DNA of 64,000 nucleotides from Nitrospira sp. (GTDB lineage: Bacteria > Nitrospirota > Nitrospiria > Nitrospirales > Nitrospiraceae): NCBI GenBank assembly GCA_024998595.1, contig JACOEK010000002.1:496001-560000 (forward strand), in the 5' to 3' direction. Below, piece by piece: positions 1-64,000 of the stretch. Numbering within the stretch: position 1 is the stretch's first letter; the number at the start of each line of letters is the position of its first letter. The translations under genes and the position numbers were made by a program. The notes below the pieces were generated by a model, which was given only the letters and a program-made list of their open reading frames with translations, made no database searches and was not told the DNA's origin.

Positions 1-307
1 CTTGCATGAGCGGCGCCAAAACTCGCGCATCGGCCAGTGAAGCGAGAATAGCCGACGCCGCTTCTTGCACCTGCAAGGCTGAGTCGGTCAAACAGGCCGC
101 CAAGGCCGGAACAGAGACGGACCCGAGCGATGAGAGGGCTCCGACGGCCGCTTCACGGACCGCGCGATCAGTATCGCGCAGCGCGTTGGTCAAAGGCAGG
201 ACGGCCCGCGCATCTTTCAGAACGCCCAGCAGGGTCGCTGCTTCCTCCCGAACGGCCCAATCCTCATCCGACAGGGCTGCGATCTGTTCACTGACGGTGT
301 CGGCCAT
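1..307 (-). CDS. HEAT-repeat protein, C-terminal part outside window
   Basis: The first 102 codons of a minus-strand gene running off the left edge. It begins MADTVSEQIAALSDEDWAVR and shows about three HEAT/PBS-lyase-like helical repeats (patterns such as DWAVREEAA, DRAVREAAVGAL and LQVQEAASAIL). Such repeats form curved helical scaffolds for protein contacts; no catalytic residue is visible. It lies 181 bp downstream of a second HEAT-repeat gene on the same strand, so the two may be co-transcribed relatives. The ATG at 307 is the first start in frame. Full length and partner are unknown because the 3' end is missing. Confidence 0.8.
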   Translation of the reverse strand, partial: MADTVSEQIAALSDEDWAVREEAATLLGVLKDARAVLPLTNALRDTDRAVREAAVGALSSLGSVSVPALAACLTDSALQVQEAASAILASLADARVLAPLMQ

Positions 308-488
308 GGTACCTCGGCCTCTGGTGAGGCCATCGACCTTAACACAGGATTTTTTTAGGGGTCAACGCGGGTCGGCCCTACGACCTGGCATTGCACCATC
401 CCACGCAACTGGTCGAAACGGAGGAGTAGAGACGCGGGCGCGCCGGAAGCTCTCAACAGGCCAGGAACCCGCGAGAGGACGCCGAAGA

Positions 489-1859
489 TTACCGCACCGA
501 TCCTTTCGCAAAATCTCCGCTCGGACCGAAGCGCCCGATGTCTCCCAGCGGGCGATCGACACGAAGATTGTCAGCCTGGCTGGAATCCACCGAGGTCTCT
601 TCATCGGGAGGTGTCCATCCCAGGTGCTCCAGCGTTTCCACGACCAACAACCGGAGAGAATCCTTCGCGGTCAACCGGACTGAGGCGTAGGACAGCACAC
701 GCTCGCCTTCGGCTTCAACCTCCGAAGCTTTTGGGTCGTACAGGAACGAGATCAGCGGCTCGATGGCCGAATCACCGATCAAGACCAGCGCCGCAGCAGC
801 CTTCTCCCGCAACACCCCGTCCTTCAAGAGCATGATAAGGTCTGGAATCACGCGCGGATCGCGAAAATGCCCGAGCGCTGTGGCTGCCGCCTCTTTGATA
901 AACGCATCTTCGCTGACGATACATCCGGGGGTCGGCGTCCCATCCTGGCGAACGCCTTTCCCTTTGAGGGCAGCTAACACCGCAGGAAGGGCGCGCGGAT
1001 CACCGATCATCCCGAGCGAGGCAATGGCATGACGCTTCACGGCCCCGTCTTTCATGGCTTCCAGCAGTCCGTCGATGGCCCGGGGGTCACCGATCATGCC
1101 CAATGCAATCGTGGCATCTTCACGCACGGCGCGGTCCGGATCTTTTAACGCCTCGATCAAGGCATCAACGACGCGCGGTTCACGCACCCAACTCTTGCCG
1201 ATCTGATAGTCCGTCGTCATGCCGCCCAAGGCACGAGCTGCATGGCAGCGCACGACAAAATCCTTGTCCTTCATGGTTTCAAGCAACAGATCGACGGAGG
1301 GTTTTCCGATCGCCACCAAGGCGATACCAGCAGTTTCACGGACGATCTTCGATGAATCCCGGAACAGCTTGATCAGCGCCGGAATGGCTTTCGCATCGCC
1401 CATTTTCCCCAACGCTTCCGCTGCGGCACTCTTTACCGCACCGTCGCGATCCCGACAGGCAAACACCAATCCGTCAATGGCGCGGGGATCACGAAGATCG
1501 CCGCAAGCCTTTGCCGCATGTTCCCTGACACGCCACCGCTCGTCCTTCATCGCCGCAAGAAGCCGATCCGTCTGGCCAGCGCCCAAGGAGACCACGGCCG
1601 CAATGGCTTCGTTACGGACTTCCATGATGGGATCATTGAACAACGCAATTAGTGCTTCAATCGCCTTCGGGCCGCCGATCTTTGCGACACCCCAACCGGC
1701 GCGCGTGCGAACGGACCAATACTCGTCACCGCAGGCGCCTATCAGCGCATCCAGCGTGGTCGGGTCTGCCAACTGTGCTAGAGCTTTCGCCGCCTCTTCA
1801 CGAGTTGCATCATCCGGATCTTCAAGGGAATCAAGCAGATCATCGAGTGCCTGTGCCAT
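489..1859 (-). CDS. HEAT-repeat (PBS lyase-like) protein
   Basis: A 456-residue protein made almost entirely of roughly a dozen HEAT repeats of about 30 residues, recognisable by recurring blocks such as DPRAIDGLVFACRDRD, DAKAIPALIKLF and DPRVIPDLIMLLKDG. No signal peptide is visible, so it is probably cytoplasmic and acts as a binding scaffold. I chose the ATG at 1859 (MAQALDDLLDSL) because GAGGTGG lies just upstream; a longer in-frame form exists but adds non-repeat sequence that overlaps the preceding gene. The start overlaps the 3' end of the preceding exported-protein gene by 20 bp, which implies translational coupling in one minus-strand operon. The partner is unknown. Confidence 0.88.
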   Translation of the reverse strand: MAQALDDLLDSLEDPDDATREEAAKALAQLADPTTLDALIGACGDEYWSVRTRAGWGVAKIGGPKAIEALIALFNDPIMEVRNEAIAAVVSLGAGQTDRLLAAMKDERWRVREHAAKACGDLRDPRAIDGLVFACRDRDGAVKSAAAEALGKMGDAKAIPALIKLFRDSSKIVRETAGIALVAIGKPSVDLLLETMKDKDFVVRCHAARALGGMTTDYQIGKSWVREPRVVDALIEALKDPDRAVREDATIALGMIGDPRAIDGLLEAMKDGAVKRHAIASLGMIGDPRALPAVLAALKGKGVRQDGTPTPGCIVSEDAFIKEAAATALGHFRDPRVIPDLIMLLKDGVLREKAAAALVLIGDSAIEPLISFLYDPKASEVEAEGERVLSYASVRLTAKDSLRLLVVETLEHLGWTPPDEETSVDSSQADNLRVDRPLGDIGRFGPSGDFAKGSVR

Positions 1860-2331
1860 CACCCACCTCACTATTCCCGTAATAGGCATCACGTTGACCG
1901 CCATGAGGATAGGTGCGCTTGCACCGTACCACCAGGGTCTGAGTCCCGCGGCCCTCCACACATTGATCGAGTGACTTGGAGTATTCCAGTTTCCCGTCCA
2001 AACTCACCGTGAAGGGGAAGTCGAAGGTAAAACTGATGAACTTGTATTGCCCAGGCTTGAGCTGTAACTCACGCGTTTCGGTCGTCCGGTACGCATCCGA
2101 CGTTTCCGGATCCAGGACCCAGAGTGGTGGCGTAATGCCTGGCACCTGCCACCAGGATTGCGGCACTAACGGAGTTGGATCGATGGTAATCGGATGTTCT
2201 TTCGTATAGGCAGGCGGCGGACCGGCCGCCAGGAGCCGTTCTGAGTTGCCGATGAGCACCGCGAATGACAACGCGATGATCCAGATGAAGGTCTGCCGCC
2301 CCGTGAAAGATCTTTGCGACAAGATACGCAT
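1840..2331 (-). CDS. Small exported protein of unknown function
   Basis: A 163-residue protein that I do not recognise. The N-terminus has a basic stretch followed by a hydrophobic segment (IWIIALSFAVLIG) and a plausible signal peptidase site near LLAAGPPP, so it is probably periplasmic. The mature part is rich in Pro, Tyr and Trp and resembles a small beta-rich domain. The start at 2331 has AGAGGACC just upstream and lies 7 bp after the stop of the phosphatase-fold gene. Its 3' end overlaps the HEAT-repeat gene. A longer reading frame upstream merely shadows the phosphatase gene. Confidence 0.75.
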   Translation of the reverse strand: MRILSQRSFTGRQTFIWIIALSFAVLIGNSERLLAAGPPPAYTKEHPITIDPTPLVPQSWWQVPGITPPLWVLDPETSDAYRTTETRELQLKPGQYKFISFTFDFPFTVSLDGKLEYSKSLDQCVEGRGTQTLVVRCKRTYPHGGQRDAYYGNSEVGDGTGTR

Positions 2332-2338
2332 CGGTCCT

Positions 2339-3388
2339 CTATTGCAGGAGTGGATTGACAGGAGCAGCCGTGAATGCGGTCTTGAAAATTTCCTCGACCG
2401 GGTGACTCTCCCATTCGGTATACGTCGTGAGTCCAAGCGCGCGCATGACGGTCGCGCCGGTATCAATGATCGACACCGGCTGACGAATCGCGTGACCGGC
2501 CTTAATGCCCACGCCTGAAGCGATCCAGGGCACCACTGGGACAGCGGCCGTCTGATCGGCGGACACTTCACCGGAGGAGAACTGGGTCTCCCCGAAGGCA
2601 CTCAGCGACGTGGCGAAAACCGTCGTCCGCTTGATCAGGCCTAGATCGCGGTACAAATCAAGCACCGTCCCCATCGCCTTATCCACAGCTCTCAACGCAT
2701 CTTTATACGCAGCCGACTTCCAACCTTGCGTCTCCCCGACACGTCCGGGAACAGGCAAGTGCACGACCAGCAGATGCGGCAAGGCGGGAATGGCGTGGCC
2801 ATAACCTGACCCGCTCGTCGCTTTCTTGAAATAGTCCCGCACATACCCGACCAACCGGTCGGGATTGCATTCGGCCCGGAGAGGGCCGCACATCTGATAG
2901 TCCGTATAGGGTTCCGGTTTGGCGAGCTGATACAGAGATTCGTCCATATAGAAAATGGCGCTGTCGCGACCGCCGCTCAAATCGAGATAATCAAACACGG
3001 TCGGGGCACGCGGGTACCCGCGGCTGAATTCAAAGACGTTCCAGGTGATGCCATGCTTGGCCACCGGCATCCCCGTCACCAACGAGGCCATGGTCGGTAA
3101 CCGGCGCGCAGGCGACACCGCCGTGGCTGACCACGTGACTGCCCCATCTTTCACCAGGGAGGACAAGACCGGCATGACGCCACTCTTCAATGATTCCTGG
3201 CCAAAACCTTCCAGGACAAAGAGAATGACATGTTCCGTCATTCCGGCCGGCACTGAGGACGGAATATTTCCCGCATCCCGGGCAGCGGAAGCGAGCGACG
3301 GAGAGGACGAGGCTATCGCCGTCATGCCAAGAACAACCGCCAGGCAAAACGTAACCGAGGCGACAGAAATATTGCGGATAACACTCAT
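2339..3388 (-). CDS. Alkaline phosphatase-superfamily (type I phosphodiesterase-like) exported protein, metal site degenerate
   Basis: A 349-residue protein with an N-terminal signal segment (hydrophobic around residues 5-30). Residues about 50-120 match the start of the type I phosphodiesterase/nucleotide pyrophosphatase fold: HVILFVLEGFG, then LPTMASLVTGMPVAKHGI, which carries the nucleophile-type threonine and the conserved TG..P..HGI block. The usual first metal-ligand Asp is Glu here (VLEGFG). The late S-D-H-G-M metal motif is replaced by TSLSAFGETQ, so hydrolytic activity is doubtful. I prefer the ATG at 3388 (MSVIRN), preceded by GTGAGG at good spacing, over an upstream GTG at 3403. 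It is the first gene of the minus-strand operon leading to the HEAT proteins. Confidence 0.8.
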   Translation of the reverse strand: MSVIRNISVASVTFCLAVVLGMTAIASSSPSLASAARDAGNIPSSVPAGMTEHVILFVLEGFGQESLKSGVMPVLSSLVKDGAVTWSATAVSPARRLPTMASLVTGMPVAKHGITWNVFEFSRGYPRAPTVFDYLDLSGGRDSAIFYMDESLYQLAKPEPYTDYQMCGPLRAECNPDRLVGYVRDYFKKATSGSGYGHAIPALPHLLVVHLPVPGRVGETQGWKSAAYKDALRAVDKAMGTVLDLYRDLGLIKRTTVFATSLSAFGETQFSSGEVSADQTAAVPVVPWIASGVGIKAGHAIRQPVSIIDTGATVMRALGLTTYTEWESHPVEEIFKTAFTAAPVNPLLQ

Positions 3389-3574
3389 GAGATGCCTCAC
3401 CACACGATCGATTTATGAAGCGAAGAAAAAGTACCTTAGCACGCTGTTTTCCGGGAAGGCAAGGTACGAACCACGGCTCTCATAGCGCCAGAACTGGTTC
3501 GATGGTATCTTGGGCGAATCGGAAATGGGCGAGTGATATCCAAGCTACCGAAGCCGTTTTGCACGGTGTGAGCA

Positions 3575-4849
3575 ATGCCCGACACCCATCCTTCCAGCGA
3601 TCCCTGCTTTCCAGCCGTCGAACTTCAACGGGAACGGCACCTCGCTTCCCTGCTCGGCCTCATAGCGGTAAACGTCCTGCTCTTCCTCACCTGCCCCAGT
3701 TCAAGTTTCGCCGACATTCGCGTTGTGACGGCAACAGGAGAGCATCGGATGACCGAGCGGGAAACCAAGCTCGATGCGATCCGGCTCGCCACAGAGCAGG
3801 CGAAAAAACACGCGTTGGAACAGGTCGCCTCCTACCTGGAGAGTGTCACCGTCGTGCGGGATCTCGACGTCACCCAGGATGAAATTCGCAGCTACACGGC
3901 GGGGATGGTGCTGGTGCTCGATCAGCACGTAGACACCGCGCTCGATGGAGATTTCGTGGTGATCCGCGTCACACTGAACGTACAAGTGGACAGCGACGAG
4001 GCGGCGCAGGCCATCACCGCATTGAAACAGGATGAAGATGTGCGGCAGGAATTGCTCGCACTGAAAGAAGATGTCGATCAACTTCACCAGCAACTCGAAG
4101 ACGCCAACCAGGCGCTCGCGCGCGCAAATTCACCGGAGCAGACCCGAACACTGAACCAGCAACGCACCGACTTGCTCAATCAAGCCGAGTCAGACGCGAT
4201 GGTGGCGCAAGCCTGGACCGACTGGGTCTTGATCGCCCCCTTTGCGCAACCCTACCCTGCGGCAGGCCTGGCTCAGGTCCAAGCCCTGCTCGGCATTGCG
4301 GGCCGATTGAATCCCAATAATCCTCATCTCGCCATCGCCCAACAGACCGTTGGGGCCAAGTCACCACCGGCCCCCCCTCAACCTCGACAGCCGCCGATTC
4401 CGCATACCGTGCCGTTTCTGCCAGGCTACTACGTCGTGCCGGCACAACCGGTTCAGCCTGGGACACCCACGCCGCCTGATTCAAAACAGCTGTCCAGTGT
4501 CTACCAACTTAATCCGTTGCTGCCTAACCAGTCGGGACAATTGCCGCCATCCGGCAATACCACCACGATTATTCAGGTGCACCCCCAACCGGGAAGCGCA
4601 CCGGCTCACCCAGGTCGAAGCATGATGCCGACCTATCGGCAAGTCCCGGCACCAAATAGCCCACCCAGCCAACCGACCTTACATACCTATCGAGCTGGAG
4701 GCGGCCTCTCCTCGCCTTCTGCACCGGCATCACCGGATGCAGCCACTCGAGGCGGGCGCCCGCCGGTCACTCTCCAGACGAAGCCGGCCGCGCTTCCCGA
4801 CTCCGCTTCACAGAGCAATTCCACCAACAAAAATCAGGGGGCGAAATAG
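3575..4849 (+). CDS. Secreted FlgT-N-like protein with proline-rich tail
   Basis: A 424-residue protein with a hydrophobic signal segment (about residues 24-46, ending SSSFADIR). Residues about 47-145 resemble the N-terminal domain of FlgT-like and LPP20-like envelope proteins (ATGEHRMTERETKLDAIRLA, then a helical stretch). A short coiled-coil-like region follows (about 150-205, heptads around LKEDVDQLHQQLEDANQ). The last 180 residues are low-complexity, very rich in Pro, Gln and Ser. It is first in a plus-strand group of five genes and is separated by 2 bp from the next. No flagellar genes are nearby, so a flagellar role should not be assumed. Specific function unknown. Confidence 0.78.
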   Translation: MPDTHPSSDPCFPAVELQRERHLASLLGLIAVNVLLFLTCPSSSFADIRVVTATGEHRMTERETKLDAIRLATEQAKKHALEQVASYLESVTVVRDLDVTQDEIRSYTAGMVLVLDQHVDTALDGDFVVIRVTLNVQVDSDEAAQAITALKQDEDVRQELLALKEDVDQLHQQLEDANQALARANSPEQTRTLNQQRTDLLNQAESDAMVAQAWTDWVLIAPFAQPYPAAGLAQVQALLGIAGRLNPNNPHLAIAQQTVGAKSPPAPPQPRQPPIPHTVPFLPGYYVVPAQPVQPGTPTPPDSKQLSSVYQLNPLLPNQSGQLPPSGNTTTIIQVHPQPGSAPAHPGRSMMPTYRQVPAPNSPPSQPTLHTYRAGGGLSSPSAPASPDAATRGGRPPVTLQTKPAALPDSASQSNSTNKNQGAK

Positions 4850-4851
4850 CC

Positions 4852-5412
4852 ATGCCGCTCACATCGGGGCACACTCAAATGGTGTTAGGGACAGCCTGCG
4901 CTCTGCTGTTGACCACATCAGCAAAGGCAGAGGAACTCTCCACGCAAGACGTTCGCACCCATGCTGAACAACACTTCCAGCAGCTTCGCGCACGGGAACA
5001 GGCAATCGCACCAGAACGCAGCGACCGGGCGCAGGGCGACATCTCACCCTCCTACAATGCCGACCGGTTCCTGATCGGACAGGGTCAAGGCGATCTGAGC
5101 AAGGGGAAACTGGTCTGCCAACGAGTTTCCGAGCTGGCCGCCCGTGCCGACATCGCCAAGCAAATCCGGGTCCAGGTGAAGGAACATGCCACCGACCGCC
5201 TGCGGGAACGCACCGGCCGCGAACCGGAACAGGATATCGAGGTCGTACGCGAAGAAATCGTTCAAGAATATCTGCAGGGCGTCACGATCATCGATCGCCG
5301 CATCGACGACCAGGCGAAGACCTGTACGGCGGTGGCCGTCATGCCGAAATCCACATTCCATGCACCACCCGCCACTGAATCACCAGCCGCCGAATCGTCC
5401 GCCCGTCATTGA
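4852..5412 (+). CDS. Exported LPP20-like protein
   Basis: A 186-residue protein with a signal peptide (cleavage likely after TTSAKA). The central part, YNADRFLIGQGQGDLSKG followed by a helix rich in Ala, Arg and Lys, resembles LPP20-type lipoprotein domains, in which a leading (I/V)G.G pattern precedes an A..A...L helix. There is no lipobox cysteine, so it should be soluble in the periplasm. It starts 2 bp after the stop of the FlgT-N-like gene, suggesting the two are made and act together. The C-terminal 20 residues are Pro/Ala/Ser-rich. Function unknown. Confidence 0.75.
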   Translation: MPLTSGHTQMVLGTACALLLTTSAKAEELSTQDVRTHAEQHFQQLRAREQAIAPERSDRAQGDISPSYNADRFLIGQGQGDLSKGKLVCQRVSELAARADIAKQIRVQVKEHATDRLRERTGREPEQDIEVVREEIVQEYLQGVTIIDRRIDDQAKTCTAVAVMPKSTFHAPPATESPAAESSARH

Positions 5413-5481
5413 GCGCTTTCGGGTTCCTCTGCATTCCCTCCATTGAACTTCGATCTGCGTTTCGGGTAAGACAGTCTTCCC

Positions 5482-6735
5482 ATGCCGATCGAGAACAATT
5501 TCCAGCACGACGAACTCTCCAGGAAGAATCCCGGCGACCGCCTGACCTATGCGGAGTGGACGCCGCCGCCTGACATGGATTCGCCTGCCTGGCAAACAGC
5601 CATGGCCCAGGCCGGACAGAAGCTCTCGCAGGCCGGCGTGCGGCTGATCGTCTTTCTTCATGGAGCCATTCCCGGCACCGACATCTTCGGCTTAGGGCGG
5701 CTCGACGAAGTGGGCGGTCTCAAGCGCGGATATTCGCGCGGCATCTCCGGATTGGATTCACTTCTCTCATTCATGCGGGAAGGGACCAACGGCATCACGC
5801 CGCTTCCTGGCGGCATGAAACCGCCGCTGGCGAATGACGAGGCGACAAAAACGCTCCTCGACAGTCAGATCGGCGACGCAGGCAATTTCACCGCCTCGAT
5901 CGTGGAACGATGCCGTAAAGCTCTCAACCAGCAGGTGACGAAACCCATCACATGCGTGCGCGAACTCTGGTCGAGTGAACACCATCATCTCGGCCGTGCC
6001 CTGGCAGCCTGCCGGCTCTTGGATCGTCTACGCGCGTTGGTGAGCGAACAACACTTGGGAGCCGGGGATCGAATCTTGATCCAGGCCCATGGCCAGGCCG
6101 GGCTCGTGCTGGCCCTGGCTTCAAATCTGCTTTGCCCTTCCCCGATCACGGGCCGAAAAGCGTTCTTCGATCTGCTCCTGGCCGCAACCCCACAAGATTC
6201 GGATGCTCAGGTGATTCAACGCATCGATCCGCTACTGACGGCTGGCTCCTTGCTCAATGGCGCCACACTCGACATCGTCACCTTTGGCACACCGGTGCGG
6301 TACGGCTGGGACCCTTCCGGTATTGGCAAGCTGCTCCATGTCGTGAACCACCGCAACTTGCGCACCGACGGAAAAGCCTGGCTGTCCAAAATGGAGCTGC
6401 CGCAGATCTCCGTTGAAATGCCGATTGCCTGGGGTGGCGACTACGTGCAGGAATTGGCCGTGGCCGGAAGCGATGCTCTGCCTACAGAGAGCGCCAAGGC
6501 TGCCAATAAAGCGGTGTGGGAATTGCTGGAACCCTATGATGGCTTCGAACGCTGGGTGGAATGCGCCCGCCGCGCCACCCGCTTTCCGAGCGAAGGACAG
6601 TGCCTCCTCGTCGATTACAAAGACTGCACAAGCTCCACCAATGTCCGCGATCACTACTACGGCCACGCCGCCTACACCCGCGCGAATGCGATGCTCTTCA
6701 ACTTCAATCAGATCGTCAGCCGGCTGTACTCGTAA
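5482..6735 (+). CDS. Alpha/beta-hydrolase-like protein lacking the nucleophile serine
   Basis: A 417-residue protein without a signal peptide. It has features of a lipase-like alpha/beta hydrolase: LIVFLHGAIPGTDIFG (strand plus oxyanion-hole HG), a later strand-turn ILIQAHGQAGLVLAL where a G-x-S-x-G elbow would sit, and DIVTFGTPVRYGW, the typical segment carrying the next strand. In the elbow the Ser position is Gly (AHGQAG), so classical esterase chemistry is not expected. A conserved-looking C-terminal segment (YKDCTSSTNVRDHYYGHAAY) contains possible catalytic or ligand residues. It sits 69 bp after the LPP20-like gene and before two lipoprotein genes. Activity and substrate unknown. Confidence 0.72.
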   Translation: MPIENNFQHDELSRKNPGDRLTYAEWTPPPDMDSPAWQTAMAQAGQKLSQAGVRLIVFLHGAIPGTDIFGLGRLDEVGGLKRGYSRGISGLDSLLSFMREGTNGITPLPGGMKPPLANDEATKTLLDSQIGDAGNFTASIVERCRKALNQQVTKPITCVRELWSSEHHHLGRALAACRLLDRLRALVSEQHLGAGDRILIQAHGQAGLVLALASNLLCPSPITGRKAFFDLLLAATPQDSDAQVIQRIDPLLTAGSLLNGATLDIVTFGTPVRYGWDPSGIGKLLHVVNHRNLRTDGKAWLSKMELPQISVEMPIAWGGDYVQELAVAGSDALPTESAKAANKAVWELLEPYDGFERWVECARRATRFPSEGQCLLVDYKDCTSSTNVRDHYYGHAAYTRANAMLFNFNQIVSRLYS

Positions 6736-6963
6736 CTCTCTTCAAATCGATTCCGTTCCATAGTTCGCTGAATTAAGCTCAGATATCAGCGGCATTGGAT
6801 ACTCCCTGCTTGTCTTCTTGCGAATGGACCCCACGGCATAGAGGTGGCGGTGCTGCGCTTATTAATCATGTCTTTTCTCGACAGATGCCCTGAAGTATGG
6901 AGTAATGCCTTTGGGTCTACGGCATCCCATCACTCACACACCACCACGACCGACGAGTTCATC

Positions 6964-8482
6964 ATGTCGCCATTACAACGTCATCGACATTCTGCCTGGC
7001 TGCTGCTTGTCCTGAGCGTATCTCTACTCTGGGTCGGTTGTGCGGAACAGAGGCCAGCGGCCACTGATAGAGAAATCCAGTCGACTCTGGACGATATCCT
7101 CCCCTTAACCGCTGCCAACCTGCGCGGGCACAAAATGCTGTATGACGAGGGCTGGTTCATCGTCACGTCTTCTCGGAACGCGCTGACCTACGCCAAGAAC
7201 ACATCCGTCTTCTCTTCCGCAAGCCATTCGACTGCTCAGTGAGCATGTCGTCCATCGCACAACCAACTACACCGGCGGTCTTTCATCCGATGCCCGCCAC
7301 GCCGTAGGGACCGGCAAGGCACTTGCGGAGGGCGGCACCGGGCTGACCGGACAGATCTTGAGAGGCACCGGCTCGCTCGCAAAAACCGAAGCCGCGTATG
7401 CACGAACGACTTTCGTGAATGCCTGGGATACCTTTATCCAAGGCAACCTCTCCTTGAGGAACCGCACCGAACAAGATCGGCAGAACCTGATGGCTCTGCC
7501 GGATGAAACGTTTGCATCATTACGGGAGGATTTCAGCAATCTGTGGGAACTCACCCAAGCCATGCACGAGAAGGTGGCGGGAAAAATAGAGGTCTCTTGG
7601 GATGCCGCGTTCCAGCAAGCCAGTCGAGAATTTCGCACGGAATACGAACGGTCAGGCGAGCAGCCCAACACCTTGTTAGCGATGGGGCCGATTCTCCGGG
7701 GGTACCTCAAGGCGTTCTATCATGGGGCGGCGGTCCCATCCTCCAAAGCCCTCGTGCGCACAACCGCTACAGGAACCGCCTATGCAACCGGTGCTGTCTT
7801 CCTCCCCGTCGCAACCGCGTCCGTCGTCACAGGACGCACCGTGCAAGCCACCGGGATGGCGTTCTTCTACACAGGCAAGACCGGCGTCACACTCATCTCT
7901 CCAACCATCGAGAGCGGGTTGTTGACCGGACTGGCGACGTTGTCGCTGGGTGCGGTGCCGCTCACCTACGTCGGCGGAGGAACGCTCGGGGTGATCAACC
8001 AAGTGGCATTTACCGTCTCGCCTCCCGTTGTTGCTACCGGCGAGGGCCTCACCATGTCCACAGTGGATACCGGAAAGTATGTGGCGTACCTCGCCTACGA
8101 TGGCCTGACAAGCGCGACAAAGGTGACCATCAATCAAGCTTCGTCCGGTCTTGTCCTGGGGTATAACGCGCTCTCTGCCCTTCCGGCCCATCTCTTCATG
8201 GGCATGGCGGACACGGTGATCCTGCTGGCTTGGGAGGGGCCGCAGCTCGTGATTACGAAGGTGACGGGGAAGCTCAAGGTACGGGCCTCTGATGCGGGAC
8301 CAGCAGAGGAGGCATCTGCTGGAGATGTCCCCGTCGGCACCGTGCTGGATTTGAATAAACTGAATCAGGCCGACGGTATCCAGGTCGAAGTGATTTCTCG
8401 CGACCCTGCCTTGATCCGGGAGATCATTCCACGAGTAGCCTGTGACGCCAAGCAGAAGGACGGTGACTGTGAACAGCCCTAA
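6964..8482 (+). pseudogene. Frameshifted lipoprotein, paralog of the next gene
   Basis: Frame 1 opens at ATG 6964 with a lipoprotein signal (LLLVLSVSLLWVGCAEQ; Cys at the lipobox) and stops at 7240-7242. From about 7187 another frame (+1) is open with no ATG and continues through clearly coding sequence to the stop at 8482. Joined, they give about 505 residues that match the following gene in order: a conserved EG..(I/L) region, a helical middle, a Gly/Ala-rich hydrophobic zone (about 7760-8180), then GLVLGYNALSALPAHLFMG, EGPQLVITKVTGKL and VGTVLDLNKL. A single-base indel between 7187 and 7242 would join them. It may be a true mutation, programmed shifting or a sequence error. Confidence 0.72.
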
Positions 8483-10328
8483 CCCTATGCGCCTCACAGC
8501 TGCCTGGGTTCTCTCGCTGACCGCGACCCTGTTCAGCTGTACGACTGCGGAACCCGAACAACATCCGGATGACCCTCTGAAATACAGCAAGAAGCTGGTG
8601 ACGGAGGGCCACCTCTCTCTCTACGAGAATGGAGCCTTTCACGTCCCCAACACCTCCATCAGCCTCATCCCGCCCGGACCAAGCGCCGCTGAGTTCGCCC
8701 TGGAACTGATGGGGATTCGCGCCAGACAATCACTATTACTCTCACTCAAGCGGGCCAGGGAATCGGTCTCTATTGTGTCTGAGGGCACCAAGATCAGTCT
8801 TCAGGCCGGCACGGCAATCCATGATGCGAGCGGCGAGCTGACCAGGGAGATTCAACGCTTTACACGAGCAGACGGCACGTTGCTGATCTATCACGCCGCT
8901 CATGAAGGAAAAGAGTTACTCGGAAAAGCGTGGGAATTCTCCAAAGAAACCACGGCGGACATGGATCGTCTCGGCGCAAACCTGGTTGAAGATTCTCGCC
9001 AAGCAGGACGCGAGATCGCCCACGGCGGCAGTGAGCAGGGGCGAAAGATCGTCAGAGAGTCGCTGGCGCAGGCCCACATCCTCTCAAAGGGATCGCGCCT
9101 ACGCTCCTCCGCAGCCGGATCATTTGCCCGCCAAGAGTTCGTGCAGGGTTATGCCACCGTTCCATCCAAGCTGAAGACGCGCGGCCAGGAAATGGGAGAC
9201 GACCTCGCCAAACTGAATTTTTCCGGGTCCCTTTCGCAAGAAAATGAACGACGAGGCCGGTGGGCCAAGACCATGACAGACCTCATTGGGCGAACCGTGA
9301 CGGAGTATCCATCGAATATCAATCAATCCATATCGAAAGCGAAGCAGGAACTTGCCGATTACCACACGACCGGCATCAGCCTGGCCGTGTTGCGGTCGCT
9401 TCGATGGGTCGTACAAGGTCTCCTCTGGGATGCTGCCATCGAACCGGTCGGTAAACTCTCTGCCGCCTCCCTGGGCTATGTCGGTGTGAATGCGGTCGCA
9501 TTCCCCGTCATGGTGGTCGCGCGCGAAACGGGAGTCAGCACGGAATTGGCCCTGGAAATCGGATGGGATTCATCCAAGGCCGGTTATGACCTGATCGCTC
9601 CGTCCGGGAAAGCCGCGGTGGCCGGGCTGTTCGGCTTGGTTGATTTGGCTGGCTCGCACCTCGCGGCAGGTTCGCTCGCTACCGCCGGCTCTGCGGCGGG
9701 TTACGGCATCAAGGCGACGAGCCAGGTGGCCGGCGCGGTGGTCAAAGGCACGGGATATGCGGCCGGGAAAACTGTGCAGTACATCGGTGTTCCGCTGGCT
9801 GCAGCCGGTATCGTGGTCGGCGGCGGGACCATCGGAGTGGCCACAGGCACCGCTCAAGTGTTAACCGGAGGAACTCTTTTGGTGTCCGGGGAACTCGGTG
9901 CCGCCACCACATATACCTTTGGCAACGTGATTGCCGGCAGTACGATCGCAGCCGGAACAGCGGCTTCCGTGGGAGTGGCGGGCGGGTATGCTGTCTATGA
10001 ACTCAATAAAGCCATAGCGGTTCCAGCCGGCTATGAACTGGGAGGCGGCCTCGTACTCAGTTACGGCACCCTTTCGCATCTTGGCGCCCACACCATTCTG
10101 GCTGCTTCCGATTTTTCCTATCTCGTCTTGTCCCTGGAAGGTCCTCGCTGGGTCATCTATGCGGTTCGTGGAAAACTCGATAAAGGAGAAAACCTTGTTC
10201 CCGGCACGATGCTGAATCTCAAACAGATGCGGGAAGCCGGTGAAGAAATTTACAACATACCGGTGTCGAATGCAGAGATGAGCGCCGTTGTGATCTCGAT
10301 TTATGAGGAACTACCGGAGGTGGAGTAG
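8469..10328 (+). CDS. Large lipoprotein with Gly/Ala-rich hydrophobic core, tandem paralog
   Basis: A 619-residue predicted lipoprotein (signal with LTATLFSC, Cys near residue 24). The N-terminal third is helical and charged. Residues about 310-560 are unusually rich in Gly, Ala, Thr and Val, with stretches such as AGKTVQYIGVPLAAAGIVVG that could form packed membrane helices or glycine-zipper-like hairpins. The C-terminal part (GLVLSYGTLSHLGAHTILA, EGPRWVIYAVRGKL, VPGTMLNLKQM) matches the upstream frameshifted gene. I favour GTG 8469 because AGAAGGA lies 8 nt upstream; ATG 8487 is an alternative. The start overlaps the end of the paralog. I do not recognise the family. Confidence 0.78.
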   Translation: MNSPNPMRLTAAWVLSLTATLFSCTTAEPEQHPDDPLKYSKKLVTEGHLSLYENGAFHVPNTSISLIPPGPSAAEFALELMGIRARQSLLLSLKRARESVSIVSEGTKISLQAGTAIHDASGELTREIQRFTRADGTLLIYHAAHEGKELLGKAWEFSKETTADMDRLGANLVEDSRQAGREIAHGGSEQGRKIVRESLAQAHILSKGSRLRSSAAGSFARQEFVQGYATVPSKLKTRGQEMGDDLAKLNFSGSLSQENERRGRWAKTMTDLIGRTVTEYPSNINQSISKAKQELADYHTTGISLAVLRSLRWVVQGLLWDAAIEPVGKLSAASLGYVGVNAVAFPVMVVARETGVSTELALEIGWDSSKAGYDLIAPSGKAAVAGLFGLVDLAGSHLAAGSLATAGSAAGYGIKATSQVAGAVVKGTGYAAGKTVQYIGVPLAAAGIVVGGGTIGVATGTAQVLTGGTLLVSGELGAATTYTFGNVIAGSTIAAGTAASVGVAGGYAVYELNKAIAVPAGYELGGGLVLSYGTLSHLGAHTILAASDFSYLVLSLEGPRWVIYAVRGKLDKGENLVPGTMLNLKQMREAGEEIYNIPVSNAEMSAVVISIYEELPEVE

Positions 10329-10493
10329 ACTGACTCTAACTTGCTTCCGGCACTGAGGACCAAAGAACGTCCGCTCGATGCGAGCGCTCCTACCGGGGAA
10401 AGCTTTTTCCTCATACTCCATCACACCGCGCAGTACTTCAACGGATTCTTCCCTGCCGAAACCATTAAGCAGTTCGCGGCTCTTCTCCCTGCA
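10329..10493. other. Intergenic, no supported gene
   Basis: Part of a 324-bp stretch between the lipoprotein gene and the zincin gene. A 67-codon minus-strand frame (10311-10514) looks mildly coding, but it has no ribosome-binding site and begins inside the repeat element, so I do not call it. It could be a decayed gene remnant. The rest of the gap is the repeat listed separately. Confidence 0.5.
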
Positions 10494-10655
10494 GGTCAAA
10501 ATGCTGTCCAGCAATGCCGCAGGAAGCGTGACGCCTGAGGCGTACGGGCGGGTACGTCGCAGAGAGATGCCACCGAGAATGACGTCTCGGAGAAGGGCTT
10601 CTTGGTGTGCTGGGACCGGGCGGGTAAGATTGTCGCCTATTTCACCATCCTGCTA
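10494..10655 (-). repeat. Intergenic inverted-repeat element, diverged copy
   Basis: Read on the minus strand, it starts with TAGCAGGATG, where TAG is the stop codon of the zincin gene, and later contains TGCGACGTAC and CCTGCGGCATTGCTGGACAGC-like blocks. The same blocks, in the same order, appear in the copy next to polA (11089-11187). The ends are only partly complementary here. It may fold into a branched hairpin at the 3' end of the zincin mRNA. Confidence 0.7.
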
Positions 10656-11039
10656 GTACGGCATCTCGTCGTCGTCGAACCCGAAGTGATGCCCGATCTC
10701 ATGCACGACGGTATCGCGCACTTCCTGCACTACTTCCTGTTTGGTACGACACAATCTGAGAATTGGCCCGCGATAGATGGAGATTTTTGCTGGCAGCTGG
10801 CCGCCCGCCTGGAAGAATGATTCTTTGTCAATGGAGAGGCCTTGATAGAGGCCGAGAAGATCTTCGTCTTCCTCCATCTCGAGATCGGCGAGAACTTCGG
10901 GTGAAGGTTCATCCTCCACCACCACCGCGACATTGGTGATGCGCTTCGCGTATTCGTCAGGGAGGCCGTCCAGCGCCTGCTGGACCAGGGCCTGAAACTC
11001 CGACTCAGGTATCGACAATGTACGCTTTCGCGGCGACAT
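10653..11039 (-). CDS. Zincin-like metallopeptidase family protein
   Basis: A 128-residue protein matching the small Zincin_1-type metallopeptidase family. The C-terminus carries HEIGHHFGFDDDEM, an extended HExxHxxG(x)xD zinc site with the two His and downstream acidic ligand expected of this family. Upstream is a short helical N-terminal half (LVQQALDGLPDEYA) and a strand with IYRGPILR. Length fits the family (about 115-135). No signal peptide, so cytoplasmic; substrates of this family are not established. Its TAG stop is shared with the repeat element that follows, and it lies downstream of polA on the same strand with a second repeat between them. Confidence 0.9.
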   Translation of the reverse strand: MSPRKRTLSIPESEFQALVQQALDGLPDEYAKRITNVAVVVEDEPSPEVLADLEMEEDEDLLGLYQGLSIDKESFFQAGGQLPAKISIYRGPILRLCRTKQEVVQEVRDTVVHEIGHHFGFDDDEMPY

Positions 11040-11088
11040 AGGCTGAACTGGATCGACTCACGCACTGTGTAACATCAGCTTCAGTTGA

Positions 11089-11187
11089 GGATGTTCAAAC
11101 AGGCTGTCCGGCAAGGCCGCAGGGAGTACGTCGCAGGGAGGCGTGCGACTGAGAACGCCGCTGGCAGCCTGTTTCAACATCCTGCTA
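11089..11187 (-). repeat. Intergenic inverted-repeat element next to polA stop
   Basis: A ~95-nt element with terminal arms GGATGTTCAAACAGGCTGTC (11089-11108) and the near-perfect inverse at 11163-11182 (18 of 20 positions pair). On the minus strand it reads TAGCAGGATG from the polA stop codon (11185-11187), the same junction as in the copy after the zincin gene. The interior has further self-complementary blocks. It can fold into a long stem-loop and could act as terminator, processing site or mobile miniature element. Confidence 0.8.
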
Positions 11188-13830
11188 AGGATGGGCGGCG
11201 CGCCAGTTACACCCCACCCCCACATCCACCTTGAGCGGCACTGATAACCCCAACGCTGCACCGGTCGCTTCCATTTCTGCTTTCACAAGTTGCTTCGTCT
11301 GCTCCAGTTCCTGGTCCGGTACCTCGAAGATCAATTCGTCATGCACCTGGAGAATCATTTTACAGCGAGGCAGTTCGCGTTGCAGGCGTCGATGCACGTT
11401 GATCATGGCCACTTTAATGAGGTCCGCCGCCGAGCCTTGAATCGGGCTATTCACCGCCATGCGCTCGCCCACTCCGCGTTGGGATGGATCACCGCTCTGC
11501 AATTCGGGGATAGGACGGCGACGCCCCATGATCGTCGTCGTGTAGCCCTTGGTCTTGCCGTCGTTGATGTTCCGGTCCATCAGGGCCCGCACCGCCGCAA
11601 ACTTCTCGAAGAAGGTCTCGATGTATTTTTTGGCATCGGCTTGGGGCACCCCGATGTTCGACGCGAGTCCGAACGGGCTGATGCCATACACAATCCCGAA
11701 CACGACGCTTTTCGCCGCGCGCCTCATCTCGCGGGTGACCTCACCGGCCGGCAGGTTGAAAATCTCCATGGCCGTCGCCATGTGAATGTCTTCACCCTTC
11801 TCGAACACCTCCAGCAAACGAGGGTCTTGAGAGAGGTGTGCCAATATACGCGGCTCGACCTGACTATAGTCGGCACAAAGCAAGTGATGGCCGGGCGGCG
11901 CAATGAAGGCCTCCCGGATGCGCAGGCCATAGTCGCCTTTTACCGGAATGTTCTGGAGATTGGGATCGGTCGAAGACAGTCGTCCTGTGGCGGCCACGGT
12001 CTGATTGAGCGACGTGTGAAGTCGTTTCGTTTCAGGATTCACCAACTGCGGCAAGGCATCGACGTAGGTCGATTTGAGTTTGGTGAGGGTCCGATAACTG
12101 AGGATCTGCGCGGGAAGCTCGTGCTGATCGGCAAGTTGCGTGAGGGTGTCTTCATCGGTGGAAAAACCGGTCTTCGTTTTTCGTAGCGGTTTGAGGCCCA
12201 GAGTTTCGAACAGCACCGTGGCCAACTGCTTCGGCGAGCCGATGTTGAATTCGCCACCGCCCAAACGGTAGATCGTCCCGACCATCTGTTCGAGTTCCCG
12301 CTCCAGTTCTTTACTCAATTCGTGCAATCCCTCGACGTCGAGCAAAAATCCGTTGCGCTCGATCTCGGCTAACACCGGCACCAGCGGCATCTCCACTTGC
12401 TCAAACAGCGACAGACTGCCTTGCTCTTTCAGCCGCTCGCGAAGCATCGGCGCCACTTTCGCTGTGACCGCCGCCGCCTCGCCGCTTCGACGGACCAGGC
12501 TTTCATCGACATCAAACAAGGACTGCGGACCCTTGGCTGATTCCTCGCTTGAGCCGGCGCCGAGTTGATAACTCAGCAGGTCCATGGCGATCGCTTCCAG
12601 GGTGTGCGCCCGGCGATTGGGATTCAGTAGGTAATCGGCGACCATCGTATCGAAATAGGGGCCCGGCATATCGATCCCCTGCCGGTGGAGCGCCAACAAA
12701 GCCGGCTTGAGATCTTGCATCGCTTTCGGCTCGTTCCCATCCTGCACATACGCGGTGAGGGCTGGCGGCCAGTCACGTATCTCGCCCTGCACAAACGCGG
12801 CAGCCCCGTCCGGCCAACCCAAGGCACAGCCTTGGATGTTCGCTCGCACGCCGCCCTCACCACTCAACACACAAGTGAATCCCAGCATGGCATCGGGTTG
12901 TGCCCGCCGCAAAAAGTTTTCTGCTCCAGCAGCGTCATGAATCCGCTCGACCTCAGCCCCTAACCGGTTCTGCTCAGGAGTCTCGCCCTGAAAAGCCTTG
13001 GCCAACGTCATGAACTCCAACTCGCGCAACAGGCTCACGAGTGCTTCGGTCTGCGGCGCTTTCGCCTGAAAATGAGCAAGGGAAAATTCGATGGGACAAT
13101 CCAACTGAATAGTCGCCAGCTGCTTACTCATGCGGGCATTGTCGCCCTGTTCCAGCAGAAGATTCTTTGTTTTGGCCGGGGTCACTTCCTCGACCCGACG
13201 CAGCAGCTCCTCAATGGTGCCGAACTGCGTGATCAGTTTTACGGCTGTTTTTTCGCCGATGCCTTTAACGCCGGGAATATTGTCGCTGGTATCACCCATG
13301 AGGCCCATGATCTCGACGACACGGGCCGGCTCTACGCCGAACCGCACCTGCGAATCCGCTTCGCCGAACCACTTGTCTTTCACGGGATCGTAGATGCGGG
13401 TTTTCGGAGTGAGCAGTTGGAACATGTCCTTGTCGCTGGTGACGATCACGACGTCGAGGCCTTCGCCTTCACCCTTCCGCGCCAAGGTCCCGATCAGATC
13501 GTCGGCCTCGTAGCCGGCTTGTCGGATCACCGGGAGAGACAACGCTTCCACCACGCGATGGATGAGGGGAATCTGCGCGCTCATGCCTTGCGGCATGGGA
13601 GGCCGTTGCGCCTTGTAGTCCTTAAAGGCTTCATGCCGGTGAGTCGGACCTTTTTCATCGAACACCACGGCGACATAGTCCGGACGGTGGTCCCGCAGCA
13701 CTTTCATCATCATGGTGGTGAAGCCGTAGACGGCATTGGTCTGCAGACCCTTGGAGTTGCTCAAGGGGGGCAAGGCAAAAAACGCCCGATAGATGTACGC
13801 GCTCCCGTCAATCAGATAGAGAGTAGGCAT
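11185..13830 (-). CDS. polA: DNA polymerase I
   Basis: An 881-residue family A polymerase. Residues 1 to about 290 are the 5'-3' exonuclease (LYLIDGSAYIYRAFFALP, AGYEADDLIGTLA, DTSDNIPGVKGIGEKTA). The middle (about 300-480) is the 3'-5' exonuclease fold, but its D-x-E, N-x-x-x-D and Y-x-x-x-D metal motifs are not intact; only FDTM is clear. Proofreading is therefore probably lost, as in several other bacterial Pol I enzymes. The polymerase domain has DYSQVEPR (about 655), RRAAKSVVFGIVYG (about 700) and QVHDEL (about 828). It fills gaps and removes primers. No Shine-Dalgarno is visible before ATG 13830. Confidence 0.97.
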   Translation of the reverse strand: MPTLYLIDGSAYIYRAFFALPPLSNSKGLQTNAVYGFTTMMMKVLRDHRPDYVAVVFDEKGPTHRHEAFKDYKAQRPPMPQGMSAQIPLIHRVVEALSLPVIRQAGYEADDLIGTLARKGEGEGLDVVIVTSDKDMFQLLTPKTRIYDPVKDKWFGEADSQVRFGVEPARVVEIMGLMGDTSDNIPGVKGIGEKTAVKLITQFGTIEELLRRVEEVTPAKTKNLLLEQGDNARMSKQLATIQLDCPIEFSLAHFQAKAPQTEALVSLLRELEFMTLAKAFQGETPEQNRLGAEVERIHDAAGAENFLRRAQPDAMLGFTCVLSGEGGVRANIQGCALGWPDGAAAFVQGEIRDWPPALTAYVQDGNEPKAMQDLKPALLALHRQGIDMPGPYFDTMVADYLLNPNRRAHTLEAIAMDLLSYQLGAGSSEESAKGPQSLFDVDESLVRRSGEAAAVTAKVAPMLRERLKEQGSLSLFEQVEMPLVPVLAEIERNGFLLDVEGLHELSKELERELEQMVGTIYRLGGGEFNIGSPKQLATVLFETLGLKPLRKTKTGFSTDEDTLTQLADQHELPAQILSYRTLTKLKSTYVDALPQLVNPETKRLHTSLNQTVAATGRLSSTDPNLQNIPVKGDYGLRIREAFIAPPGHHLLCADYSQVEPRILAHLSQDPRLLEVFEKGEDIHMATAMEIFNLPAGEVTREMRRAAKSVVFGIVYGISPFGLASNIGVPQADAKKYIETFFEKFAAVRALMDRNINDGKTKGYTTTIMGRRRPIPELQSGDPSQRGVGERMAVNSPIQGSAADLIKVAMINVHRRLQRELPRCKMILQVHDELIFEVPDQELEQTKQLVKAEMEATGAALGLSVPLKVDVGVGCNWRAAHP

Positions 13831-13892
13831 GATGGAGGAAGAGACAAACAGGTTATGGATAACCGGCGTACGCGATATCTACGCCGACGGCG

Positions 13893-14324
13893 TCAGTCGG
13901 GAGCAATGATCAGCGGCGGCTTGTCGAACTTGGCTCGCATTGCGTTGATCGTGCTGAGGACCGTGGATTGTCCGACGATTTTTGCTTCCACGCGACGCTT
14001 GCCGGGAAATTCGATCAACGACAGGCCGATCAACATCGTCAGCACACCCTGCCCCGGCAGAAACAGCATGAGAAATCCCGCGAAGAGAAAAATGGCCCCG
14101 ACAACATTTTTTACAATATGCCCAAGCAGCCGAAGCACCGGGTGGTGGTTTTCCATCCAGGGGCGCGGAATGCGGGTATCGAAATAGTCCGCCGGTAACC
14201 GCATCAGGATGATGGGTATCGCGATCAGGGTCCCCACGAACATAAAGACGGACGACACAGCGAACCAGATCAGGACGTTCGCCGGCACGTAGGATTCGAT
14301 CTGCGCCAAAATGTCACTTATCAC
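13893..14324 (-). CDS. PGPGW-type small integral membrane protein
   Basis: A 143-residue protein with about three membrane segments: residues 15-42 (LIWFAVSSVFMFVGTLIAIPIIL), about 72-95 and about 92-108. The block FLFAGFLMLFLPGQGVLTML followed by IEFPGKR matches the short PGPGW-type transmembrane family, whose function is unknown. It lies 62 bp upstream of polA on the same strand and is divergent from the exported-protein gene at 14418. Membrane location is firm; role is not. Confidence 0.82.
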   Translation of the reverse strand: MISDILAQIESYVPANVLIWFAVSSVFMFVGTLIAIPIILMRLPADYFDTRIPRPWMENHHPVLRLLGHIVKNVVGAIFLFAGFLMLFLPGQGVLTMLIGLSLIEFPGKRRVEAKIVGQSTVLSTINAMRAKFDKPPLIIAPD

Positions 14325-14380
14325 GGGCGCATCCTAGCATGGGGCTTTGCGCGGCGGAAAGGGTGCCGAACCCTAACGGG

Positions 14381-14409
14381 TTTACGTTCCATGCGCTGCC
14401 CGTTATAAT
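14381..14409 (+). promoter_or_regulatory. Sigma-70-type promoter, nearly leaderless
   Basis: TTTACG (14381-14386), a 17-bp spacer and a perfect TATAAT (14404-14409). Transcription would start about 7 nt downstream, at about 14416, and the ATG of the next gene is at 14418. The mRNA would have almost no leader. Confidence 0.7.
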
Positions 14410-14417
14410 TCTTCACC

Positions 14418-14813
14418 ATGCTGCCGCAGCCATCCAACATCGTCACGCCGACGACACTCCACGCCCTGGCCTGCCGCCTGGCCGTCCTTGGCTTGGCCCT
14501 ATTACTCAACACCGTTGTTGTGTGTGACCAATGGGCACAGGCTGCCGACGCCACCGCAGAAGCTGAACTGCAGATCGACATCACCAAGATCGGGCTCGGC
14601 AAAGAAGTCGTCATGACGCAGGGCAAAAAAGAATGGTTCATGCGGGTAGAGGTCACCCCGGAAAATTCCGTGATCGTGCGACAGGAGAAGCAAGGCGAGC
14701 GTTACCTGCTCGATGAGAGCGAAATGCATGATCGCGCCATGACCCCCGCCGAGGTGGATGCAGCCATCAGCGACTTTATCAATAGCGTCAAAACCAGACA
14801 GAAGGTCAAATAG
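14418..14813 (+). CDS. Small exported protein of unknown function
   Basis: A 131-residue protein with a signal peptide (hydrophobic LAVLGLALLLNTVVV, likely cleavage after QWAQA). The mature ~90 residues are charged, with VEVTPENSVIVRQEKQ and a helical tail (TPAEVDAAISDFI). I do not recognise the family. The only suitable start is ATG 14418, which has no Shine-Dalgarno and lies about 8 nt from a consensus -10 box, pointing to leaderless translation. It is followed after 5 bp by a DsrE-family gene, so the pair is probably one transcript. Confidence 0.78.
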   Translation: MLPQPSNIVTPTTLHALACRLAVLGLALLLNTVVVCDQWAQAADATAEAELQIDITKIGLGKEVVMTQGKKEWFMRVEVTPENSVIVRQEKQGERYLLDESEMHDRAMTPAEVDAAISDFINSVKTRQKVK

Positions 14814-14818
14814 TCCCC

Positions 14819-15238
14819 ATGGCCGATAAGCCCAAGTTCGTCATCTTCGCCCACAACGCCACCTACGACAAGTTGCACCAGGTCGCGACCCTCGGCCTTA
14901 CCGCCGCGGCCATGAGCAAGGATGTCATCGTGGTGTTATTGTTCTGGACAATCAAAAAACTGGCCGAGGGCAAGATCGACCAGATCGACTTTCCTCCCGA
15001 ATATGCCGCTTCAGCCGAAGAAGTCACACGCCTCTTGAAAGAGAAGAAGGTCCCGAAAATTTCCGAGATGTTTCATGAAGCCCGTCTTGTCGGCCAGTTT
15101 CGCCTCGTCGCCTGCAGCGCGGGACTCGAATATATGGGTGTCGAACCGGGCGCGGTCGAACGAAACGTGGACGAAGTGCTCGGCCTTCCCGCCATTCTCT
15201 CACTGACCGCGCAGGCGGAAACTAAGCTGTTTATTTAG
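14819..15238 (+). CDS. DsrE-family protein
   Basis: A 139-residue DsrE/DsrF-like protein: FVIFAHNATYDKLHQVATLG at the N-terminus (first strand and helix of the fold), VIVVLLFWTIKKL, then RLVACSAGLEYMGV with one conserved Cys in the usual position before the last helix. In sulfur-relay members this Cys carries persulfide; in other members the role is unknown. No signal peptide, so cytoplasmic. It lies 5 bp after the small exported-protein gene. Two other DsrE-type genes and a TusA gene occur within 5 kb, suggesting intracellular sulfur transfer. Confidence 0.88.
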   Translation: MADKPKFVIFAHNATYDKLHQVATLGLTAAAMSKDVIVVLLFWTIKKLAEGKIDQIDFPPEYAASAEEVTRLLKEKKVPKISEMFHEARLVGQFRLVACSAGLEYMGVEPGAVERNVDEVLGLPAILSLTAQAETKLFI

Positions 15239-15309
15239 CGTCCTGCGAAGGACTGCCCGATACACACCGAACAGAAAAAGCTGCACCTCGCCGCTTCCCA
15301 CCCTCGTCA

Positions 15310-15825
15310 CTACCTCTTCAGCTTCGCCAGGAGGGCTTGGAATTGCGCGTTTTGCAATAGACCGGCACCCAGATGCGTCATGGCAATCTGACCTTGGTGA
15401 TCCAGCACCACATAGGTTGGTGTCGCCCGCACCTTGAACGCCTGGGCTACCCATCGGTCTTCGTCATAGGCGGTCGGAAATACGAAGACCGCGGGTCGCT
15501 CTCTGACGAACGTCTCGACATTATTCCGAAAGTCGGCAAAGCCGATCGAGATGACGCGTAGCTGCTCCGGCTTGTCCTGACGATAAAAATTCGCGATCTC
15601 CGGTAACTCCTTCCGACAGACGTTGCACCAGGGAGCCCAAAAAACCAGCAGCACTGGCCGGCCTCTCAGGGTGATATTACTGACCACCTCACCCGTCGAC
15701 GTCACCAGTTCAAAGTCAGGCGCTAAAGGCCGTTCCTGGCCGCCGTGCCCCACCCCGACAAGACCGCCCCACGCTACGAAGAGGGCCAGGGCATGGCCTA
15801 ACCAGCGGATGCCGATGGAGCGCAT
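15310..15825 (-). CDS. TlpA/ResA-type thioredoxin-like protein
   Basis: A 171-residue exported thioredoxin-fold protein. After a signal segment (ALALFVAWGGLVGVGHGG) it has APDFELVTSTGEVV, then RPVLLVFWAPWCNVCRKELP with a C-N-V-C active pair, and RATPTYVVLD with the cis-Pro. Members reduce periplasmic disulfides, for example in cytochrome c maturation. I use ATG 15825 because GGGGG sits about 6 nt upstream; an ATG two codons earlier leaves no spacing. It lies 10 bp downstream of a periplasmic DsrE-like gene, so the pair may handle periplasmic thiols together. Confidence 0.9.
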   Translation of the reverse strand: MRSIGIRWLGHALALFVAWGGLVGVGHGGQERPLAPDFELVTSTGEVVSNITLRGRPVLLVFWAPWCNVCRKELPEIANFYRQDKPEQLRVISIGFADFRNNVETFVRERPAVFVFPTAYDEDRWVAQAFKVRATPTYVVLDHQGQIAMTHLGAGLLQNAQFQALLAKLKR

Positions 15826-15835
15826 GGTCATCCCC

Positions 15836-16312
15836 CTAAGGCTTAATGTAAATGTAGCCCTGCTGCTGAAGATCCGCGATGCGTTTGACCGCTACCGGAT
15901 GCAGCGTCGCCACAAAGCCCTTCACAAGGTTGTCGAGTGTTTTGTTATAGAGCTTCATTGACACCTGGCACATTTCGGCCTTCACGCCCTTCTCGATAAT
16001 CTGCTCGAAACGTTTGGCCATTTCAGCATCCATCTTGTCCTTCTCAAACAACTCCAATGCCGGGCCATGCACCACCAACTCGATATCGATTTTGTCCGGC
16101 CCACCTTCGGCCTCGATGTGCTTATTGATCAATGCCAAGGCATACTTGGCGACCTCCGGATCTTTTCCATCTACGTGATACAGCACTTTGACTTTCCCAC
16201 CGGCCGGCGCGTCCGCAGCCTGGACCGGCATGGGGCCCACAACAAACGCCCCAATCGCCAGCAAGGCCAGCGAACCAACCACTGCTCGATTGAACCTGGA
16301 TTGCATAGTCAT
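15836..16312 (-). CDS. Periplasmic DsrE/YchN-like protein
   Basis: A 158-residue protein with a signal peptide (LALLAIGAFVVGPMPVQA then ADAP). The mature part is a DsrE-superfamily fold: KVKVLYHVDGKDPEVAKYAL, IDIELVVHGPALELF, then a helix with EMCQVSMK carrying the single Cys. The start at ATG 16312 follows AAAGGAGG at ideal spacing; an upstream extension is unlikely. A periplasmic DsrE-like protein next to a TlpA-type thioredoxin suggests thiol or sulfur handling outside the cytoplasm, which is an inference from context. Confidence 0.87.
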   Translation of the reverse strand: MTMQSRFNRAVVGSLALLAIGAFVVGPMPVQAADAPAGGKVKVLYHVDGKDPEVAKYALALINKHIEAEGGPDKIDIELVVHGPALELFEKDKMDAEMAKRFEQIIEKGVKAEMCQVSMKLYNKTLDNLVKGFVATLHPVAVKRIADLQQQGYIYIKP

Positions 16313-16519
16313 GGATGCCTCCTTTAATACATAGAGGAGCCCGCAGACTGTTTTCATGTCTCATGATACGTGACCACTGCTTGAGTTGCCAGGACGCGAC
16401 ACGCCATGCCGTCCATGCATGAACCAGGCAACAGAGAAGACCGGGAGAGATTGTGCCGGGACGTACGCCGGGCCGCCTGTGGAGGGGTTGAAATGGGACG
16501 CCAAGAGGGAGCGAACATC

Positions 16520-17179
16520 TTAGCGGGAGTGGGTCACCCCGATGCGATCACAGTACTCTGCGATTTTGCACTGACTGCACAACGGCGAGACCGGCTGGCA
16601 GAGGTGCTGTCCGTAGGGTACGAGTAAGTCGTTGAAGGTGATCCAATACTTGCGGGGCAATTTGGCGCGCAAAGCCTTTTCAGTCTCATCGGGAGTCTTG
16701 GTTTTCACATAGCCCCACCGGTTGCTGATCCGATGGACATGAATATCGACGCAAATCCCCGGTTTCTCATACCCGACTGTTACCACCAGATTCGCAGTCT
16801 TTCGGCCCACTCCCGGCAAGGTCAGTAACTCTTCAATCTCATCCGGCACTCGACCGTGATAGCGCTCAAGCACCTGCCTACAAATCTGTGGGATTTGTTT
16901 GGCCTTGGTCCGGTAAAACCCGACAGGATAAATGGCTGACTCGACAGCCGACTGGGACAGTTGCTGCATCGTCGCCGGAGTTGAAGCCAAGGCAAACAGT
17001 CGCGCACTGGCCTCAGCGGTCGTCTTATCTTTGGTTCGCAGACTGAGAAGGCAGGAGATCAGGACCAGGAAGGGATCGCGTCCGGACTCTTTAGCCACGA
17101 CGCCGACGACCGGATCAGGCCAGCGGGCAATCTCCCGCTTGACCGTTCGGATGACGGCGTGGATCTCTTGCGCCTGCAT
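16520..17179 (-). CDS. nth: Endonuclease III (DNA glycosylase/AP lyase)
   Basis: A 219-residue base-excision repair enzyme for oxidised pyrimidines. The helix-hairpin-helix is LTLPGVGRKTANLVV with the catalytic Lys, the catalytic Asp is in CVDIHVHR, and the C-terminal [4Fe-4S] loop has Cys 194, 201, 204 and 210 (C-x6-C-x2-C-x5-C), exactly the family pattern. Length is normal. It lies downstream of rpsU on the same strand, with a 69-bp gap. Confidence is high. Confidence 0.97.
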   Translation of the reverse strand: MQAQEIHAVIRTVKREIARWPDPVVGVVAKESGRDPFLVLISCLLSLRTKDKTTAEASARLFALASTPATMQQLSQSAVESAIYPVGFYRTKAKQIPQICRQVLERYHGRVPDEIEELLTLPGVGRKTANLVVTVGYEKPGICVDIHVHRISNRWGYVKTKTPDETEKALRAKLPRKYWITFNDLLVPYGQHLCQPVSPLCSQCKIAEYCDRIGVTHSR

Positions 17180-17248
17180 GGAGGTGCCTGAAAGCGGAAT
17201 TCAACTGAAATGGTCTGGATGGTCGGCGGAGGGAAAAACGCCTGACGC

Positions 17249-17443
17249 CTATTCGGGGCGTCTCTTGGCGAGCCACTTCTGGCGGCGACGTTGAGCCTCA
17301 CGCTCTTTCGCCTTCTTGCGGACACTCGGCTTCTCATAGTACCGGCGGCGCTTCAGTTCGCGGAACAATCCTTCGCCCGCCAATTTCTTCTTGGCGACCT
17401 TCAGGGCTTTTTCAACGTTGTTATTGAAGACCTTAATTTCCAT
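17249..17443 (-). CDS. rpsU: 30S ribosomal protein S21
   Basis: A 64-residue, strongly basic protein starting MEIKVFNNNVEKALKVAKKK and containing FRELKRRRYYEKPSVRKK, typical of S21. S21 binds the 30S platform near the 3' end of 16S rRNA and aids initiation. It begins 23 bp after the stop of ftcD and precedes nth, an unusual place: in many bacteria rpsU sits with dnaG or rpoD. The start ATG has AAGGTAG upstream. Confidence 0.97.
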   Translation of the reverse strand: MEIKVFNNNVEKALKVAKKKLAGEGLFRELKRRRYYEKPSVRKKAKEREAQRRRQKWLAKRRPE

Positions 17444-17466
17444 CGTGCGCTACCTTCGACTCTCTT

Positions 17467-19029
17467 TCAGCGAAGTTTCAGGATATTCAACATGTTTTGG
17501 GACCACGAATCGAAGGGCGGAGTGTAGCATAGCGATTTCGCATCCACAAGCATTTGTTCCGCAACGGTAAAACGCTCCCGAATGGATGAAACAAGTTGCT
17601 GATTTGGTTGAGCTTTCATGTTCTCCTCGACCATTGCCACGCAGCCGTCAATGACCGCATCGGCCAGGTGAATGCCCATCTTTAGGTCAGGCTGAAGCTC
17701 CGGCTTCGTATGCGCTAAGAGGCCGCGCAGAAGCGGGATCACCTCGCAGCAGAGTTTCACGATTTCCATCGGCGTCTCGATCGCGCCCAATACACCGGAT
17801 GAGAGTTGCACGGCGCGATCAGGATGGTTGGGCGGAAGTTTTCTCGCCTGGAGTACCCGGGCATAGGCATCCCGATCAGCCTGCGCCAACTCGCGGAGAC
17901 GCGTCCCGATCTCGGACAGGCGCGTTTCCGCCGCCCGTGCGCGGTTCAATTTAGCCACCATGGTGCCCAACGTAGCCGCGAACGAAGCAGCGAGGGCGCC
18001 TACGCTTCCCCCCGTCAGCGCCTGCTGAGCGAGCAGCGTTTCACCAAGTGCACCCGCTTTCGCCGGTAGCGTCGTCGGCGCCTTGCTCGACTGCGACGCG
18101 GCTAACTGCCCGATCGCCGCGCGCGATTCGGCACTGTCCAAGCGCATCTCCAGCACTTGTCTTCCTTCAAATTGATTGAGATGCAGAGCCTGCTGCGCCG
18201 TATCAATGAGGCACTGTTCGGGCACCAGGCCGACAATTTCCGTCCCAGTCACTTCCACACCACGGGCCGCTGCTTCTCGTTCGACAGCGGTGAGCACCAC
18301 GTGAAGCGACGTTTCTTCATAGTTCGTCAGATTCATCGAGACCTGTACGAGCCCCTGGCTCTTGAGTTCAACCCCAATCGCTTTCACACTCGGAAGCCCT
18401 CCGCTCGACTGCCGAACGGCTTTCGCAATCGCCCTGGCAACTGATAAGTCCGGGCTCTTCAGGTTCACGTTAAAGGCGATGAGCGGCCATCGCGCGCCGA
18501 CCACCGTGGCCCCGGCGGTGTGATGCAGGTGTTTGGGCCCGAAGTCCGGTGCCCAAGTGGCGTCGGCGGCCATCCGATCCGCCAGTCCCTTCAAGCCACC
18601 TTTTCGAATCCATTCCAGCTGGATGCGCTCAGGTCTCGCAGCCGCCTGTTCGTAGAGAAAGACCGGGATCTTCAGTTCATTACCGATGCGCTGGCCGACC
18701 ATCCGAGCCAATTGCACGCAATCCTGCATGCTGACTTCGCGAATGGGGACAAACGGCATCACATCCGTCGCACCGACACGCGGATGTTCACCCTGATGAG
18801 TTCGCAAGTCGATCAGCTGAGAGGCCAGTCGTGCCATTTGAAAAGCCACCTCGGCGACGGCATAGGGCCGCCCGGCGAAGGTGACTACCGCGCGGTGGTG
18901 GTCCGCATCGTGTGATTCATCCAGCAAAGCCACGCCGGGCACGGAACGAACCAGGGCGACTAACGCCTTGATGACGTCGGGGTTCCGGCCCTCACTGAAA
19001 TTCGGCACACATTCTACGATCTGACTCAC
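17467..19029 (-). CDS. ftcD: Bifunctional glutamate formimidoyltransferase/formiminotetrahydrofolate cyclodeaminase
   Basis: A 520-residue fusion. Residues 1 to about 300 are the formimidoyltransferase: VECVPNFSEGRNPDVI, DADHHRAVVTFAG, HPRVGATDVMPFVPI and LKSQGLVQVSMNLTNYE. After a linker, residues about 330-505 form the cyclodeaminase (GSVGALAASFAATLGTMVAKL, helical with a conserved Asp region near DRDAYARVLQARKLP). It converts formiminoglutamate and THF to 5,10-methenyl-THF. The start is GTG 19029 with AAAAGGA upstream. No other histidine-degradation gene is in the window, so it may serve folate metabolism. rpsU follows by 23 bp. Confidence 0.95.
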   Translation of the reverse strand: MSQIVECVPNFSEGRNPDVIKALVALVRSVPGVALLDESHDADHHRAVVTFAGRPYAVAEVAFQMARLASQLIDLRTHQGEHPRVGATDVMPFVPIREVSMQDCVQLARMVGQRIGNELKIPVFLYEQAAARPERIQLEWIRKGGLKGLADRMAADATWAPDFGPKHLHHTAGATVVGARWPLIAFNVNLKSPDLSVARAIAKAVRQSSGGLPSVKAIGVELKSQGLVQVSMNLTNYEETSLHVVLTAVEREAAARGVEVTGTEIVGLVPEQCLIDTAQQALHLNQFEGRQVLEMRLDSAESRAAIGQLAASQSSKAPTTLPAKAGALGETLLAQQALTGGSVGALAASFAATLGTMVAKLNRARAAETRLSEIGTRLRELAQADRDAYARVLQARKLPPNHPDRAVQLSSGVLGAIETPMEIVKLCCEVIPLLRGLLAHTKPELQPDLKMGIHLADAVIDGCVAMVEENMKAQPNQQLVSSIRERFTVAEQMLVDAKSLCYTPPFDSWSQNMLNILKLR

Positions 19030-19084
19030 TGCATTCCTTTTTCAACCCGTTGAGATCTGCCTGCTTCTGGGGAGAGTCCAGACA

Positions 19085-19123
19085 AGAAAAAAGCCGGAGG
19101 CAGGCGATCATACCCTCCGGCTT
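19085..19123 (-). terminator. Rho-independent terminator of the DsrE-TusA operon
   Basis: On the minus strand AAGCCGGAGG (from 19123) pairs perfectly with CCTCCGGCTT (19091-19100 region), 10 bp, followed by a run of six T. It lies 46 bp after the tusA stop and insulates it from ftcD. Confidence 0.88.
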
Positions 19124-19168
19124 GGCAGAAACATGACGGCTTCGCATCCGCGTGCCTGTCGCTACGTG

Positions 19169-19414
19169 CTACTTGGATTTTTTGACGAAGGCCTTGTAAA
19201 TCCGCTTGGATGAGCTCTGCTCCTCCTCAAGCCCCACCATTTCATGGCCGGTCGTCTCACACCAAGCCGGCATATCTTTCTTGATGCCCTCATCGTCCGA
19301 AACGACTTCCAACACCTGCCCCATCGTGAGTTCCTTGATCTTCTTCGAGGTCAAGATAATCGGCATCGGGCAGAAATACCCCAGCGTATCGAGTTTCACA
19401 TCAGCCTGTATCAT
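19169..19414 (-). CDS. TusA-family sulfurtransferase
   Basis: An 81-residue protein of the SirA/TusA family: LDTLGYFCPMPIILTSKKI contains the CPMP motif whose Cys carries persulfide. There is a second Cys near residue 52 (AWCETTGHE), common in family members linked to sulfur trafficking. The start ATG has GAGGAGAAGG upstream. It lies 20 bp after a DsrE/DsrH-like gene, the classic TusA-DsrE pair, and is followed by a strong terminator. Its partner acceptor (tRNA thiolation or dissimilatory sulfur pathway) cannot be told from sequence. Confidence 0.92.
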   Translation of the reverse strand: MIQADVKLDTLGYFCPMPIILTSKKIKELTMGQVLEVVSDDEGIKKDMPAWCETTGHEMVGLEEEQSSSKRIYKAFVKKSK

Positions 19415-19434
19415 GCCTTCTCCTCAACCCCTGC

Positions 19435-19965
19435 TTATATGAACAGATTAACACTGCCCTGCTTGGCTTCCGCCAGGTAGGTGGTCACACCGGCAAATTG
19501 GTCGATCCCGTCGATTAACGTGTCTTTCGTAATCCCCATCAAACCCATCGTGGTGGTGCAGGCAATGAAGCGCACGTCGAGATCCAGCGCCATTTGCATC
19601 AGCTCCGGCACACCGGGCATGCGATTCTGCTTCATCACCACTTGCATCATCTTCGTACCCAGCCCCCAAAAATGGAAGCGGGACAAGGGCAACGTATCGG
19701 CGCCACCTTTGTTGAGGAAGCCGAACATCCGACGCAGCCAATCCGACGCAGAGCTGCTCGCCCCTTTTTTGCGAATCGTATTGAGACCCCAGAAGGTAAA
19801 AAATACTGTCACGCGCATCCCCATCGCGGCGGCGCCGGTCGCAATGATAAAGGCGGCCATGGCTTTATCGAGATCTCCGCTGAGCAGCACGATCGTGACG
19901 CGGTCGGTCTTCGTGTCGCGGAGTTGCGCGAGGGCGGCTATGGGCTCGATTTGTGCGGTCGTCAT
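19435..19965 (-). CDS. DsrE/DsrF/DrsH-like peroxiredoxin-family protein
   Basis: A 176-residue protein: VTIVLLSGDLDKAMAAFIIA at the start, MGMRVTVFFTFWGLNTIRK, and DVRFIACTTTMGLMG with one conserved Cys. This is the DsrE2-like group usually encoded beside TusA or rhodanese. Hydrophobic stretches occur, and family members may associate with membranes. The ATG at 19965 is preferred over the adjacent GTG because GAGG is 6-7 nt upstream. A strong promoter lies upstream. With tusA it likely passes protein-bound sulfur. Confidence 0.92.
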   Translation of the reverse strand: MTTAQIEPIAALAQLRDTKTDRVTIVLLSGDLDKAMAAFIIATGAAAMGMRVTVFFTFWGLNTIRKKGASSSASDWLRRMFGFLNKGGADTLPLSRFHFWGLGTKMMQVVMKQNRMPGVPELMQMALDLDVRFIACTTTMGLMGITKDTLIDGIDQFAGVTTYLAEAKQGSVNLFI

Positions 19966-20016
19966 CACTTACCTCGCATGTCGGAGCGCAAACGGCAGGA
20001 TTCACTATCAAAAATG

Positions 20017-20046
20017 ACTATAGTCTCCGCTTCTTTTTCTTGTCAA
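20017..20046 (-). promoter_or_regulatory. Sigma-70-type promoter for the DsrE-TusA operon
   Basis: On the minus strand: TTGACA (complement of 20041-20046), an 18-bp A-rich spacer, then TATAGT (complement of 20017-20022). The predicted start is about 45 nt upstream of ATG 19965. Confidence 0.75.
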
Positions 20047-20122
20047 GAAATGCGGGCTGCTCCGGGCGCTCGTCCGCGCTCATGGCGGAACATCCCGGCC
20101 TTCGCTCTGGACGACCCGTTGC

Positions 20123-20151
20123 TTGACCTGCTGCAGACCCGCCGTTATAGT
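20123..20151 (+). promoter_or_regulatory. Sigma-70-type promoter for the Rieske oxygenase gene
   Basis: TTGACC (20123-20128), a 17-bp spacer and TATAGT (20146-20151), giving a leader of about 34 nt before ATG 20192. It is divergent from the DsrE promoter, about 77 bp apart. Confidence 0.75.
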
Positions 20152-20191
20152 CCACTCGTCCATTGAAGTCCTTGTCTTTACCTGGCTATTC

Positions 20192-21280
20192 ATGAGTACA
20201 GACCTCATCACCGAACTTAAACCGACGAAAAGTGCCCCACTGTTCGGCTTCTGGTATCCGGCTGCCACCAGCGGTTCCTTGGCCGTCGGCCAGATGCAAA
20301 CGCAGGTGATGTTGGGACTGCCCATTCTCATCTGCCGAGACCGCCAGGGACAGGTCGCGGCCATGCGCGATATCTGCCCGCATCGGGGAATGCCGCTGTC
20401 ATTCGGGCATTTTGACGGTGAGCGCGTCGAGTGCGCCTACCATGGATGGCAATTCGATACGGGCGGCCGCTGCCGCCATATTCCCGCTCTGGTTGAGGGA
20501 TCTGCGCTTCAACCCGAAAAGATCGGTATCACGTCTTACCCTTGTCAGGATCAAGACGGATACGTGTGGGTCTTTCTTCCCGATCCGCAACAGCCCAATC
20601 AAACGCTGCCGGATCTCCCGCGCCTACCATTGCCCTCCGCGCCGTATCGCATGGTGCAAATTTCCACGATCCTGGACTGCACCATCGACGACGGCATCGT
20701 CGGCCTCATGGATCCAGCCCACGGTCCTTTCGTCCATCAAAGTTCCTGGTGGAGGACCCAGGCCAGCATGCATGACAAGGCCAAAACCTTCGAACCCATC
20801 CCCAACGGATTTCGTATGGTGCCCCATGCCCCTTCGAAAAACAGCGGCCCCTACAAGTTGCTGAACAAACTCTACGGCGGGCCGTTGACCACGACCATCG
20901 ACTTCGTGCTCCCCAATCAGCGCTCCGAGTTCGTGCAATGCGGATCGATGTTTGTCTCCTCGCGCGCCACCGTGACGCCGGTCGGCGAGCAGCAATGCCG
21001 GATCGATTTTGCCGCCGCCTGGAACATTCTTCCCTGGTTACCCTTCGCCAAACCCCTGTTCCGGTATTTTGCGAATATCTTCATGAAGCAGGACAAACAG
21101 GCCATGGAGCGGCAGGCCGTCGGACTGAAGTACAAACCCGCGCTCATGCTGATCGATGACGCCGACACTCCTGCCAAGTGGTACTATAAACTGAAGGCCG
21201 CTTACCTCACGTCGGTGCAAACCGGACGTCCGATGGACCATCCGCTCAAGGGCCCAGTTACGCTGCGATGGAGAAGTTAG
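20192..21280 (+). CDS. Rieske [2Fe-2S] ring-hydroxylating oxygenase-type protein
   Basis: A 362-residue oxygenase alpha-subunit-like protein. The Rieske centre is CPHRG (about residue 60) and CAYHGW (about 80), the C-x-H/C-x2-H pattern. The mononuclear iron site appears as GLMDPAHGPFVH (about 172-183), with the bridging Asp and two His. The C-terminal half is the catalytic domain (VanA/PaO-like size). Such enzymes use an external reductase, and none is nearby. Substrate unknown. The start at ATG 20192 fits the promoter at 20123-20151. Confidence 0.92.
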   Translation: MSTDLITELKPTKSAPLFGFWYPAATSGSLAVGQMQTQVMLGLPILICRDRQGQVAAMRDICPHRGMPLSFGHFDGERVECAYHGWQFDTGGRCRHIPALVEGSALQPEKIGITSYPCQDQDGYVWVFLPDPQQPNQTLPDLPRLPLPSAPYRMVQISTILDCTIDDGIVGLMDPAHGPFVHQSSWWRTQASMHDKAKTFEPIPNGFRMVPHAPSKNSGPYKLLNKLYGGPLTTTIDFVLPNQRSEFVQCGSMFVSSRATVTPVGEQQCRIDFAAAWNILPWLPFAKPLFRYFANIFMKQDKQAMERQAVGLKYKPALMLIDDADTPAKWYYKLKAAYLTSVQTGRPMDHPLKGPVTLRWRS

Positions 21281-21334
21281 CAGACTATCGATACCGGCCG
21301 GCGGTTACGTGCTAACCGCGCAGACAGCCTCAGC

Positions 21335-23359
21335 CTACGACAGCTGTTGACTCGTGCCATGGTTGGGCTCGTTCAAGAGCGCCATGGCCCGACGAATTTG
21401 TTCTCGGGATCCAAGCAACGTCACGACATCGCCGGCTTGCAGCCGCACGGTTTCGGATGGGTTGGACTGGGTGACCTGACTGCGAGTCCAGGCAATCACC
21501 GATGCGCCGGTCCTCGGACGAATCGATAACTCCGTCAACGATTTGCCCACGGCGGGCGCGTCTTCATCGACCCGGCAGGTTTCCACCTCGACATCGGTCA
21601 ACGTCCCCCCGCGGAGGTGATGGGCCAATTCCGGCATTTCGCTGCGACGTAGCAGAGCGTACCCCTCCCGCCTGATTTGTTCCGCCTTTCGCGCCACGAA
21701 TTCCTGCGGTAGACAATAGGTGCGCAGCACCAGGGCAAAAATTTCAATCGAGGTCTCGAACTCCTCGGGCACGACATCGTCCGCCCCCAGCTGATGCAAT
21801 TCTTCCAGCTCCCGCAGGTACCGAGTCCGCACCACAATGTGCAGCTTCGAATTGAGTCCTTTCGCGACCTTCACCGTTCTACGAGCCGTGAACGGATCCG
21901 ACAAGGCCACCACGAGCACCTTCGCGTCTTCGATTTTCATGTGCCGGAGGACATTAGCGTTCGAGCCGTCGCCGTAATAGATCGGCACGCCATGGCGCGA
22001 CTCGCGGCGCACCGTTTCACCGTCCAAATCAAGCGCCACGTGGGGAATTTCAGTTTCGCTTAACACGCGGGCGAGATTGCGGCCATTGAGTCCGTATCCC
22101 ACGATGATCACATGGTCCTTGATGCGGACCTGTCCTCCCTCCAATTGCTCCACGTGCGCTACCGTACGGGTCGGCATCCATCCCCGGACTCGTTGCAGCG
22201 CTTCGATCCGCCGACCGAGGTGGGGCGACCATTGCATCACAAACGGGGTTACGACCATCGTCAGCACTGACACCGCGAGAAAGACCTGATATTGATCGCC
22301 TGCGAACAAGCCGGCATCCTGCCCCTGTTGCGCGAGAATAAAACTGAATTCACCAACCTGCGCCAGCGCAACCCCGACCAGCACCGCCGATCTGGGAGGG
22401 GCACCCGACACCACCATGGCTCCGGCCCCGGCGAGCAGTTTCCCGGCTATGACGGCCACCAGCAGACCCAACACGATAAATGGATGGTCCCACACCACCC
22501 GCACATCCATCAAAACCCCGATCGACACGAAAAATAGACTGTTGAAACTATCGCGAAACGGCAGCACCTCGGCCAACGCCTGGTGGCTGTACTCAGATTC
22601 AGAAATCACCAACCCTGCGATAAATGCGCCCAATGCCAGCGACAGCCCCCCCAAAGACGTCAGCCAAGCAATTCCGAGACAGAGCACGATAATGGAGAGC
22701 AGGAAGAGCTCCCGGCTTCGACTCCGCACGATGTGACGCAACAAGCGCGGCACGAGATACCAGGCCGCTGCGACGATCAACACCACGACGACCGCCGCCT
22801 TGAGCAGAGTCAGCAACACCATCCCCATCGCACTCCCGCTAGGCGTCGCCAGGATCGGGGTAATGAGCATCATCGGAACGACAGCGAGGTCTTGGAAAAT
22901 CAGAATCGCCACGGTGGCGCGACCGTGAAAGGAATCACTCTCGCCCTGCTCGGAAAGGGCTTTTAGCACGATGGCCGTGCTGCTGAGAGACAAGAGAAAA
23001 CCCCAGAAAATACCCTGCTGATACGAGAGGCCCACGGCCAGAGCCCCGAGCAGTGCCAAAATGAGCACGCCTCCGGTTTGAACCGGCGCGGCCACCGCGA
23101 GAATGCGGCGAGCGGAGGCGAAATGCGCGGACGAAAACTCCATTCCGATCGTGAAGAGCAACAACACGATGCCGATTTCGGCCAGCACCTGCACTTGAGA
23201 CACATCAGGGATGAGGTGCAAGCCATGCGGACCAATGAGGGCACCCGCCACCAGAAACCCGGCGATCGAAGGCAACCGGAACTGATGAAAGACGAAGACC
23301 ACGGCGGTGGAGACCGCATAGATCACCAACAAATCGCCAAGAACTGCGTAATCACTCAT
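21335..23359 (-). CDS. CPA2 (KefB-type) monovalent cation:proton antiporter with TrkA-N/TrkA-C domains
   Basis: A 674-residue membrane protein. Residues 1 to about 385 form 12-13 hydrophobic segments (VFHQFRLPSIAGFLVAGALI, IGIVLLLFTIGMEFS, IVLKALSEQGE, IFQDLAVVPMML) typical of the Na+/H+ exchanger fold. A TrkA-N nucleotide-binding domain follows (DHVIIVGYGLNGRNLARVL, about 415-435, G-x-G-x-x-G), then a TrkA-C domain at the end (ARTG-type LTELSIRPRTGASVIAW). It probably exports K+ or Na+ in exchange for H+, gated by a nucleotide. No KefG/KefF-like gene is adjacent. No clear Shine-Dalgarno before ATG 23359. Confidence 0.93.
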   Translation of the reverse strand: MSDYAVLGDLLVIYAVSTAVVFVFHQFRLPSIAGFLVAGALIGPHGLHLIPDVSQVQVLAEIGIVLLLFTIGMEFSSAHFASARRILAVAAPVQTGGVLILALLGALAVGLSYQQGIFWGFLLSLSSTAIVLKALSEQGESDSFHGRATVAILIFQDLAVVPMMLITPILATPSGSAMGMVLLTLLKAAVVVVLIVAAAWYLVPRLLRHIVRSRSRELFLLSIIVLCLGIAWLTSLGGLSLALGAFIAGLVISESEYSHQALAEVLPFRDSFNSLFFVSIGVLMDVRVVWDHPFIVLGLLVAVIAGKLLAGAGAMVVSGAPPRSAVLVGVALAQVGEFSFILAQQGQDAGLFAGDQYQVFLAVSVLTMVVTPFVMQWSPHLGRRIEALQRVRGWMPTRTVAHVEQLEGGQVRIKDHVIIVGYGLNGRNLARVLSETEIPHVALDLDGETVRRESRHGVPIYYGDGSNANVLRHMKIEDAKVLVVALSDPFTARRTVKVAKGLNSKLHIVVRTRYLRELEELHQLGADDVVPEEFETSIEIFALVLRTYCLPQEFVARKAEQIRREGYALLRRSEMPELAHHLRGGTLTDVEVETCRVDEDAPAVGKSLTELSIRPRTGASVIAWTRSQVTQSNPSETVRLQAGDVVTLLGSREQIRRAMALLNEPNHGTSQQLS

Positions 23360-23525
23360 AGGACAACAAACTTTGGAAGTCGGTTCAAATCGGGCTGGAC
23401 GCGCGTTCGTGACGCAGCATACCGTAGGGCTCTCAATGGAACAAGGAGTTCTGCTTGTCCCGCATCGATGAACTCGGCTACGGTGACGCGCCTAGCCACA
23501 TAGAGGGTGCAGGGAGGAGGGGTGT

Positions 23526-24209
23526 TTGCGCGCGATTATTTTCGACTTCAATGGCGTCATCGCCGATGATGAGATGTCTCATTTCGAATGTTTTCAGCAG
23601 GCGTTGAGTGAGGCCGGCCTCGTCCTGAGTAAGAAGGAGTACTATGGCATCTATCTCGGCATGGATGAACGGACCTGCGCCGCCGCCCTGCTCACCAGAC
23701 GGGACGGAAGGTGCGACCCTGCCGTCCACGCACGAATCATCGAACGAAAAGCGGCCCTCTTTCAAAACCATACCGCGACGTGCCCAGCAGCATTGTTTCC
23801 CTGGGTGACCGGCTTCGTAGAGCGGGCGCTCGGACACTACCGGCTGGCCATCGCGTCCGGCGGCAGAAGGGAGCAGATACTTGCCGCCCTTCTCGGCACT
23901 TCCATTGAAGATGCGTTCGAAGTGATGGTCTCCGCCGATGACTGCGCTGTCGGCAAGCCCGATCCCGCCTTGTACGAATTCACCCTCCGCCAGTTAAATG
24001 CTCGCCGGCCGAGACCGCCGCTGCTTCGGTGCAGCGAATGCCTGGTGATCGAAGACTCCCGTGCGGGGATTCAAGCGGGATTACAGGCGGGTATGTTCGT
24101 GCTCGCCGTCGCGACGACCTATCCGGCATCACAGCTGACTGATGCGCATCTGGTCCTCCCGACGCTCGATGGAATCGATCCGGCAGACCTTGCCCGGCGG
24201 CTCTTCTAA
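23526..24209 (+). CDS. HAD-family phosphatase (phosphoglucomutase-like) with DxN motif
   Basis: A 227-residue HAD hydrolase. Motif I is IIFDFNGVIADDE: the nucleophile Asp is present, but the usual second Asp (acid/base) is Asn. Motif II is IASGG, motif III the Lys in AVGKPDPALYE and motif IV VIEDSRAGIQAG. The cap is helical, inserted after motif I. Substrate is probably a small phosphorylated sugar. The start is a TTG at 23526 with GGAGG 5 nt upstream; no ATG is suitable. It is divergent from the antiporter gene and convergent with the next gene. Confidence 0.9.
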   Translation: MRAIIFDFNGVIADDEMSHFECFQQALSEAGLVLSKKEYYGIYLGMDERTCAAALLTRRDGRCDPAVHARIIERKAALFQNHTATCPAALFPWVTGFVERALGHYRLAIASGGRREQILAALLGTSIEDAFEVMVSADDCAVGKPDPALYEFTLRQLNARRPRPPLLRCSECLVIEDSRAGIQAGLQAGMFVLAVATTYPASQLTDAHLVLPTLDGIDPADLARRLF

Positions 24210-24260
24210 CCACCGTATCCCGAAGGCCTCACTTGCCAGGAAGAACAAAACCGGCAGGAA

Positions 24261-24671
24261 TTAGAATGGAATGCGAATGCCCATTTGAAACTCGTTGGGC
24301 ATCATGCTTTTGCCCATGGACTCGCCGAAAAGATTTTGTTGCGGAAGGACTGGCTGCGGGCCCAAGGCCCGATCACGCTCCGTCACGTAACCCCCGCCAA
24401 ACCCGGCGCCGATGTACGGAATCAACGTCTGCTCGCTGACCCGTAAACGACCGCTCAAGACAGGCGACTGACGGAACAGGTCCGCGCGCCGCTCATTCGT
24501 GGCGGGGACATACACGACCTCCCCTTGCGTCTGACTCCGTAATTCGGCCAGGGCAGGAACACTCGCTGAGAGCGAGTCAGCGAAGGTCCGCTCCACACCG
24601 GTGCCCAGCATACATCCGGCGGTAAGAAGCATAACCGCCATCCGAAGGGTCTTCGGGGAGATGGAACACAT
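24261..24671 (-). CDS. Small exported outer-membrane-type protein
   Basis: A 136-residue protein with a signal segment MAVMLLTAGCMLGTGVERTFA; a Cys in TAGC could be a lipobox, or cleavage may be after FA. The mature part has few features: LIPYIGAGFGGGYVTE and a C-terminal FQMGIRIPF whose alternating pattern and final Phe resemble beta-barrel ends, but it is too short for a full barrel. I do not recognise the family. Convergent with the HAD gene. Confidence 0.65.
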   Translation of the reverse strand: MCSISPKTLRMAVMLLTAGCMLGTGVERTFADSLSASVPALAELRSQTQGEVVYVPATNERRADLFRQSPVLSGRLRVSEQTLIPYIGAGFGGGYVTERDRALGPQPVLPQQNLFGESMGKSMMPNEFQMGIRIPF

Positions 24672-24860
24672 GATTCATACCTTACTCCATGCGAGAAGCC
24701 ACAACAAGTAGCCCATCTATAGGCCAACAAAAACTGCGCGGCCATTTTGCAATGAAGGGGATAATTGCGTCGTGATGAGCGAGGGGCCGAAGGCCGGCCA
24801 GCGCTCTAACTAGCAGGCCGCATCGAGAGGTTGGATTTCTGGATCCCGCTCCGGTTCCGG

Positions 24861-25883
24861 TCAGATCTTGTAGTATTCGCGATACCATTCCACGAAGCGC
24901 GCGATACCGGTTTCGATCGACGTGGCCGGCTTGAAGCCCGTATCCCGCATGAGATCCGCCACATCGGCATAGGTGGCCGGCACGTCGCCGGCCTGGAGAG
25001 GCAAGAGGTTTTTTTCTGCCTTCTTGCCGAGCGTCTGTTCGAGCACCTCAATGAATCGCAGCAGTTCTACCGGCTGGTTGTTGCCGATATTGTAAAGCCG
25101 ATAGGGCGCGGAACTGCTGCCGGGATCAGGATGATCACTCGACCACTGTGCATCGACCTGCGCAGGCCGGTCGAGCGTGCGCAATACGCCTTCGGCGATG
25201 TCGTCGACGTAGGTGAAGTCACGCTGCATCTTCCCGTGGTTGAAGACGTCGATTGGCTTTCCTTCCAGAATCGCCTTGGTGAACAGAAACAGCGCCATAT
25301 CCGGACGGCCCCACGGTCCGTAGACCGTGAAAAACCGTAAGCCGGTGATCGGGAATCGATACAAGTGCGCATAACAATGCGCCATCAACTCGTTAGCCTT
25401 TTTCGTGGCGGCATAGAGGGACACCGGATGATCGACATTGTCATGCACCGAAAACGGCATCTTCGTATGGCCACCGTACACCGAACTCGTGGACGCGTAG
25501 ACCAAGTGCTCGAGCTTGTGATGCCGGCAGCCTTCCAAAATATTCAGAAACCCGTCGATATTGCTGGCGGTATAGGCATGGGGATTCACCAGCGAATATC
25601 GGACGCCCGCTTGCGCCGCCAGATGCACCACACGGCGAATGGGGTGCTGCTCGAAGAGGGCGGCCATGCCGGCCCGATCCGACACATCCACCTTTACGAA
25701 TTGGAACTGCGGGTGCGACTGCAGCCGCGCGAGGCGGGCTTCCTTCAGACGCACGTCGTAGTAATCGTTCAGGTTGTCCAGCCCCAGAACGGAATCCCCG
25801 CGATCCAGTAACCGCCTGGCCACGTGGGACCCGATAAAACCCGCGGCACCGGTGACGAGCACCAATCCCTTCACAGCCCCCAT
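24861..25883 (-). CDS. NAD-dependent UDP-sugar epimerase (UDP-glucuronate 4-epimerase-like)
   Basis: A 340-residue short-chain dehydrogenase/epimerase. NAD-binding [20 protein letters not shown] at residues 6-25, catalytic YAATK (Tyr-x-x-x-Lys, about 152-156), [17 protein letters not shown] (about 180-196) and [12 protein letters not shown] are those of UDP-glucuronate 4-epimerases, which interconvert UDP-glucuronate and UDP-galacturonate for polysaccharide synthesis. Other UDP-sugar substrates cannot be excluded. It follows the MBL hydrolase gene by 24 bp on the same strand. No other polysaccharide genes are adjacent. Confidence 0.92.
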
Positions 25884-25907
25884 AGCAGTGCTTCCCTTCT
25901 GAACAAA

Positions 25908-27527
25908 TTATCTTCCACGCTTCATGAACGCCGGCTCTTTGTGATCGAGCCGATGGAGCGGCATGGGCGAGAGGGCCTCGATCGCGGACGAGATCTGGAC
26001 CGACCCGTCACCGGCAGGGCGGAACAGATCCAACGCCCGAGCGCGATGATACCGGCAATCATGTGACGACAGAAGATCTTTGAGTTTTTCCGGCGGCTCC
26101 CAATTGGCGGTGAGCAACGCGGTGCGCGCAGGATTGCGCTGACTGAACATAAACGACAGATGGTCCGGGTACCAATCGGCGCCGCCGGTCGCATAGGACA
26201 CAAAGAGCCGTGCCTGCGCGGTGGCGCATAACTCATTCAGGTAACTATTGGTGAGATACCCGTTCTCACCCACTTCGAGCCAGAGGCCGGGATGGGACAG
26301 GGGCGCATGGGCCGCATAACTGCGAATCTCTTGCAGCTGCTGCTGAGAGGCCAGTACCAGGGAGAGGGGACCATATTTCTGAACCAACTGTTGAATGATG
26401 CCCTCCTTGATCGCCGACCGCCCGTTGTTGGTCGGACCGCTATCGGCATGGACCAGCACATTCTGTCCCCGGTCGGTCACGAGATAACAATTTCTGGGCA
26501 TCTCCAGGTCGCAGGGATCTTCGCCGTAAAACGGGACCGAGACCACGGCGCCACCTTCGAAGTTCCAGGTCTCGCCGTGCGCCAGTTCGACAATCTGAGT
26601 GAATCCCAGCTCCCGGAGCAGCGGCAGGTAGTCGTAGAAGAACTTCTTGCGATTCCTCCGGCTGGGAATGACGATCGGGACATCCTTCGGCACGTGCAGC
26701 AGCGTCCGGGGATCGACGTGGTCATCATGATCATGCGTGAGAAAAATCGCCGCCGGCTTCGGGAGCAAGGACACCCAGAGGCTTGGCACGTTCGATTCCG
26801 CAAACCAAGGCAACAGCCAGGGATCGAACAGCAGGAACTGATCCCGCTGCCGATACATGAGCGCGGCATGACCGAGATGAATCGTGTCCCGATCCGCCGT
26901 ATGCCGCAGCCAGTGATTACGAATCGAGGTCTGCGGTGCGGGCGCCAGGCATTCATATTGAACAAACAGCTCCATTAATTGAGTCAGGAGCCGCTCACCG
27001 TCCCGTCCAGCCGTGGAGACGATGGTTTGAAGCGCGCCGGCCTGCTGTGTACCGTCCAACATTCCCAGCAGTTTTCCGACCAACGGCCCCATCGGGCGTT
27101 CAAACGGAACAGGTATGGCCTGGCGTTTCACCGCATTGAAGATGCGCAGACCGGTATTGACCACAGTAGCGGATTTCGTCGCGTCGAACGGATGCGACCA
27201 GTGAAACTGCCCGTCCGGCTGGCGCTTCGCTATAATGTGCTGACTCAGCTGTTGTCGAGAATTGACCAGCTCAGCATAGGCGTCTTCCAGTCGCATCCTG
27301 GTCTGCGGATCGCCGAGCGGCGCGCGGCGGGAGAACACATCGCTGATAGCCGTTTCTACACAGGCAAGAAAGAGGCTGTGGGCTTCGTGCAAACTCGCCA
27401 CCACCTCCGGAGCGACCCCGCCGATGAACGGAAACGGCCCGGGAGGCTGATTACTCTCAAGCTGCACCCAGACCCAGGGGGCCAGGCCCACATACTGATC
27501 GCGTGAAAAGGTGTTCCAGATTCCCAT
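25908..27527 (-). CDS. Metallo-beta-lactamase-fold hydrolase with large N-terminal region
   Basis: A 539-residue protein. Residues about 210-420 are an MBL fold of the UlaG-like kind: THDHDDHVDPRTLLHV (about 260-275) is the HxHxDH metal motif, with NVLVHADSGPTNNG and a preceding FDPWLLPWF. The N-terminal 200 residues are helical and unassigned; the C-terminal 120 residues contain YATGGADWYPDHLSF. The role could be hydrolysis of a phosphodiester, lactone or peptide bond. It lies between the VOC gene (22 bp) and the epimerase gene (24 bp) on the same strand, an operon of three. Confidence 0.85.
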   Translation of the reverse strand: MGIWNTFSRDQYVGLAPWVWVQLESNQPPGPFPFIGGVAPEVVASLHEAHSLFLACVETAISDVFSRRAPLGDPQTRMRLEDAYAELVNSRQQLSQHIIAKRQPDGQFHWSHPFDATKSATVVNTGLRIFNAVKRQAIPVPFERPMGPLVGKLLGMLDGTQQAGALQTIVSTAGRDGERLLTQLMELFVQYECLAPAPQTSIRNHWLRHTADRDTIHLGHAALMYRQRDQFLLFDPWLLPWFAESNVPSLWVSLLPKPAAIFLTHDHDDHVDPRTLLHVPKDVPIVIPSRRNRKKFFYDYLPLLRELGFTQIVELAHGETWNFEGGAVVSVPFYGEDPCDLEMPRNCYLVTDRGQNVLVHADSGPTNNGRSAIKEGIIQQLVQKYGPLSLVLASQQQLQEIRSYAAHAPLSHPGLWLEVGENGYLTNSYLNELCATAQARLFVSYATGGADWYPDHLSFMFSQRNPARTALLTANWEPPEKLKDLLSSHDCRYHRARALDLFRPAGDGSVQISSAIEALSPMPLHRLDHKEPAFMKRGR

Positions 27528-27549
27528 GATAGTCGGGGTACGGCGAGGC

Positions 27550-27975
27550 TTAGGGCTTCAGTTCCATGCGGCTAATGGTCGGTTCGTACAGCGCTTGAAT
27601 CACGTTGCCGTCCGGGTCGGTGAAATAGAAGGAATAGCTGCCGTCACGATGTTGTTTAGGCGGTTTGGCGATCGTGGCGCCATACTGGGCCGCGTCCTGC
27701 TGCACTTCACGAAACATCTCATCTACGTGGGCAGGACTGTCCAGAATCACGCCGAAGTGATCGAGCAACTGGCCACGCGGCGGCTGATACTGGGCCAGTT
27801 CGGCCTGGCCGATCTGGTGCAAGGCTAAGTTGTCGGACCCTGAACTGAAGTACACATTCTCCGGATCTGGCTCCCAGACCACCTTCATCGCCAGAACATG
27901 TTCGTAGAAGGCGCGCGACCGCGCCAGATTGGTCACACGTAGCGCCAGATGTCGCAAACCTCGATGGGTCGTCAC
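27550..27975 (-). CDS. VOC-family (glyoxalase/dioxygenase superfamily) protein
   Basis: A 141-residue single-domain vicinal-oxygen-chelate protein: HRGLRHLALRVTNLARSRAF, YEHVLAMKVV, HFGVILDSPAHVDEMF and FYFTDPDGNVIQALY, which includes the C-terminal Glu/Asp-type metal position. Substrate and metal cannot be set from sequence. I use the GTG at 27975 with GGAGA upstream because the domain starts right after it; a longer frame upstream would add a basic stretch without homology. It is first in the operon with the MBL and epimerase genes. Confidence 0.87.
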   Translation of the reverse strand: MTTHRGLRHLALRVTNLARSRAFYEHVLAMKVVWEPDPENVYFSSGSDNLALHQIGQAELAQYQPPRGQLLDHFGVILDSPAHVDEMFREVQQDAAQYGATIAKPPKQHRDGSYSFYFTDPDGNVIQALYEPTISRMELKP

Positions 27976-28080
27976 GCCGAAGTCTCCTCGGCCGTATAGT
28001 AGGTGGGGGCCTACTATTCCGTCAATCCTGATTCTCCGGTATCGGCCAACCTGACGCGCATATTCTCTGCACAAGCCGTG

Positions 28081-28108
28081 TTTGAATTTCGTGCCGCTGT
28101 GGTACGAT
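28081..28108 (+). promoter_or_regulatory. Probable promoter for the SUMF1-type gene
   Basis: TTTGAA (28081-28086), a 16-bp spacer and TACGAT (28103-28108). The start would fall about 35 nt before ATG 28149, leaving room for AAGGAG. Only moderate match. Confidence 0.55.
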
Positions 28109-28148
28109 CGCCTATCGACTTTTTCGAACCAACAAGGAGTGTGGAGTT

Positions 28149-28985
28149 ATGGTGGCACGATCCGTCCTCGCAATAGTGGTGGCGCTCATCGGACTGCATG
28201 TGAGTTCATACGCATTCGCAGCGGACCAGGCGGCCCTTCCCAAAGAGATCACCGGAAAAGACGGGGCGCCGTTGATCCTGATTCCATCGGGCTCATACCC
28301 GATGGGCGTACCCACCGGAGACCGTGATGGCGGACGCGACGAATATCCCCGCCATGTGATCGAAATCACCGACTTCTATATTGATAAATTCGAAGTGACG
28401 AATGGACGCTACCTCGAATTCGTCAAGGCCACCAACCATCGTGTTCCGCAAAATCCCAAGAACCCCACTCGTAACCTCTGGGAAGGCATCGGCATTCCGG
28501 CATCGCTGGCCGACCGCCCGGTGATCAACGTCGATTGGTCCGATGCCGAGGCCTACTGCAAGTGGGCCGGCAGGCGGTTGCCACGGGAAGCCGAATGGGA
28601 GAAGGCCGCCAAAGGCAACAATGATTGGCGTTTTCCCTGGGGCAACGTAGAGCCGACCAACGGGCATCTCAATTTCAACCAAAAGTGGATTGGCGAAAAG
28701 ACGTTGATGCCGGTGGGCAGTTATGAAAAGGGCAAAAGTCCCTATGGCGTGTATGACATGGCGGGGAACGTCTGGGAGTGGGTCAACGACTGGTACGATG
28801 CGAAGTACTACGAAAAGAGTCCCGCGAAGAATCCCCCGGGGCCGAAAACCGGTACCAAACGCGTGATTCGAGGAGCCGGCTGGCAAAACGAGACTCCGAC
28901 GGTCCGTATCTTCACCCGGGTGGATAGCGACCCCACGATGCGAAATGAATCAACCGGGTTTCGATGCGCCGCGGACGTCAAGTAG
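28149..28985 (+). CDS. Exported SUMF1/FGE-fold protein lacking the active-site cysteines
   Basis: A 278-residue protein with signal peptide (cleavage about AFA/ADQ). The fold matches the formylglycine-generating enzyme superfamily: LILIPSGSYPMGVP, PRHVIEITDFYIDKFEVTNG, RPVINVDWSDAEAYCKWAGR, LPREAEWEKAAKG, YDMAGNVWEWVNDWY and the C-terminal ESTGFRCAADV. True FGE has two active-site Cys shortly after the R-G-G-S-W block; here it is RGAGWQNETPTVR, without Cys. It is therefore not expected to make formylglycine and may be an NirV-like binding or maturation protein. It is followed after 39 bp by a HemD-like gene. Confidence 0.9.
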   Translation: MVARSVLAIVVALIGLHVSSYAFAADQAALPKEITGKDGAPLILIPSGSYPMGVPTGDRDGGRDEYPRHVIEITDFYIDKFEVTNGRYLEFVKATNHRVPQNPKNPTRNLWEGIGIPASLADRPVINVDWSDAEAYCKWAGRRLPREAEWEKAAKGNNDWRFPWGNVEPTNGHLNFNQKWIGEKTLMPVGSYEKGKSPYGVYDMAGNVWEWVNDWYDAKYYEKSPAKNPPGPKTGTKRVIRGAGWQNETPTVRIFTRVDSDPTMRNESTGFRCAADVK

Positions 28986-29024
28986 CGAAACTGGCCGGGA
29001 GTCAGTGACGAGGCATGGAGGGGT

Positions 29025-29867
29025 ATGGCCACGGCAGGGTTTGACGGGCTGACGGTCGCCGCATTTGAGTCGCGTATGGCAGTAGAAATGACGCGGCTGA
29101 TCGAGCGCCACGGCGGCAAACCGCTCGTGGCGCCGGCGTTGCGGGAAATCCCACTGGAGGACAATTCGGCAGCGTTACAATTCGGTGAGCGGCTGATGCG
29201 CGAAGGGCTCGATGTACTCGTGCTGATGACCGGCGCCGGCACCACCGCCCTGTTTGAGGTGCTCCAGAGTCGCTACTCCAAAAGCGACCTCGCCGCAGCG
29301 TTGAAACACACCGTCCTGATCGCACGTGGCCCCAAACCCGTGGCCGCCCTCAAGGCGCTGGGGTTCCCACCGACCTTCACCGTCCCTGAGCCCAATACCT
29401 GGGTGGATGTCGTCTCCACCTTGGACGCCCATCGACCGGTCCAAGGCTTGCGCGTCGCGGTACAGGAATACGGGTTACCAAACCGCGACCTCTTGGAGGC
29501 CTTGAGCCAGCGTGGCGCGCAGGTCACTCCTGTGCCCGTCTATCGCTGGGCGCTTCCGGAAAACACGGCTCCACTCAAACACGTCATCAGCCGGATTCTG
29601 GCCGGGCAGGTGCAGGTCATGCTGGTGACCAACGCTGCCCAGATCGATCATGTGGTGCAGGTGACAGAACAGGAAGGACAGACCGTGCCGTTCAAAGAAG
29701 CCTGCAAGAAGCTGGTCGTCGCCTCCATCGGCCCCACAGCCAGCGAACGAATTCGCAGCCACGGCTTACCCGTGGATTTCGAACCTTCCCACGGAAAGAT
29801 GGGGATTCTCGCGAAGGAGACGAGCGAGCAGGCTCATCGTCTCCTGAAGACGAAGTACCGATCCTAA
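29025..29867 (+). CDS. hemD: Uroporphyrinogen-III synthase (HemD)-family protein
   Basis: A 280-residue cytoplasmic protein of HemD type: two alternating alpha/beta domains, with VLVLMTGAGTTALFEVL, VLIARGPKPVAALKALG, QVMLVTNAAQIDHVVQV and VVASIGPTASERIRSHG (domain joints). Members cyclise hydroxymethylbilane to uroporphyrinogen III. HemD sequences vary widely, so the reaction is inferred. No hemC or hemB is nearby; instead it sits between two SUMF1-type genes (same strand as the first, convergent with the second). It could be the only HemD or a paralog. ATG 29025 has GGAGGGG close upstream. Confidence 0.8.
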   Translation: MATAGFDGLTVAAFESRMAVEMTRLIERHGGKPLVAPALREIPLEDNSAALQFGERLMREGLDVLVLMTGAGTTALFEVLQSRYSKSDLAAALKHTVLIARGPKPVAALKALGFPPTFTVPEPNTWVDVVSTLDAHRPVQGLRVAVQEYGLPNRDLLEALSQRGAQVTPVPVYRWALPENTAPLKHVISRILAGQVQVMLVTNAAQIDHVVQVTEQEGQTVPFKEACKKLVVASIGPTASERIRSHGLPVDFEPSHGKMGILAKETSEQAHRLLKTKYRS

Positions 29868-29922
29868 ACGCCACACGGCCACCGACCAGGCATCATTCTG
29901 ACACCTCAAGAACCCTCCGCCG

Positions 29923-30852
29923 CTATTTCGCTTCAGCCTGAGGCGTGCCCGCCCCTTCGTTCGCATCCCGCGCACAGCGGAAGCCCATCCAGTTCATTTT
30001 GGTGTTGGGGTCCGTCCCGTTGCGCTGCGCGACACGCACGCTGGGAGTACTGTCGATCCAACCGCCGCCTCGAAAGCTGCGCTGGCTGCCCGTCTCCGGG
30101 CCTTTTGGATTCTTGTCCGGTCCGGTGGTGTAGTATTTCGGGTCATACCAGTCGGCAACCCATTCCGCCACATTCCCGGCCATCTGAAACACACCGTAGG
30201 GGCTGATGGCGTTGTCGTACTTATCGACCGAGATAATGGGCGGATAGAGTAACAACCGTTCCGGACGATCTCGCACCGGTCCGGACAGTCCGGTCCGGCC
30301 GAAGTTCGCCCGTGAGAGTCCCGCCATTTGATTGCCCCAGGGATAGATGCGGCCATCCTCACCGCGGGCCGCCTTTTCCCATTCCGCTTCGGTAGGCAAT
30401 CGTTTCCCCACCCACTTGCAGTAGGCCTCTGCGTCGAACCAGGAGACGTGCATCACCGGATGGCTGACCATGGTCTCCTGGAAATTCCCGCCATCGTACT
30501 GCCAATCGATCAGCGGGCCAAGATTATGGGCCAGCACGTATTTGAGAAATTGCACGGTCGTCACTTCATATTTATCGATGTCATATGCATCCACATACAC
30601 TTTGCGTTGCGGGAATTCGGCGAGATAGGAGTTTTTATCGACCTTCCGGTCGCTGCCCATAAGAAACTCGCCGGCCGGAATACGAATCATCTCATCGTGC
30701 GCCGGCAATTTCGTCCGTTCGGCGGCCAGCTTTTTACCTTCTGGAGTCCACTCCCTGACGACATCGGCGACATCCAACGCATAGAGGGATCCACTCATCC
30801 CGACCAGTGCCGCACAGAGTACCCACCTCACCAGGCTTTGTTTATGCGCCAT
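29923..30852 (-). CDS. Exported SUMF1/FGE-fold protein, second paralog
   Basis: A 309-residue protein with signal peptide (ALVGMSGSLYALD). It has the same block order as the gene at 28149: MIRIPAGEFLMGSDRK, RKVYVDAYDIDKYEVT, HPVMHVSWFDAEAYCKW, LPTEAEWEKAARG, QMAGNVAEWVADWYD, RGGGWIDSTPSVRVAQR and WMGFRCARD. The catalytic Cys are absent here too. It is longer at the N-terminus by a short helical segment. AAGGAG precedes ATG 30852. The stop-to-start gap to the upstream outer-membrane-type gene is 26 bp, so the two are likely co-expressed. Confidence 0.9.
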   Translation of the reverse strand: MAHKQSLVRWVLCAALVGMSGSLYALDVADVVREWTPEGKKLAAERTKLPAHDEMIRIPAGEFLMGSDRKVDKNSYLAEFPQRKVYVDAYDIDKYEVTTVQFLKYVLAHNLGPLIDWQYDGGNFQETMVSHPVMHVSWFDAEAYCKWVGKRLPTEAEWEKAARGEDGRIYPWGNQMAGLSRANFGRTGLSGPVRDRPERLLLYPPIISVDKYDNAISPYGVFQMAGNVAEWVADWYDPKYYTTGPDKNPKGPETGSQRSFRGGGWIDSTPSVRVAQRNGTDPNTKMNWMGFRCARDANEGAGTPQAEAK

Positions 30853-30878
30853 GACACTCCTTGTCTCTATTGATCATC

Positions 30879-31478
30879 CTACATCGGCTGGTGATTCGGC
30901 TCCGCAGCAGCCGGCTGGTGATCAAATTCTTCCAATGGTTCGAAATTGAGCGGCAACTGAAACAAATAATCGATCAACGGCCTCAATTTGACATGCTGAT
31001 ACTCGACGATCCAACTCCCGTCTTTCTTGGCGAGCTTCATGGGAAAGTGAATATCGGTGGCGAGCCACTGATAATACACCTCCGTCCGCTCACCGTCCTT
31101 GACCGTGACTTCATAGAGCGTCGTCGGGTGCCCCTCGCGCGTTTCCGTTCCGATTTCTTCACGCGAAACCTCGCCCTCCAAGTGCTCCGATACTTTGAGG
31201 TCCTGCTCGGCCTTATAGGGCACCGTCTTGAAGTGCTTCATGCGCGACAACAGCAGCCAGACGACCTGCTTATCTTTACGCACGATACTGATGTTGACGG
31301 GCCCCATCGTGTGGTGCTCGATCCGCCACATATTGTCGCGATAGTAGATATTGGATTTCTGCGTCCGGCCATTGATCTTCGTCACCTGATCGGCAGTAAA
31401 CTCCAACGCCTCGGCGTCCATGATGCCGACCGTGCACATCAGCGCCAGTGCCGCCCCTGTCAGTTTCCAAGACCACAT
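30879..31478 (-). CDS. Exported DUF4412/LolA-like lipid-binding-type protein
   Basis: A 199-residue protein with signal peptide (MCTVGIMDAEALEF). The mature region (FTADQVTKING, NIYYRDNMWRIEHH, IVRKDKQVVWLL, VPYKAEQDLKV, LATDIHFPMKLAKKDGSW) looks like the beta-sheet, wrap-around fold of DUF4412/outer-membrane-lipoprotein-sorting-like proteins. A role in holding a hydrophobic ligand in the periplasm is an inference. ATG 31478 is chosen over a longer frame because the signal peptide starts there. It is followed by the SUMF1-type gene. Confidence 0.75.
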   Translation of the reverse strand: MWSWKLTGAALALMCTVGIMDAEALEFTADQVTKINGRTQKSNIYYRDNMWRIEHHTMGPVNISIVRKDKQVVWLLLSRMKHFKTVPYKAEQDLKVSEHLEGEVSREEIGTETREGHPTTLYEVTVKDGERTEVYYQWLATDIHFPMKLAKKDGSWIVEYQHVKLRPLIDYLFQLPLNFEPLEEFDHQPAAAEPNHQPM

Positions 31479-31828
31479 GCGGCGTATCCTACCGATGACC
31501 GGTCCGGTTTTTCCAGCCCACCTGCTCCCCATGACGATGCTCCTGCTCTAGGCATCCGAACGAACCTGCTCCACCTTGCGGCGTCACTCGAATCGCTCCC
31601 TCACGCACCGTCTCATTCACCGGCTTGAAGCCGGCGCAACTCTCGCCCGGAACGGGGAAGGTCGTTCAGGCCTCTTCCCTGTCCCTGAGTCAGTAGTCGT
31701 GTCGAATGAAATCGGCGCCACGTGGCAGGGCAGCCTGCACCTCATGTTCGGAGATGCCTCGCTGCTGCATCACCCTGCCCGGTCGCTACCGGGCAGGTGT
31801 GCGATCCCTGAGAGAGGGAGTATTCACG
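31479..31828. other. Intergenic region, no gene seen
   Basis: 350 bp between the DUF4412-like gene and yceI. I see no coding frame with a plausible start. It holds a small hairpin (CCGGCTTGAAGCCGG, about 31619-31633) and a strong hairpin at 31774-31797, listed separately. Confidence 0.6.
31774..31797 (-). terminator. Hairpin, candidate terminator after yceI
   Basis: Perfect 10-bp stem CCTGCCCGGT / ACCGGGCAGG with a 4-nt loop, 32 bp after the yceI stop. No T run follows on either strand, so it may be a weak or Rho-dependent terminator or an mRNA-stabilising hairpin. Confidence 0.5.
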
Positions 31829-32440
31829 TTACGATTTCGCTTTTATGCACTCGATGTCCAGCTTGATGAACACGTCGTCTCCGACGACCAGACCGCCGCT
31901 ATCGAGGGCCTTGTTCCATACCATGCCGAAATCTTTCCTGTTCAGTTTGCCTTCCGCTGTAAACCCCGCGCGGGTATTCCCCCAGGGATCCTTGGTCACT
32001 CCGTTGAATGTCCCCGTGAGCGTAATTTCTTTCGTCACACCGTGGAGTGTCAGATCACCGACTGCGGTGTAGCCATCGCCGGATTTCTGGTAACTCTTCA
32101 TTTTGTACGTAATCGTGGGATATTTCTCCACGTCGAAGAAGTCCGCATTCCGCAGATGTGCGTCGCGCTTTTCGTGGTTGGTCGTCACCGAGGCGGTCTT
32201 GATCGTCGTTTCAATCGTTTTGACCGTTCCGGCATCGGGATCCATTTCGATGAAGCCGGTGTAATCCTTAAAGTGACCGGTTGTCTTGGACACCACCATG
32301 TGGGCAACCTTGAACTCCACGATTGAGTGGTCGAGATCGACGTCATACCGCGCCGTTTCTGCTTGCGCGAAGGTTGCGCTCAGCAACATCCCCGCCCCGA
32401 GAGACCACATGGCTACCGCACGACCGGTCCACTTCGTCAT
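31829..32440 (-). CDS. YceI-family periplasmic protein
   Basis: A 203-residue protein with a signal peptide ending AQAETARY. The mature part has the lipocalin-like pattern of YceI: YDVDLDHSIVEFKVAHMVVS, DYTGFIEMDPD, RDAHLRNADFFDVEKYPTITY and LTLHGVTKEITL. YceI proteins bind isoprenoid-type lipids or are induced by stress. It begins 2 bp after the TonB-like gene's stop, with AAAGGAG inside that gene's end, so the two are translationally coupled. A hairpin lies 32 bp downstream. Confidence 0.95.
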   Translation of the reverse strand: MTKWTGRAVAMWSLGAGMLLSATFAQAETARYDVDLDHSIVEFKVAHMVVSKTTGHFKDYTGFIEMDPDAGTVKTIETTIKTASVTTNHEKRDAHLRNADFFDVEKYPTITYKMKSYQKSGDGYTAVGDLTLHGVTKEITLTGTFNGVTKDPWGNTRAGFTAEGKLNRKDFGMVWNKALDSGGLVVGDDVFIKLDIECIKAKS

Positions 32441-32442
32441 AG

Positions 32443-33468
32443 TTACTCCTTTGTAGAACCGCTTGCCGCGGCTCCTTCTTTGGGTGTTGGCGCCGGGGGC
32501 GGAGCAGATTTGGACGGCTTCTTCTCAACCGTCATCTGCACATCGCGCGTGGCGACTTTCGCCCCCGTTCGCATGCGCACATGCACGTCGACCACATCAC
32601 TACCGAGATCAGGCGGAATCGGAGGAAAGGGCTGGGCATGAATGATCGTTTGAAGCCCGGCATCGTTCACGTCTCGCGCTCCCGAACTTTTTTCCAATTG
32701 AATCACCTGAGCAATGCCGCTCGCATACATTTTAAACTGCACACGAACCGTTTCGCTGCTGGGGGCGCGGCGAATGGAGCGGATTTGCCGGCTCCAATTC
32801 CGGCTGATCAGATCACTCACTTGTTTCCAATAGGCTTTGGATTCACCGGGCGGAGGCAGAGGTAGCAGATCTTCCTCCGCTATCGTCGCATTCACGGCCA
32901 TGACTTGCTCTGTGGCCTTTTGCACGGCGGCAGCATCAGCCTCCGGACTTTCGGCCACCGGCCCCGGCTGGACGTCAGCGTCGGAATCAGGGGGGGGCGG
33001 TTCACCGAGTGTCACGTAAACATCACGCCTCAAAAACTCTTCCAGCCCGGTGATCTTCGCGCGCGCGAACGACACCCGGACTCGCACAGCCTTCGGATGC
33101 ACCGTCGTGCGGCTCTTCAGCGTTGAATTGGGCTCGAGAATGACGGTGCCCTGGTACACCGCAGCCGTCGGTTCTTCGCTCAGGGACACCGTCTGGCTTT
33201 GAAATCCGTTGGACTCGATCATGGCCATGACGGATTCCGTTCCGGACGGCACACCACCCAGCGTGATGCTCAGCACCACGTCTTTGCCTGCCTGCACTGA
33301 CCCGTCCGGTTCGGTACTGACCAGATCAAATTGAGCCCAGCGTTTCGGCGCTGCCGGGGGCTGATTGGTGGTCGGTCCGGCCAGGGCCGGGAAGGGCAGG
33401 CTCACGCCAAGCATCACTCCCAGTCCAAGCATGAGACCCGCGCACGTGGAGCGTAACTGGTACTGCAT
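32443..33468 (-). CDS. Exported protein with TonB-C-like domain
   Basis: A 341-residue protein: signal peptide (LMLGLGVMLGVSLPFPALA), then a beta-rich region (about 45-150) that resembles a ligand-binding sandwich, a linker rich in Pro/Asp, and a C-terminal TonB-like domain (about 230-300: YWKQVSDLISRNWSRQIR, VQFKMYASGIAQVIQLEKSS, AGLQTIIHAQPFPPIP). Unlike TonB, there is no N-terminal membrane anchor beyond the signal peptide. It may bind a periplasmic partner instead of driving a receptor. Coupled to yceI. ATG 33468 is opposite tdh. Confidence 0.78.
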   Translation of the reverse strand: MQYQLRSTCAGLMLGLGVMLGVSLPFPALAGPTTNQPPAAPKRWAQFDLVSTEPDGSVQAGKDVVLSITLGGVPSGTESVMAMIESNGFQSQTVSLSEEPTAAVYQGTVILEPNSTLKSRTTVHPKAVRVRVSFARAKITGLEEFLRRDVYVTLGEPPPPDSDADVQPGPVAESPEADAAAVQKATEQVMAVNATIAEEDLLPLPPPGESKAYWKQVSDLISRNWSRQIRSIRRAPSSETVRVQFKMYASGIAQVIQLEKSSGARDVNDAGLQTIIHAQPFPPIPPDLGSDVVDVHVRMRTGAKVATRDVQMTVEKKPSKSAPPPAPTPKEGAAASGSTKE

Positions 33469-33607
33469 GCTCGCATCCTACCCAGGCGCCCTACCCAGTT
33501 CAACCCGTTTTTTGGGCGCTCTCGAACAGACACTCATCCGGGACGACGCCTGGCGAGGCGCATCGCGGGAAGTTTCTGCTTCGGCTAGGCATTTCTGACG
33601 GTCTTGT

Positions 33608-33613
33608 TATAAT
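33608..33613 (+). promoter_or_regulatory. -10 box immediately before tdh
   Basis: A perfect TATAAT with only 6 nt to the ATG of tdh (33620). Transcription would begin at about the A of the start codon. The -35 region (about 33585-33590) does not match consensus, so an activator may be needed. Confidence 0.6.
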
Positions 33614-33619
33614 GAGCCC

Positions 33620-34654
33620 ATGCGCGCGCTTGTGAAAACTGCCGCCCAGCCCGGGTTGACCTATACCGAACGTCCCGATCCCACCCCTGGCCCCAACGAC
33701 GCGGTCATTCGAGTCAAAGCGACGTCGCTCTGCGGAACCGATGCCCATATCTACAATTGGGACGCCTGGGCCCATAGTCGTATTCATCCTCCACGAATCA
33801 TCGGTCATGAAATGTGCGGCGAGGTGGTCGCGGTCGGAACGGATGTCAGCCTGGTGAAGGTGGGCGACTATGTCGCGGCTGAATCACACTTGACCTGCGG
33901 CGCCTGCTTTCAATGTCGTACCGGCCAGGCCCACGTCTGCAAGAACTACCGTATTCTCGGCGTCGATCTGGACGGGTCGTTTGCCGACTACATCGTGCTG
34001 CCGGAGACGGTCCTCTGGAAAACATCGCCGGACATTCCCCCGGAGTTGGCCTCTCTGCAGGAACCCCTGGGCAATGCCGTCGATGCGGCGCTGGTCGAGG
34101 ATCTCACCGGACACACCGTCTTGATTACCGGATGCGGCCCGACCGGGCTCTTTGCCGCCGCTGTCGCTCGCACGGCGGGCGCCGCCACTATTATCGCCAC
34201 CGATGTGAGTGACTACCGCCTTGGATTGGCCAAACAAGTCGGGGTTGACCACGTGTTGAATGCAAAAACCGACGGGCCGGACGCCATCGCCGCGGCCATT
34301 CTGGACATCACCCAGGGTGAAGGCGTCGATGCCTCGCTGGAGATGTCCGGGCACCCCACCGCGTTGCACCACGCCTTTCGTTCCGTGAAAAACGGCGGCC
34401 GCGTCACGCTGTTCGGCATTCCCACCGGTCCCGTGACCTGCGATCTCGCCAATGAAGTCATTTTCAAAGGCATTCGTGTCCACGGCATCACCGGCCGCCG
34501 GCTGTTCAGCACCTGGTATCGTTTAGCCGGTCTCTTCAAAGCCGGCCTCAACATCCGACCGGTCCTGACCCATACCTTTCCCCTCAAAGACTTCGCCCAG
34601 GGATTTGAATTGATCAAGTCCGGCCAATGCGGCAAAGTAGTCCTGCTTCCATAA
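33620..34654 (+). CDS. tdh: L-threonine 3-dehydrogenase
   Basis: A 344-residue zinc-dependent medium-chain dehydrogenase. Catalytic zinc ligands Cys38 (SLCGTD), His63 and Glu64 (IIGHEMCGE) and structural zinc ligands Cys93, 96, 99 and 107 are all present. The NAD-binding GCGPTGLFAAAVA is near residue 172. It oxidises L-threonine to 2-amino-3-ketobutyrate, which Kbl, 90 bp downstream, cleaves to glycine and acetyl-CoA. No Shine-Dalgarno is visible; the -10 box suggests a leaderless mRNA. Confidence 0.96.
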   Translation: MRALVKTAAQPGLTYTERPDPTPGPNDAVIRVKATSLCGTDAHIYNWDAWAHSRIHPPRIIGHEMCGEVVAVGTDVSLVKVGDYVAAESHLTCGACFQCRTGQAHVCKNYRILGVDLDGSFADYIVLPETVLWKTSPDIPPELASLQEPLGNAVDAALVEDLTGHTVLITGCGPTGLFAAAVARTAGAATIIATDVSDYRLGLAKQVGVDHVLNAKTDGPDAIAAAILDITQGEGVDASLEMSGHPTALHHAFRSVKNGGRVTLFGIPTGPVTCDLANEVIFKGIRVHGITGRRLFSTWYRLAGLFKAGLNIRPVLTHTFPLKDFAQGFELIKSGQCGKVVLLP

Positions 34655-34710
34655 ACGACCGGGACGAGAGCTCCGCAGAACTGATCAGATACCTGAGGCG
34701 CCCTCAACCG

Positions 34711-34738
34711 TTTCGCGTTTCACCTTTCACATTTCACG
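34711..34738 (+). repeat. Four tandem heptamers before kbl
   Basis: TTTCGCG, TTTCACC, TTTCACA and TTTCACG in perfect 7-bp register, ending 6 bp before the ATG of kbl (34745). No such array appears before other genes here. It may be a binding site or a slipped replication product. Confidence 0.75.
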
Positions 34739-34744
34739 AGAAAG

Positions 34745-35935
34745 ATGGCATACACATCCCTCAAGCAAGCCGCAGAACAACAGTTGGCAGAGATCCTCGC
34801 CGCCGGCCTCTACAAACATGAGCGACACATTCTCAGCCCCCAGAGCAGCGAGATCCGCGTCGCCCAGGGTGAGGTCATCAATCTCTGTGCGAACAACTAT
34901 CTCGGGCTGGCTAATCACCCGGATGTGCGGAAGGCGGCGGAGGAGGGCCTCAAGGAATACGGCTACGGCATGGCCTCGGTACGGTTTATTTGCGGCACGC
35001 AAGACCTGCACAAGCGGCTCGAGCTAGCCATTAGCACCTTTTTCAGCACTGCGGACACGATTCTTTATAGCTCCTGCTTCGATGCCAACGGCGGATTGTT
35101 CGAGACATTGCTTGATGAACGGGACACGATCATCAGCGACGCACTGAACCACGCCAGCCTGATCGACGGCATTCGTCTCTGCAAGGCCGCCCGCCTGCGA
35201 TATGCTCATGCTGACATGACCGAACTCGAAGCGCGATTGGCTGAATCGGCGGCAAGCCGGGTGCGGATGATCGTCACGGACGGTGTCTTCTCGATGGACG
35301 GCGATCTGGCCAAACTGGATCGCATCGCGGATCTCGCCGACCGCTACGACGCCGCAGTAGTTGTGGATGATAGCCATGCGACCGGGGTCTTGGGAAAAGG
35401 GGGGCGCGGCACTCCCGATCATTTCGGCGTGACTGAACGGATCGACCTCGTCACCAGCACCCTGGGCAAAGCGCTGGGTGGGGCAACCGGGGGATTTACC
35501 ACCGGCAGAAGAGAACTGATCGAGCTGTTACGGCAACGTTCCCGGCCTTACCTGTTTTCGAATAGCCTGCCGCCGGTGATCGCCGCCGCCGCGCTGAAAG
35601 CACTGGCCTTGACCGAGCAAGGCGACCATTTACGTGCGGGCCTGATGGAACAGGCCGGTTGGCTGCGTGGCCAATTGGCTACCCTCGGTTTCACTCTCGT
35701 GCCCGGTCATCATCCCATCATTCCGGTCATGCTGGGGGACGCCACCATCGCCACGCGAATGGCCGACCGTCTGCTGCAGGAAGGGATCTATGTGGTGGGA
35801 TTCAGTTACCCGGTCGTACCGAAAGGACAGGCGCGTATTCGCCTGCAACTGTCTGCCGCCCACACCCGCCCGCAACTCGAACGGGCCGTGGCGGCCTTCG
35901 CAACCGTGGGACGTGAACTCAACGTGATTGGGTAG
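34745..35935 (+). CDS. kbl: 2-amino-3-ketobutyrate CoA ligase
   Basis: A 396-residue PLP enzyme of the alpha-oxoamine synthase family. [29 protein letters not shown] and [15 protein letters not shown] (PLP Lys) are diagnostic; the C-terminal domain has [20 protein letters not shown]. It cleaves 2-amino-3-ketobutyrate with CoA to glycine and acetyl-CoA. It follows tdh, giving the threonine dehydrogenase pathway. Its start lies beside four 7-bp repeats; GAGAAAG is directly upstream of ATG. It ends 3 bp from the convergent mlaA gene. Confidence 0.97.
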
Positions 35936-35938
35936 GCA

Positions 35939-36922
35939 TTATTCCCGGATCTGATTGCGCCGTTTCTGAATGTAGGCATTCTTCACAGCGGTATACAGAT
36001 CAAGCGTCGCTTCCTCAACCCCCTGAAACTTTTCCAGATTCAATGAGCGATCGTTCAGGATCTCTCCCACGCGCATACCGCTCTGAGCGATGGTCGAGGT
36101 GGTGCGATTGTAATGGGCGACCAGCGATGGAACACCGTTCACCTCGATCAAGGGAAAGACCATCCAGTTAATCGGATTGAGAGCGATGTCTCCGAGATAT
36201 CCAAAAAAATCCCTTACCGTGAATGGTGGAAGGAACGGTACCACCAGGTAGGGCCCCGGTTTTACACCGTAATAGCCGAGGGTCTGACCCGTATCCTCTT
36301 CCGGCGTGGTGATGTCCATGTACTTCGCCACATCGACCAAACCGGCCAGCCCGAACGTGCTGTTCAGGAGAAACCGGCCGACTTCGGTGCCGGCACCGGA
36401 TAATTTGCCTTGGGCGAGATTATTGATCAGCCGGGAAGGAAAGCGAATATTGTAGAACACGTTGCTGATGCCGATCTGCACAGGGTTCGGGACCACCGCA
36501 TTGTATCCCTGCGCAGCCGGTTTGAGCACCCACCGGTCGACTTGGCGGTTAAACTCGAAGATCTTGGTGTTGACCGGTTCCCAGGGATCATACTCTTCCC
36601 CCCCTGCAGGCTCGTCACTCCTGGCAAAGGGGTCGTAAAACGGATCTTCCGCCGGTTCGCCTGCCGGCTCCTTCTCGGCCGCAGGCGGAGCGGTTTTATT
36701 CGCCACCAGGACCGCCACGTTCGACGAGACAGCCGGAGCAGCGGCGACCTGAACCGTGCTCGCACGGTCGGCTCGCGACTCCCCTCGTGCGACGGATTCT
36801 ACTCCCACACCGCTCTGTAGCGTGGTTTGAGCGGGGCCACCGGCACATCCCACCACGAATAGGACCGAGACTGCAGAGACCAGCTCCACGAACCTTCTCG
36901 CACGCACTCCTGTCCGATGCAC
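35939..36922 (-). CDS. mlaA: MlaA (VacJ) lipoprotein
   Basis: A 327-residue outer-membrane lipoprotein: VLFVVGCAGG lipobox (Cys about 27), then a low-complexity linker, then the MlaA domain from about 118: YDPWEPVNTKIFEFNRQVDR, PSRLINNLAQGKLSGAGTEV, GRFLLNSTFGLAGLVD and GPYLVVPFLPPFTVRDFFG. MlaA removes mislocalised phospholipids from the outer leaflet with the Mla pathway; mlaBCDEF are not in this window. The start is GTG 36922 with AGGAGG 4-5 nt upstream. An about 90-residue linker between lipid and domain is longer than in E. coli. Confidence 0.95.
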   Translation of the reverse strand: MHRTGVRARRFVELVSAVSVLFVVGCAGGPAQTTLQSGVGVESVARGESRADRASTVQVAAAPAVSSNVAVLVANKTAPPAAEKEPAGEPAEDPFYDPFARSDEPAGGEEYDPWEPVNTKIFEFNRQVDRWVLKPAAQGYNAVVPNPVQIGISNVFYNIRFPSRLINNLAQGKLSGAGTEVGRFLLNSTFGLAGLVDVAKYMDITTPEEDTGQTLGYYGVKPGPYLVVPFLPPFTVRDFFGYLGDIALNPINWMVFPLIEVNGVPSLVAHYNRTTSTIAQSGMRVGEILNDRSLNLEKFQGVEEATLDLYTAVKNAYIQKRRNQIRE

Positions 36923-37145
36923 TATGCCTCCTCGCCCAGGGCCTCTTATTCCAAATTGACTCGACTACCGCGCCTGTTCGGTGCGGCAAGCGGACGCACT
37001 CTAGCAGAATATACGGACAGCTGCCAGATGAGGGCGACCTCTCATGCCGATCTTTCGGTCTGTACGCGATCGCTCCATCGCATCTTACCAAGCAAGCCGA
37101 ATCTGCCTAGTAAAAATGCAGAAGGTGCGGAGGTCTTTCGCACGA

Positions 37146-37907
37146 TCAACGACCAATCGCGGCGGCAATGAAGGCGGACAGCTTGGCAAAATAGGCCCTT
37201 CCCCCGACCGATGGCACATCGTTGTGATCGGCCCCGCGCACGAGATAAAACTCCTTGGGCGCTTTCGCGGCAGCAAAGGCTTGTTGGCCCAATTCAAGCG
37301 GAATGATGTCGTCACGGTCGCCGTGTACAAACAACTTCGGCAGTGACAGATGGGGCAGCCGGTCTTCCAACCGGAATGCGGCGCCCAACAACCAATGCAG
37401 AGGCAAACCCATGTAGTGGTGGCGGGCGACCGCCTCGATCGACGGGAAGCAGGATTCCAGCAACAGTCCCATGGCCGGACGTAGCGTCGCTAGCTCTCCG
37501 GCTACGGCGCCGCCCAGCGACCGGCCGAAGATGATCAGTCGTTCCGGCCGGACTCGACGCACTTTCGTGAGGTAATCATAGGCCCCGAGCGCATCTCGAT
37601 AGAGACCGTCTTCCGACGGGCGGCCTTGGCTTTTTCCGTACCCTCGATAGTCGAACAGGAACACCGACAGCCCCAGGCGATACAGGGCACGAAGATTCTC
37701 CAGCCGGTGAGTCATATTGCCGGCATTGCCGTGACACCAGAGCAACACGGCGGACGTGGCTGAATTCTCCGCATACCAGCCAAACAGTTTCGTGCCATCG
37801 ACAGCCTGAAACCAGACATCCTCCAACGGCACCCCGCCGGCAGCAGACCAGTCACGTTCTTCCCATGGATGCGGATGATAGACAAAAAATTGATCGAGCA
37901 GGCTCAT
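37146..37907 (-). CDS. Alpha/beta hydrolase (serine hydrolase)
   Basis: A 253-residue hydrolase of the BEM46/DUF829-like kind: VLLWCHGNAGNMTHR (oxyanion region), FLFDYRGYGKS, IIFGRSLGGAVAGEL (nucleophile Ser in G-x-S-x-G, about residue 133), LFVHGDRDDIIPLE (Asp) and GADHNDVP (His). Full catalytic triad in order. No signal peptide, but the N-terminus may associate with the membrane. It begins 6 bp after the stop of the outer-membrane protein gene and lacks its own Shine-Dalgarno, indicating coupling. Substrate unknown. Confidence 0.9.
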   Translation of the reverse strand: MSLLDQFFVYHPHPWEERDWSAAGGVPLEDVWFQAVDGTKLFGWYAENSATSAVLLWCHGNAGNMTHRLENLRALYRLGLSVFLFDYRGYGKSQGRPSEDGLYRDALGAYDYLTKVRRVRPERLIIFGRSLGGAVAGELATLRPAMGLLLESCFPSIEAVARHHYMGLPLHWLLGAAFRLEDRLPHLSLPKLFVHGDRDDIIPLELGQQAFAAAKAPKEFYLVRGADHNDVPSVGGRAYFAKLSAFIAAAIGR

Positions 37908-37913
37908 GGCAGT

Positions 37914-38546
37914 TTAGAAACGTAGTCCCACTCCAAAGAGTCCGTAATGAGCGCGAAAATCCACGGCCAGACCGTCCCAATGATAGTTGGCGGAAAAATA
38001 CCGATACTCACCAAAGAGAAAGACTTTCGGACTCACCAGGACCTGCGCTCCGGCCAGATACTGGTATCCCAAGGCACGCGCCGAATCAAAATCCTTATCG
38101 GCCCGACCCGTAACATTGGGATTGAGCAGGGTGCCGTGGGACCAGCCGCCCCCGATGCCGATGTAAGGCGTGACCATCTCACCGGGATACCGGACGATCA
38201 GGTTCAGCATCGTATTCAACACCAGAAGGTTGGAGCGGCCGGTGCCATTATTCTGTCCGTTTGCCGTGTTGGGAAACGAGAGTGCGCCGCCGTGGCCGTA
38301 TGAGTCGATCTCGATGCCGAGCATCCGGCGCGTCGCATGAGGAAACAGCCCGATTTTTACTCCCGCGCCGATTCCCGGTTGAATGGAAGCCGGCACCGTG
38401 CTGCCCTGATTGAACAGTGGTTGATCACGCGGCCAACTCCCCAACAGGTAACCAGCCAGGTCTATCTCACCGAATTCGGCGCCACCTGCTGAGAGCGGGA
38501 GCCAGAACGCACTGGAGAAAATAATAACCAAGAGGGGAAACCACAT
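37914..38546 (-). CDS. Outer-membrane beta-barrel-type protein
   Basis: A 210-residue protein with signal peptide (LLVIIFSSAFWLPLSAGGAEF). The mature part alternates hydrophobic residues and ends in LFGVGLRF, as in OmpA-like or OprD-independent 8-stranded barrels; VTPYIGIGGGWSHG and KVFLFGEYRYFSANYHW are typical strand pairs. It resembles the OmpW/OmpA-barrel-type proteins of unknown ligand. A longer upstream frame is a shadow of the lipoprotein gene, so ATG 38546 is used. It precedes the hydrolase by 6 bp. Confidence 0.8.
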   Translation of the reverse strand: MWFPLLVIIFSSAFWLPLSAGGAEFGEIDLAGYLLGSWPRDQPLFNQGSTVPASIQPGIGAGVKIGLFPHATRRMLGIEIDSYGHGGALSFPNTANGQNNGTGRSNLLVLNTMLNLIVRYPGEMVTPYIGIGGGWSHGTLLNPNVTGRADKDFDSARALGYQYLAGAQVLVSPKVFLFGEYRYFSANYHWDGLAVDFRAHYGLFGVGLRF

Positions 38547-38580
38547 ACGCACCGTAGCGTACCATGGCGGAGGCAAAGAA

Positions 38581-38620
38581 AGAAAAAAGGGTCTCCGGGA
38601 GCATCTCCCGAAGACCCTTT
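38581..38620 (-). terminator. Rho-independent terminator after the TRL-like gene
   Basis: On the minus strand AAAGGGTCTTCGGGAG and CTCCCGGAGACCCTTT form a 16-bp stem with one internal mismatch pair, followed by a T run (complement of 38583-38588). It is 24 bp after the stop at 38644. Confidence 0.92.
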
Positions 38621-38643
38621 CCTCAGAGGGACAACAAGCGTGA

Positions 38644-38970
38644 TCAGCTGCCCTTAACGATCGTGCACCATTCGCCAAGGATGCCGAGGATGTTCTTCGC
38701 CGAGTGATCCACCGATGCCACGGTGGTGATTCCGCCGGCCGCTTTCGCCGCCGAGACGCTGGCATCACCAGTCGCCACCCAGCCGAGGATGGACTGGCCG
38801 CAGGCCTTGCCTTCCTTCGTCGCGCTGTTGTGGGTCGTGGCCACATCGCCGTACTTCGTTTCGTTGTAGATTCCACCCGCCATCGGAGACGCCACGATCT
38901 GACAGCCGGTGAGGCTGAGATACGCTGCGCTGATCAGGCTCAAAGAAAACAAGACGGTCACCTTCTTCAT
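38644..38970 (-). CDS. TRL-like family lipoprotein
   Basis: A 108-residue lipoprotein (LSLTGCQIVASP lipobox). The mature part matches TRL-like proteins: KACGQSILGWVATGDASVSA, AAKAAGGITTVASVDH and ILGILGEWCTIVKG. Two Cys (KACG and EWCT) are conserved in the family and could form a disulfide. The family is named after the tRNA-associated locus and has no known function. It has its own consensus promoter and terminator, so it is expressed as a single gene. Confidence 0.92.
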   Translation of the reverse strand: MKKVTVLFSLSLISAAYLSLTGCQIVASPMAGGIYNETKYGDVATTHNSATKEGKACGQSILGWVATGDASVSAAKAAGGITTVASVDHSAKNILGILGEWCTIVKGS

Positions 38971-39030
38971 AAGTCCTCCCTCTCGAGGTTAGTTGATGGC
39001 GCCCACCAAGTTGGGGCTCTACGTGGCGGG

Positions 39031-39059
39031 AGTATAGGTAACCTCTTCAGGCTTGTCAA
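39031..39059 (-). promoter_or_regulatory. Consensus sigma-70 promoter for the TRL-like gene
   Basis: Minus strand: TTGACA (complement of 39054-39059), 17-bp spacer, TATACT (complement of 39031-39036). It would start a transcript with a leader of about 54 nt. One of the best matches in the window. Confidence 0.82.
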
Positions 39060-39536
39060 TCGCAAAGCCTGGCGGAACACGTACCATTACGCCAGACCGT
39101 ACAAACCCTAGGGCCGTACAGCTCTGCGCAATACCAATGTCTACGGGGTCGGTTTCCAATGTGCTCCTGCACGCAGCATGACAGTGAGCTTGAAACGGTC
39201 AGTGCCGTCGCCTGTCTCGGCGCGCGGAGGAAGTCGCATTGCAGTCTAGCCCGAAGCGACGCACTCGCATCATTGATGGATACGCTCGCTGACTCACAGG
39301 GGCACCGAAGGAACTGGGAAGATACCGCAGTCTCACCAGACCTCTCATCATGCCCCACATCCGTCCCCCCACGTAGCTTCAGCCAAGCCCCCCTTCGGTA
39401 TAGCCTTTATTTGCCTCTGTAGGATTGTCCACGATTGCCCCTTCCCTGCATAAAGATCTCTCGCAATTGATGCGAAGGAATGGCGCTCATGACTGCGTCC
39501 TTCCAGATGGAACACTAGCACAAAGGGGGGAGGGAT
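39060..39536. other. Intergenic region, no gene seen
   Basis: About 480 bp with stop codons in all frames and no coding frame that looks real (short frames here have no plausible start or domain). There is no tRNA, clear hairpin with T run or repeat. It may hold regulation for the lipoprotein gene at 39537 or be a gene remnant. Confidence 0.55.
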
Positions 39537-39947
39537 ATGGCAAGGGGATGGAGAACAATGGCAGGCTTGGTCGCAGTTCTCATGATGACGTCGGGGTGTT
39601 CAGTGATCATGGCGGCGAGTCGTTCCAGCTATCGCGGCGATGTGGCAGTGATCAAAGAGGGCACTGAGCGTACTCAGGTTATAGCCGAACTGGGCCAGCC
39701 TGATTCGTACAGCAAGACCGAGACCGGTGGCTTCGACGATCGCTATGTACTCGATCCGGATGCCCACCGCACCTGGGTGAAAGTGTTTACAGCAATCGGC
39801 CACCTGGGCGCAGACTTTTTCACCCTCTGCCTCTGGGAGTTCATCGGCACCCCCTATGAGATTGCCGTACGTGACAAAGTAGTGACCTACCACCTTCAAT
39901 ATTCCTCCCAGGGAACGCTGGTGGCTATCGAGAAGATTAAAGGCTAA
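39537..39947 (+). CDS. Small lipoprotein, SmpA/OmlA-like
   Basis: A 136-residue lipoprotein: signal with VLMMTSGC (Cys 21) followed by SVIMAASRSSYRGD. The mature N-terminus IKEGTERTQVIAELGQPD resembles the SmpA/OmlA/BamE motif, in which a helix-turn with G.....V....G.P is conserved. The rest contains an aromatic stretch (FFTLCLWEFIGTPYE) that may be membrane-associated. GGGGGGAGGG lies just before ATG. It has no partner gene, and downstream the next gene is convergent. Confidence 0.78.
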   Translation: MARGWRTMAGLVAVLMMTSGCSVIMAASRSSYRGDVAVIKEGTERTQVIAELGQPDSYSKTETGGFDDRYVLDPDAHRTWVKVFTAIGHLGADFFTLCLWEFIGTPYEIAVRDKVVTYHLQYSSQGTLVAIEKIKG

Positions 39948-40044
39948 GCCTGCTGCTCAACACCTTGCACCTCTATCGCTCGCTTAGCCGTAACCCCAAT
40001 CCGGCGAAGCGCCCACTGAACTTCCCCCCATTCCCTAACGCACT

Positions 40045-40085
40045 TTCACCGTGCAGGCGTCTTAAAAAAACGCCTGCACGGTGAA
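40045..40085 (-). terminator. Perfect 16-bp hairpin enclosing the DUF4105 stop codon
   Basis: TTCACCGTGCAGGCGT (40045-40060) and its exact inverse (40070-40085) are separated by 9 nt that contain the TAA stop (40062-40064 on plus as TTA) and a T run on the minus strand. The 3' arm follows the stop. It likely ends or protects the DUF4105 mRNA. Confidence 0.75.
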
Positions 40086-41963
40086 CAACACGTCGTTGTC
40101 GTGATCACGGTGGTTATAATCGAGGCGAAGGGCCCAATTCTGCGCGAGCGTATACCGTTGCCCCACCGACCAGCGCACGTCGTCGGATTGATCGCCTAAG
40201 GCGTACCGAAGATAGGTGGCGGACGCCAATACCCGCCAGCGCTCGGCCAGATCAGCATAAAAACCCGCCGATGCACCGCCGCCCACACGATGGCGTTCCT
40301 CATAGGCCCGACTGTAATTCCCCTCCACTTCCGCAAAGACAAAAAATACTTCACGTCGCAACACATGCGTTTCGGTCGCCGCCCCGATCCCGCCATTCAT
40401 ACTCCAGTTGCTGCACAGTTGGCACTCCCCATGCCTGATGGTTTGCATGCCGACATTCAGTTTCCAGGACGGTGCGCGAAACAGGCTATCGATAGGCGAC
40501 AGCGACACGACGTTCAGCAGGGTCGCCCGCTCGATCCGGGTCTGATCGGCCCGGTTGTAGTGGCGTAGGCTGATCGAGCCGATCTCGATCTGCGCATCCG
40601 GCGTGTACCCCGGCTCGGGATCGAGCAAATCGTGGTACGCGGTCCGCACGCTGAACTCTTCAAAAGAATCGTTATTGCGCCAGCCTCCCCCGAGACTCGC
40701 GCGCGAGGTTCTGTGCCCCAACTCGGGTTGCGTGGCAAACGGCAGAATCGAAAGATCTTCGGATGGAATTCGCAAGAGACTACGCGCAGTCAGGAGTTGC
40801 CGGTTGTGGTCGCGGGCCGCTGTTGCCCGATCCTCATCGCGCTCACCCGTGTACCGAACGTAGTCCGACGCCACATCCAGAACAAACGCTTGACGCGACA
40901 AGGGCAAGCTCTTCACATCATCCGATTGCGCGACTGCCGCATCGCGCACGAGTCGCTTGACCAACCCGTGCTCAGAGGCCGTGAGATGTTCCCGTTTGCG
41001 GCGAATGAGGGTCACGCGTGAGGGGCGAAACGCGGTGTCCGTCACCAGCCCCGGTTGATCCGCGAGCAGGCGCACGGTATCGGCAGGAATGGTCCAGAAG
41101 CGGAACCGGTCGGTCAGGCGTAGCGACGGGTCGGCATATTCCAGCAACGACAACAGATGGTATGAGCAGTTTTCCTTAAAAAAGAAATAGTCGAATGACG
41201 CATTCCCCAGTTCCCACGCATGCATCAGCAATCGCCGGATCTGCGACTCGCCGAAATTGAGCCGGTATTCCCAGATATCGCGATTTTCAATATCACGGTA
41301 CTCCTGCACTTTGAGGTAGTAGGGAATCGTGGAAAAATATCCGCTGTACCCGCCGAAAATGCCGCGTATCGGATACGCCAATCCTTCGTCTTTAGGCACA
41401 TCCGCGGCGAAGTTGATGGTGTAGGCCAAAATACGAGTGTGCGGCGTCTGCCCTTCCTGATCGACCCGCAACAGCGTGTGGCCGAACATGGAGGCCGGGT
41501 TATTCATGAAGGCCGAGGGAAACACGAGCGTGATGGATCGAGCGTGAAACTCTTCAATCCACCGTTCGAACCGTTCGCAGCGCATGGCGTGGAGCTGGGC
41601 CGGATCGAAGCTAAGACGCTCCTGTAGCCATGCATACCGCGCCACAAAAGCGCATTGCGCCGGCTGTTTGGAGCGAGCGACCAGGTCGGGCGAGAAAAAT
41701 TGGGTCAGCGTCGCGTCGAGTTCAGCTTGAGGATCGGTCTTGCCATCGGGAGACAAGAAGAACCCTGGATCGTCCTGCTCACTGGTAAACCCGCCGAACA
41801 GATTCGCGCGATAGTGGAGCAGCAGATGCCATTCGCGCTCCCGTGCCAGCTGAGCCTCATGAGCTCGTTGAAGGAGGTGGGACAGGTACGGCGCGGGCGC
41901 CTCTTGCGCCTCGATAGAGGTCGCCAGGAAAAGTCCGGCCAGGAGGATCAACAGAATATGCAC
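40062..41963 (-). CDS. DUF4105 (Lnb N-terminal periplasmic) outer-membrane protein
   Basis: A 633-residue protein with a signal peptide (LILLAGLFLATSIEA). Residues about 20-320 are a DUF4105 domain: ITLVFPSAFMNNPASMFGHT, ILAYTINFAADVP, FSTIPYYLKVQEYRD and FFFKENCSYHLLSLLEYA (conserved Cys/His as in Lnb-type proteins, which are transglutaminase or NlpC-like folds). The C-terminal ~250 residues look like a beta-barrel (repeated alternating strands ending VLFTVQAFF). The domain may act in envelope lipid or peptidoglycan processing. It is downstream of DUF3015, a usual neighbour, and its stop lies in a perfect hairpin. Confidence 0.9.
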   Translation of the reverse strand: MHILLILLAGLFLATSIEAQEAPAPYLSHLLQRAHEAQLAREREWHLLLHYRANLFGGFTSEQDDPGFFLSPDGKTDPQAELDATLTQFFSPDLVARSKQPAQCAFVARYAWLQERLSFDPAQLHAMRCERFERWIEEFHARSITLVFPSAFMNNPASMFGHTLLRVDQEGQTPHTRILAYTINFAADVPKDEGLAYPIRGIFGGYSGYFSTIPYYLKVQEYRDIENRDIWEYRLNFGESQIRRLLMHAWELGNASFDYFFFKENCSYHLLSLLEYADPSLRLTDRFRFWTIPADTVRLLADQPGLVTDTAFRPSRVTLIRRKREHLTASEHGLVKRLVRDAAVAQSDDVKSLPLSRQAFVLDVASDYVRYTGERDEDRATAARDHNRQLLTARSLLRIPSEDLSILPFATQPELGHRTSRASLGGGWRNNDSFEEFSVRTAYHDLLDPEPGYTPDAQIEIGSISLRHYNRADQTRIERATLLNVVSLSPIDSLFRAPSWKLNVGMQTIRHGECQLCSNWSMNGGIGAATETHVLRREVFFVFAEVEGNYSRAYEERHRVGGGASAGFYADLAERWRVLASATYLRYALGDQSDDVRWSVGQRYTLAQNWALRLDYNHRDHDNDVLFTVQAFF

Positions 41964-41982
41964 GATTGGAGACAGAAAGCAG

Positions 41983-42015
41983 CGCAGGGCTCCGGCCTAG
42001 GCCAGGAGCCCTGCG
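41983..42015 (-). terminator. Hairpin between DUF3015 and DUF4105 genes
   Basis: An 11-bp perfect stem CGCAGGGCTCC / GGAGCCCTGCG (41983-41993 and 42005-42015) whose loop is itself a palindrome (GGCCTAGGCC). No T run. It is 20 bp upstream of the DUF4105 start, a likely attenuator or processing site that could set unequal levels of the two proteins. Confidence 0.6.
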
Positions 42016-42024
42016 GTGAATCAT

Positions 42025-42534
42025 TTAGCGACTGACGGCTTGGGCGAGAACGGGGCTCTTGGAGACCGCGTCATTCAGCGTCTTTACCAAGGCCACCGAC
42101 GAGGTTTCACCATCCTGTACCAGTGCCGTGTAGCGCTCCTGGGTTAAGGCGAAGAAGGCCGCATGCTGCTCGCTGGGCACGCCCATCAGCGTCGCCAGGG
42201 ACGCCAAGTGCTCGCCCTTCCCTTGCGCCATTTCCTGCGTGAGGTTTTCGAAGTTCAACAGCGCAAACATGGTCGTCTTCTGATCCGCCATGACCTGACC
42301 GTCATTCGTACAGCCTGACGTTCCGGAACTGATACCGAATGTCCCACTGCCAAACGTGCCGTTCGTCGTGGCCATCATCACCTGCGGGGCGATGTTTTTC
42401 TGGTTCTTGTAGTCTGCCCAGGCCAACTTGCCCAGGCCACAACCGGGTCCTGTATCAGGATTGGCTGCCATAGCCAACCCGGCTTGTGATGCAACCGCCA
42501 CCACACCCAACGCCACGATGAATTGTCTCAGCAT
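42025..42534 (-). CDS. DUF3015-family exported protein
   Basis: A 169-residue protein with signal peptide (GVVAVASQAGLAMAANPD). The mature domain matches DUF3015: GPGCGLGKLAWADYKNQKN, APQVMMATTNGTFGS, FGISSGTSGC (second Cys) and a helical C-terminus (GEHLASLATLMG). The two Cys (GCG and SGC) may form a disulfide. Function unknown. DUF3015 genes commonly sit beside DUF4105 genes, as here. The ATG at 42534 follows GAGGAGGAC; a longer frame starts 7 codons earlier but has no ribosome site. Confidence 0.93.
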   Translation of the reverse strand: MLRQFIVALGVVAVASQAGLAMAANPDTGPGCGLGKLAWADYKNQKNIAPQVMMATTNGTFGSGTFGISSGTSGCTNDGQVMADQKTTMFALLNFENLTQEMAQGKGEHLASLATLMGVPSEQHAAFFALTQERYTALVQDGETSSVALVKTLNDAVSKSPVLAQAVSR

Positions 42535-42596
42535 AAGTCCTCCTCCTCTTAACAAGTGAATGACTCGGCGCGATCGACTTCCATGATTCCTCGCTC

Positions 42597-42602
42597 ATTA
42601 TA
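42597..42602 (-). promoter_or_regulatory. Candidate -10 box for DUF3015-DUF4105 operon
   Basis: Perfect TATAAT on the minus strand, about 62 bp from ATG 42534. The expected -35 is not close to consensus. Confidence 0.45.
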
Positions 42603-42654
42603 GCCAACCCCCGGCATCATGTAGAGCAAAAAATCCGCGCATCCTCACAGCCGG

Positions 42655-43140
42655 TTATTCCGCCCGATCGGCCAGGATGATGTGCTGCGTTTCAATCGAT
42701 CCATTTTGGAACAACAATAATCCCACTGCGCGAGGAAGACGAAAGCGTTTTGGTCCGGCGGATCCAGGATTGAACAACAAGACGCCATCCCGCCATTCGG
42801 CCTTCGGCTGATGGGTATGCCCATAGACACACAGCGCCGGGCGGATGCGCGCAAGAACGTCCATCCCCTCCCGCGTCAGGCGGCCACCTTCGTACAAACG
42901 GTGATAGATCGCGACTCGATGACCAGCCAGTTCAACGGTCTGCTCCACCGGAATTCCGCTGGCGTCGAATCCATCTACATTGCCGGACACGGCGGTCACA
43001 GGCGCGATCCGCGCAAGTTGAGCGAGAACGTCGCCTGGACCGATATCACCGGCGTGCAGGATGTGCTCGACCCCCGCAAAGTGGCGCGTGATCGAGCGAT
43101 CGAACAGCCCGTGCGTATCCGAGATGACTCCGATGCGCAT
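42655..43140 (-). CDS. YfcE/MJ0936-type metallophosphoesterase
   Basis: A 161-residue calcineurin-like phosphoesterase. Motifs in order: MRIGVISDTHG (D-x-H), LHAGDIG, AVSGNVDG (GNxD), the early His in VAIYHRLY and VYGHTHQPK (GHTH), ending NPGSAGPKRF. All metal ligands are present, so a two-metal phosphodiesterase is expected; substrate unknown. Similar small enzymes hydrolyse cyclic nucleotides in vitro. It follows the M48 gene by 13 bp on the same strand. Confidence 0.94.
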   Translation of the reverse strand: MRIGVISDTHGLFDRSITRHFAGVEHILHAGDIGPGDVLAQLARIAPVTAVSGNVDGFDASGIPVEQTVELAGHRVAIYHRLYEGGRLTREGMDVLARIRPALCVYGHTHQPKAEWRDGVLLFNPGSAGPKRFRLPRAVGLLLFQNGSIETQHIILADRAE

Positions 43141-43153
43141 GCCACGCCTCGCG

Positions 43154-44287
43154 TTACTTCTTCGGATCAGACACTCCCAATGAATCTTGGATGGTCTTCC
43201 ACTGGAACGTAAACGGTTCAGGGGTTCGCTTGGGTAATGCCGCCAACTCCGCCTTCAATCGTTCCGCACGGCCCGCACTCATGGGATGGGTAGAAAACAC
43301 TTCGACGCGGGCCTTGTCCTTTTCCGACAGCCGTTCAAAAAACCGGATCATGCCATCCGGGGCGATGCGCGCGTCAGATAAAAGCCGAATGCCGGTGACG
43401 TCAGCTTCCGTCTCCTGCGCGCGCCCGAACTTCAACGTCACTAACTCCATGCCCACCTGCTTCGCCAAGCCGGTCAGGCCTTGTTGGTCCCCCAGCAGAA
43501 TTCCTACCACGGCGGCCAACCCCAGCATTTTGACCATGCGTTCCATGCCGTGCCGTTGTAATACATGGTTCAATTCATGGCTCAACACTCCAGCCACTTC
43601 TTCGCCACTCTCCGCCTTGGTCATCAAGCCGGTGAAGACCACGACATACCCTCCCGGCAACGCGAAGGCATTCACCACGGGACTCTGCACCACCGAAATC
43701 TGAAATTTATACGGGTTATCGCGAATTTTGTCTGTCAGCCGCTGCGTCATTTCCTGTACCGCGCTGACCGCCGGCCCCTCCTTCAGCACAGTCTCTTTGG
43801 ACAGAAAATCCTGGTACACCGATTCGCCCAATTTCTGTTCCCATTCGATGGGAATTCTGGCGACCGCCCATTCGACGATCAGATCCGTGCCGAACCACAA
43901 CAATAGTCCCAGACCGAATACAACGCCTAGCACACTGCCCCACAAGAGGCGATGGCCGTGTCGTGCCCGACGAACCTGGACGGCAGCCCGCTCAAGATGG
44001 GCGGTCAACTCGGCCGGTGCCGCGCGCCGGAAGGCAATGATCAACGCCGGGTCTTTGAGATAGAGCGTCCGGGCCGATGAGCCGGTCCCCCACGACACCA
44101 CCAGCTGATCGTGATCCAAGCCTCCGGCCTCGACCGACATGTCCGCGAACGCGATGGCCTCCTCGACGAGCGGAGAGGTCCCGACCGGAACCATGGTCAG
44201 ACCATCGGCTGAGACCGTGACATGGCACGGCGCACCCACCCCCGGCAGTCCATCACCGAAACAGAGTGCGTTGGGAATGGGATTCAT
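43154..44287 (-). CDS. M48-family zinc metalloprotease, membrane-anchored
   Basis: A 377-residue protein. The N-terminal ~100 residues are a soluble domain, followed by one membrane segment (LLWGSVLGVVFGLGLLLWFG) and an M48 protease domain: VVNAFALPGGYVVVFTGLM, VAGVLSHELNHVLQRHG (zinc HExxH) and AQETEADVTGIRLL (third ligand Glu). Such proteases (BepA/HtpX-like) cleave misfolded envelope proteins. Length and the extra N-terminal domain differ from E. coli BepA. It is upstream of the phosphoesterase gene. Confidence 0.92.
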   Translation of the reverse strand: MNPIPNALCFGDGLPGVGAPCHVTVSADGLTMVPVGTSPLVEEAIAFADMSVEAGGLDHDQLVVSWGTGSSARTLYLKDPALIIAFRRAAPAELTAHLERAAVQVRRARHGHRLLWGSVLGVVFGLGLLLWFGTDLIVEWAVARIPIEWEQKLGESVYQDFLSKETVLKEGPAVSAVQEMTQRLTDKIRDNPYKFQISVVQSPVVNAFALPGGYVVVFTGLMTKAESGEEVAGVLSHELNHVLQRHGMERMVKMLGLAAVVGILLGDQQGLTGLAKQVGMELVTLKFGRAQETEADVTGIRLLSDARIAPDGMIRFFERLSEKDKARVEVFSTHPMSAGRAERLKAELAALPKRTPEPFTFQWKTIQDSLGVSDPKK

Positions 44288-44302
44288 CGGACTCGATCTT
44301 GC

Positions 44303-44421
44303 GGCCGATCAAAATGGTTGCGAACGAGGCCGCAGGCGAACGCAAACCGGAGGCGTACCCTCAGCGGTACGTTGAGGATTTGTCGTGAGCCGAAAACGAA
44401 GTGCGCGGGCATTTTCATCGG
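44303..44421 (-). repeat. Third intergenic inverted-repeat element
   Basis: Outer arms CCGATCAAAATG (44305-44316) and the inverse of 44410-44421 pair at 11 of 12 positions; the interior has GAGGCCGCAGGCGAAC and GAGGCGTACCCTCAGCGGTACG, with a further short palindrome (CGTACC/GGTACG). It lies 3 bp after the AIM24 stop codon on the minus strand. It resembles the other two elements in GC-rich core style but has different end sequence. Confidence 0.65.
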
Positions 44422-44424
44422 TCG

Positions 44425-45108
44425 CTATTCGGAGACTGGGATGAATTGCCTAATCCAATTTCCAAAACTGCCGGGATTACGGCTTTGAATGTAGACGACG
44501 CCCGGTCCGCGGAAGCGGCACACCAGGCCCTCGCCCGATGTCAGGCTGGCAATCCATCCGGACGAGGCCTTCTCGATGTTGTAGGTCGTCGTGGAGGTCC
44601 AGGCCACGAGGTGGCTGTTGTCCACAATGTACTCCTCGTTCGGCTTCAGCTCGATTTTATGGATGGCCCCGAAACTATTGAGGACCAAATGCCCAGTCCC
44701 GCCGATCTTCAGAATAAAAAACCCCTCCCCACCCAGCAAGCCGCGTGTCAGGCTCTGCATCTTGCTTTCAATCTTCACGCCTTCCGCGCCGGCCAGAAAG
44801 CCGTCCTTCTGCACCATGTACTCATTGACGCCGTCCAACTCCAACAGAACAATTTCGCCCGGCACCGTCGGCGCCAACAAGACTTCTCCTGCTCCACGAC
44901 TGGCCCGCAGCGTCTGGAAGAAAAACTTTTCGCCGCTCAGCATTTTCCGCGAAAGCGCCCCAAGAAAGCCGCCTTCCATTTTGCTCTCGATATCGATGGT
45001 CGGCGAGGCGGCCACCATGGCGCCCGACTCGGCCTTCACTGTCTCACTTGCATCCAGATACACCCGCACCATGGGAAAGGCCCCCGGATACAGAATTTCA
45101 CACTTCAT
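44425..45108 (-). CDS. AIM24-family protein (TIGR00266-type)
   Basis: A 227-residue protein made of beta-helix-like repeats: VRVYLDASETVKAESGAMVA, GGEGFFILKIGGTGHLVLNS, VDNSHLVAWTSTTTYNIEKA and SGEGLVCRFRGPGVVYIQSR. The G-G-E-G-F and F-R-G-P-G-x-V-(Y)-x-Q blocks are diagnostic. Function in bacteria unknown; in mitochondria AIM24 acts in inner-membrane organisation. The ATG at 45108 has GGGAG upstream; the adjacent GTG is less likely. Confidence 0.93.
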   Translation of the reverse strand: MKCEILYPGAFPMVRVYLDASETVKAESGAMVAASPTIDIESKMEGGFLGALSRKMLSGEKFFFQTLRASRGAGEVLLAPTVPGEIVLLELDGVNEYMVQKDGFLAGAEGVKIESKMQSLTRGLLGGEGFFILKIGGTGHLVLNSFGAIHKIELKPNEEYIVDNSHLVAWTSTTTYNIEKASSGWIASLTSGEGLVCRFRGPGVVYIQSRNPGSFGNWIRQFIPVSE

Positions 45109-45150
45109 CACACGCTCCCTTCATGAACGCTCAATCTACCGATGTGGGCG

Positions 45151-45179
45151 ATTCTGTGGAATGTCCCCTCTTCTGTCAA
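45151..45179 (-). promoter_or_regulatory. Candidate promoter for AIM24
   Basis: Minus strand TTGACA (complement of 45174-45179), 17-bp spacer, CAGAAT (complement of 45151-45156). About 43 nt upstream of the AIM24 start. Confidence 0.55.
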
Positions 45180-45341
45180 GCAGACTGTGACACACTCTCG
45201 GCTACGTGCTCTCAGCGTGCCGAAGCTCAAGGTCTATCAGGTTTCAGCCGATAGAGCCCAAAGGTCTACCCTCATGTTCTGAGGGCGACCGATCCTGTCG
45301 GCATTCCCGCTTAGGGCCTCCAGCAGACACGAGAGCCAGAC

Positions 45342-45677
45342 ATGAAGCGCGTCGTGATCGAAGAGCTCACAGCTGGAATGATCCTCGCCAAGCCCGTCAC
45401 CAACAACACGGGAATGGTGGTACTTCCTGTCGGCGCCGAGCTGGATGAAGCCACCCTCTCTCGACTCCAGCGCCTGGGACTGACATCCGTCTATGTCGAG
45501 GGCGACGCCGGCGACGCGAGCGGAAAGACCCTGGCCGAATTGGAAGCCGAGTTGGAACACCGCTTCCGGCGGGTGATCGACGATCCGATTCAGTACCAGA
45601 TTCGTGAAGCGATTCGCGTGCAGCTTCGGAACAGTCACGGGACCACCGGCCACCCGGAAACGACGACATCGGCATGA
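45342..45677 (+). CDS. Small signalling-operon protein, HD-GYP N-terminal-type domain
   Basis: A 111-residue protein: VIEELTAGMILAKPVTNNTG, then MVVLPVGAELDEATLSRLQR and LTSVYVEGD. This is the short beta-barrel-like region usually found at the N-terminus of HD-GYP proteins, but here it stands alone and is followed by a charged helix (LEHRFRRVIDDPI). It overlaps the next gene (HDOD) by 4 bp, ATGA, so the products are probably made in similar amounts and may act as a complex. No catalytic residue. Confidence 0.8.
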   Translation: MKRVVIEELTAGMILAKPVTNNTGMVVLPVGAELDEATLSRLQRLGLTSVYVEGDAGDASGKTLAELEAELEHRFRRVIDDPIQYQIREAIRVQLRNSHGTTGHPETTTSA

Positions 45678-46510
45678 GTTCATCGGCCAACATAGATCTT
45701 CGGAGGCGGATCGAACAGGTCGGCGAGTTGCCGACCTTGCCCCACGTCGTCCAGAAACTGGCGTCAATGATCGGCCGCCCCAATATCTCGGCAGAGGAAA
45801 TCGGCGCCCTGATCGAAAAAGACCAGGTGCTCTCCGCCAAGGTGTTGCGGTTGGCCAATTCGCCGTTCTACGGGTTTCCTTCGCGTATCGCCTCCGTGGC
45901 TCATGCAGTCGTGGTCCTGGGGCTGAGTGTCGTCAAGGGCCTCACGCTGTGCGCCACGGCCTTCGACATTATGAAAAACGCCGGCATGAACGAACTCTGG
46001 CGTCACTCGCTGGGAGTGGCCCTCACGGCGCATATCCTGGGCGCCAAGGCCGGAATGAAGAACCCTGAAGAGGTTTTTGTCGGCGGATTGCTCCACGATA
46101 TCGGCAAGGTCGTCCTCTACGTCAAATGGCCCGATGTCGGCCAGCAGATCACGCTGGCGACACGAAACACCTCCCGCTCACTCATGGAAACCGAGCAGGC
46201 GTTGTTCGAGGTGAGCCATGCCGACGTGGGAGGCTGGCTCGCCACCGCCTGGCATCTCCCCACCAGTCTGCGCGAACCGATTCTCCATCACCACAGTCCA
46301 TCAGCCGCCCAGGACGCGAAACTCCAAACCGCCATCGTGCATGTGGCCGATGTGCTGGTGAAGGGTCTCGCCTGCGGCAACCCCGGCGACGACCTGGTCC
46401 CGCCGCTCTCCCGTCAGGCCTGGGATCTCGTGGGCCTCGACGCCCAAGGCCTCGCGCAGTGCCTCGCACAAGCCACGGAAGAATTTCAAACCATCGACGA
46501 CTATCTATGA
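45674..46510 (+). CDS. HDOD-domain protein
   Basis: A 278-residue protein, mostly one HDOD domain: LPTLPHVVQKLASMIG, KDQVLSAKVLRLANSPFYG, VVVLGLSVVKGLTL and the core FVGGLLHDIGKVVLYV, where an HD pair is retained (many HDOD proteins lose it). Then LREPILHHHSP and a helical tail. HDOD proteins regulate signalling networks, often with GGDEF or EAL proteins. It overlaps both neighbours by 4 bp (ATGA), in a three-gene operon. Confidence 0.94.
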   Translation: MSSSANIDLRRRIEQVGELPTLPHVVQKLASMIGRPNISAEEIGALIEKDQVLSAKVLRLANSPFYGFPSRIASVAHAVVVLGLSVVKGLTLCATAFDIMKNAGMNELWRHSLGVALTAHILGAKAGMKNPEEVFVGGLLHDIGKVVLYVKWPDVGQQITLATRNTSRSLMETEQALFEVSHADVGGWLATAWHLPTSLREPILHHHSPSAAQDAKLQTAIVHVADVLVKGLACGNPGDDLVPPLSRQAWDLVGLDAQGLAQCLAQATEEFQTIDDYL

Positions 46511-47484
46511 ACGGGTCTCCTTCCAACCGGCGAATCCTGCTGCTGCACCATGATCCCATTGAAATCGAACGGCTCACGGCGGGACTCAGCCGTTTAGGGT
46601 TCGCTGTGGTCGTGGGAGATGCGGGACGACTGGCGCTCCATGAATTGGTGCATGATCCCCCCTGCCTGGTCTTGGCGGCTGAAGGGACGAATGGACGATC
46701 GGCGGATACGCTGGCGCGGGAGTTGCGCGGGGATCCTTTCCTCGGCCGGTTGCCATTGATCATGCTGATTCGGGACAGCCGGGTGAATGATGTGGATTGG
46801 GCGGCGCTCGGCGTTGACGACTATATTGCCGTGCCTTATCGACCCGATGAAGTGCCGCAACGCGTGCGCCTGTGTCTTAGCCGTCTCGAACGCTCGCTGG
46901 ATGCCAATCCCCTCACGCGGTTACCGGGCAACAGCACCATTCTCCACGAAACAACGGCACGCATTGAAAGCGGGGCCCCCTTCGCCCTGGCCTATCTGGA
47001 TCTCGACAACTTCAAATCATTCAACGACCGCTATGGGTATGCGCGCGGCGACGAAGTGTTGGTCGTCACCTGCCGGATTCTCACCACCGTCGTCAGCGAA
47101 CTGGCAGGCACAGACGGATTCGTCGGTCATGTGGGGGGAGACGATTTTGTCTTTATGAGCGCGCCGGCCACCATCGAAGCCATTTGTCAGACGTTGATCA
47201 AACGATTCGACCTGGTGATCCCGGATTTCTACGATCCCGACGATCGGGGCAAGGGGTTTATCGACTCCGTCGACCGACGCGGCAACCACGAGCGGTTTCC
47301 TCTCATGAGCCTATCCATTGCCGTGGTCACCAATGAACACCGGACCATCACCCACCCTGGCGATGTCAGCAAGATTGCCTCGGAGCTCAAAAAAATCGCC
47401 AAGAGTCAGCCCGGCAGTGTGTATGTGAAGGATCACCGAAAAGCTGAGACGACGGACGCAGTGGTCGACTCTCGTCCCACCTGA
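46507..47484 (+). CDS. Receiver-like plus GGDEF-domain protein
   Basis: A 325-residue protein. Residues 1-125 are a receiver-like domain (RRILLLHHDPIEIERLTAG, IMLIRDSRV, DYIAVPYRPDEVPQRVR), but the phospho-acceptor Asp is Ala (LVLAAEGTN), so control is not by classical phosphorylation. Residues about 135-310 are a GGDEF domain: AYLDLDNFKSFNDRYGYARG and VGHVGGDDFVFMS, with GGDDF instead of GGDEF. The RxxD inhibitory site is absent. It probably makes or senses c-di-GMP. ATG 46507 overlaps the HDOD stop by 4 bp. Confidence 0.92.
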   Translation: MNGSPSNRRILLLHHDPIEIERLTAGLSRLGFAVVVGDAGRLALHELVHDPPCLVLAAEGTNGRSADTLARELRGDPFLGRLPLIMLIRDSRVNDVDWAALGVDDYIAVPYRPDEVPQRVRLCLSRLERSLDANPLTRLPGNSTILHETTARIESGAPFALAYLDLDNFKSFNDRYGYARGDEVLVVTCRILTTVVSELAGTDGFVGHVGGDDFVFMSAPATIEAICQTLIKRFDLVIPDFYDPDDRGKGFIDSVDRRGNHERFPLMSLSIAVVTNEHRTITHPGDVSKIASELKKIAKSQPGSVYVKDHRKAETTDAVVDSRPT

Positions 47485-47514
47485 GGCGCAAAGACGAATT
47501 GACTCGCCGGAAGG

Positions 47515-48015
47515 TTATTGAGCGGTTCCCCCCACAGGCGCCTGCCCGCCGCCACCACCATACTGACGGCGAAGTTCCCGTCGATAGGCACGACGTTCCT
47601 CCGGGGACATGCTCTGAAACTTTTCCCGCAACTCCTTCCGTTGCTCGGGAGGGAGCGACCTGAACCATCGCCTGGCATTCCGCACCGACTCGCGTTGCTC
47701 AGGCGGCAATTGGCGGAACTGCTGATACCGCTCACGGAGTTGCTGTTGTTGCTCCGGTGGAAGCGACCGCCATTGTTTGAAGCGCTGCTTCGCCTCCTGA
47801 CGCTCTTCAGGCGTCATCGTGCCCCACTGCTGGGCTCCATTCCGCAAACGTTGCTGTTTACGGGGCGGCAACTGGTCCCAGTGGTCGCCGAACCGCTGCA
47901 AGAGTTGCTGTTCGCCAGGACTCAGCTTGCTCCACGGCACCCCGGCCGGATCACCCTGCGCCCACGCAGGCAGCCCGAGAACCAACAGCATTATTCCTAT
48001 CAACAACAGGCTCAT
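47515..48015 (-). CDS. DUF3106-family exported protein
   Basis: A 166-residue protein with signal peptide (LLIGIMLLVLGLPAWAQ). The mature part is a chain of short helical repeats with the pattern L(S/P)P(G/E)(E/Q)(Q/R), e.g. KLSPGEQQLLQRF, TMTPEERQEAKQRF, SLPPEQQQQLRERY and SMSPEERRAYRRE, typical of DUF3106, ending in a Gly-rich tail. The family is usually encoded behind a sigma factor and a DUF3619 gene, as here. Its role is unknown, perhaps a stress-inducible periplasmic sensor. The start overlaps the previous stop (ATGA). Confidence 0.9.
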   Translation of the reverse strand: MSLLLIGIMLLVLGLPAWAQGDPAGVPWSKLSPGEQQLLQRFGDHWDQLPPRKQQRLRNGAQQWGTMTPEERQEAKQRFKQWRSLPPEQQQQLRERYQQFRQLPPEQRESVRNARRWFRSLPPEQRKELREKFQSMSPEERRAYRRELRRQYGGGGGQAPVGGTAQ

Positions 48016-48332
48016 GGGCCGGTTTGCATCCTCCGTGGGTCGCGCGGGCGGTCTTTCGCAAACGTTGACGGCGTCTGCTCCGCAGGCTTGCGAGCATCTA
48101 CGGACTTCCCGTTGAGATTGGGGCTAGGTTCCACAGGAGGCTGCGTAACAGGATCGTTGGTTACGGCAAACGGATCGACCCAACGGCCATCCTCGTCCTG
48201 CCAACTCCCCAGGAAATCGAGCAACTCAGCATCCGGCGCTTCTGTCGGCGGTGCCGGCGCCGCTTCTGCAACCCCAACGGCCAGGCAGAACAGGAGCAGT
48301 AGTTCTGGTCTACCCGGTTGCGGCGGTACCAT
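48012..48332 (-). CDS. Small exported protein in the sigma-factor operon
   Basis: A 106-residue protein with a signal peptide (LLLLFCLAVGVAEAAPAPP). The mature region has a short conserved-looking block LLDFLGSWQDEDGRWVDPF and a Pro/Asn-rich tail. I do not recognise a family. Its ATG lies within the end of the previous gene (23-bp overlap) and its stop overlaps the start of the DUF3106 gene (ATGA), so all are coupled. A real gene rather than a shadow, judging by signal peptide and overlaps. Confidence 0.7.
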   Translation of the reverse strand: MVPPQPGRPELLLLFCLAVGVAEAAPAPPTEAPDAELLDFLGSWQDEDGRWVDPFAVTNDPVTQPPVEPSPNLNGKSVDARKPAEQTPSTFAKDRPRDPRRMQTGP

Positions 48333-48666
48333 CGGCCAGCCAATCGTAAAATTCGAGGTCCTCGGACAATTCGAGATTTTCCGGTGATTGCATCAGTTCG
48401 AGATCTTCCAACAGCAGATGCGAATGATTGACGCCATTCGCCTGCCACAGCCACATCGATACCGCCAGAGCGGCCATCGTGGCCAAGGCCATACCACCGG
48501 CCCATTGAAGCCACGGCCGTCGCGTAGAGCACCGGCCTAAGGCATTCACTCGCGCGCGCTGTATGGCAAGCACCGTCTTTTGATCGAGTTCCTGCACACT
48601 CTGATCGAGAAGACGCTTCGCCGCGAGTGCCAGCGGATCCCGCTGTTCGTCCGATCGTTCCTTCAT
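48310..48666 (-). CDS. DUF3619-like anti-sigma-type membrane protein
   Basis: A 118-residue protein with one membrane segment (about 60-82, GGMALATMAALAVSMWLW). The cytoplasmic N-terminal half is helical (ALAAKRLLDQSVQELDQKTVLAIQRARVNALG), the periplasmic tail is acidic (LELMQSPENLELSEDLEFYDW). Size, topology and place directly behind a sigma factor match DUF3619 proteins, which may act as anti-sigma factors. Sigma binding is inferred. The ATG at 48666 overlaps the sigma stop by 4 bp. Confidence 0.78.
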   Translation of the reverse strand: MKERSDEQRDPLALAAKRLLDQSVQELDQKTVLAIQRARVNALGRCSTRRPWLQWAGGMALATMAALAVSMWLWQANGVNHSHLLLEDLELMQSPENLELSEDLEFYDWLADGTAATG

Positions 48667-49280
48667 GGCCAATGTGCTCCCAATCGCTGGCGCAATACCT
48701 GAAGCGCCCGGAACAAGTGGGTTTTCACGCTGCCTTGCGAACAACCCATAGCTTGAGCCGTTTGCGCCACATCCAGCTCCTCCCAGATACGCAGAAGAAA
48801 CGCCTGTTGCTGACGAAGCGGGAGGTCACGCAGAGCCGCTTCCAATTCCGCACAGGCCCGTTTGCGCTGCAGCTCGCCATCCGGCGACGGAGTGGTGGCA
48901 TCGGGAATTTGCTCCAACGGATCTTCCGCCTCTTCGCCATCCTGAGCACCACGAAAAAAATCCCGCAGGCGGTTGCGCACCCGCTCCCGCCGATACCAAT
49001 CACGAATACGGCTCTGGAGAATGCAGTGAAACAGCGGCCCCCATTCCTCGTCAGGGCGCTGGGCATACTTCTGGGCAAGTTTCAGCATGGCATCCTGGAC
49101 GAGATCCAACGCCTCATCCTCATTCCCCGTGGCAAGATGCGCCATACGGAATGCGCGTCGCTCAATCCCGGCCAGAAACCGATCCAATGCCTGGGTTCGA
49201 TCCAGTGATCCCACCCTCTCACCCAGGCACAGGTTGCCTGGCTGCCCATGAACGGCGATGGGGGAATGACAGCCGCTCAT
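48663..49280 (-). CDS. RNA polymerase sigma factor, ECF type
   Basis: A 205-residue ECF sigma factor. Sigma-2 region: FRMAHLATGNEDEALDLVQD then LKLAQKYAQ and WGPLFHCILQSRIRDWYRRE (about 45-95). Sigma-4 region: LEAALRDLPLRQQQAFLLRI, DVAQTAQAMGCSQGSVKTHL (helix-turn-helix, about 160-195). Between them is an acidic linker (EEAEDPLEQIPD). It heads a four-gene operon with its presumed anti-sigma. The start is uncertain: ATG 49280, or GTG 49214 before GSLDRTQ. It may control its own operon. Confidence 0.9.
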   Translation of the reverse strand: MSGCHSPIAVHGQPGNLCLGERVGSLDRTQALDRFLAGIERRAFRMAHLATGNEDEALDLVQDAMLKLAQKYAQRPDEEWGPLFHCILQSRIRDWYRRERVRNRLRDFFRGAQDGEEAEDPLEQIPDATTPSPDGELQRKRACAELEAALRDLPLRQQQAFLLRIWEELDVAQTAQAMGCSQGSVKTHLFRALQVLRQRLGAHWP

Positions 49281-49636
49281 TCCCTTACCCGTCCTCTACA
49301 CATCCGGTGACCAGCTACTGAGGACCCATGTGCGACGGCAGCATGGACCTGGAATCGGCCGGGACCGGTCCGATTCTCGACCCGAAACACGGTGAAAGCA
49401 AGACAGAACAAGGAAAAATCTCCGATCGCGACACACAGGCCCTTGCCCCTGAACCGGGAGAGTCAGCCGACAGTCACCGCCGGTTTTTCAGAGCGAGCCT
49501 GGCTTGGTCTCAGAGGCTACAACGCAGGAGGAAACACCCGGTTGACAGTGCAGCCACCGGAGAGCTGGAAGGTGATGGGGAGAAACGCGGGGACGGATAT
49601 GCCGTGAACGGCGCGGAGAGGGATGTGCGGACGGAC
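49281..49636. other. Intergenic, presumed sigma-operon promoter
   Basis: 356 bp between the 1589-residue protein gene and the sigma factor gene, both on minus. No coding frame is convincing. It should hold the sigma operon promoter; I see no clear consensus or ECF-type pair. Confidence 0.5.
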
Positions 49637-52600
49637 TTACTTGGATTTGCCCCCATCGGCCGGTTTCTTACCGCCGACCCAGGCCACCGACGGGATCTGG
49701 ACTACGAGATCAAGGCGCTCGTGCGCTTCATTGTCCTTGAGGTCCGGTCCTACACTATAGAGGACGCCCTTTTTCATATTCACCAGCATGGGCAGTCCGG
49801 TGAAGGGATCGTAGAGCCCCTGGCCCGCCTTGGCCAGTCTGGTCAGCAGGTCCTGCTCCGGCGGAGTCCGACGCAACCAGGCCTGCAACGATACCAACCG
49901 CAAGCGCGCATCGGTTTCCAAAACCCGACCGGCGTACGTTTCCCATGTGGGCAGCCGATCCACCCCGACAAGGCTTTCGATTGGATTCATCACCATATCG
50001 CTGACGCCGTAAGGAGGAAGACGGACAAATTGCGATTGTTTGGGCAGGTCGGCATACCGTCCGTCTGCCGCCGCTTTTCCCGCAGCATCGTAATATTCGG
50101 CGTAGGCATTGAATCGGCGCTGCTTCGGCAATGGCAACGCGGCCGCTATCGCACCATAGAACGGACGAGTATCGGCTCGATCCTGGCGGACCGCGTCATC
50201 CAATGTCTTGGTGGCCAGCACAAACTGGCTTTGCATCGGCCAGCGGAGCGACTGTTCGGGTTGCTCTAACGGCCGTGCCAATTTGGCCATTCGGCTGACA
50301 TATCGCTCATCGAGGTCCGGCCGCTGCAAGAGGCCGCTCATGAGCGCCACGTCATCATTCATCGCGGCACTGGCCAGCATTTTGACCGGCAACGACTTGG
50401 CCTGTCCCAATACCGTCCGCCAGGCTGTGAGATCGGTTTCCAGCCGACCGACACCCGTCTCAACGTCTTGCGCAAACCCGTCTGCAAGATAGAGCCGATG
50501 AGTCTGGAGAATCAGACCGCAGTTCGGGCTGATCGCCTGACCATACCCGACATCTTCGAATGGCTTGTTCAGCCATTGCTTGTAGCGACCCAGGCTGACC
50601 TCCGCTTGCGACAGCCAGCTTTTGAGGCCGGTCGCATCCAGCTGCATCTGCAAGGCGGGATCACCGGCCTTCATCCACTTGCCGGCCGATGCCGCCGATG
50701 CGCTCTGTCCCCCGTCCGGCGAATACCCTTCGCCGGTCAGGCAGGTCTGCGTGAATGCCCGGTCGGCGCCCTCAACTCGTCGGTCCATTCCTGCCTGCAC
50801 GGGATCCTGATTCGCGGCAGCACCGAGGCCGAGCAGGAGGAGATAGCCATTTTTGCTGGAGTCTTGCAACGTCTGTTGAGGCACCGACGTCATCGTACGA
50901 TAGGCTGCGCTGGGTTGCTCCTCGAGTATCACCCAGGTCAGGGCCACTGCAGCGACAGTGCCTCCGACCAGAAGCAGGGCGAGACCGACTAATGCCAGAA
51001 CCAGCACCACGAGTGATCGCGTCGTCGACACTCCCGCACCGACCAGAGAAGCCGCCGCCTCACCCACCCGGCTCCATACTCCGACGCCGGTAGGCTGGAT
51101 CGGTTTGGGACGATGGGGCGGCTCTTCCGCATGGACGGCCGCGGTAACCTGCTCGACCCGCTCATCAGGCTGTTCCGCCTCCACTGCGACAGGAACCGCT
51201 TCTTCAACCGGCGGTAGGGCGACAGGAGCCAGCGGCTCAACAGGAACGGGATCCGCTGGGGGAGCGGCACTGACTTCAGGCCTCACGGGCTCCGCAGATT
51301 TTTTCAGCCAGCGGGTCAGCATGTTGCCCGTGGAAGGTTTCGGTGTCGGTGCTGACGACGCATCTTCCCAGAGAATATGCAACCCATCACTCGTCGCGGC
51401 GTCAGAAGGAGCGGGGGTAGCTGAGGTCACCTCCTCTGACTCCACAGCAACAGCCGGCTCGGCAACCAATTCTACGGACTGTTCTGGTTGCACAGGCTCA
51501 AGGATCTGGGGCGACTCGATGAGCTGGCTCGAGTCATCAGCCGGGACAGCAATCGGCATCTCCGCCGATGCAACAGACAGGGTTTCTTGAACTGAGTCTG
51601 TCTGAACAAGCGCGATTTCTGCGAGTGGGACTTCGGCGGCGATCGCCGGAGAACCGACTACGTCATATTCGTCCGAATTCGAAACTGGTTCGGGCATCAC
51701 CGGCGAGAACTCTACGGCCGGACTATCCGGCGGCTCTTCGGCCTGCGGCTCCAGAACCACCGGTTCGTCCAGTGGAACCGATTGATCTGCAGTGGGAGAC
51801 GATGCGATGGGAGCGTCGATGATCTCATCCACCAGGGCAAGCTCCGGGGAAGCGTGCTCCTCCTGCGTGCTTACCACTTCCGCCGATGGCTCCACCTGAA
51901 GTGAAGGCTCCGAGGATTCTGCTGCAATCGGTTCGTCGCGCGTCACGGCGATGGTGAACTCCGTGACTGGCGCCACTGGGACAGGAGCAGGCTGAACCGC
52001 GGCTTGCGGAGGGATCGTATCGCGTTCAATCAAACGCAAGGGAGCTGCTGCGGATGCTTCCGTCACAAGTCCTGCTGATGGCTCAATGGCCGGCAGGAGA
52101 ATGGACGTCTCCGCAAGAGTCGCCTCCGTTTCCAGCGGATTATGGAGGTGAGCATTGGGCGGCTCGTTCTGCGCGTCCGGTGAGAGAAGACGGAACCCGC
52201 GCGCCGATTCATCAGCACCAACTACTGAAGGCTCGATGGCGACAGCCAGTGGCTCCGCCTGCGACGCTGGCTCAGGCGTCTCCGGCACGGCGGGCAAAAT
52301 GAGCGTGGCATCCTGTGTCTGCCCGCCGGATTTGCCGATTTCTCCGACTTCGATAGAGACTGAACCGAATTCCGGTTCCGACTCTTGACGGGGAATGGTG
52401 ACCTCTTCCACTTCGATCTGTTCCCAGGGCATGGGCGCGGATAACGTCAATGAGGCGCCGGCTGGATCAAGTGTCGGCTGCCACGGCGAGGCTTCGCAGG
52501 ATGCTGCTGTCACCTCGACAGAATCAGAGGCGACCGTGGCTGCGGGAGCCGGCTCATCAGGGGCGTGACGATCTAACGCCTGGTCCGGCTCTGCACTGTG

Positions 52601-54406
52601 AAGTGTCTGAGCAGGCGCAGGAGAGGATTGCATTGCTGCCACCGCAGCCAGAATTTCGTCCCAGGAAAGTCCGGATGAAGTGATCTCCGAGGGACTCGAA
52701 GCGGGAGGTGGTTCTATTGGCGTCTCTGCGGGACCCGTGAGGGCCTCAATGACGGGAGTCACCGCCTCAATCGCTGATGACGACCGTTCCTCCGTCTCAC
52801 ACGATTCCGACGCAACTTCTGCCACGCTTGATGCCGATGGTGCGGCCGGTGGAGGAATGGGGATAGGATTCTCTTCGACCTGATCCCAAGGCATGGACAC
52901 CGGAGTCATCGGTGTTTCGACGATCGGGTGGCTGCCGCTTTGCGACAGCACTTCGATGGTCGGCGGCGTTGGTTCACTGGAAGGAGCCGGCGGCGACTCG
53001 GCCTCAGGAGACGGCACCTCTGCAAATTCATGGACTATCGGCACATGACTCGAAGGCGGCGATGGTATCGCGATCGCCACTTCCGCAGCCTGATCCCAGG
53101 GCATGGGGAGAGGACTAGAAAGCTCTTCAGCAATCGATTGGCTGCCGTTCTCTGCTTCCACTTCAATGGTGGGAAGCCCTGCTTCAACCTTGAGGCTCGA
53201 TACCGCTTCAGGCTCAGGGGAGACCGGGGTCGCATCGTCGGATATCGTCGATCCCTGACTCACAGTTGCGGGAGGAATGACGACGGCAACATCTTCAACC
53301 TGGTCCCACGGCATCGGTGCCGGGCTCGAGGGCGCTTGAGTAATTGGGTCGGCACCCGCCTCGACCAAGGCCACGCTTGCAGGCGGGGACTCCACAGGGG
53401 CCGCAGGAGGTGGCAATTCAGTTTCGCCCGTCGTCACAGCAGGAAGTGGATCGAGACCGGACAGTTCATTTTCAACGGCAGATTTACTCGTCTCTTCCGT
53501 GGAGTCCACCGTGGACAAGGAAGAATCTACAGGAGCCGGCGGCGCCGGATTCGCAGGCAGTTCCAATGTTTCGACGTCACGATGCTGATCGAGCTCCTGC
53601 TTCTGTGGGTCAACCGCTTCCACAATCTCGATCGGCGAGGGAGAAAGAACGACTGATTCCATGACCTCCGTCGATGTTTCTCCCACTGAAACAGGCGCAT
53701 CTTGCGGAGCAGGCATGTCAGAAGGAGGCCCATCCACCTGCTCCCAAGGCGGAGCCACCGCTTCTGCGACTTCTACACCTTCGGGAGACTCACTTTCAGG
53801 GGCGGGAACTGAAGGCTGGGGCGTGGTTTGCAGCACTTGCCCGGTGACCGTATCGAACATTGCGGAAAGGCGGAATGCGACCGGGCTCCCGGGGGCAATT
53901 GAACGAATTCGTGCAAAGAGATCGCTGGGGTGGTTTGGTTTGTCCGTGTCCGGATCTTCCAGCAAGACTTCAACCGCCTTGCCGTACTCCGCCACCGCCG
54001 CCATGACGTCGCCTTTTTCCTCGTAGACGCGTCCCAGCATTTCCAAAAAGGGCACATACCGTGGGCCTGCCGTCAGATATTCCCGCAGCAGCGACTCCGC
54101 CAACCAATAGTCCTGCCGCTCCATGGCTTCCCGGGCCAGGGATTCGAACGCTGTCCTGGCACTCATGAGACTTCCCAGCCGCAGATGGAGGGTGGCGAAG
54201 AGACGCCTGGCTTCGGCGTTGAGCGGGTCGAGTGCGAGGAGGTCTTTGAGGGCGGCGGACGCACGGCCGTACTTGCCGGCGTTCATTTGTGTAATCGCGT
54301 CCTCAAGAAGCGCCGACTTCTTGTTGTAGCCGATGCTGCCCTTCTTCTGGACTTTCGGGGGAACTTTTTTATCGGACTTCAGGGGAGGTTTTTTATCGGA
54401 TCGCAC
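49637..54406 (-). CDS. Giant repeat-rich one-TM protein (TPR-like head, long acidic region, periplasmic domain)
   Basis: A 1589-residue protein. Residues about 30-185 form TPR-like helices (LLEDAITQMNAGKYGRASAA, SLLREYLTAGPRYVPFLEML). Residues 200-1100 are a disordered Pro/Ala/Glu/Ser-rich region with several PW(D/E)Q motifs (about 220, 366, 436, 506, 581 and 660; three in near-70-residue repeats). One membrane segment is at 1131-1160. The rest (about 1165-1589) is a periplasmic domain with GYLLLLGLGAAANQDPV and DPFTGLPMLVNMKKGVLYSV, the latter like pseudopilin G C-terminal parts. The start is GTG 54406 with AGGG upstream. Function unknown; probably an envelope scaffold. Confidence 0.85.
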   Translation of the reverse strand: MRSDKKPPLKSDKKVPPKVQKKGSIGYNKKSALLEDAITQMNAGKYGRASAALKDLLALDPLNAEARRLFATLHLRLGSLMSARTAFESLAREAMERQDYWLAESLLREYLTAGPRYVPFLEMLGRVYEEKGDVMAAVAEYGKAVEVLLEDPDTDKPNHPSDLFARIRSIAPGSPVAFRLSAMFDTVTGQVLQTTPQPSVPAPESESPEGVEVAEAVAPPWEQVDGPPSDMPAPQDAPVSVGETSTEVMESVVLSPSPIEIVEAVDPQKQELDQHRDVETLELPANPAPPAPVDSSLSTVDSTEETSKSAVENELSGLDPLPAVTTGETELPPPAAPVESPPASVALVEAGADPITQAPSSPAPMPWDQVEDVAVVIPPATVSQGSTISDDATPVSPEPEAVSSLKVEAGLPTIEVEAENGSQSIAEELSSPLPMPWDQAAEVAIAIPSPPSSHVPIVHEFAEVPSPEAESPPAPSSEPTPPTIEVLSQSGSHPIVETPMTPVSMPWDQVEENPIPIPPPAAPSASSVAEVASESCETEERSSSAIEAVTPVIEALTGPAETPIEPPPASSPSEITSSGLSWDEILAAVAAMQSSPAPAQTLHSAEPDQALDRHAPDEPAPAATVASDSVEVTAASCEASPWQPTLDPAGASLTLSAPMPWEQIEVEEVTIPRQESEPEFGSVSIEVGEIGKSGGQTQDATLILPAVPETPEPASQAEPLAVAIEPSVVGADESARGFRLLSPDAQNEPPNAHLHNPLETEATLAETSILLPAIEPSAGLVTEASAAAPLRLIERDTIPPQAAVQPAPVPVAPVTEFTIAVTRDEPIAAESSEPSLQVEPSAEVVSTQEEHASPELALVDEIIDAPIASSPTADQSVPLDEPVVLEPQAEEPPDSPAVEFSPVMPEPVSNSDEYDVVGSPAIAAEVPLAEIALVQTDSVQETLSVASAEMPIAVPADDSSQLIESPQILEPVQPEQSVELVAEPAVAVESEEVTSATPAPSDAATSDGLHILWEDASSAPTPKPSTGNMLTRWLKKSAEPVRPEVSAAPPADPVPVEPLAPVALPPVEEAVPVAVEAEQPDERVEQVTAAVHAEEPPHRPKPIQPTGVGVWSRVGEAAASLVGAGVSTTRSLVVLVLALVGLALLLVGGTVAAVALTWVILEEQPSAAYRTMTSVPQQTLQDSSKNGYLLLLGLGAAANQDPVQAGMDRRVEGADRAFTQTCLTGEGYSPDGGQSASAASAGKWMKAGDPALQMQLDATGLKSWLSQAEVSLGRYKQWLNKPFEDVGYGQAISPNCGLILQTHRLYLADGFAQDVETGVGRLETDLTAWRTVLGQAKSLPVKMLASAAMNDDVALMSGLLQRPDLDERYVSRMAKLARPLEQPEQSLRWPMQSQFVLATKTLDDAVRQDRADTRPFYGAIAAALPLPKQRRFNAYAEYYDAAGKAAADGRYADLPKQSQFVRLPPYGVSDMVMNPIESLVGVDRLPTWETYAGRVLETDARLRLVSLQAWLRRTPPEQDLLTRLAKAGQGLYDPFTGLPMLVNMKKGVLYSVGPDLKDNEAHERLDLVVQIPSVAWVGGKKPADGGKSK
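52742..53365 (-). repeat. Three ~70-residue internal repeats in the giant protein
   Basis: Residues about 348-415, 416-485 and 486-555 align as three units, each starting near (V/E)EAxxGSxxI, with MPWDQ at the same place (365, 435, 505) and a following I/V-P-rich strand. Further PW(D/E)Q-like copies (about 580 and 659) are more diverged. Consistent with tandem duplication. Confidence 0.8.
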
Positions 54407-54644
54407 TGTATAACCCTATAACTTTACAAGCATTCTTGAGCTATTTCGGCTGGCCATCTCCTGACGGGTCATTCCGAACCTATTACAGCCTTGTGCCTAT
54501 CCTTTTCGGCATTTTTCAGTACGATCTTGATGAGGGATTTTCCTGTGCCGGTTTTGACACAGACACGGGATCCTTTGACCGAGGAACCCTGTTTCACCTG
54601 CCAGGGGGAGTTCCGTATACTGCCGCAGGGAGAACCGGACCGAC

Positions 54645-55469
54645 ATGCCACGCATCCTCATTTTCTCTGACTTGGACGGAAGTCTGCTGGACACGACCAC
54701 CTACTCGCACGAAGACGCTACCGATGCCCTGGCGGCCATCCAGCAACGCGGTGCGACTCTCATCCTCGTCTCCAGCAAAACTCGTGCGGAAATGGAGCCG
54801 CTCCGCCGTGGTCTGGGCAATCGCCACTCATTTATTGTCGAAAATGGCGGAGCCGTGTATGTTCCCAACGGCACATTTCCCTTTCCCCTTGAGCAAGCCA
54901 TACCCCGCGGCGCCTATCAGATCCTCCAGCTTGGAACTCCCTACGCCCACCTTCGAACGGCGTTGAACGAGATCCGCCAGGAACTTGGTGATGGATTGCG
55001 GGGATTCGGAGATCTGACCCTTGAAGAGGTGATGCAGCTCACAGGAATGTCAGCCGCGGATACCCGGTTGGCCATGCAACGGGAGTACGATGAGCCGTTC
55101 GTGATTGATGGGGAAGGCATAGCATGGCAGGATCTGCGTGCCGCGACAGACAGGCGCGGCCTGCGTTGCACACGCGGGGGCCGGTTTTACCACTTGATGG
55201 GAGCGAATGATAAGGGGATCGCGAGCCGGCGGCTGATTGAATGGTATGGACGGCTAGTACGGAACGAGGGACAGACCCTGGTGACGGTCGGCCTTGGAGA
55301 CAGCCTCAATGATCTTCCTATGCTGGAAGTCGTGGATTATCCTATCCTTGTGCGGAAACCGAATGGCTCCTATGACCCGGAGGTGCAGCTCCCCCGCCTC
55401 ATCCATGCCCATGGAGTGGGCCCGGTCGGATGGAACCGCAGCCTCATCGAGCTCTTACCGACTCTCTGA
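54645..55469 (+). CDS. Mannosyl-3-phosphoglycerate phosphatase-type HAD hydrolase
   Basis: A 274-residue HAD type IIB enzyme. Motif I FSDLDGSLLD (D-x-D), motif II TLILVSSKTRAEM, motif III Lys in ANDKGIASR, motif IV VGLGDSLNDLPML. The length and the DxD-SSKTRAE and GAND patterns fit the MPGP family, which dephosphorylates mannosyl- or glucosyl-3-phosphoglycerate. The matching synthase-like glycosyltransferase is at 56555-57856. Substrate sugar cannot be told. It is convergent with two membrane protein genes. Confidence 0.9.
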   Translation: MPRILIFSDLDGSLLDTTTYSHEDATDALAAIQQRGATLILVSSKTRAEMEPLRRGLGNRHSFIVENGGAVYVPNGTFPFPLEQAIPRGAYQILQLGTPYAHLRTALNEIRQELGDGLRGFGDLTLEEVMQLTGMSAADTRLAMQREYDEPFVIDGEGIAWQDLRAATDRRGLRCTRGGRFYHLMGANDKGIASRRLIEWYGRLVRNEGQTLVTVGLGDSLNDLPMLEVVDYPILVRKPNGSYDPEVQLPRLIHAHGVGPVGWNRSLIELLPTL

Positions 55470-55526
55470 CGGTTGAACGAAGAACAGTCGCGCAGCATGT
55501 GATCAAAATTTGAAACGAGCGGGGCA

Positions 55527-55748
55527 TCAGTGCCCGCGTTGTGGCAGAGTGGTTCGGCGGCTCAACAGGCCTACCACAAGCCCTCCGGCAAATCCTGCCC
55601 CGATGGCGCAGGCCACGAGCCCGAGCAGCGAACGATTGAACACAAACCGGCTCTCCCTGCGATGCGGATAACGCGGCACGGCGGCTTCCCCACCCAGCCA
55701 GCGGCGCGCTTTGGCCTCGCCGTCGACATCGGAAATCTTATTGGTCAT
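55527..55748 (-). CDS. Small one-TM protein
   Basis: A 73-residue protein with one membrane segment near the C-terminus (NRSLLGLVACAIGAGFAGGLVVGLLSRRT), a Gly-rich helix, and a basic, charged N-terminus. I do not recognise the family. It lies 41 bp after the channel-type gene, on the same strand, and may be an accessory subunit. The alternative is a shadow, but gene position and composition favour coding. Confidence 0.62.
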   Translation of the reverse strand: MTNKISDVDGEAKARRWLGGEAAVPRYPHRRESRFVFNRSLLGLVACAIGAGFAGGLVVGLLSRRTTLPQRGH

Positions 55749-55789
55749 ACCATGTCCTTTATCAGTGATAAGCGGAGACCGCCCAGCCG

Positions 55790-56497
55790 TTAGAGATGCC
55801 GCAAGTCATCCGGTGCGCCATCTCGCGTTCGAACCGACAACCCGCGCTCGAGATAGTCTTTGGCCAGGTCTTTCGCGCCCAACCCGAATGCGATCGCCCC
55901 GGCCATGACGATGCCTCCCAGAGTAATCCCGAAGCCGACGACCACGATATTTTGCGCAATGCCGAGCTGCTCCAACGCCATGGCCACCGCCAACAATTGA
56001 ATCCCCCATCGCGAGCAGGTCGCGACCAATCGTGCCGGAGGGAGTCCCGCATTGACCGCGGCGATCAGCACGGCCTGAGAGACAAAGTTGGACAACAACC
56101 AGCCGGCCACCAAAATCAGGCCTGCTGTGACCAGATGCGGCACATAGGCGAGGAACGACTTGGCAAAATCGTTGATCGGTTGCAGATTGAGCGCGCCCAA
56201 GGCGGCGACAGTCGCAAAAATCATCACCAACCAGTAAGCCGCTTGCCCTATCAACCGAGACGGATCCGTTTTCACGCCGCCGCGCAACAGCGCGCCGGTG
56301 ACTCCCAATCGATCAAAGAGTCGGTCCAACCCGACCACGCGTAGCAGCCGCTCAAGCGCTTGGCTCGCCGTCCAGGCAACTACCAGGCCCGCAAAGAAAA
56401 TGATGGACATGGCCAGAAGGCTCGGCAACACCGCGAGCACCTGCCGCGCCATCAGCTCCAGTGGATCGAGGAGCCCCTTCTCAAAAAATTCCTTCAT
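55790..56497 (-). CDS. MscS-like/conserved TM-helix channel protein
   Basis: A 235-residue membrane protein with about four hydrophobic segments: LAMSIIFFAGLVVAWTASQA (about 28-48), AAYWLVMIFATVAALGALNL (about 85-105), VTAGLILVAGWLLSNFV (about 123-141) and a Gly-rich helix FGITLGGIVMAGAIAFGLGA (about 185-208). The last resembles the pore-lining helix of MscS and of proteins with the conserved TM-helix domain. It has no large cytoplasmic MscS vestibule, so it belongs to the short group. Likely a pressure- or osmolarity-linked channel; it sits next to a compatible-solute synthase gene. Confidence 0.82.
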   Translation of the reverse strand: MKEFFEKGLLDPLELMARQVLAVLPSLLAMSIIFFAGLVVAWTASQALERLLRVVGLDRLFDRLGVTGALLRGGVKTDPSRLIGQAAYWLVMIFATVAALGALNLQPINDFAKSFLAYVPHLVTAGLILVAGWLLSNFVSQAVLIAAVNAGLPPARLVATCSRWGIQLLAVAMALEQLGIAQNIVVVGFGITLGGIVMAGAIAFGLGAKDLAKDYLERGLSVRTRDGAPDDLRHL

Positions 56498-56554
56498 AAT
56501 TCCCTCCTCCGGCCTCGACTGCAGCCCGCCTTCAGATGGATCGAGTCATGACGA

Positions 56555-57856
56555 TCAGCTGGCATGCGGTTCGTTCCAGCGTGCGACCAAATAGGATTTG
56601 TCCTTTTCGAACGCCTGGCACAACGCTTCAATTCGACCCTCGGCTTCGCTCGATGTGAGTCCCTGAGTATCCAGGACGAAGGAGGCGGTGCGACCCAGGT
56701 ACAAGGGCGTGAAGGCTTTGAGCACGTGATCGAGGGGCAAGACACGATTCCGATAGGCGACAGCCGCGTCGTAGACGACTCGCGCCCAGAGACTGTCGGC
56801 AATCCGGAAGTCCTGCAGGGAACAGGTTCCTAGCGGCCGCAGACTCTGCCTGGTCCCCGGAGCGAGAATCTGATCCCAGATCGTACCCAGATCGCTCAGG
56901 CCTTGCCGAAACGTGCTGATCATACGATCGACGTTCACATTGACCGGCTCCACGCCGACTTCGTACTGGAACCCGAACAAGGGGACCGCATTCGAGCCCT
57001 CTGTCTTGCCCCATACCGCATAGTGATCTTCCATCAGCGCAAACACCGCGCCGAGCACTTGAACGAGCATAGCGGAGAGATCTGCCGCCGGGTCCTTGGG
57101 GTTGTGGATTTTGGCGCCCAAGAAACTCTGACAGACGCGCGCCCCGCTAGCGATCGCTTCCGTGGTCATCCAGATGTCGATTCCGAACTTCGCGACTTCC
57201 GACTCCCACACGTGCTTGTCCAGATAATGCTGTGCCAATTGGCCTGAAAATCCGAAATCGCCGCCGATCGGTTGCCTGATTCGATGACCGTAGAGGGTAC
57301 GCGTCAGCGGATAGACGATGCTGTTTGTAATGGTCCCGTCATATTTGTGACGGAGATAATACGGCGCGACATAGTCGAAGCCCTGCTCGAACACCGGACT
57401 CACCAGGAGTTCAATCCATTCCGGCGTAATGCTCCGTAAATCTGAATCGACGACGGCACAGGCTTTGGCTTTCAGGCGTCGGGCAATCTCGAAAATCGTG
57501 CGAAATGCGCTGCCTTTTCCGGGGATACCATGATAGGGCGTGATGATCTTATGGAGTGAACTCTGCTGGTCGCCGATGAAGAGCGTTTTGAGATCGACAA
57601 CCGCCTGTGACACCACCTGCTGCGTGCCGTCCGTCGAGCCGCCGTCCGAATTCACCAGGACGGCGCGGGCTTCCGGGAAATATTTGGCCAAGCCGGCGCT
57701 CACCGCCTTGACGACATGGCCGATCGTTTCCACATTGTTGAAGCTTGGAATGCCGACCAAAATATCCGTATGGGCAAATTGGTCAACTTGCGCCTCGGTT
57801 TCAGGCGTCAGCGGGGTGGTATGGGTCGTATCAGGAAGTTGAGGGCCAGGGGTCAT
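56555..57856 (-). CDS. Glycosyltransferase of mannosyl/glucosyl-3-phosphoglycerate synthase type
   Basis: A 433-residue GT-A enzyme. VGIPSFNNVETIGHVVKAV (about 33-51), VLVNSDGGSTDGTQQVV, the HGIPGKGSAFRT stretch, AVVDSDLRSITPEWIELL (D-S-D metal motif, about 138-142), IRQPIGGDFGFSG and GIDIWMTTEAIASGA are arranged like GT78/GT81 enzymes, which make mannosyl- or glucosyl-(3-phospho)glycerate. With the HAD phosphatase gene nearby this suggests a two-step route to a compatible solute. Donor (GDP-mannose or NDP-glucose) is not decidable from sequence. It is upstream of the channel-type gene by 57 bp. Confidence 0.85.
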   Translation of the reverse strand: MTPGPQLPDTTHTTPLTPETEAQVDQFAHTDILVGIPSFNNVETIGHVVKAVSAGLAKYFPEARAVLVNSDGGSTDGTQQVVSQAVVDLKTLFIGDQQSSLHKIITPYHGIPGKGSAFRTIFEIARRLKAKACAVVDSDLRSITPEWIELLVSPVFEQGFDYVAPYYLRHKYDGTITNSIVYPLTRTLYGHRIRQPIGGDFGFSGQLAQHYLDKHVWESEVAKFGIDIWMTTEAIASGARVCQSFLGAKIHNPKDPAADLSAMLVQVLGAVFALMEDHYAVWGKTEGSNAVPLFGFQYEVGVEPVNVNVDRMISTFRQGLSDLGTIWDQILAPGTRQSLRPLGTCSLQDFRIADSLWARVVYDAAVAYRNRVLPLDHVLKAFTPLYLGRTASFVLDTQGLTSSEAEGRIEALCQAFEKDKSYLVARWNEPHAS

Positions 57857-57941
57857 ACGTCAATCTCGCACGCCTCCGCCCTGGCAGCACTTTTATGACA
57901 TGACCGGAGAGGACTGGCGAAAGGCCGGTGTGTGTGACAAT

Positions 57942-57961
57942 GTGTCTAAGCTAAGAGACAC
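57942..57961. promoter_or_regulatory. Inverted repeat upstream of the glycosyltransferase gene
   Basis: GTGTCT-N8-AGACAC, 85-105 bp before the glycosyltransferase start. A TTGACA on the minus strand (complement of 57977-57982) lies close by, so the inverted repeat could be an operator overlapping a promoter. No -10 box of good match was found. Confidence 0.35.
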
Positions 57962-58148
57962 CATTTTACCCAACGATGTCAAGCAATTCGGCCTCACACT
58001 GTCGAACCCGGTCATCTTTGTCGAGTGCGCTCGGCGCAGAATAACCTGCCCGCTATGGTCGCGGGAATGCACTTCAGACTAGGAGTTAACAGAATTCGTC
58101 ACGATAGGGGAACAAGGGGAGTATCGTTCGGTTCGGAGCGAGGAGGGC

Positions 58149-58514
58149 TTACCCAGCATCAGAAATCACGATCTGTTCTTTTCGATCCGTACTGAGTGAG
58201 GGCATCGTGACATGAGCACTCACGAAATCGCTCAATCGCAGCTGATCGTCGGCATCCATGAGTATGGGATCGACCCCCAGCCGTGACTCACTGGCCCAGC
58301 GGATCGTCGCCAACCGCACCGACAGCGGCTTGGACTCTCCCGGAATATGTAGATGCAATTGAAGCAGGTCCCCGGCTTGCAGCCCTTTGAGTCCGGTTCG
58401 TGACCATCCCGGTATCGAAAGATCGAGCATCCGGCCGTTCCAGACCAGCAACCCATCCTCAGATCGTGATCCGGTACATTCGACGATAAAACGCGGACGA
58501 TTCTGTTGTTCCAT
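58149..58514 (-). CDS. PilZ-like protein with degenerate first motif
   Basis: A 121-residue PilZ-fold protein: RFIVECTGSRSEDGLLVWNG, then MLDLSIPGWSRTG (D-x-S-x-x-G present), LLQLHLHIPGESKPL and VRLATIRWASESRLGVDPIL. The usual R-x-x-x-R before the first strand is not clear, so c-di-GMP binding may be weak. The start ATG 58514 is the second of two adjacent ATGs, with GGAGG 4 nt upstream. Third in a row of PilZ genes on the same strand, with spacing 180 bp to the next. Confidence 0.82.
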   Translation of the reverse strand: MEQQNRPRFIVECTGSRSEDGLLVWNGRMLDLSIPGWSRTGLKGLQAGDLLQLHLHIPGESKPLSVRLATIRWASESRLGVDPILMDADDQLRLSDFVSAHVTMPSLSTDRKEQIVISDAG

Positions 58515-58696
58515 CATTCCTCCAAGCAAACGCCTCGGCAGAATATGAAAAACAACGGATTGTGGGATAGTCCCCGAAAGTGGGGGATCAGGTCACACGG
58601 GCAAGCGGGTTTTGGGGATGGGAAATGAAAACAGTACTGCGGAATCTCAAACCAGGCAGGACCGTAAGACTGGATGATAGGAAAACGACCGGTTGA

Positions 58697-59041
58697 CTAT
58701 GCGACTCGCGAGGAATCGGCCGATTTCAGTACGCTTTCGACAAATTTGTGAATGCGCGCTTCGGCAGTGGCACTCAGCTTCACGGTTTCAAGCCCGAACA
58801 CACGGTCCTTCACCCACTTCACAGTCACTCCCTCAACGTCGATCGCCTTGGGTTGGTCAGGCAAAAAGACGCGTAACGTCAGTTTCATGCCGACCGTGAC
58901 GGGCTTATCGCCATCGATCCGCCAGCCCTTGACGGAAAGATCGCACACTTTGCCCGTTCCGACCAGTCCCTCCCCCAGGTAATAGAGGAAGCAGCTGACA
59001 GGCACGCGAGAATGTGAACGAGACGTCTGTGATTTGGCCAT
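58697..59041 (-). CDS. PilZ-domain protein
   Basis: A 114-residue PilZ protein. RSHSRVPVSCFLYYLG includes R-x-x-x-R, and KVCDLSVKGWRIDGDKP includes D-x-S-x-x-G, the two c-di-GMP-binding motifs; LTLRVFLPDQPKAIDVEGVTV and RVFGLETVKLS complete the barrel. A single-domain receptor for c-di-GMP. Start is taken at ATG 59041; an upstream frame is less likely. It is between two other PilZ genes, all minus. Confidence 0.9.
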   Translation of the reverse strand: MAKSQTSRSHSRVPVSCFLYYLGEGLVGTGKVCDLSVKGWRIDGDKPVTVGMKLTLRVFLPDQPKAIDVEGVTVKWVKDRVFGLETVKLSATAEARIHKFVESVLKSADSSRVA

Positions 59042-59197
59042 GGGTGTGAGCGAGGGGATGCGCACCACGCGGCATCAGCCTCGGCTAGGAATCAGTCTAC
59101 TGAACTTGCTAAAAATGACCAAGCAGATTTTCGTTCCCGGCAGGGCGAACATATCCCATCGCCACACACTGATTGAGACCGTGAACACGAGAGAGGG

Positions 59198-59572
59198 CTA
59201 GACCAACGCGGTCACAAACTGTTCGAGGCGGGCCTGCTCATCGGCTTTGATCGCATTCACTTCAATGCCGAATTCCTGGCCGCGGGACCAGCGAACAATC
59301 GCGCGGTCGACAAATACGGTCGGGTGCTGACCGGGAAGAAACACACAGAGTGTGACAATGGTTCCGGGGTCGACCGGATGCGTCCCATCGACACGCCAAC
59401 CATTTAAGGAAAGGTTCCAAGCGATACCGCTTCCCTGGAAGGCATCGCAGGAATAATAGACCGAACATTGGACGGGAAAACGACGAAACGATCGCACTTG
59501 AAATCGGACGCCGACAGCAGCAGGAGGACGATGCTGGACCGATGGGACGAGCTGTTTGTTGCCGCCGGTCAT
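59198..59572 (-). CDS. PilZ-domain protein
   Basis: A 124-residue PilZ protein, first of three in tandem. RSFRRFPVQCSVYYS supplies R-x-x-x-R and IAWNLSLNGWRVDGTHP supplies N-x-S-x-x-G; VTLCVFLPGQHPTVFVDR and VRWSRGQEFGIEVN follow. Predicted c-di-GMP receptor. ATG 59572 has AGAGGGG upstream; a longer frame runs into the tRNA. The three PilZ proteins differ, so they are old paralogs. Confidence 0.9.
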   Translation of the reverse strand: MTGGNKQLVPSVQHRPPAAVGVRFQVRSFRRFPVQCSVYYSCDAFQGSGIAWNLSLNGWRVDGTHPVDPGTIVTLCVFLPGQHPTVFVDRAIVRWSRGQEFGIEVNAIKADEQARLEQFVTALV

Positions 59573-59607
59573 GGTGCCCCTCTCGAACCCTGCATGTCGA
59601 CTTAAGT

Positions 59608-59685
59608 TGGGGTGAGTGACGGGTTTCGAACCCGCGACCTCCGGATCCACAATCCGGCGCTCTAACCAACTGAGCTACACCCACC
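59608..59685 (-). tRNA. tRNA-His (GTG)
   Basis: Read on the minus strand. The acceptor stem GTGGGTG pairs with CACTCAC (one G-U), an extra 5' G (59685) faces C73, as in all tRNA-His, D-loop AGCTCAGTTGGTTAGAGC, anticodon stem CCGGA/TCCGG around TTGTGGA (anticodon GTG, complement of 59648-59650) and T-arm GCGGGTTCGAAACCCGT. CCA is encoded (59608-59610). It lies 36 bp from the first PilZ start and may share a transcript with it. Confidence 0.98.
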
Positions 59686-59821
59686 ACACAATGTCGGCAG
59701 AGAACGCGCATCTTAACAAACCCTGCAGAACAGTCGCAACCGCCCTTGCTCCGCCCGCGCAGACAATATTGACCCGCACGCGTGCCTCAGGAAGGCCACG
59801 AGTAGCAGGCCCCCACACCGT

Positions 59822-60538
59822 TCACGATCCCCGACGATCGAACGCCGCTTGCATTTCTTTCAGAATGGCTGCCGTTGCAAGGGGAGGATCTTGCGCGTCA
59901 CGAATAGGACGGCCAATCACCAGGTAATCCGCGCCGGCGGCAATGGTTTGAGTCGGTGTCGTCACCCGCGCATGGTCGTCAGTGGCATTGCCCGCCGGCC
60001 TCACACCAGGGGTGACGATGAGCAAATTCGGTCCCACCTTGGCACGAATCGCTTCCGGTTCCTCCCCGGACGCGACCACGCCATCGCACCCCGCTTCGGC
60101 CGCCAACATGGCCCGGGCCGTGACCAGATCCCGAACGCTCCGTTGAATCCCCATCTCTCGCAGGTCGTCCCCGTCGAAATTAGTGAGGACCGTCACCGCC
60201 AACAGTTTGAGATCGGACTGCCCGCGCCCCTGCACGGCTGCGATCAGGGCCTTCCGGTTCGCATGGATCGTCAAAAATGCCGCGCCCATGGCCGCGACTC
60301 GAGCCGTCGCGCGCCGAACGGTCTCTTCAATATCGAGGAACTTGAGATCAAGAAATACGCGTTTGCCACGGGCGACCAGCTTCCGCACGATGTCCGGGCC
60401 CGCCACAGTGTAAAGTTCCAGGCCCACCTTCACAAATCGCACCTGATCGCCCATACGATCGACCAACGCCTCCGCCTCTCCGGCGGAGGGAACATCCAGT
60501 GCGACAATCAACCGATCTCGTGCATCAATTCGCGTCAT
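59822..60538 (-). CDS. pyrF: Orotidine 5'-phosphate decarboxylase
   Basis: A 238-residue TIM-barrel enzyme of UMP synthesis. LIVALDVPSAGEAEALVDRM, FVKVGLELYTVAG, RVFLDLKFLDIEETVRRA (catalytic D-x-K-x-x-D) and ADYLVIGRPIRDAQDP (phosphate-binding) are clear. The length is normal. ATG 60538 is the second of two adjacent ATGs, with GAGG upstream. It is divergent from rpsT. No other pyr gene is present. Confidence 0.97.
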   Translation of the reverse strand: MTRIDARDRLIVALDVPSAGEAEALVDRMGDQVRFVKVGLELYTVAGPDIVRKLVARGKRVFLDLKFLDIEETVRRATARVAAMGAAFLTIHANRKALIAAVQGRGQSDLKLLAVTVLTNFDGDDLREMGIQRSVRDLVTARAMLAAEAGCDGVVASGEEPEAIRAKVGPNLLIVTPGVRPAGNATDDHARVTTPTQTIAAGADYLVIGRPIRDAQDPPLATAAILKEMQAAFDRRGS

Positions 60539-60595
60539 CATACCTCGCCGTAGCGACCGGAAAGACCCGGAAGCGGCTGACTCCTTTCAGCATCC

Positions 60596-60625
60596 TTGAC
60601 CTATCTTCTTCACCTATGCTACAAG
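60596..60625 (+). promoter_or_regulatory. Candidate promoter for rpsT
   Basis: TTGACC (60596-60601), 18-bp spacer, TACAAG (60620-60625). The start would be about 22 nt before ATG 60654, with TAGGAGA between as ribosome site. Confidence 0.6.
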
Positions 60626-60653
60626 CTCAAGCTTTGAACGTAGGAGAATCCGT

Positions 60654-60929
60654 ATGCCTGTTGTCCACAAATCCACTATTCGACGTGCCCGTCAATCCGA
60701 GAAGCGCCGCTTGCGTAACCGCGCGACCATCAGCTCGGTCCGCAGCATCCTCCGAAAGGTTCAGGATGCGATCACGGCGAAAAATCCGGATGAAGCGAAA
60801 GCCACGTTGCGTGTTGCCACTGCAGCCCTAAGCAAAGCGGTCACCAAAGGCGTCTTGAAGCCGAACACGGCCTCGCGCCGCGTGTCCCGGCTCGCTGTGC
60901 GGGTGAACGCCATCACCGCTTCCGCGTAA
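60654..60929 (+). CDS. rpsT: 30S ribosomal protein S20
   Basis: A 91-residue basic protein: STIRRARQSEKRRLRNRATI at the start and KGVLKPNTASRRVSRLAVRV at the end, both typical of S20, which binds 16S rRNA near the decoding region early in assembly. TAGGAGA precedes the ATG. Its last 17 bp overlap the convergent end of holA, so the two mRNAs could pair at their 3' ends. Confidence 0.97.
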   Translation: MPVVHKSTIRRARQSEKRRLRNRATISSVRSILRKVQDAITAKNPDEAKATLRVATAALSKAVTKGVLKPNTASRRVSRLAVRVNAITASA

Positions 60930-62025
60930 CCGTCCTGACATTCGACACCGGTCTCGAACCCGATGGGCGCGAGGCCGGTGGTGCCGTCGGTTGCACCCGC
61001 TGTACGGATGAGGTTGGTTTCGATGGCTTCCCGCACAGTCGAAACAACAGATCTTCCATTACACGGACAGGGGTGCTGCCGCTCCCGCCCTTCAGCTTGG
61101 AGTCCGTCTCCAAGAACCACTCAAACGCCTGTATCATTCGGTTATCGGGGAATTGCGCCAAAAAACCCCGCACTCGCGAGGGATCCATTCGAAACGTCCT
61201 TGCAGCCTCGCCTTCTCGCCCACCGGACTTGAGCTGCTCCTTCATCTTCCACAGACGCCGGTACTGCCAGACCAACGCACCGAGGATCCGGAGCGGAGCT
61301 TCTCCATTCTCGACGTTTCTCGCAAGGATCCTGAACGCCCGCCCATGATCGTGCGCTCCGATCGCATTCAGAAGATCGAACACCGACGCGCCGGGCTCCG
61401 TTCCTCTAAGCGCCTCCACATCCGACGATTGTACGGTCCGGTCGGACGGCACATAGGCCGCAAGCTTCTCCAGCTCTCGCTTCACTGCATAAAGCGACTC
61501 GCTCCCCACCTCCCTGAGCAACTGGATCGCGTCTTCGTGCAGGCGCACACCCGACGATGCCGCCTCTTGTCGAATCCATGCCAAGAGCTGAGCCTCGCGC
61601 AGAGGGGCACAATTGACCGTCACCGCCCGCTTCGTTAGGGCTTGCGTCCATTTGAGCCGGCCGTCTAACTTGGCTCCCATCACAATGAGCGTCGTTGTCT
61701 CATTCGGCGAGGCGAGATAGGACAACAGCTTTTCGCCTTCGCGAGCCGGCAGCTTCTCCACAGATTTATAGACGACCACCCGGCGCTCGGCAAACACAGG
61801 AATTTCTGCCGCGCAAGCTAAGACATCGCCGATCGAGGAGTCGTCGCCGTGAAAGATATCGTAGTTGAATCCGCTCTCAGATGCCGCACCCAAAGCGGCC
61901 GTGCGAAGGGCGGCTACGGCGTGATCGCGCAGGTAATCTTCCTCACCGACGACCGCATACAGGGGCATCACTCCGCTACGCGCGAGGGATTGGGACAGTT
62001 CCATGCTCATGACCGACGTACTCAT
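60913..62025 (-). CDS. holA: DNA polymerase III delta subunit
   Basis: A 370-residue clamp-loader subunit. SGVMPLYAVVGEEDYLRDHA (N-terminal domain), VVVYKSVEKLPAREGEKLLS, LREVGSESLYAVKRELEKLA, ASVFDLLNAIGAHDHGRAF and the C-terminal VRVMEDLLFRLC define the three HolA domains. It opens the beta clamp with the other subunits. The C-terminal 40 residues are a basic Pro/Ser/Arg-rich tail, longer than usual. ATG 62025 follows GGAAGG. It is in the leuS-lptE-holA cluster, a common order. Confidence 0.93.
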   Translation of the reverse strand: MSTSVMSMELSQSLARSGVMPLYAVVGEEDYLRDHAVAALRTAALGAASESGFNYDIFHGDDSSIGDVLACAAEIPVFAERRVVVYKSVEKLPAREGEKLLSYLASPNETTTLIVMGAKLDGRLKWTQALTKRAVTVNCAPLREAQLLAWIRQEAASSGVRLHEDAIQLLREVGSESLYAVKRELEKLAAYVPSDRTVQSSDVEALRGTEPGASVFDLLNAIGAHDHGRAFRILARNVENGEAPLRILGALVWQYRRLWKMKEQLKSGGREGEAARTFRMDPSRVRGFLAQFPDNRMIQAFEWFLETDSKLKGGSGSTPVRVMEDLLFRLCGKPSKPTSSVQRVQPTAPPASRPSGSRPVSNVRTVTRKR

Positions 62026-62047
62026 CCGCAGAAACCTTCCAGTGACA

Positions 62048-62683
62048 TTATCGGGCGGGCTCAGGCGGTGCATTGCCGCCGGGAAGCGCCTCGGCTTTGA
62101 CGGGACGCTTCAACATTTTGTCCAGCTCGCCGGTATCCAAGAATAGTAAAAACCGGGAGGCAAGATCTTCCGCAACGAAACGGCCAGCCTGTTCTAATGC
62201 TCGATTCTGCAGCACGCGGTTGAATTGCAGATCTTGCGTCAGGAAAAACTCCGAGGTTCCCTTCGCGACTTGCGACCAGACCAGTCGCTTCGTTTTGGCA
62301 TCCTCGATCCTCACACTCACCAACATTTCGACCCGGCTTTCAAATGTCGTGGTCTGATCGAAGCTCAAGGTCGGCAGTAAAATTTGCATGATCTGGCCCG
62401 ACAGGAACAGATCCGCCCCCCCGGAGGGGCCGACAATTTCCGCGCCCGCGCCCGCGGAAAACTCGCGGCGCAAATAATTGGCGAGCTTGATCTCGAAGTT
62501 CGGCTCGTAGGTGCTGTTGGCGATGGGAAGAATGGCCAGACGCGGCGCTTGCGCTCGCTTCGCTGTCTGCTCAGGCGCGCCACCCACCGTGGGGCCGGCG
62601 CCCTGCACCCGGAACTGATAGCCGCAGGCGGCGAGGTTCATCGCTGACAGACACAACACAAGCAGCAAAAAGGAGCGGCGCAT
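62048..62683 (-). CDS. lptE: LPS-assembly lipoprotein LptE
   Basis: A 211-residue lipoprotein (LSAMNLAACGYQFRVQG; Cys about 20). The region with LAILPIANSTYEPNFEIKLA, YLRREFSAGAGAEIVG, LSGQIMQILLPTLSFD and RVEMLVSVRIEDAKTKRLVW fits LptE, which plugs LptD and moves LPS to the surface. It lies 4 bp after leuS and 22 bp before holA. The 35-residue Ala/Pro-rich tail is unusual. Identification rests on position and pattern. Confidence 0.9.
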   Translation of the reverse strand: MRRSFLLLVLCLSAMNLAACGYQFRVQGAGPTVGGAPEQTAKRAQAPRLAILPIANSTYEPNFEIKLANYLRREFSAGAGAEIVGPSGGADLFLSGQIMQILLPTLSFDQTTTFESRVEMLVSVRIEDAKTKRLVWSQVAKGTSEFFLTQDLQFNRVLQNRALEQAGRFVAEDLASRFLLFLDTGELDKMLKRPVKAEALPGGNAPPEPAR

Positions 62684-62687
62684 GGCA

Positions 62688-64000
62688 TCACACCACGAAG
62701 TTCATCAACTTCTTCTCGACGTAAATGACTTTTTGAGGCTCTTTTCCCTGCAGCCATTCGGCGACTTCTTTCCTGGCAAGCGGCTCCAGCTGCTCGCGTG
62801 AAGCCCCGGCATCGACCTCCAGCTTTGCGCGGAGCTTCCCGTTGACCTGAACCGGGATCGTCAATCGATCGCTGATCACCAACGCGGGATCGAATTGCGG
62901 CCATGGCTGCTGGCCAGCGCTCGGCTTGTGACCGAGACGTTCCCACAACTCCTCGCTCAGATGCGGCGCAAAAGGCAGCAGCAATAAGACAAACGGTTCC
63001 AGCAGACAGCGCGGCCGCTGATCCAACTTGGTCATGTCGTTTGTAAACACCATCATCTGCGAAATGGCCGTATTAAAACGCAACGCCTCGATATCTTCGG
63101 TCACTTTTTTAATCGTGGAGTGGAGCAGTCGCTGCTGCTCGGACGTCGGTGCCGCATTCGTCACCGCCGCACTCAACGCGCCGTCTTCGCCGACCATGAG
63201 TCGCCAGACCCGGTCGAGAAATCGCGTGATGCCTTCCACTCCTCGCGTGCTCCACGGCTTCATCGATTCCAGCGGCCCCATAAACATTTCATAGAGGCGC
63301 ACCGCATCGGCGCCGAACTGGTCGATCATCTCGTCAGGGTTCACCACGTTGCCGCGCGACTTCGACATCTTCTGGTTGTCTTCGCCCAGTACGATTCCCT
63401 GATGCACCAATTTCTTGAATGGCTCCGGCGTGCTGATCACGCCCGCATCGAACAGCACCTTGTGCCAAAAGCGGCTATAGAGGAGATGGAGCACCGCATG
63501 TTCGCTGCCGCCGATGTAGAGATCCACCGGCATCCAATATTGCTCTTTCGCCGGATCGACCAACTGACGGGTGTTTTTCGGATCGATGAACCGCAGGTAA
63601 TACCAGCAGGATCCGGCCCATTGCGGCATCGTGTTCGTTTCGCGCCGCGCCGCTTTGCCGGTCGCAGGATCCGTCGTCGTCAACCACTCCTCGAGATTGG
63701 CCAGCGGACTTTCTCCGCTCCCCGACGGTTTAAAATTCTTCGTCTCGGGCAGTGGGAGAGGCAACTGTTCTTCCGGCAAGGGCCTGGGCTCGCCCTCAAC
63801 CCACACAATAGGAAAGGGCTCCCCCCAATAACGCTGCCGGGCAAAGAGCCAGTCCCGAAGTTTGTAGTTGATGGTTTTTTTGCCCTTGCCCTTGGTTTCA
63901 AGCCAGGCCGTCATCTTCGGAATCGCCTCGTTGGGCAGCAACCCGTCGAGCGAGCAGGAACCATCCGGAGTGGCCGAGTTGATGACGCGCCCTCGATCCG
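62688..64000 (-). CDS. leuS: Leucyl-tRNA synthetase, C-terminal part
   Basis: The 3' 437 codons of a leucyl-tRNA synthetase that continues beyond the right edge; translation runs in frame to the window end (GRVINSATPDGSCSLDGLLP). It carries YWGEPFPIVWVEGEPRPL, WYYLRFIDPKNTRQLV, SEHAVLHLLYSRFWHK and NQKMSKSRGNVVNPDEMI with the KMSKS signature, then the anticodon-binding helices and C-terminal domain (YVEKKLMNFVV). The 5' part with HIGH and the editing domain is outside. First in the leuS-lptE-holA cluster. Confidence 0.97.
   Translation of the reverse strand, partial: DRGRVINSATPDGSCSLDGLLPNEAIPKMTAWLETKGKGKKTINYKLRDWLFARQRYWGEPFPIVWVEGEPRPLPEEQLPLPLPETKNFKPSGSGESPLANLEEWLTTTDPATGKAARRETNTMPQWAGSCWYYLRFIDPKNTRQLVDPAKEQYWMPVDLYIGGSEHAVLHLLYSRFWHKVLFDAGVISTPEPFKKLVHQGIVLGEDNQKMSKSRGNVVNPDEMIDQFGADAVRLYEMFMGPLESMKPWSTRGVEGITRFLDRVWRLMVGEDGALSAAVTNAAPTSEQQRLLHSTIKKVTEDIEALRFNTAISQMMVFTNDMTKLDQRPRCLLEPFVLLLLPFAPHLSEELWERLGHKPSAGQQPWPQFDPALVISDRLTIPVQVNGKLRAKLEVDAGASREQLEPLARKEVAEWLQGKEPQKVIYVEKKLMNFVV

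Follow-up and report, generated by a model that had tools for sequence, protein, structure and literature searches.

The glycosyltransferase (GT) gene found in this region of a Nitrospira genome is followed by the gene of a short MscS-like channel in nearly all of its orthologues. Because this linkage is kept across several phyla, and even where the active site of the GT has been lost, it suggests that the two proteins work together as a unit that makes and releases (or senses) a solute. The GT is GT78-like, and a phosphatase and a GpgS encoded in the same genome provide candidate steps for a glycosylglycerate osmolyte. We tentatively propose, with somewhat less than even confidence, a module in which GpgS and the phosphatase would make glucosylglycerate, the GT would extend it and the channel would release it.

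Locus and host genome

The window is the whole stretch of 64,000 nucleotides of contig JACOEK010000002.1 that was analysed. The original prediction described four genes here, and all four are found where it placed them, see Table 1. The host genome has a size of 4.23 Mb in 15 contigs, and its closest named relatives are Nitrospira defluvii-type genomes. On the minus strand the order of transcription is GT, channel and small transmembrane (TM) protein, with intergenic gaps of 57 bp and 41 bp, respectively. The HAD phosphatase gene lies a further 57 bp away and is convergent with these genes; thus, a shared transcript is possible only for the GT, the channel and the small TM protein. Profile searches with the small TM protein give no family match above cut-off, and its tblastn matches are found only in loci of the N. 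defluvii group (L005-L013, L035-L051), i.e., within the same genus.

Table 1. Genes of the glycosyltransferase-channel locus, with positions in the window.
Feature	Position	Strand	Length	Basis
MPGP-family HAD-IIB phosphatase	54645-55469	+	274 aa	TIGR01486, phmmer
Small single-TM protein	55527-55748	-	73 aa	genus-restricted; no family above cut-off
Short MscS-like channel	55790-56497	-	235 aa	PF05552 and NF033912 above cut-off
GT-A glycosyltransferase, GT78-like	56555-57856	-	433 aa	profile, AF2 fold, motifs

The glycosyltransferase resembles mannosylglycerate synthase

When a profile of 22 relatives of the GT is compared with the PDB, mannosylglycerate synthase (MGS, 2y4k) is the first match with 5.5e-6 and GpgS the second with 2.5e-4. 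The AF2 model (pLDDT 85.6) matches the GT78 MGS with 1.8e-15 in Foldseek. Against MGS 2bo7 it reaches a VIA Z of 32.7 with 355 residues aligned, covering residues 31-424 of the model with the C-terminal helical domain included, while against GpgS (GT81) Z is 19.6 over 224 residues. The predicted structure has the GT-A fold followed by the C-terminal helical domain as in 2bo4, so the GT is GT78-like, the MGS fold being far closer than that of GpgS.

The residues that bind the donor, the metal and the acceptor carboxylate in MGS and GpgS have been described (PMC2581804). K76, D100, D102, D192 and H217 of MGS correspond to K114, D137, D139, D227 and H251 of the GT, and T177 is the counterpart of the acceptor-carboxylate threonine (T139 in MGS, T187 in GpgS); all six are invariant in the 22 sequences. 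The motifs named by the original prediction are real, with PGKG at 112-115, GGDFGFSG within 195-205 and the DxD present as VDSDL at 136-140. Compared with the MGS of Rhodothermus marinus (GT78; 2bo4, 2bo7, 2y4k), the GT shares the fold over nearly its whole length as well as DxD, PGKG, QP-GG, GID, the metal His and the acceptor Thr. However, it is only about 18% identical to MGS, and in Nitrospirota it is always accompanied by, and sometimes fused to, a GpgS and adjoins a channel.

The GT and the phosphatase had been predicted to carry out two successive steps from a nucleotide sugar and 3-phosphoglycerate, which would make the GT itself an MpgS or GpgS. There is a weak similarity to GpgS (NF010496, 2e-13). 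However, the score of 50 bits is far under the cut-off of 262 bits, NF040724 gives no match, the GT78 fold is closer and the genome contains a separate GpgS. PF09488, the mark of the GT55 MpgS, is absent from the GT and from the entire genome. This role for the GT was rejected on these grounds, and we give it hardly any credence. The wider theme of the prediction, a glycosylglycerate osmolyte with a channel of its own, is supported, but not the GT as an enzyme acting on 3-phosphoglycerate.

GpgS and the phosphatase accompany the glycosyltransferase

In most Nitrospira, the protein directly upstream of the GT (403-414 aa) is an archaeal-type GpgS (NF040724, 1.6e-106). The GpgS of the host genome is instead located away from the window (G000:C14:101938-103158). 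It is 73% identical, and next to it are RlmI-like and TPP-enzyme genes, the same ones that border the complete cluster of other Nitrospira; in the N. defluvii group the operon is therefore split.

Among 148 Nitrospirota genomes, the GT and GpgS are found together in 60 of the 63 GT genomes and are both absent from 82 (Fisher 9e-34, with related genomes included in the counts). The remaining three GT genomes (G006, G025 and G034) encode a GpgS-GT fusion of about 812 aa, whose N-terminal half scores above the bacterial GpgS cut-off. Thus, the GT has been combined with two types of GpgS that are unrelated to each other, an archaeal type alongside it and a bacterial type by fusion. A second phylum was represented by 247 genomes, mostly Deltaproteobacteria/Syntrophaceae by locus titles where named. 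Here, 84 of 88 GpgS genomes contain some GT78-like protein, and an archaeal-type GpgS occurs in 17 of the 21 genomes with a GT of the channel-linked clade described below. The other four are without a recognisable GpgS, and because of them we no longer regard GT and GpgS as strictly obligate partners. Both these four genomes and the position of GpgS outside the cluster in the N. defluvii group count against the proposed module.

The phosphatase is of the MPGP type, as had been predicted: it scores 229.8 bits with TIGR01486 (MPGP subfamily; cut-off 164.75), has the motifs DLDGS at 9 and GDSLND at 218, and matches the Thermus MpgP 3ztw with 1.1e-38 in phmmer. It falls below the cut-off of the equivalog mannosyl-3-phosphoglycerate phosphatase model (TIGR02461, 220.5 vs 244.35 bits), which is consistent with, but not decisive for, a GpgP rather than a strict MpgP role. 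In Nitrospirota, it is found in 59 of the 63 GT genomes. The two-step GpgS/GpgP pathway is accordingly divided here between the window, which has the HAD, and the rest of the genome, which has the GpgS (NF040724), while in most other Nitrospira both lie in one operon. The cluster differs from this pathway in its additional GT78-like GT and channel, and in the displaced GpgS of the N. defluvii group.

Because 60 of the 63 GT genomes also have GpgS and the other three encode a fusion of the two, we read GpgS and the HAD as the probable makers of glucosylglycerate, and the GT as either an extender of this product or a direct maker of a glycosylglycerate. In the latter case, the GT would be a one-step synthase transferring mannose or glucose straight to D-glycerate, in parallel to the GpgS/HAD route and again with the channel as release valve. 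The full-length match of the model to MGS (Z 32.7) argues for this, as do the invariant counterparts of MGS K76, D100, D102, T139, D192 and H217. The conserved T177 would suit glycerate as acceptor no less well than glucosylglycerate, and perhaps better, which speaks against an extending enzyme. Further, glycerate kinases adjoin the GT cluster in some relatives, and in R. marinus one- and two-step routes co-exist. However, a self-sufficient enzyme should also occur without GpgS, which it never does in Nitrospirota (63/63 counting fusions), and the fusion of GT and GpgS suggests consecutive steps. We consider direct synthesis possible, but rather unlikely.

The neighbouring genes in relatives of the cluster fit a small sugar-glycerate solute, as judged from their sequences. 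Glycerate 2-kinase genes adjoin the cluster in three loci (L112, L113 and L127) and one is fused to the HAD in a fourth (L110); a sugar ABC importer and trehalose genes are found as well. Alternatively, glucosylglycerate could be the primer of a longer intracellular polysaccharide that the GT elongates, with the channel as a co-regulated osmotic safety valve that is not specific for the product. GpgS does start the synthesis of MGLP in mycobacteria (PMC2581804), and glycogen/trehalose genes occur near the GT paralogues and among the neighbours. However, no other MGLP-type genes are seen beside the cluster, and a small solute accounts better for the sugar ABC importers and the glycerate kinases, which makes a primer role very improbable.

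The short channel lacks the MscS beta-domain

In line with the short MscS-like channel that had been predicted, the protein scores above cut-off for the PF05552 helices and for NF033912 'mechanosensitive ion channel' (108.2 bits vs 100). The PF00924 beta-domain is absent from the channel and from all of its about 24 aligned relatives, which match PF05552 only; four PF00924 proteins are encoded elsewhere in the host genome. In the AF2 model (pLDDT 78, pTM 0.53) the top nine fold matches are all TM regions of MscS, with Z of 9-11 (best 10.6), i.e., under the helical-bundle level of about 13, and the profile match has an E of 0.13. The channel has PF05552 helices in common with CmpX and other such proteins, and the TM region of MscS is its best fold match, albeit a modest one; it is set apart from MscS and these proteins by its 235 aa, the missing PF00924 domain, a D..H-L tail and an obligate GT neighbour.

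This conserved C-terminal tail (...PDDLRHL) falls in a part of the model where pLDDT is below 50 and disorder is predicted. The D..H-L pattern is present in 70 of 84 GT-linked channels vs 2 of 19 unlinked ones, and these two belong to, or adjoin, GpgS clusters. As the unlinked channels are distant relatives, part of the pattern could be due to inheritance alone.

The linkage between glycosyltransferase and channel is conserved across phyla

In Nitrospirota, the channel is the next gene downstream on the same strand in 64 of 66 GT orthologues, and in 15 of 15 families. The two GTs without a linked channel are one at a contig edge and one partial ORF. The second phylum gave 24 high-scoring channel matches, of which 22 directly follow a GT78-like GT. 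A tree of 104 GT78-like proteins, which was made with a quick search and has some long branches, contains one clade of 74 rows (SH-aLRT 99), of which 73 have a channel neighbour and one lies at a contig edge. This clade spans Nitrospirota, Desulfobacterota, Acidobacteriota and Methylomirabilota. Outside of it, 29 of 30 GT78-like proteins are without a channel neighbour, the exception being L186, which has only a remote PF05552 protein some 1.4 kb from its GT, and the channel-neighbour label changes only twice on the tree. The linkage is therefore far beyond chance, and the tree clade and the counts from the second phylum rule out that it is confined to Nitrospira.

Neighbouring genes were taken from a scored, non-overlapping gene call, in which some genes are missed or misframed, such as HADs overlapping spurious ORFs and the channel of one GT paralogue (L115), which was recovered by a separate search.

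In related genomes the channel and the GT are thus hardly ever apart, and the GT does not group with unrelated GT2 enzymes, so that neither of the two outcomes that would have spoken against the original prediction was found. Two genomes (G102 and G145) contain GpgS-channel-HAD operons without a GT; therefore, the channel has a link to the glucosylglycerate pathway that does not depend on the GT.

Degenerate paralogues retain the channel

The GT has paralogues at about 40% identity, of which 15 were examined. Two of them (L122 and L141) have kept the catalytic motifs and have no channel. The other 13 lack one or more of the motifs (DxD, Lys or His), and all 13 have kept a channel 12-59 bp downstream. 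In the paralogue of the host genome itself VDSDL has become VEGQL, and its channel is found at G000:C7:28955-29599. Twelve of the 13 form one clade nested inside the catalytic, channel-linked clade, and the degenerate paralogues are mostly found in trehalose/GlgE clusters with TreT, GH13, GlgE and maltokinase. The D..H-L tail is present in 13 of 13 channels linked to them. Judged from the sequences, the degenerate paralogues favour an additional, non-catalytic role of the GT protein together with the channel.

It can be speculated that the GT belongs physically to the channel complex as a subunit, replacing the missing cytoplasmic domain by docking on the D..H-L tail and coupling the level (or synthesis) of the solute to gating. 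The dead GT of the trehalose/GlgE loci would then be a pure solute-sensing gate subunit. We regard this as unlikely. A related idea, which we find less probable still, is that the GT is chiefly a regulatory partner that activates GpgS and/or gates the channel through complex formation. The channels retained by the 13 degenerate paralogues and the distribution of the tail are in line with it. So is the GT of Thermoproteus tenax, which forms a complex with the trehalose synthase TPSP and thereby activates it, and whose gene shares a transcript with that of a TM-only MscS channel (PMC3634074). However, in the clade of the window GT every catalytic residue is invariant, so that selection acts on catalysis in this group; the GT of T. 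tenax belongs to GT4 (GT-B) and is not homologous; and the tail could reflect common descent and not a function.

Proposed mechanism and its precedents

From the computed gene identities, GT78 fold, conserved catalytic residues, GT-channel linkage, and co-occurrence and fusion of GT and GpgS, we infer the acceptor, product, direction of flux, release and docking as follows. In the glycosylglycerate module, GpgS would convert a nucleotide sugar and 3-phosphoglycerate into glucosyl-3-phosphoglycerate, which the HAD of the window would dephosphorylate to glucosylglycerate. The GT would then most likely attach a second sugar, glucose or mannose, to glucosylglycerate or to its phosphorylated form, giving a di-glycosylglycerate of the MGG/GGG type. 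The presumably co-transcribed channel without a beta-domain would serve as a dedicated release valve for this product on osmotic downshift, a function suggested by the linkage, and might be docked to the GT via its C-terminal tail.

The closest precedent, in concept, is the msc-gt-tpsp operon of T. tenax, reported as unique to Thermoproteales, in which the MscS channel is likewise reduced to its TM region (PMC3634074). Both systems bring together a solute synthase/phosphatase, a GT and a TM-only channel of MscS or MscS-like type. However, the solute is trehalose there and would be a glycosylglycerate here, the GT of the window is GT-A and GT78-like, not GT4, and the window cluster has no TPSP. 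If GpgS acts first and the GT second, the product would be of the same type as MGG (Petrotoga, Rhodopirellula baltica) and the di-glucosylglycerate solutes.

In the openly accessible literature, we found no report of a glucosylglycerate or mannosylglycerate pathway in Nitrospira; the osmolytes named in Nitrospira genome papers are trehalose, glycine betaine and glutamate. If the proposed module is true, this genus would have a glycosylglycerate osmolyte route, and the GT gene would be a candidate for the step that adds the second sugar of di-glycosylglycerates. It would also be a widespread bacterial case in which osmolyte synthesis and release are genetically welded together. The degenerate GTs that have retained their channel make the question of whether the enzyme gates the channel directly testable.

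Fusions, second copies and neighbouring genes

Fusions of GpgS to the GT78-like glycosyltransferase (GT) are found in three Nitrospirota genomes, and a fused kinase-HAD protein adjoins the GT at another locus. In two genomes a GpgS-channel-HAD operon lacks the GT; these operons are second copies, as the full set is also present in both genomes.

The second GT paralogue of the window's genome has lost the DxD and other motifs, and a channel still follows it. It is flanked by TreT/GH13 on one side and by GlgE, maltokinase and GlgB genes on the other. The overlapping ORFs upstream of GpgS in this genome are possibly a single broken gene.

In the window, the PilZ trio is placed between the GT and pyrF and is kept across the N. 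defluvii group, where the 1589-aa protein adjoins the HAD. This protein has N-terminal TPRs followed by a very long Pro/Glu/Ala-rich linker and a TM segment.

Further GT78-like subfamilies, without the channel, occur in the second phylum (loci L181-L199). Several of these genes (e.g., L194, L195, L197, L198) have a small response-regulator-like gene as their downstream neighbour, and others are set in glycogen clusters.

Coordinates of the features
Feature	Position	Strand
Second GT paralogue, window's genome	G000:C7:29658-30857 (L115:7644-8963)	
Channel after this paralogue	G000:C7:28955-29599	
GpgS-GT fusion, ~812 aa	L116:5251-7644	
GpgS-GT fusion, ~812 aa	L133:1535-3973	
GpgS-GT fusion, ~812 aa	L134:1225-3660	
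Glycerate 2-kinase (MOFRL/DUF4147-like) fused to MPGP-type HAD	L110:3270-5726	
GpgS-channel-HAD operon	G102:C185:12079-14874	
GpgS-channel-HAD operon	G145:C1:1511724-1514519	
Two overlapping ORFs directly upstream of GpgS, window's genome	L131:4014-6309	
Three tandem PilZ-domain proteins	window 58149-59650	-
1589-aa protein	window 49637-54406	-
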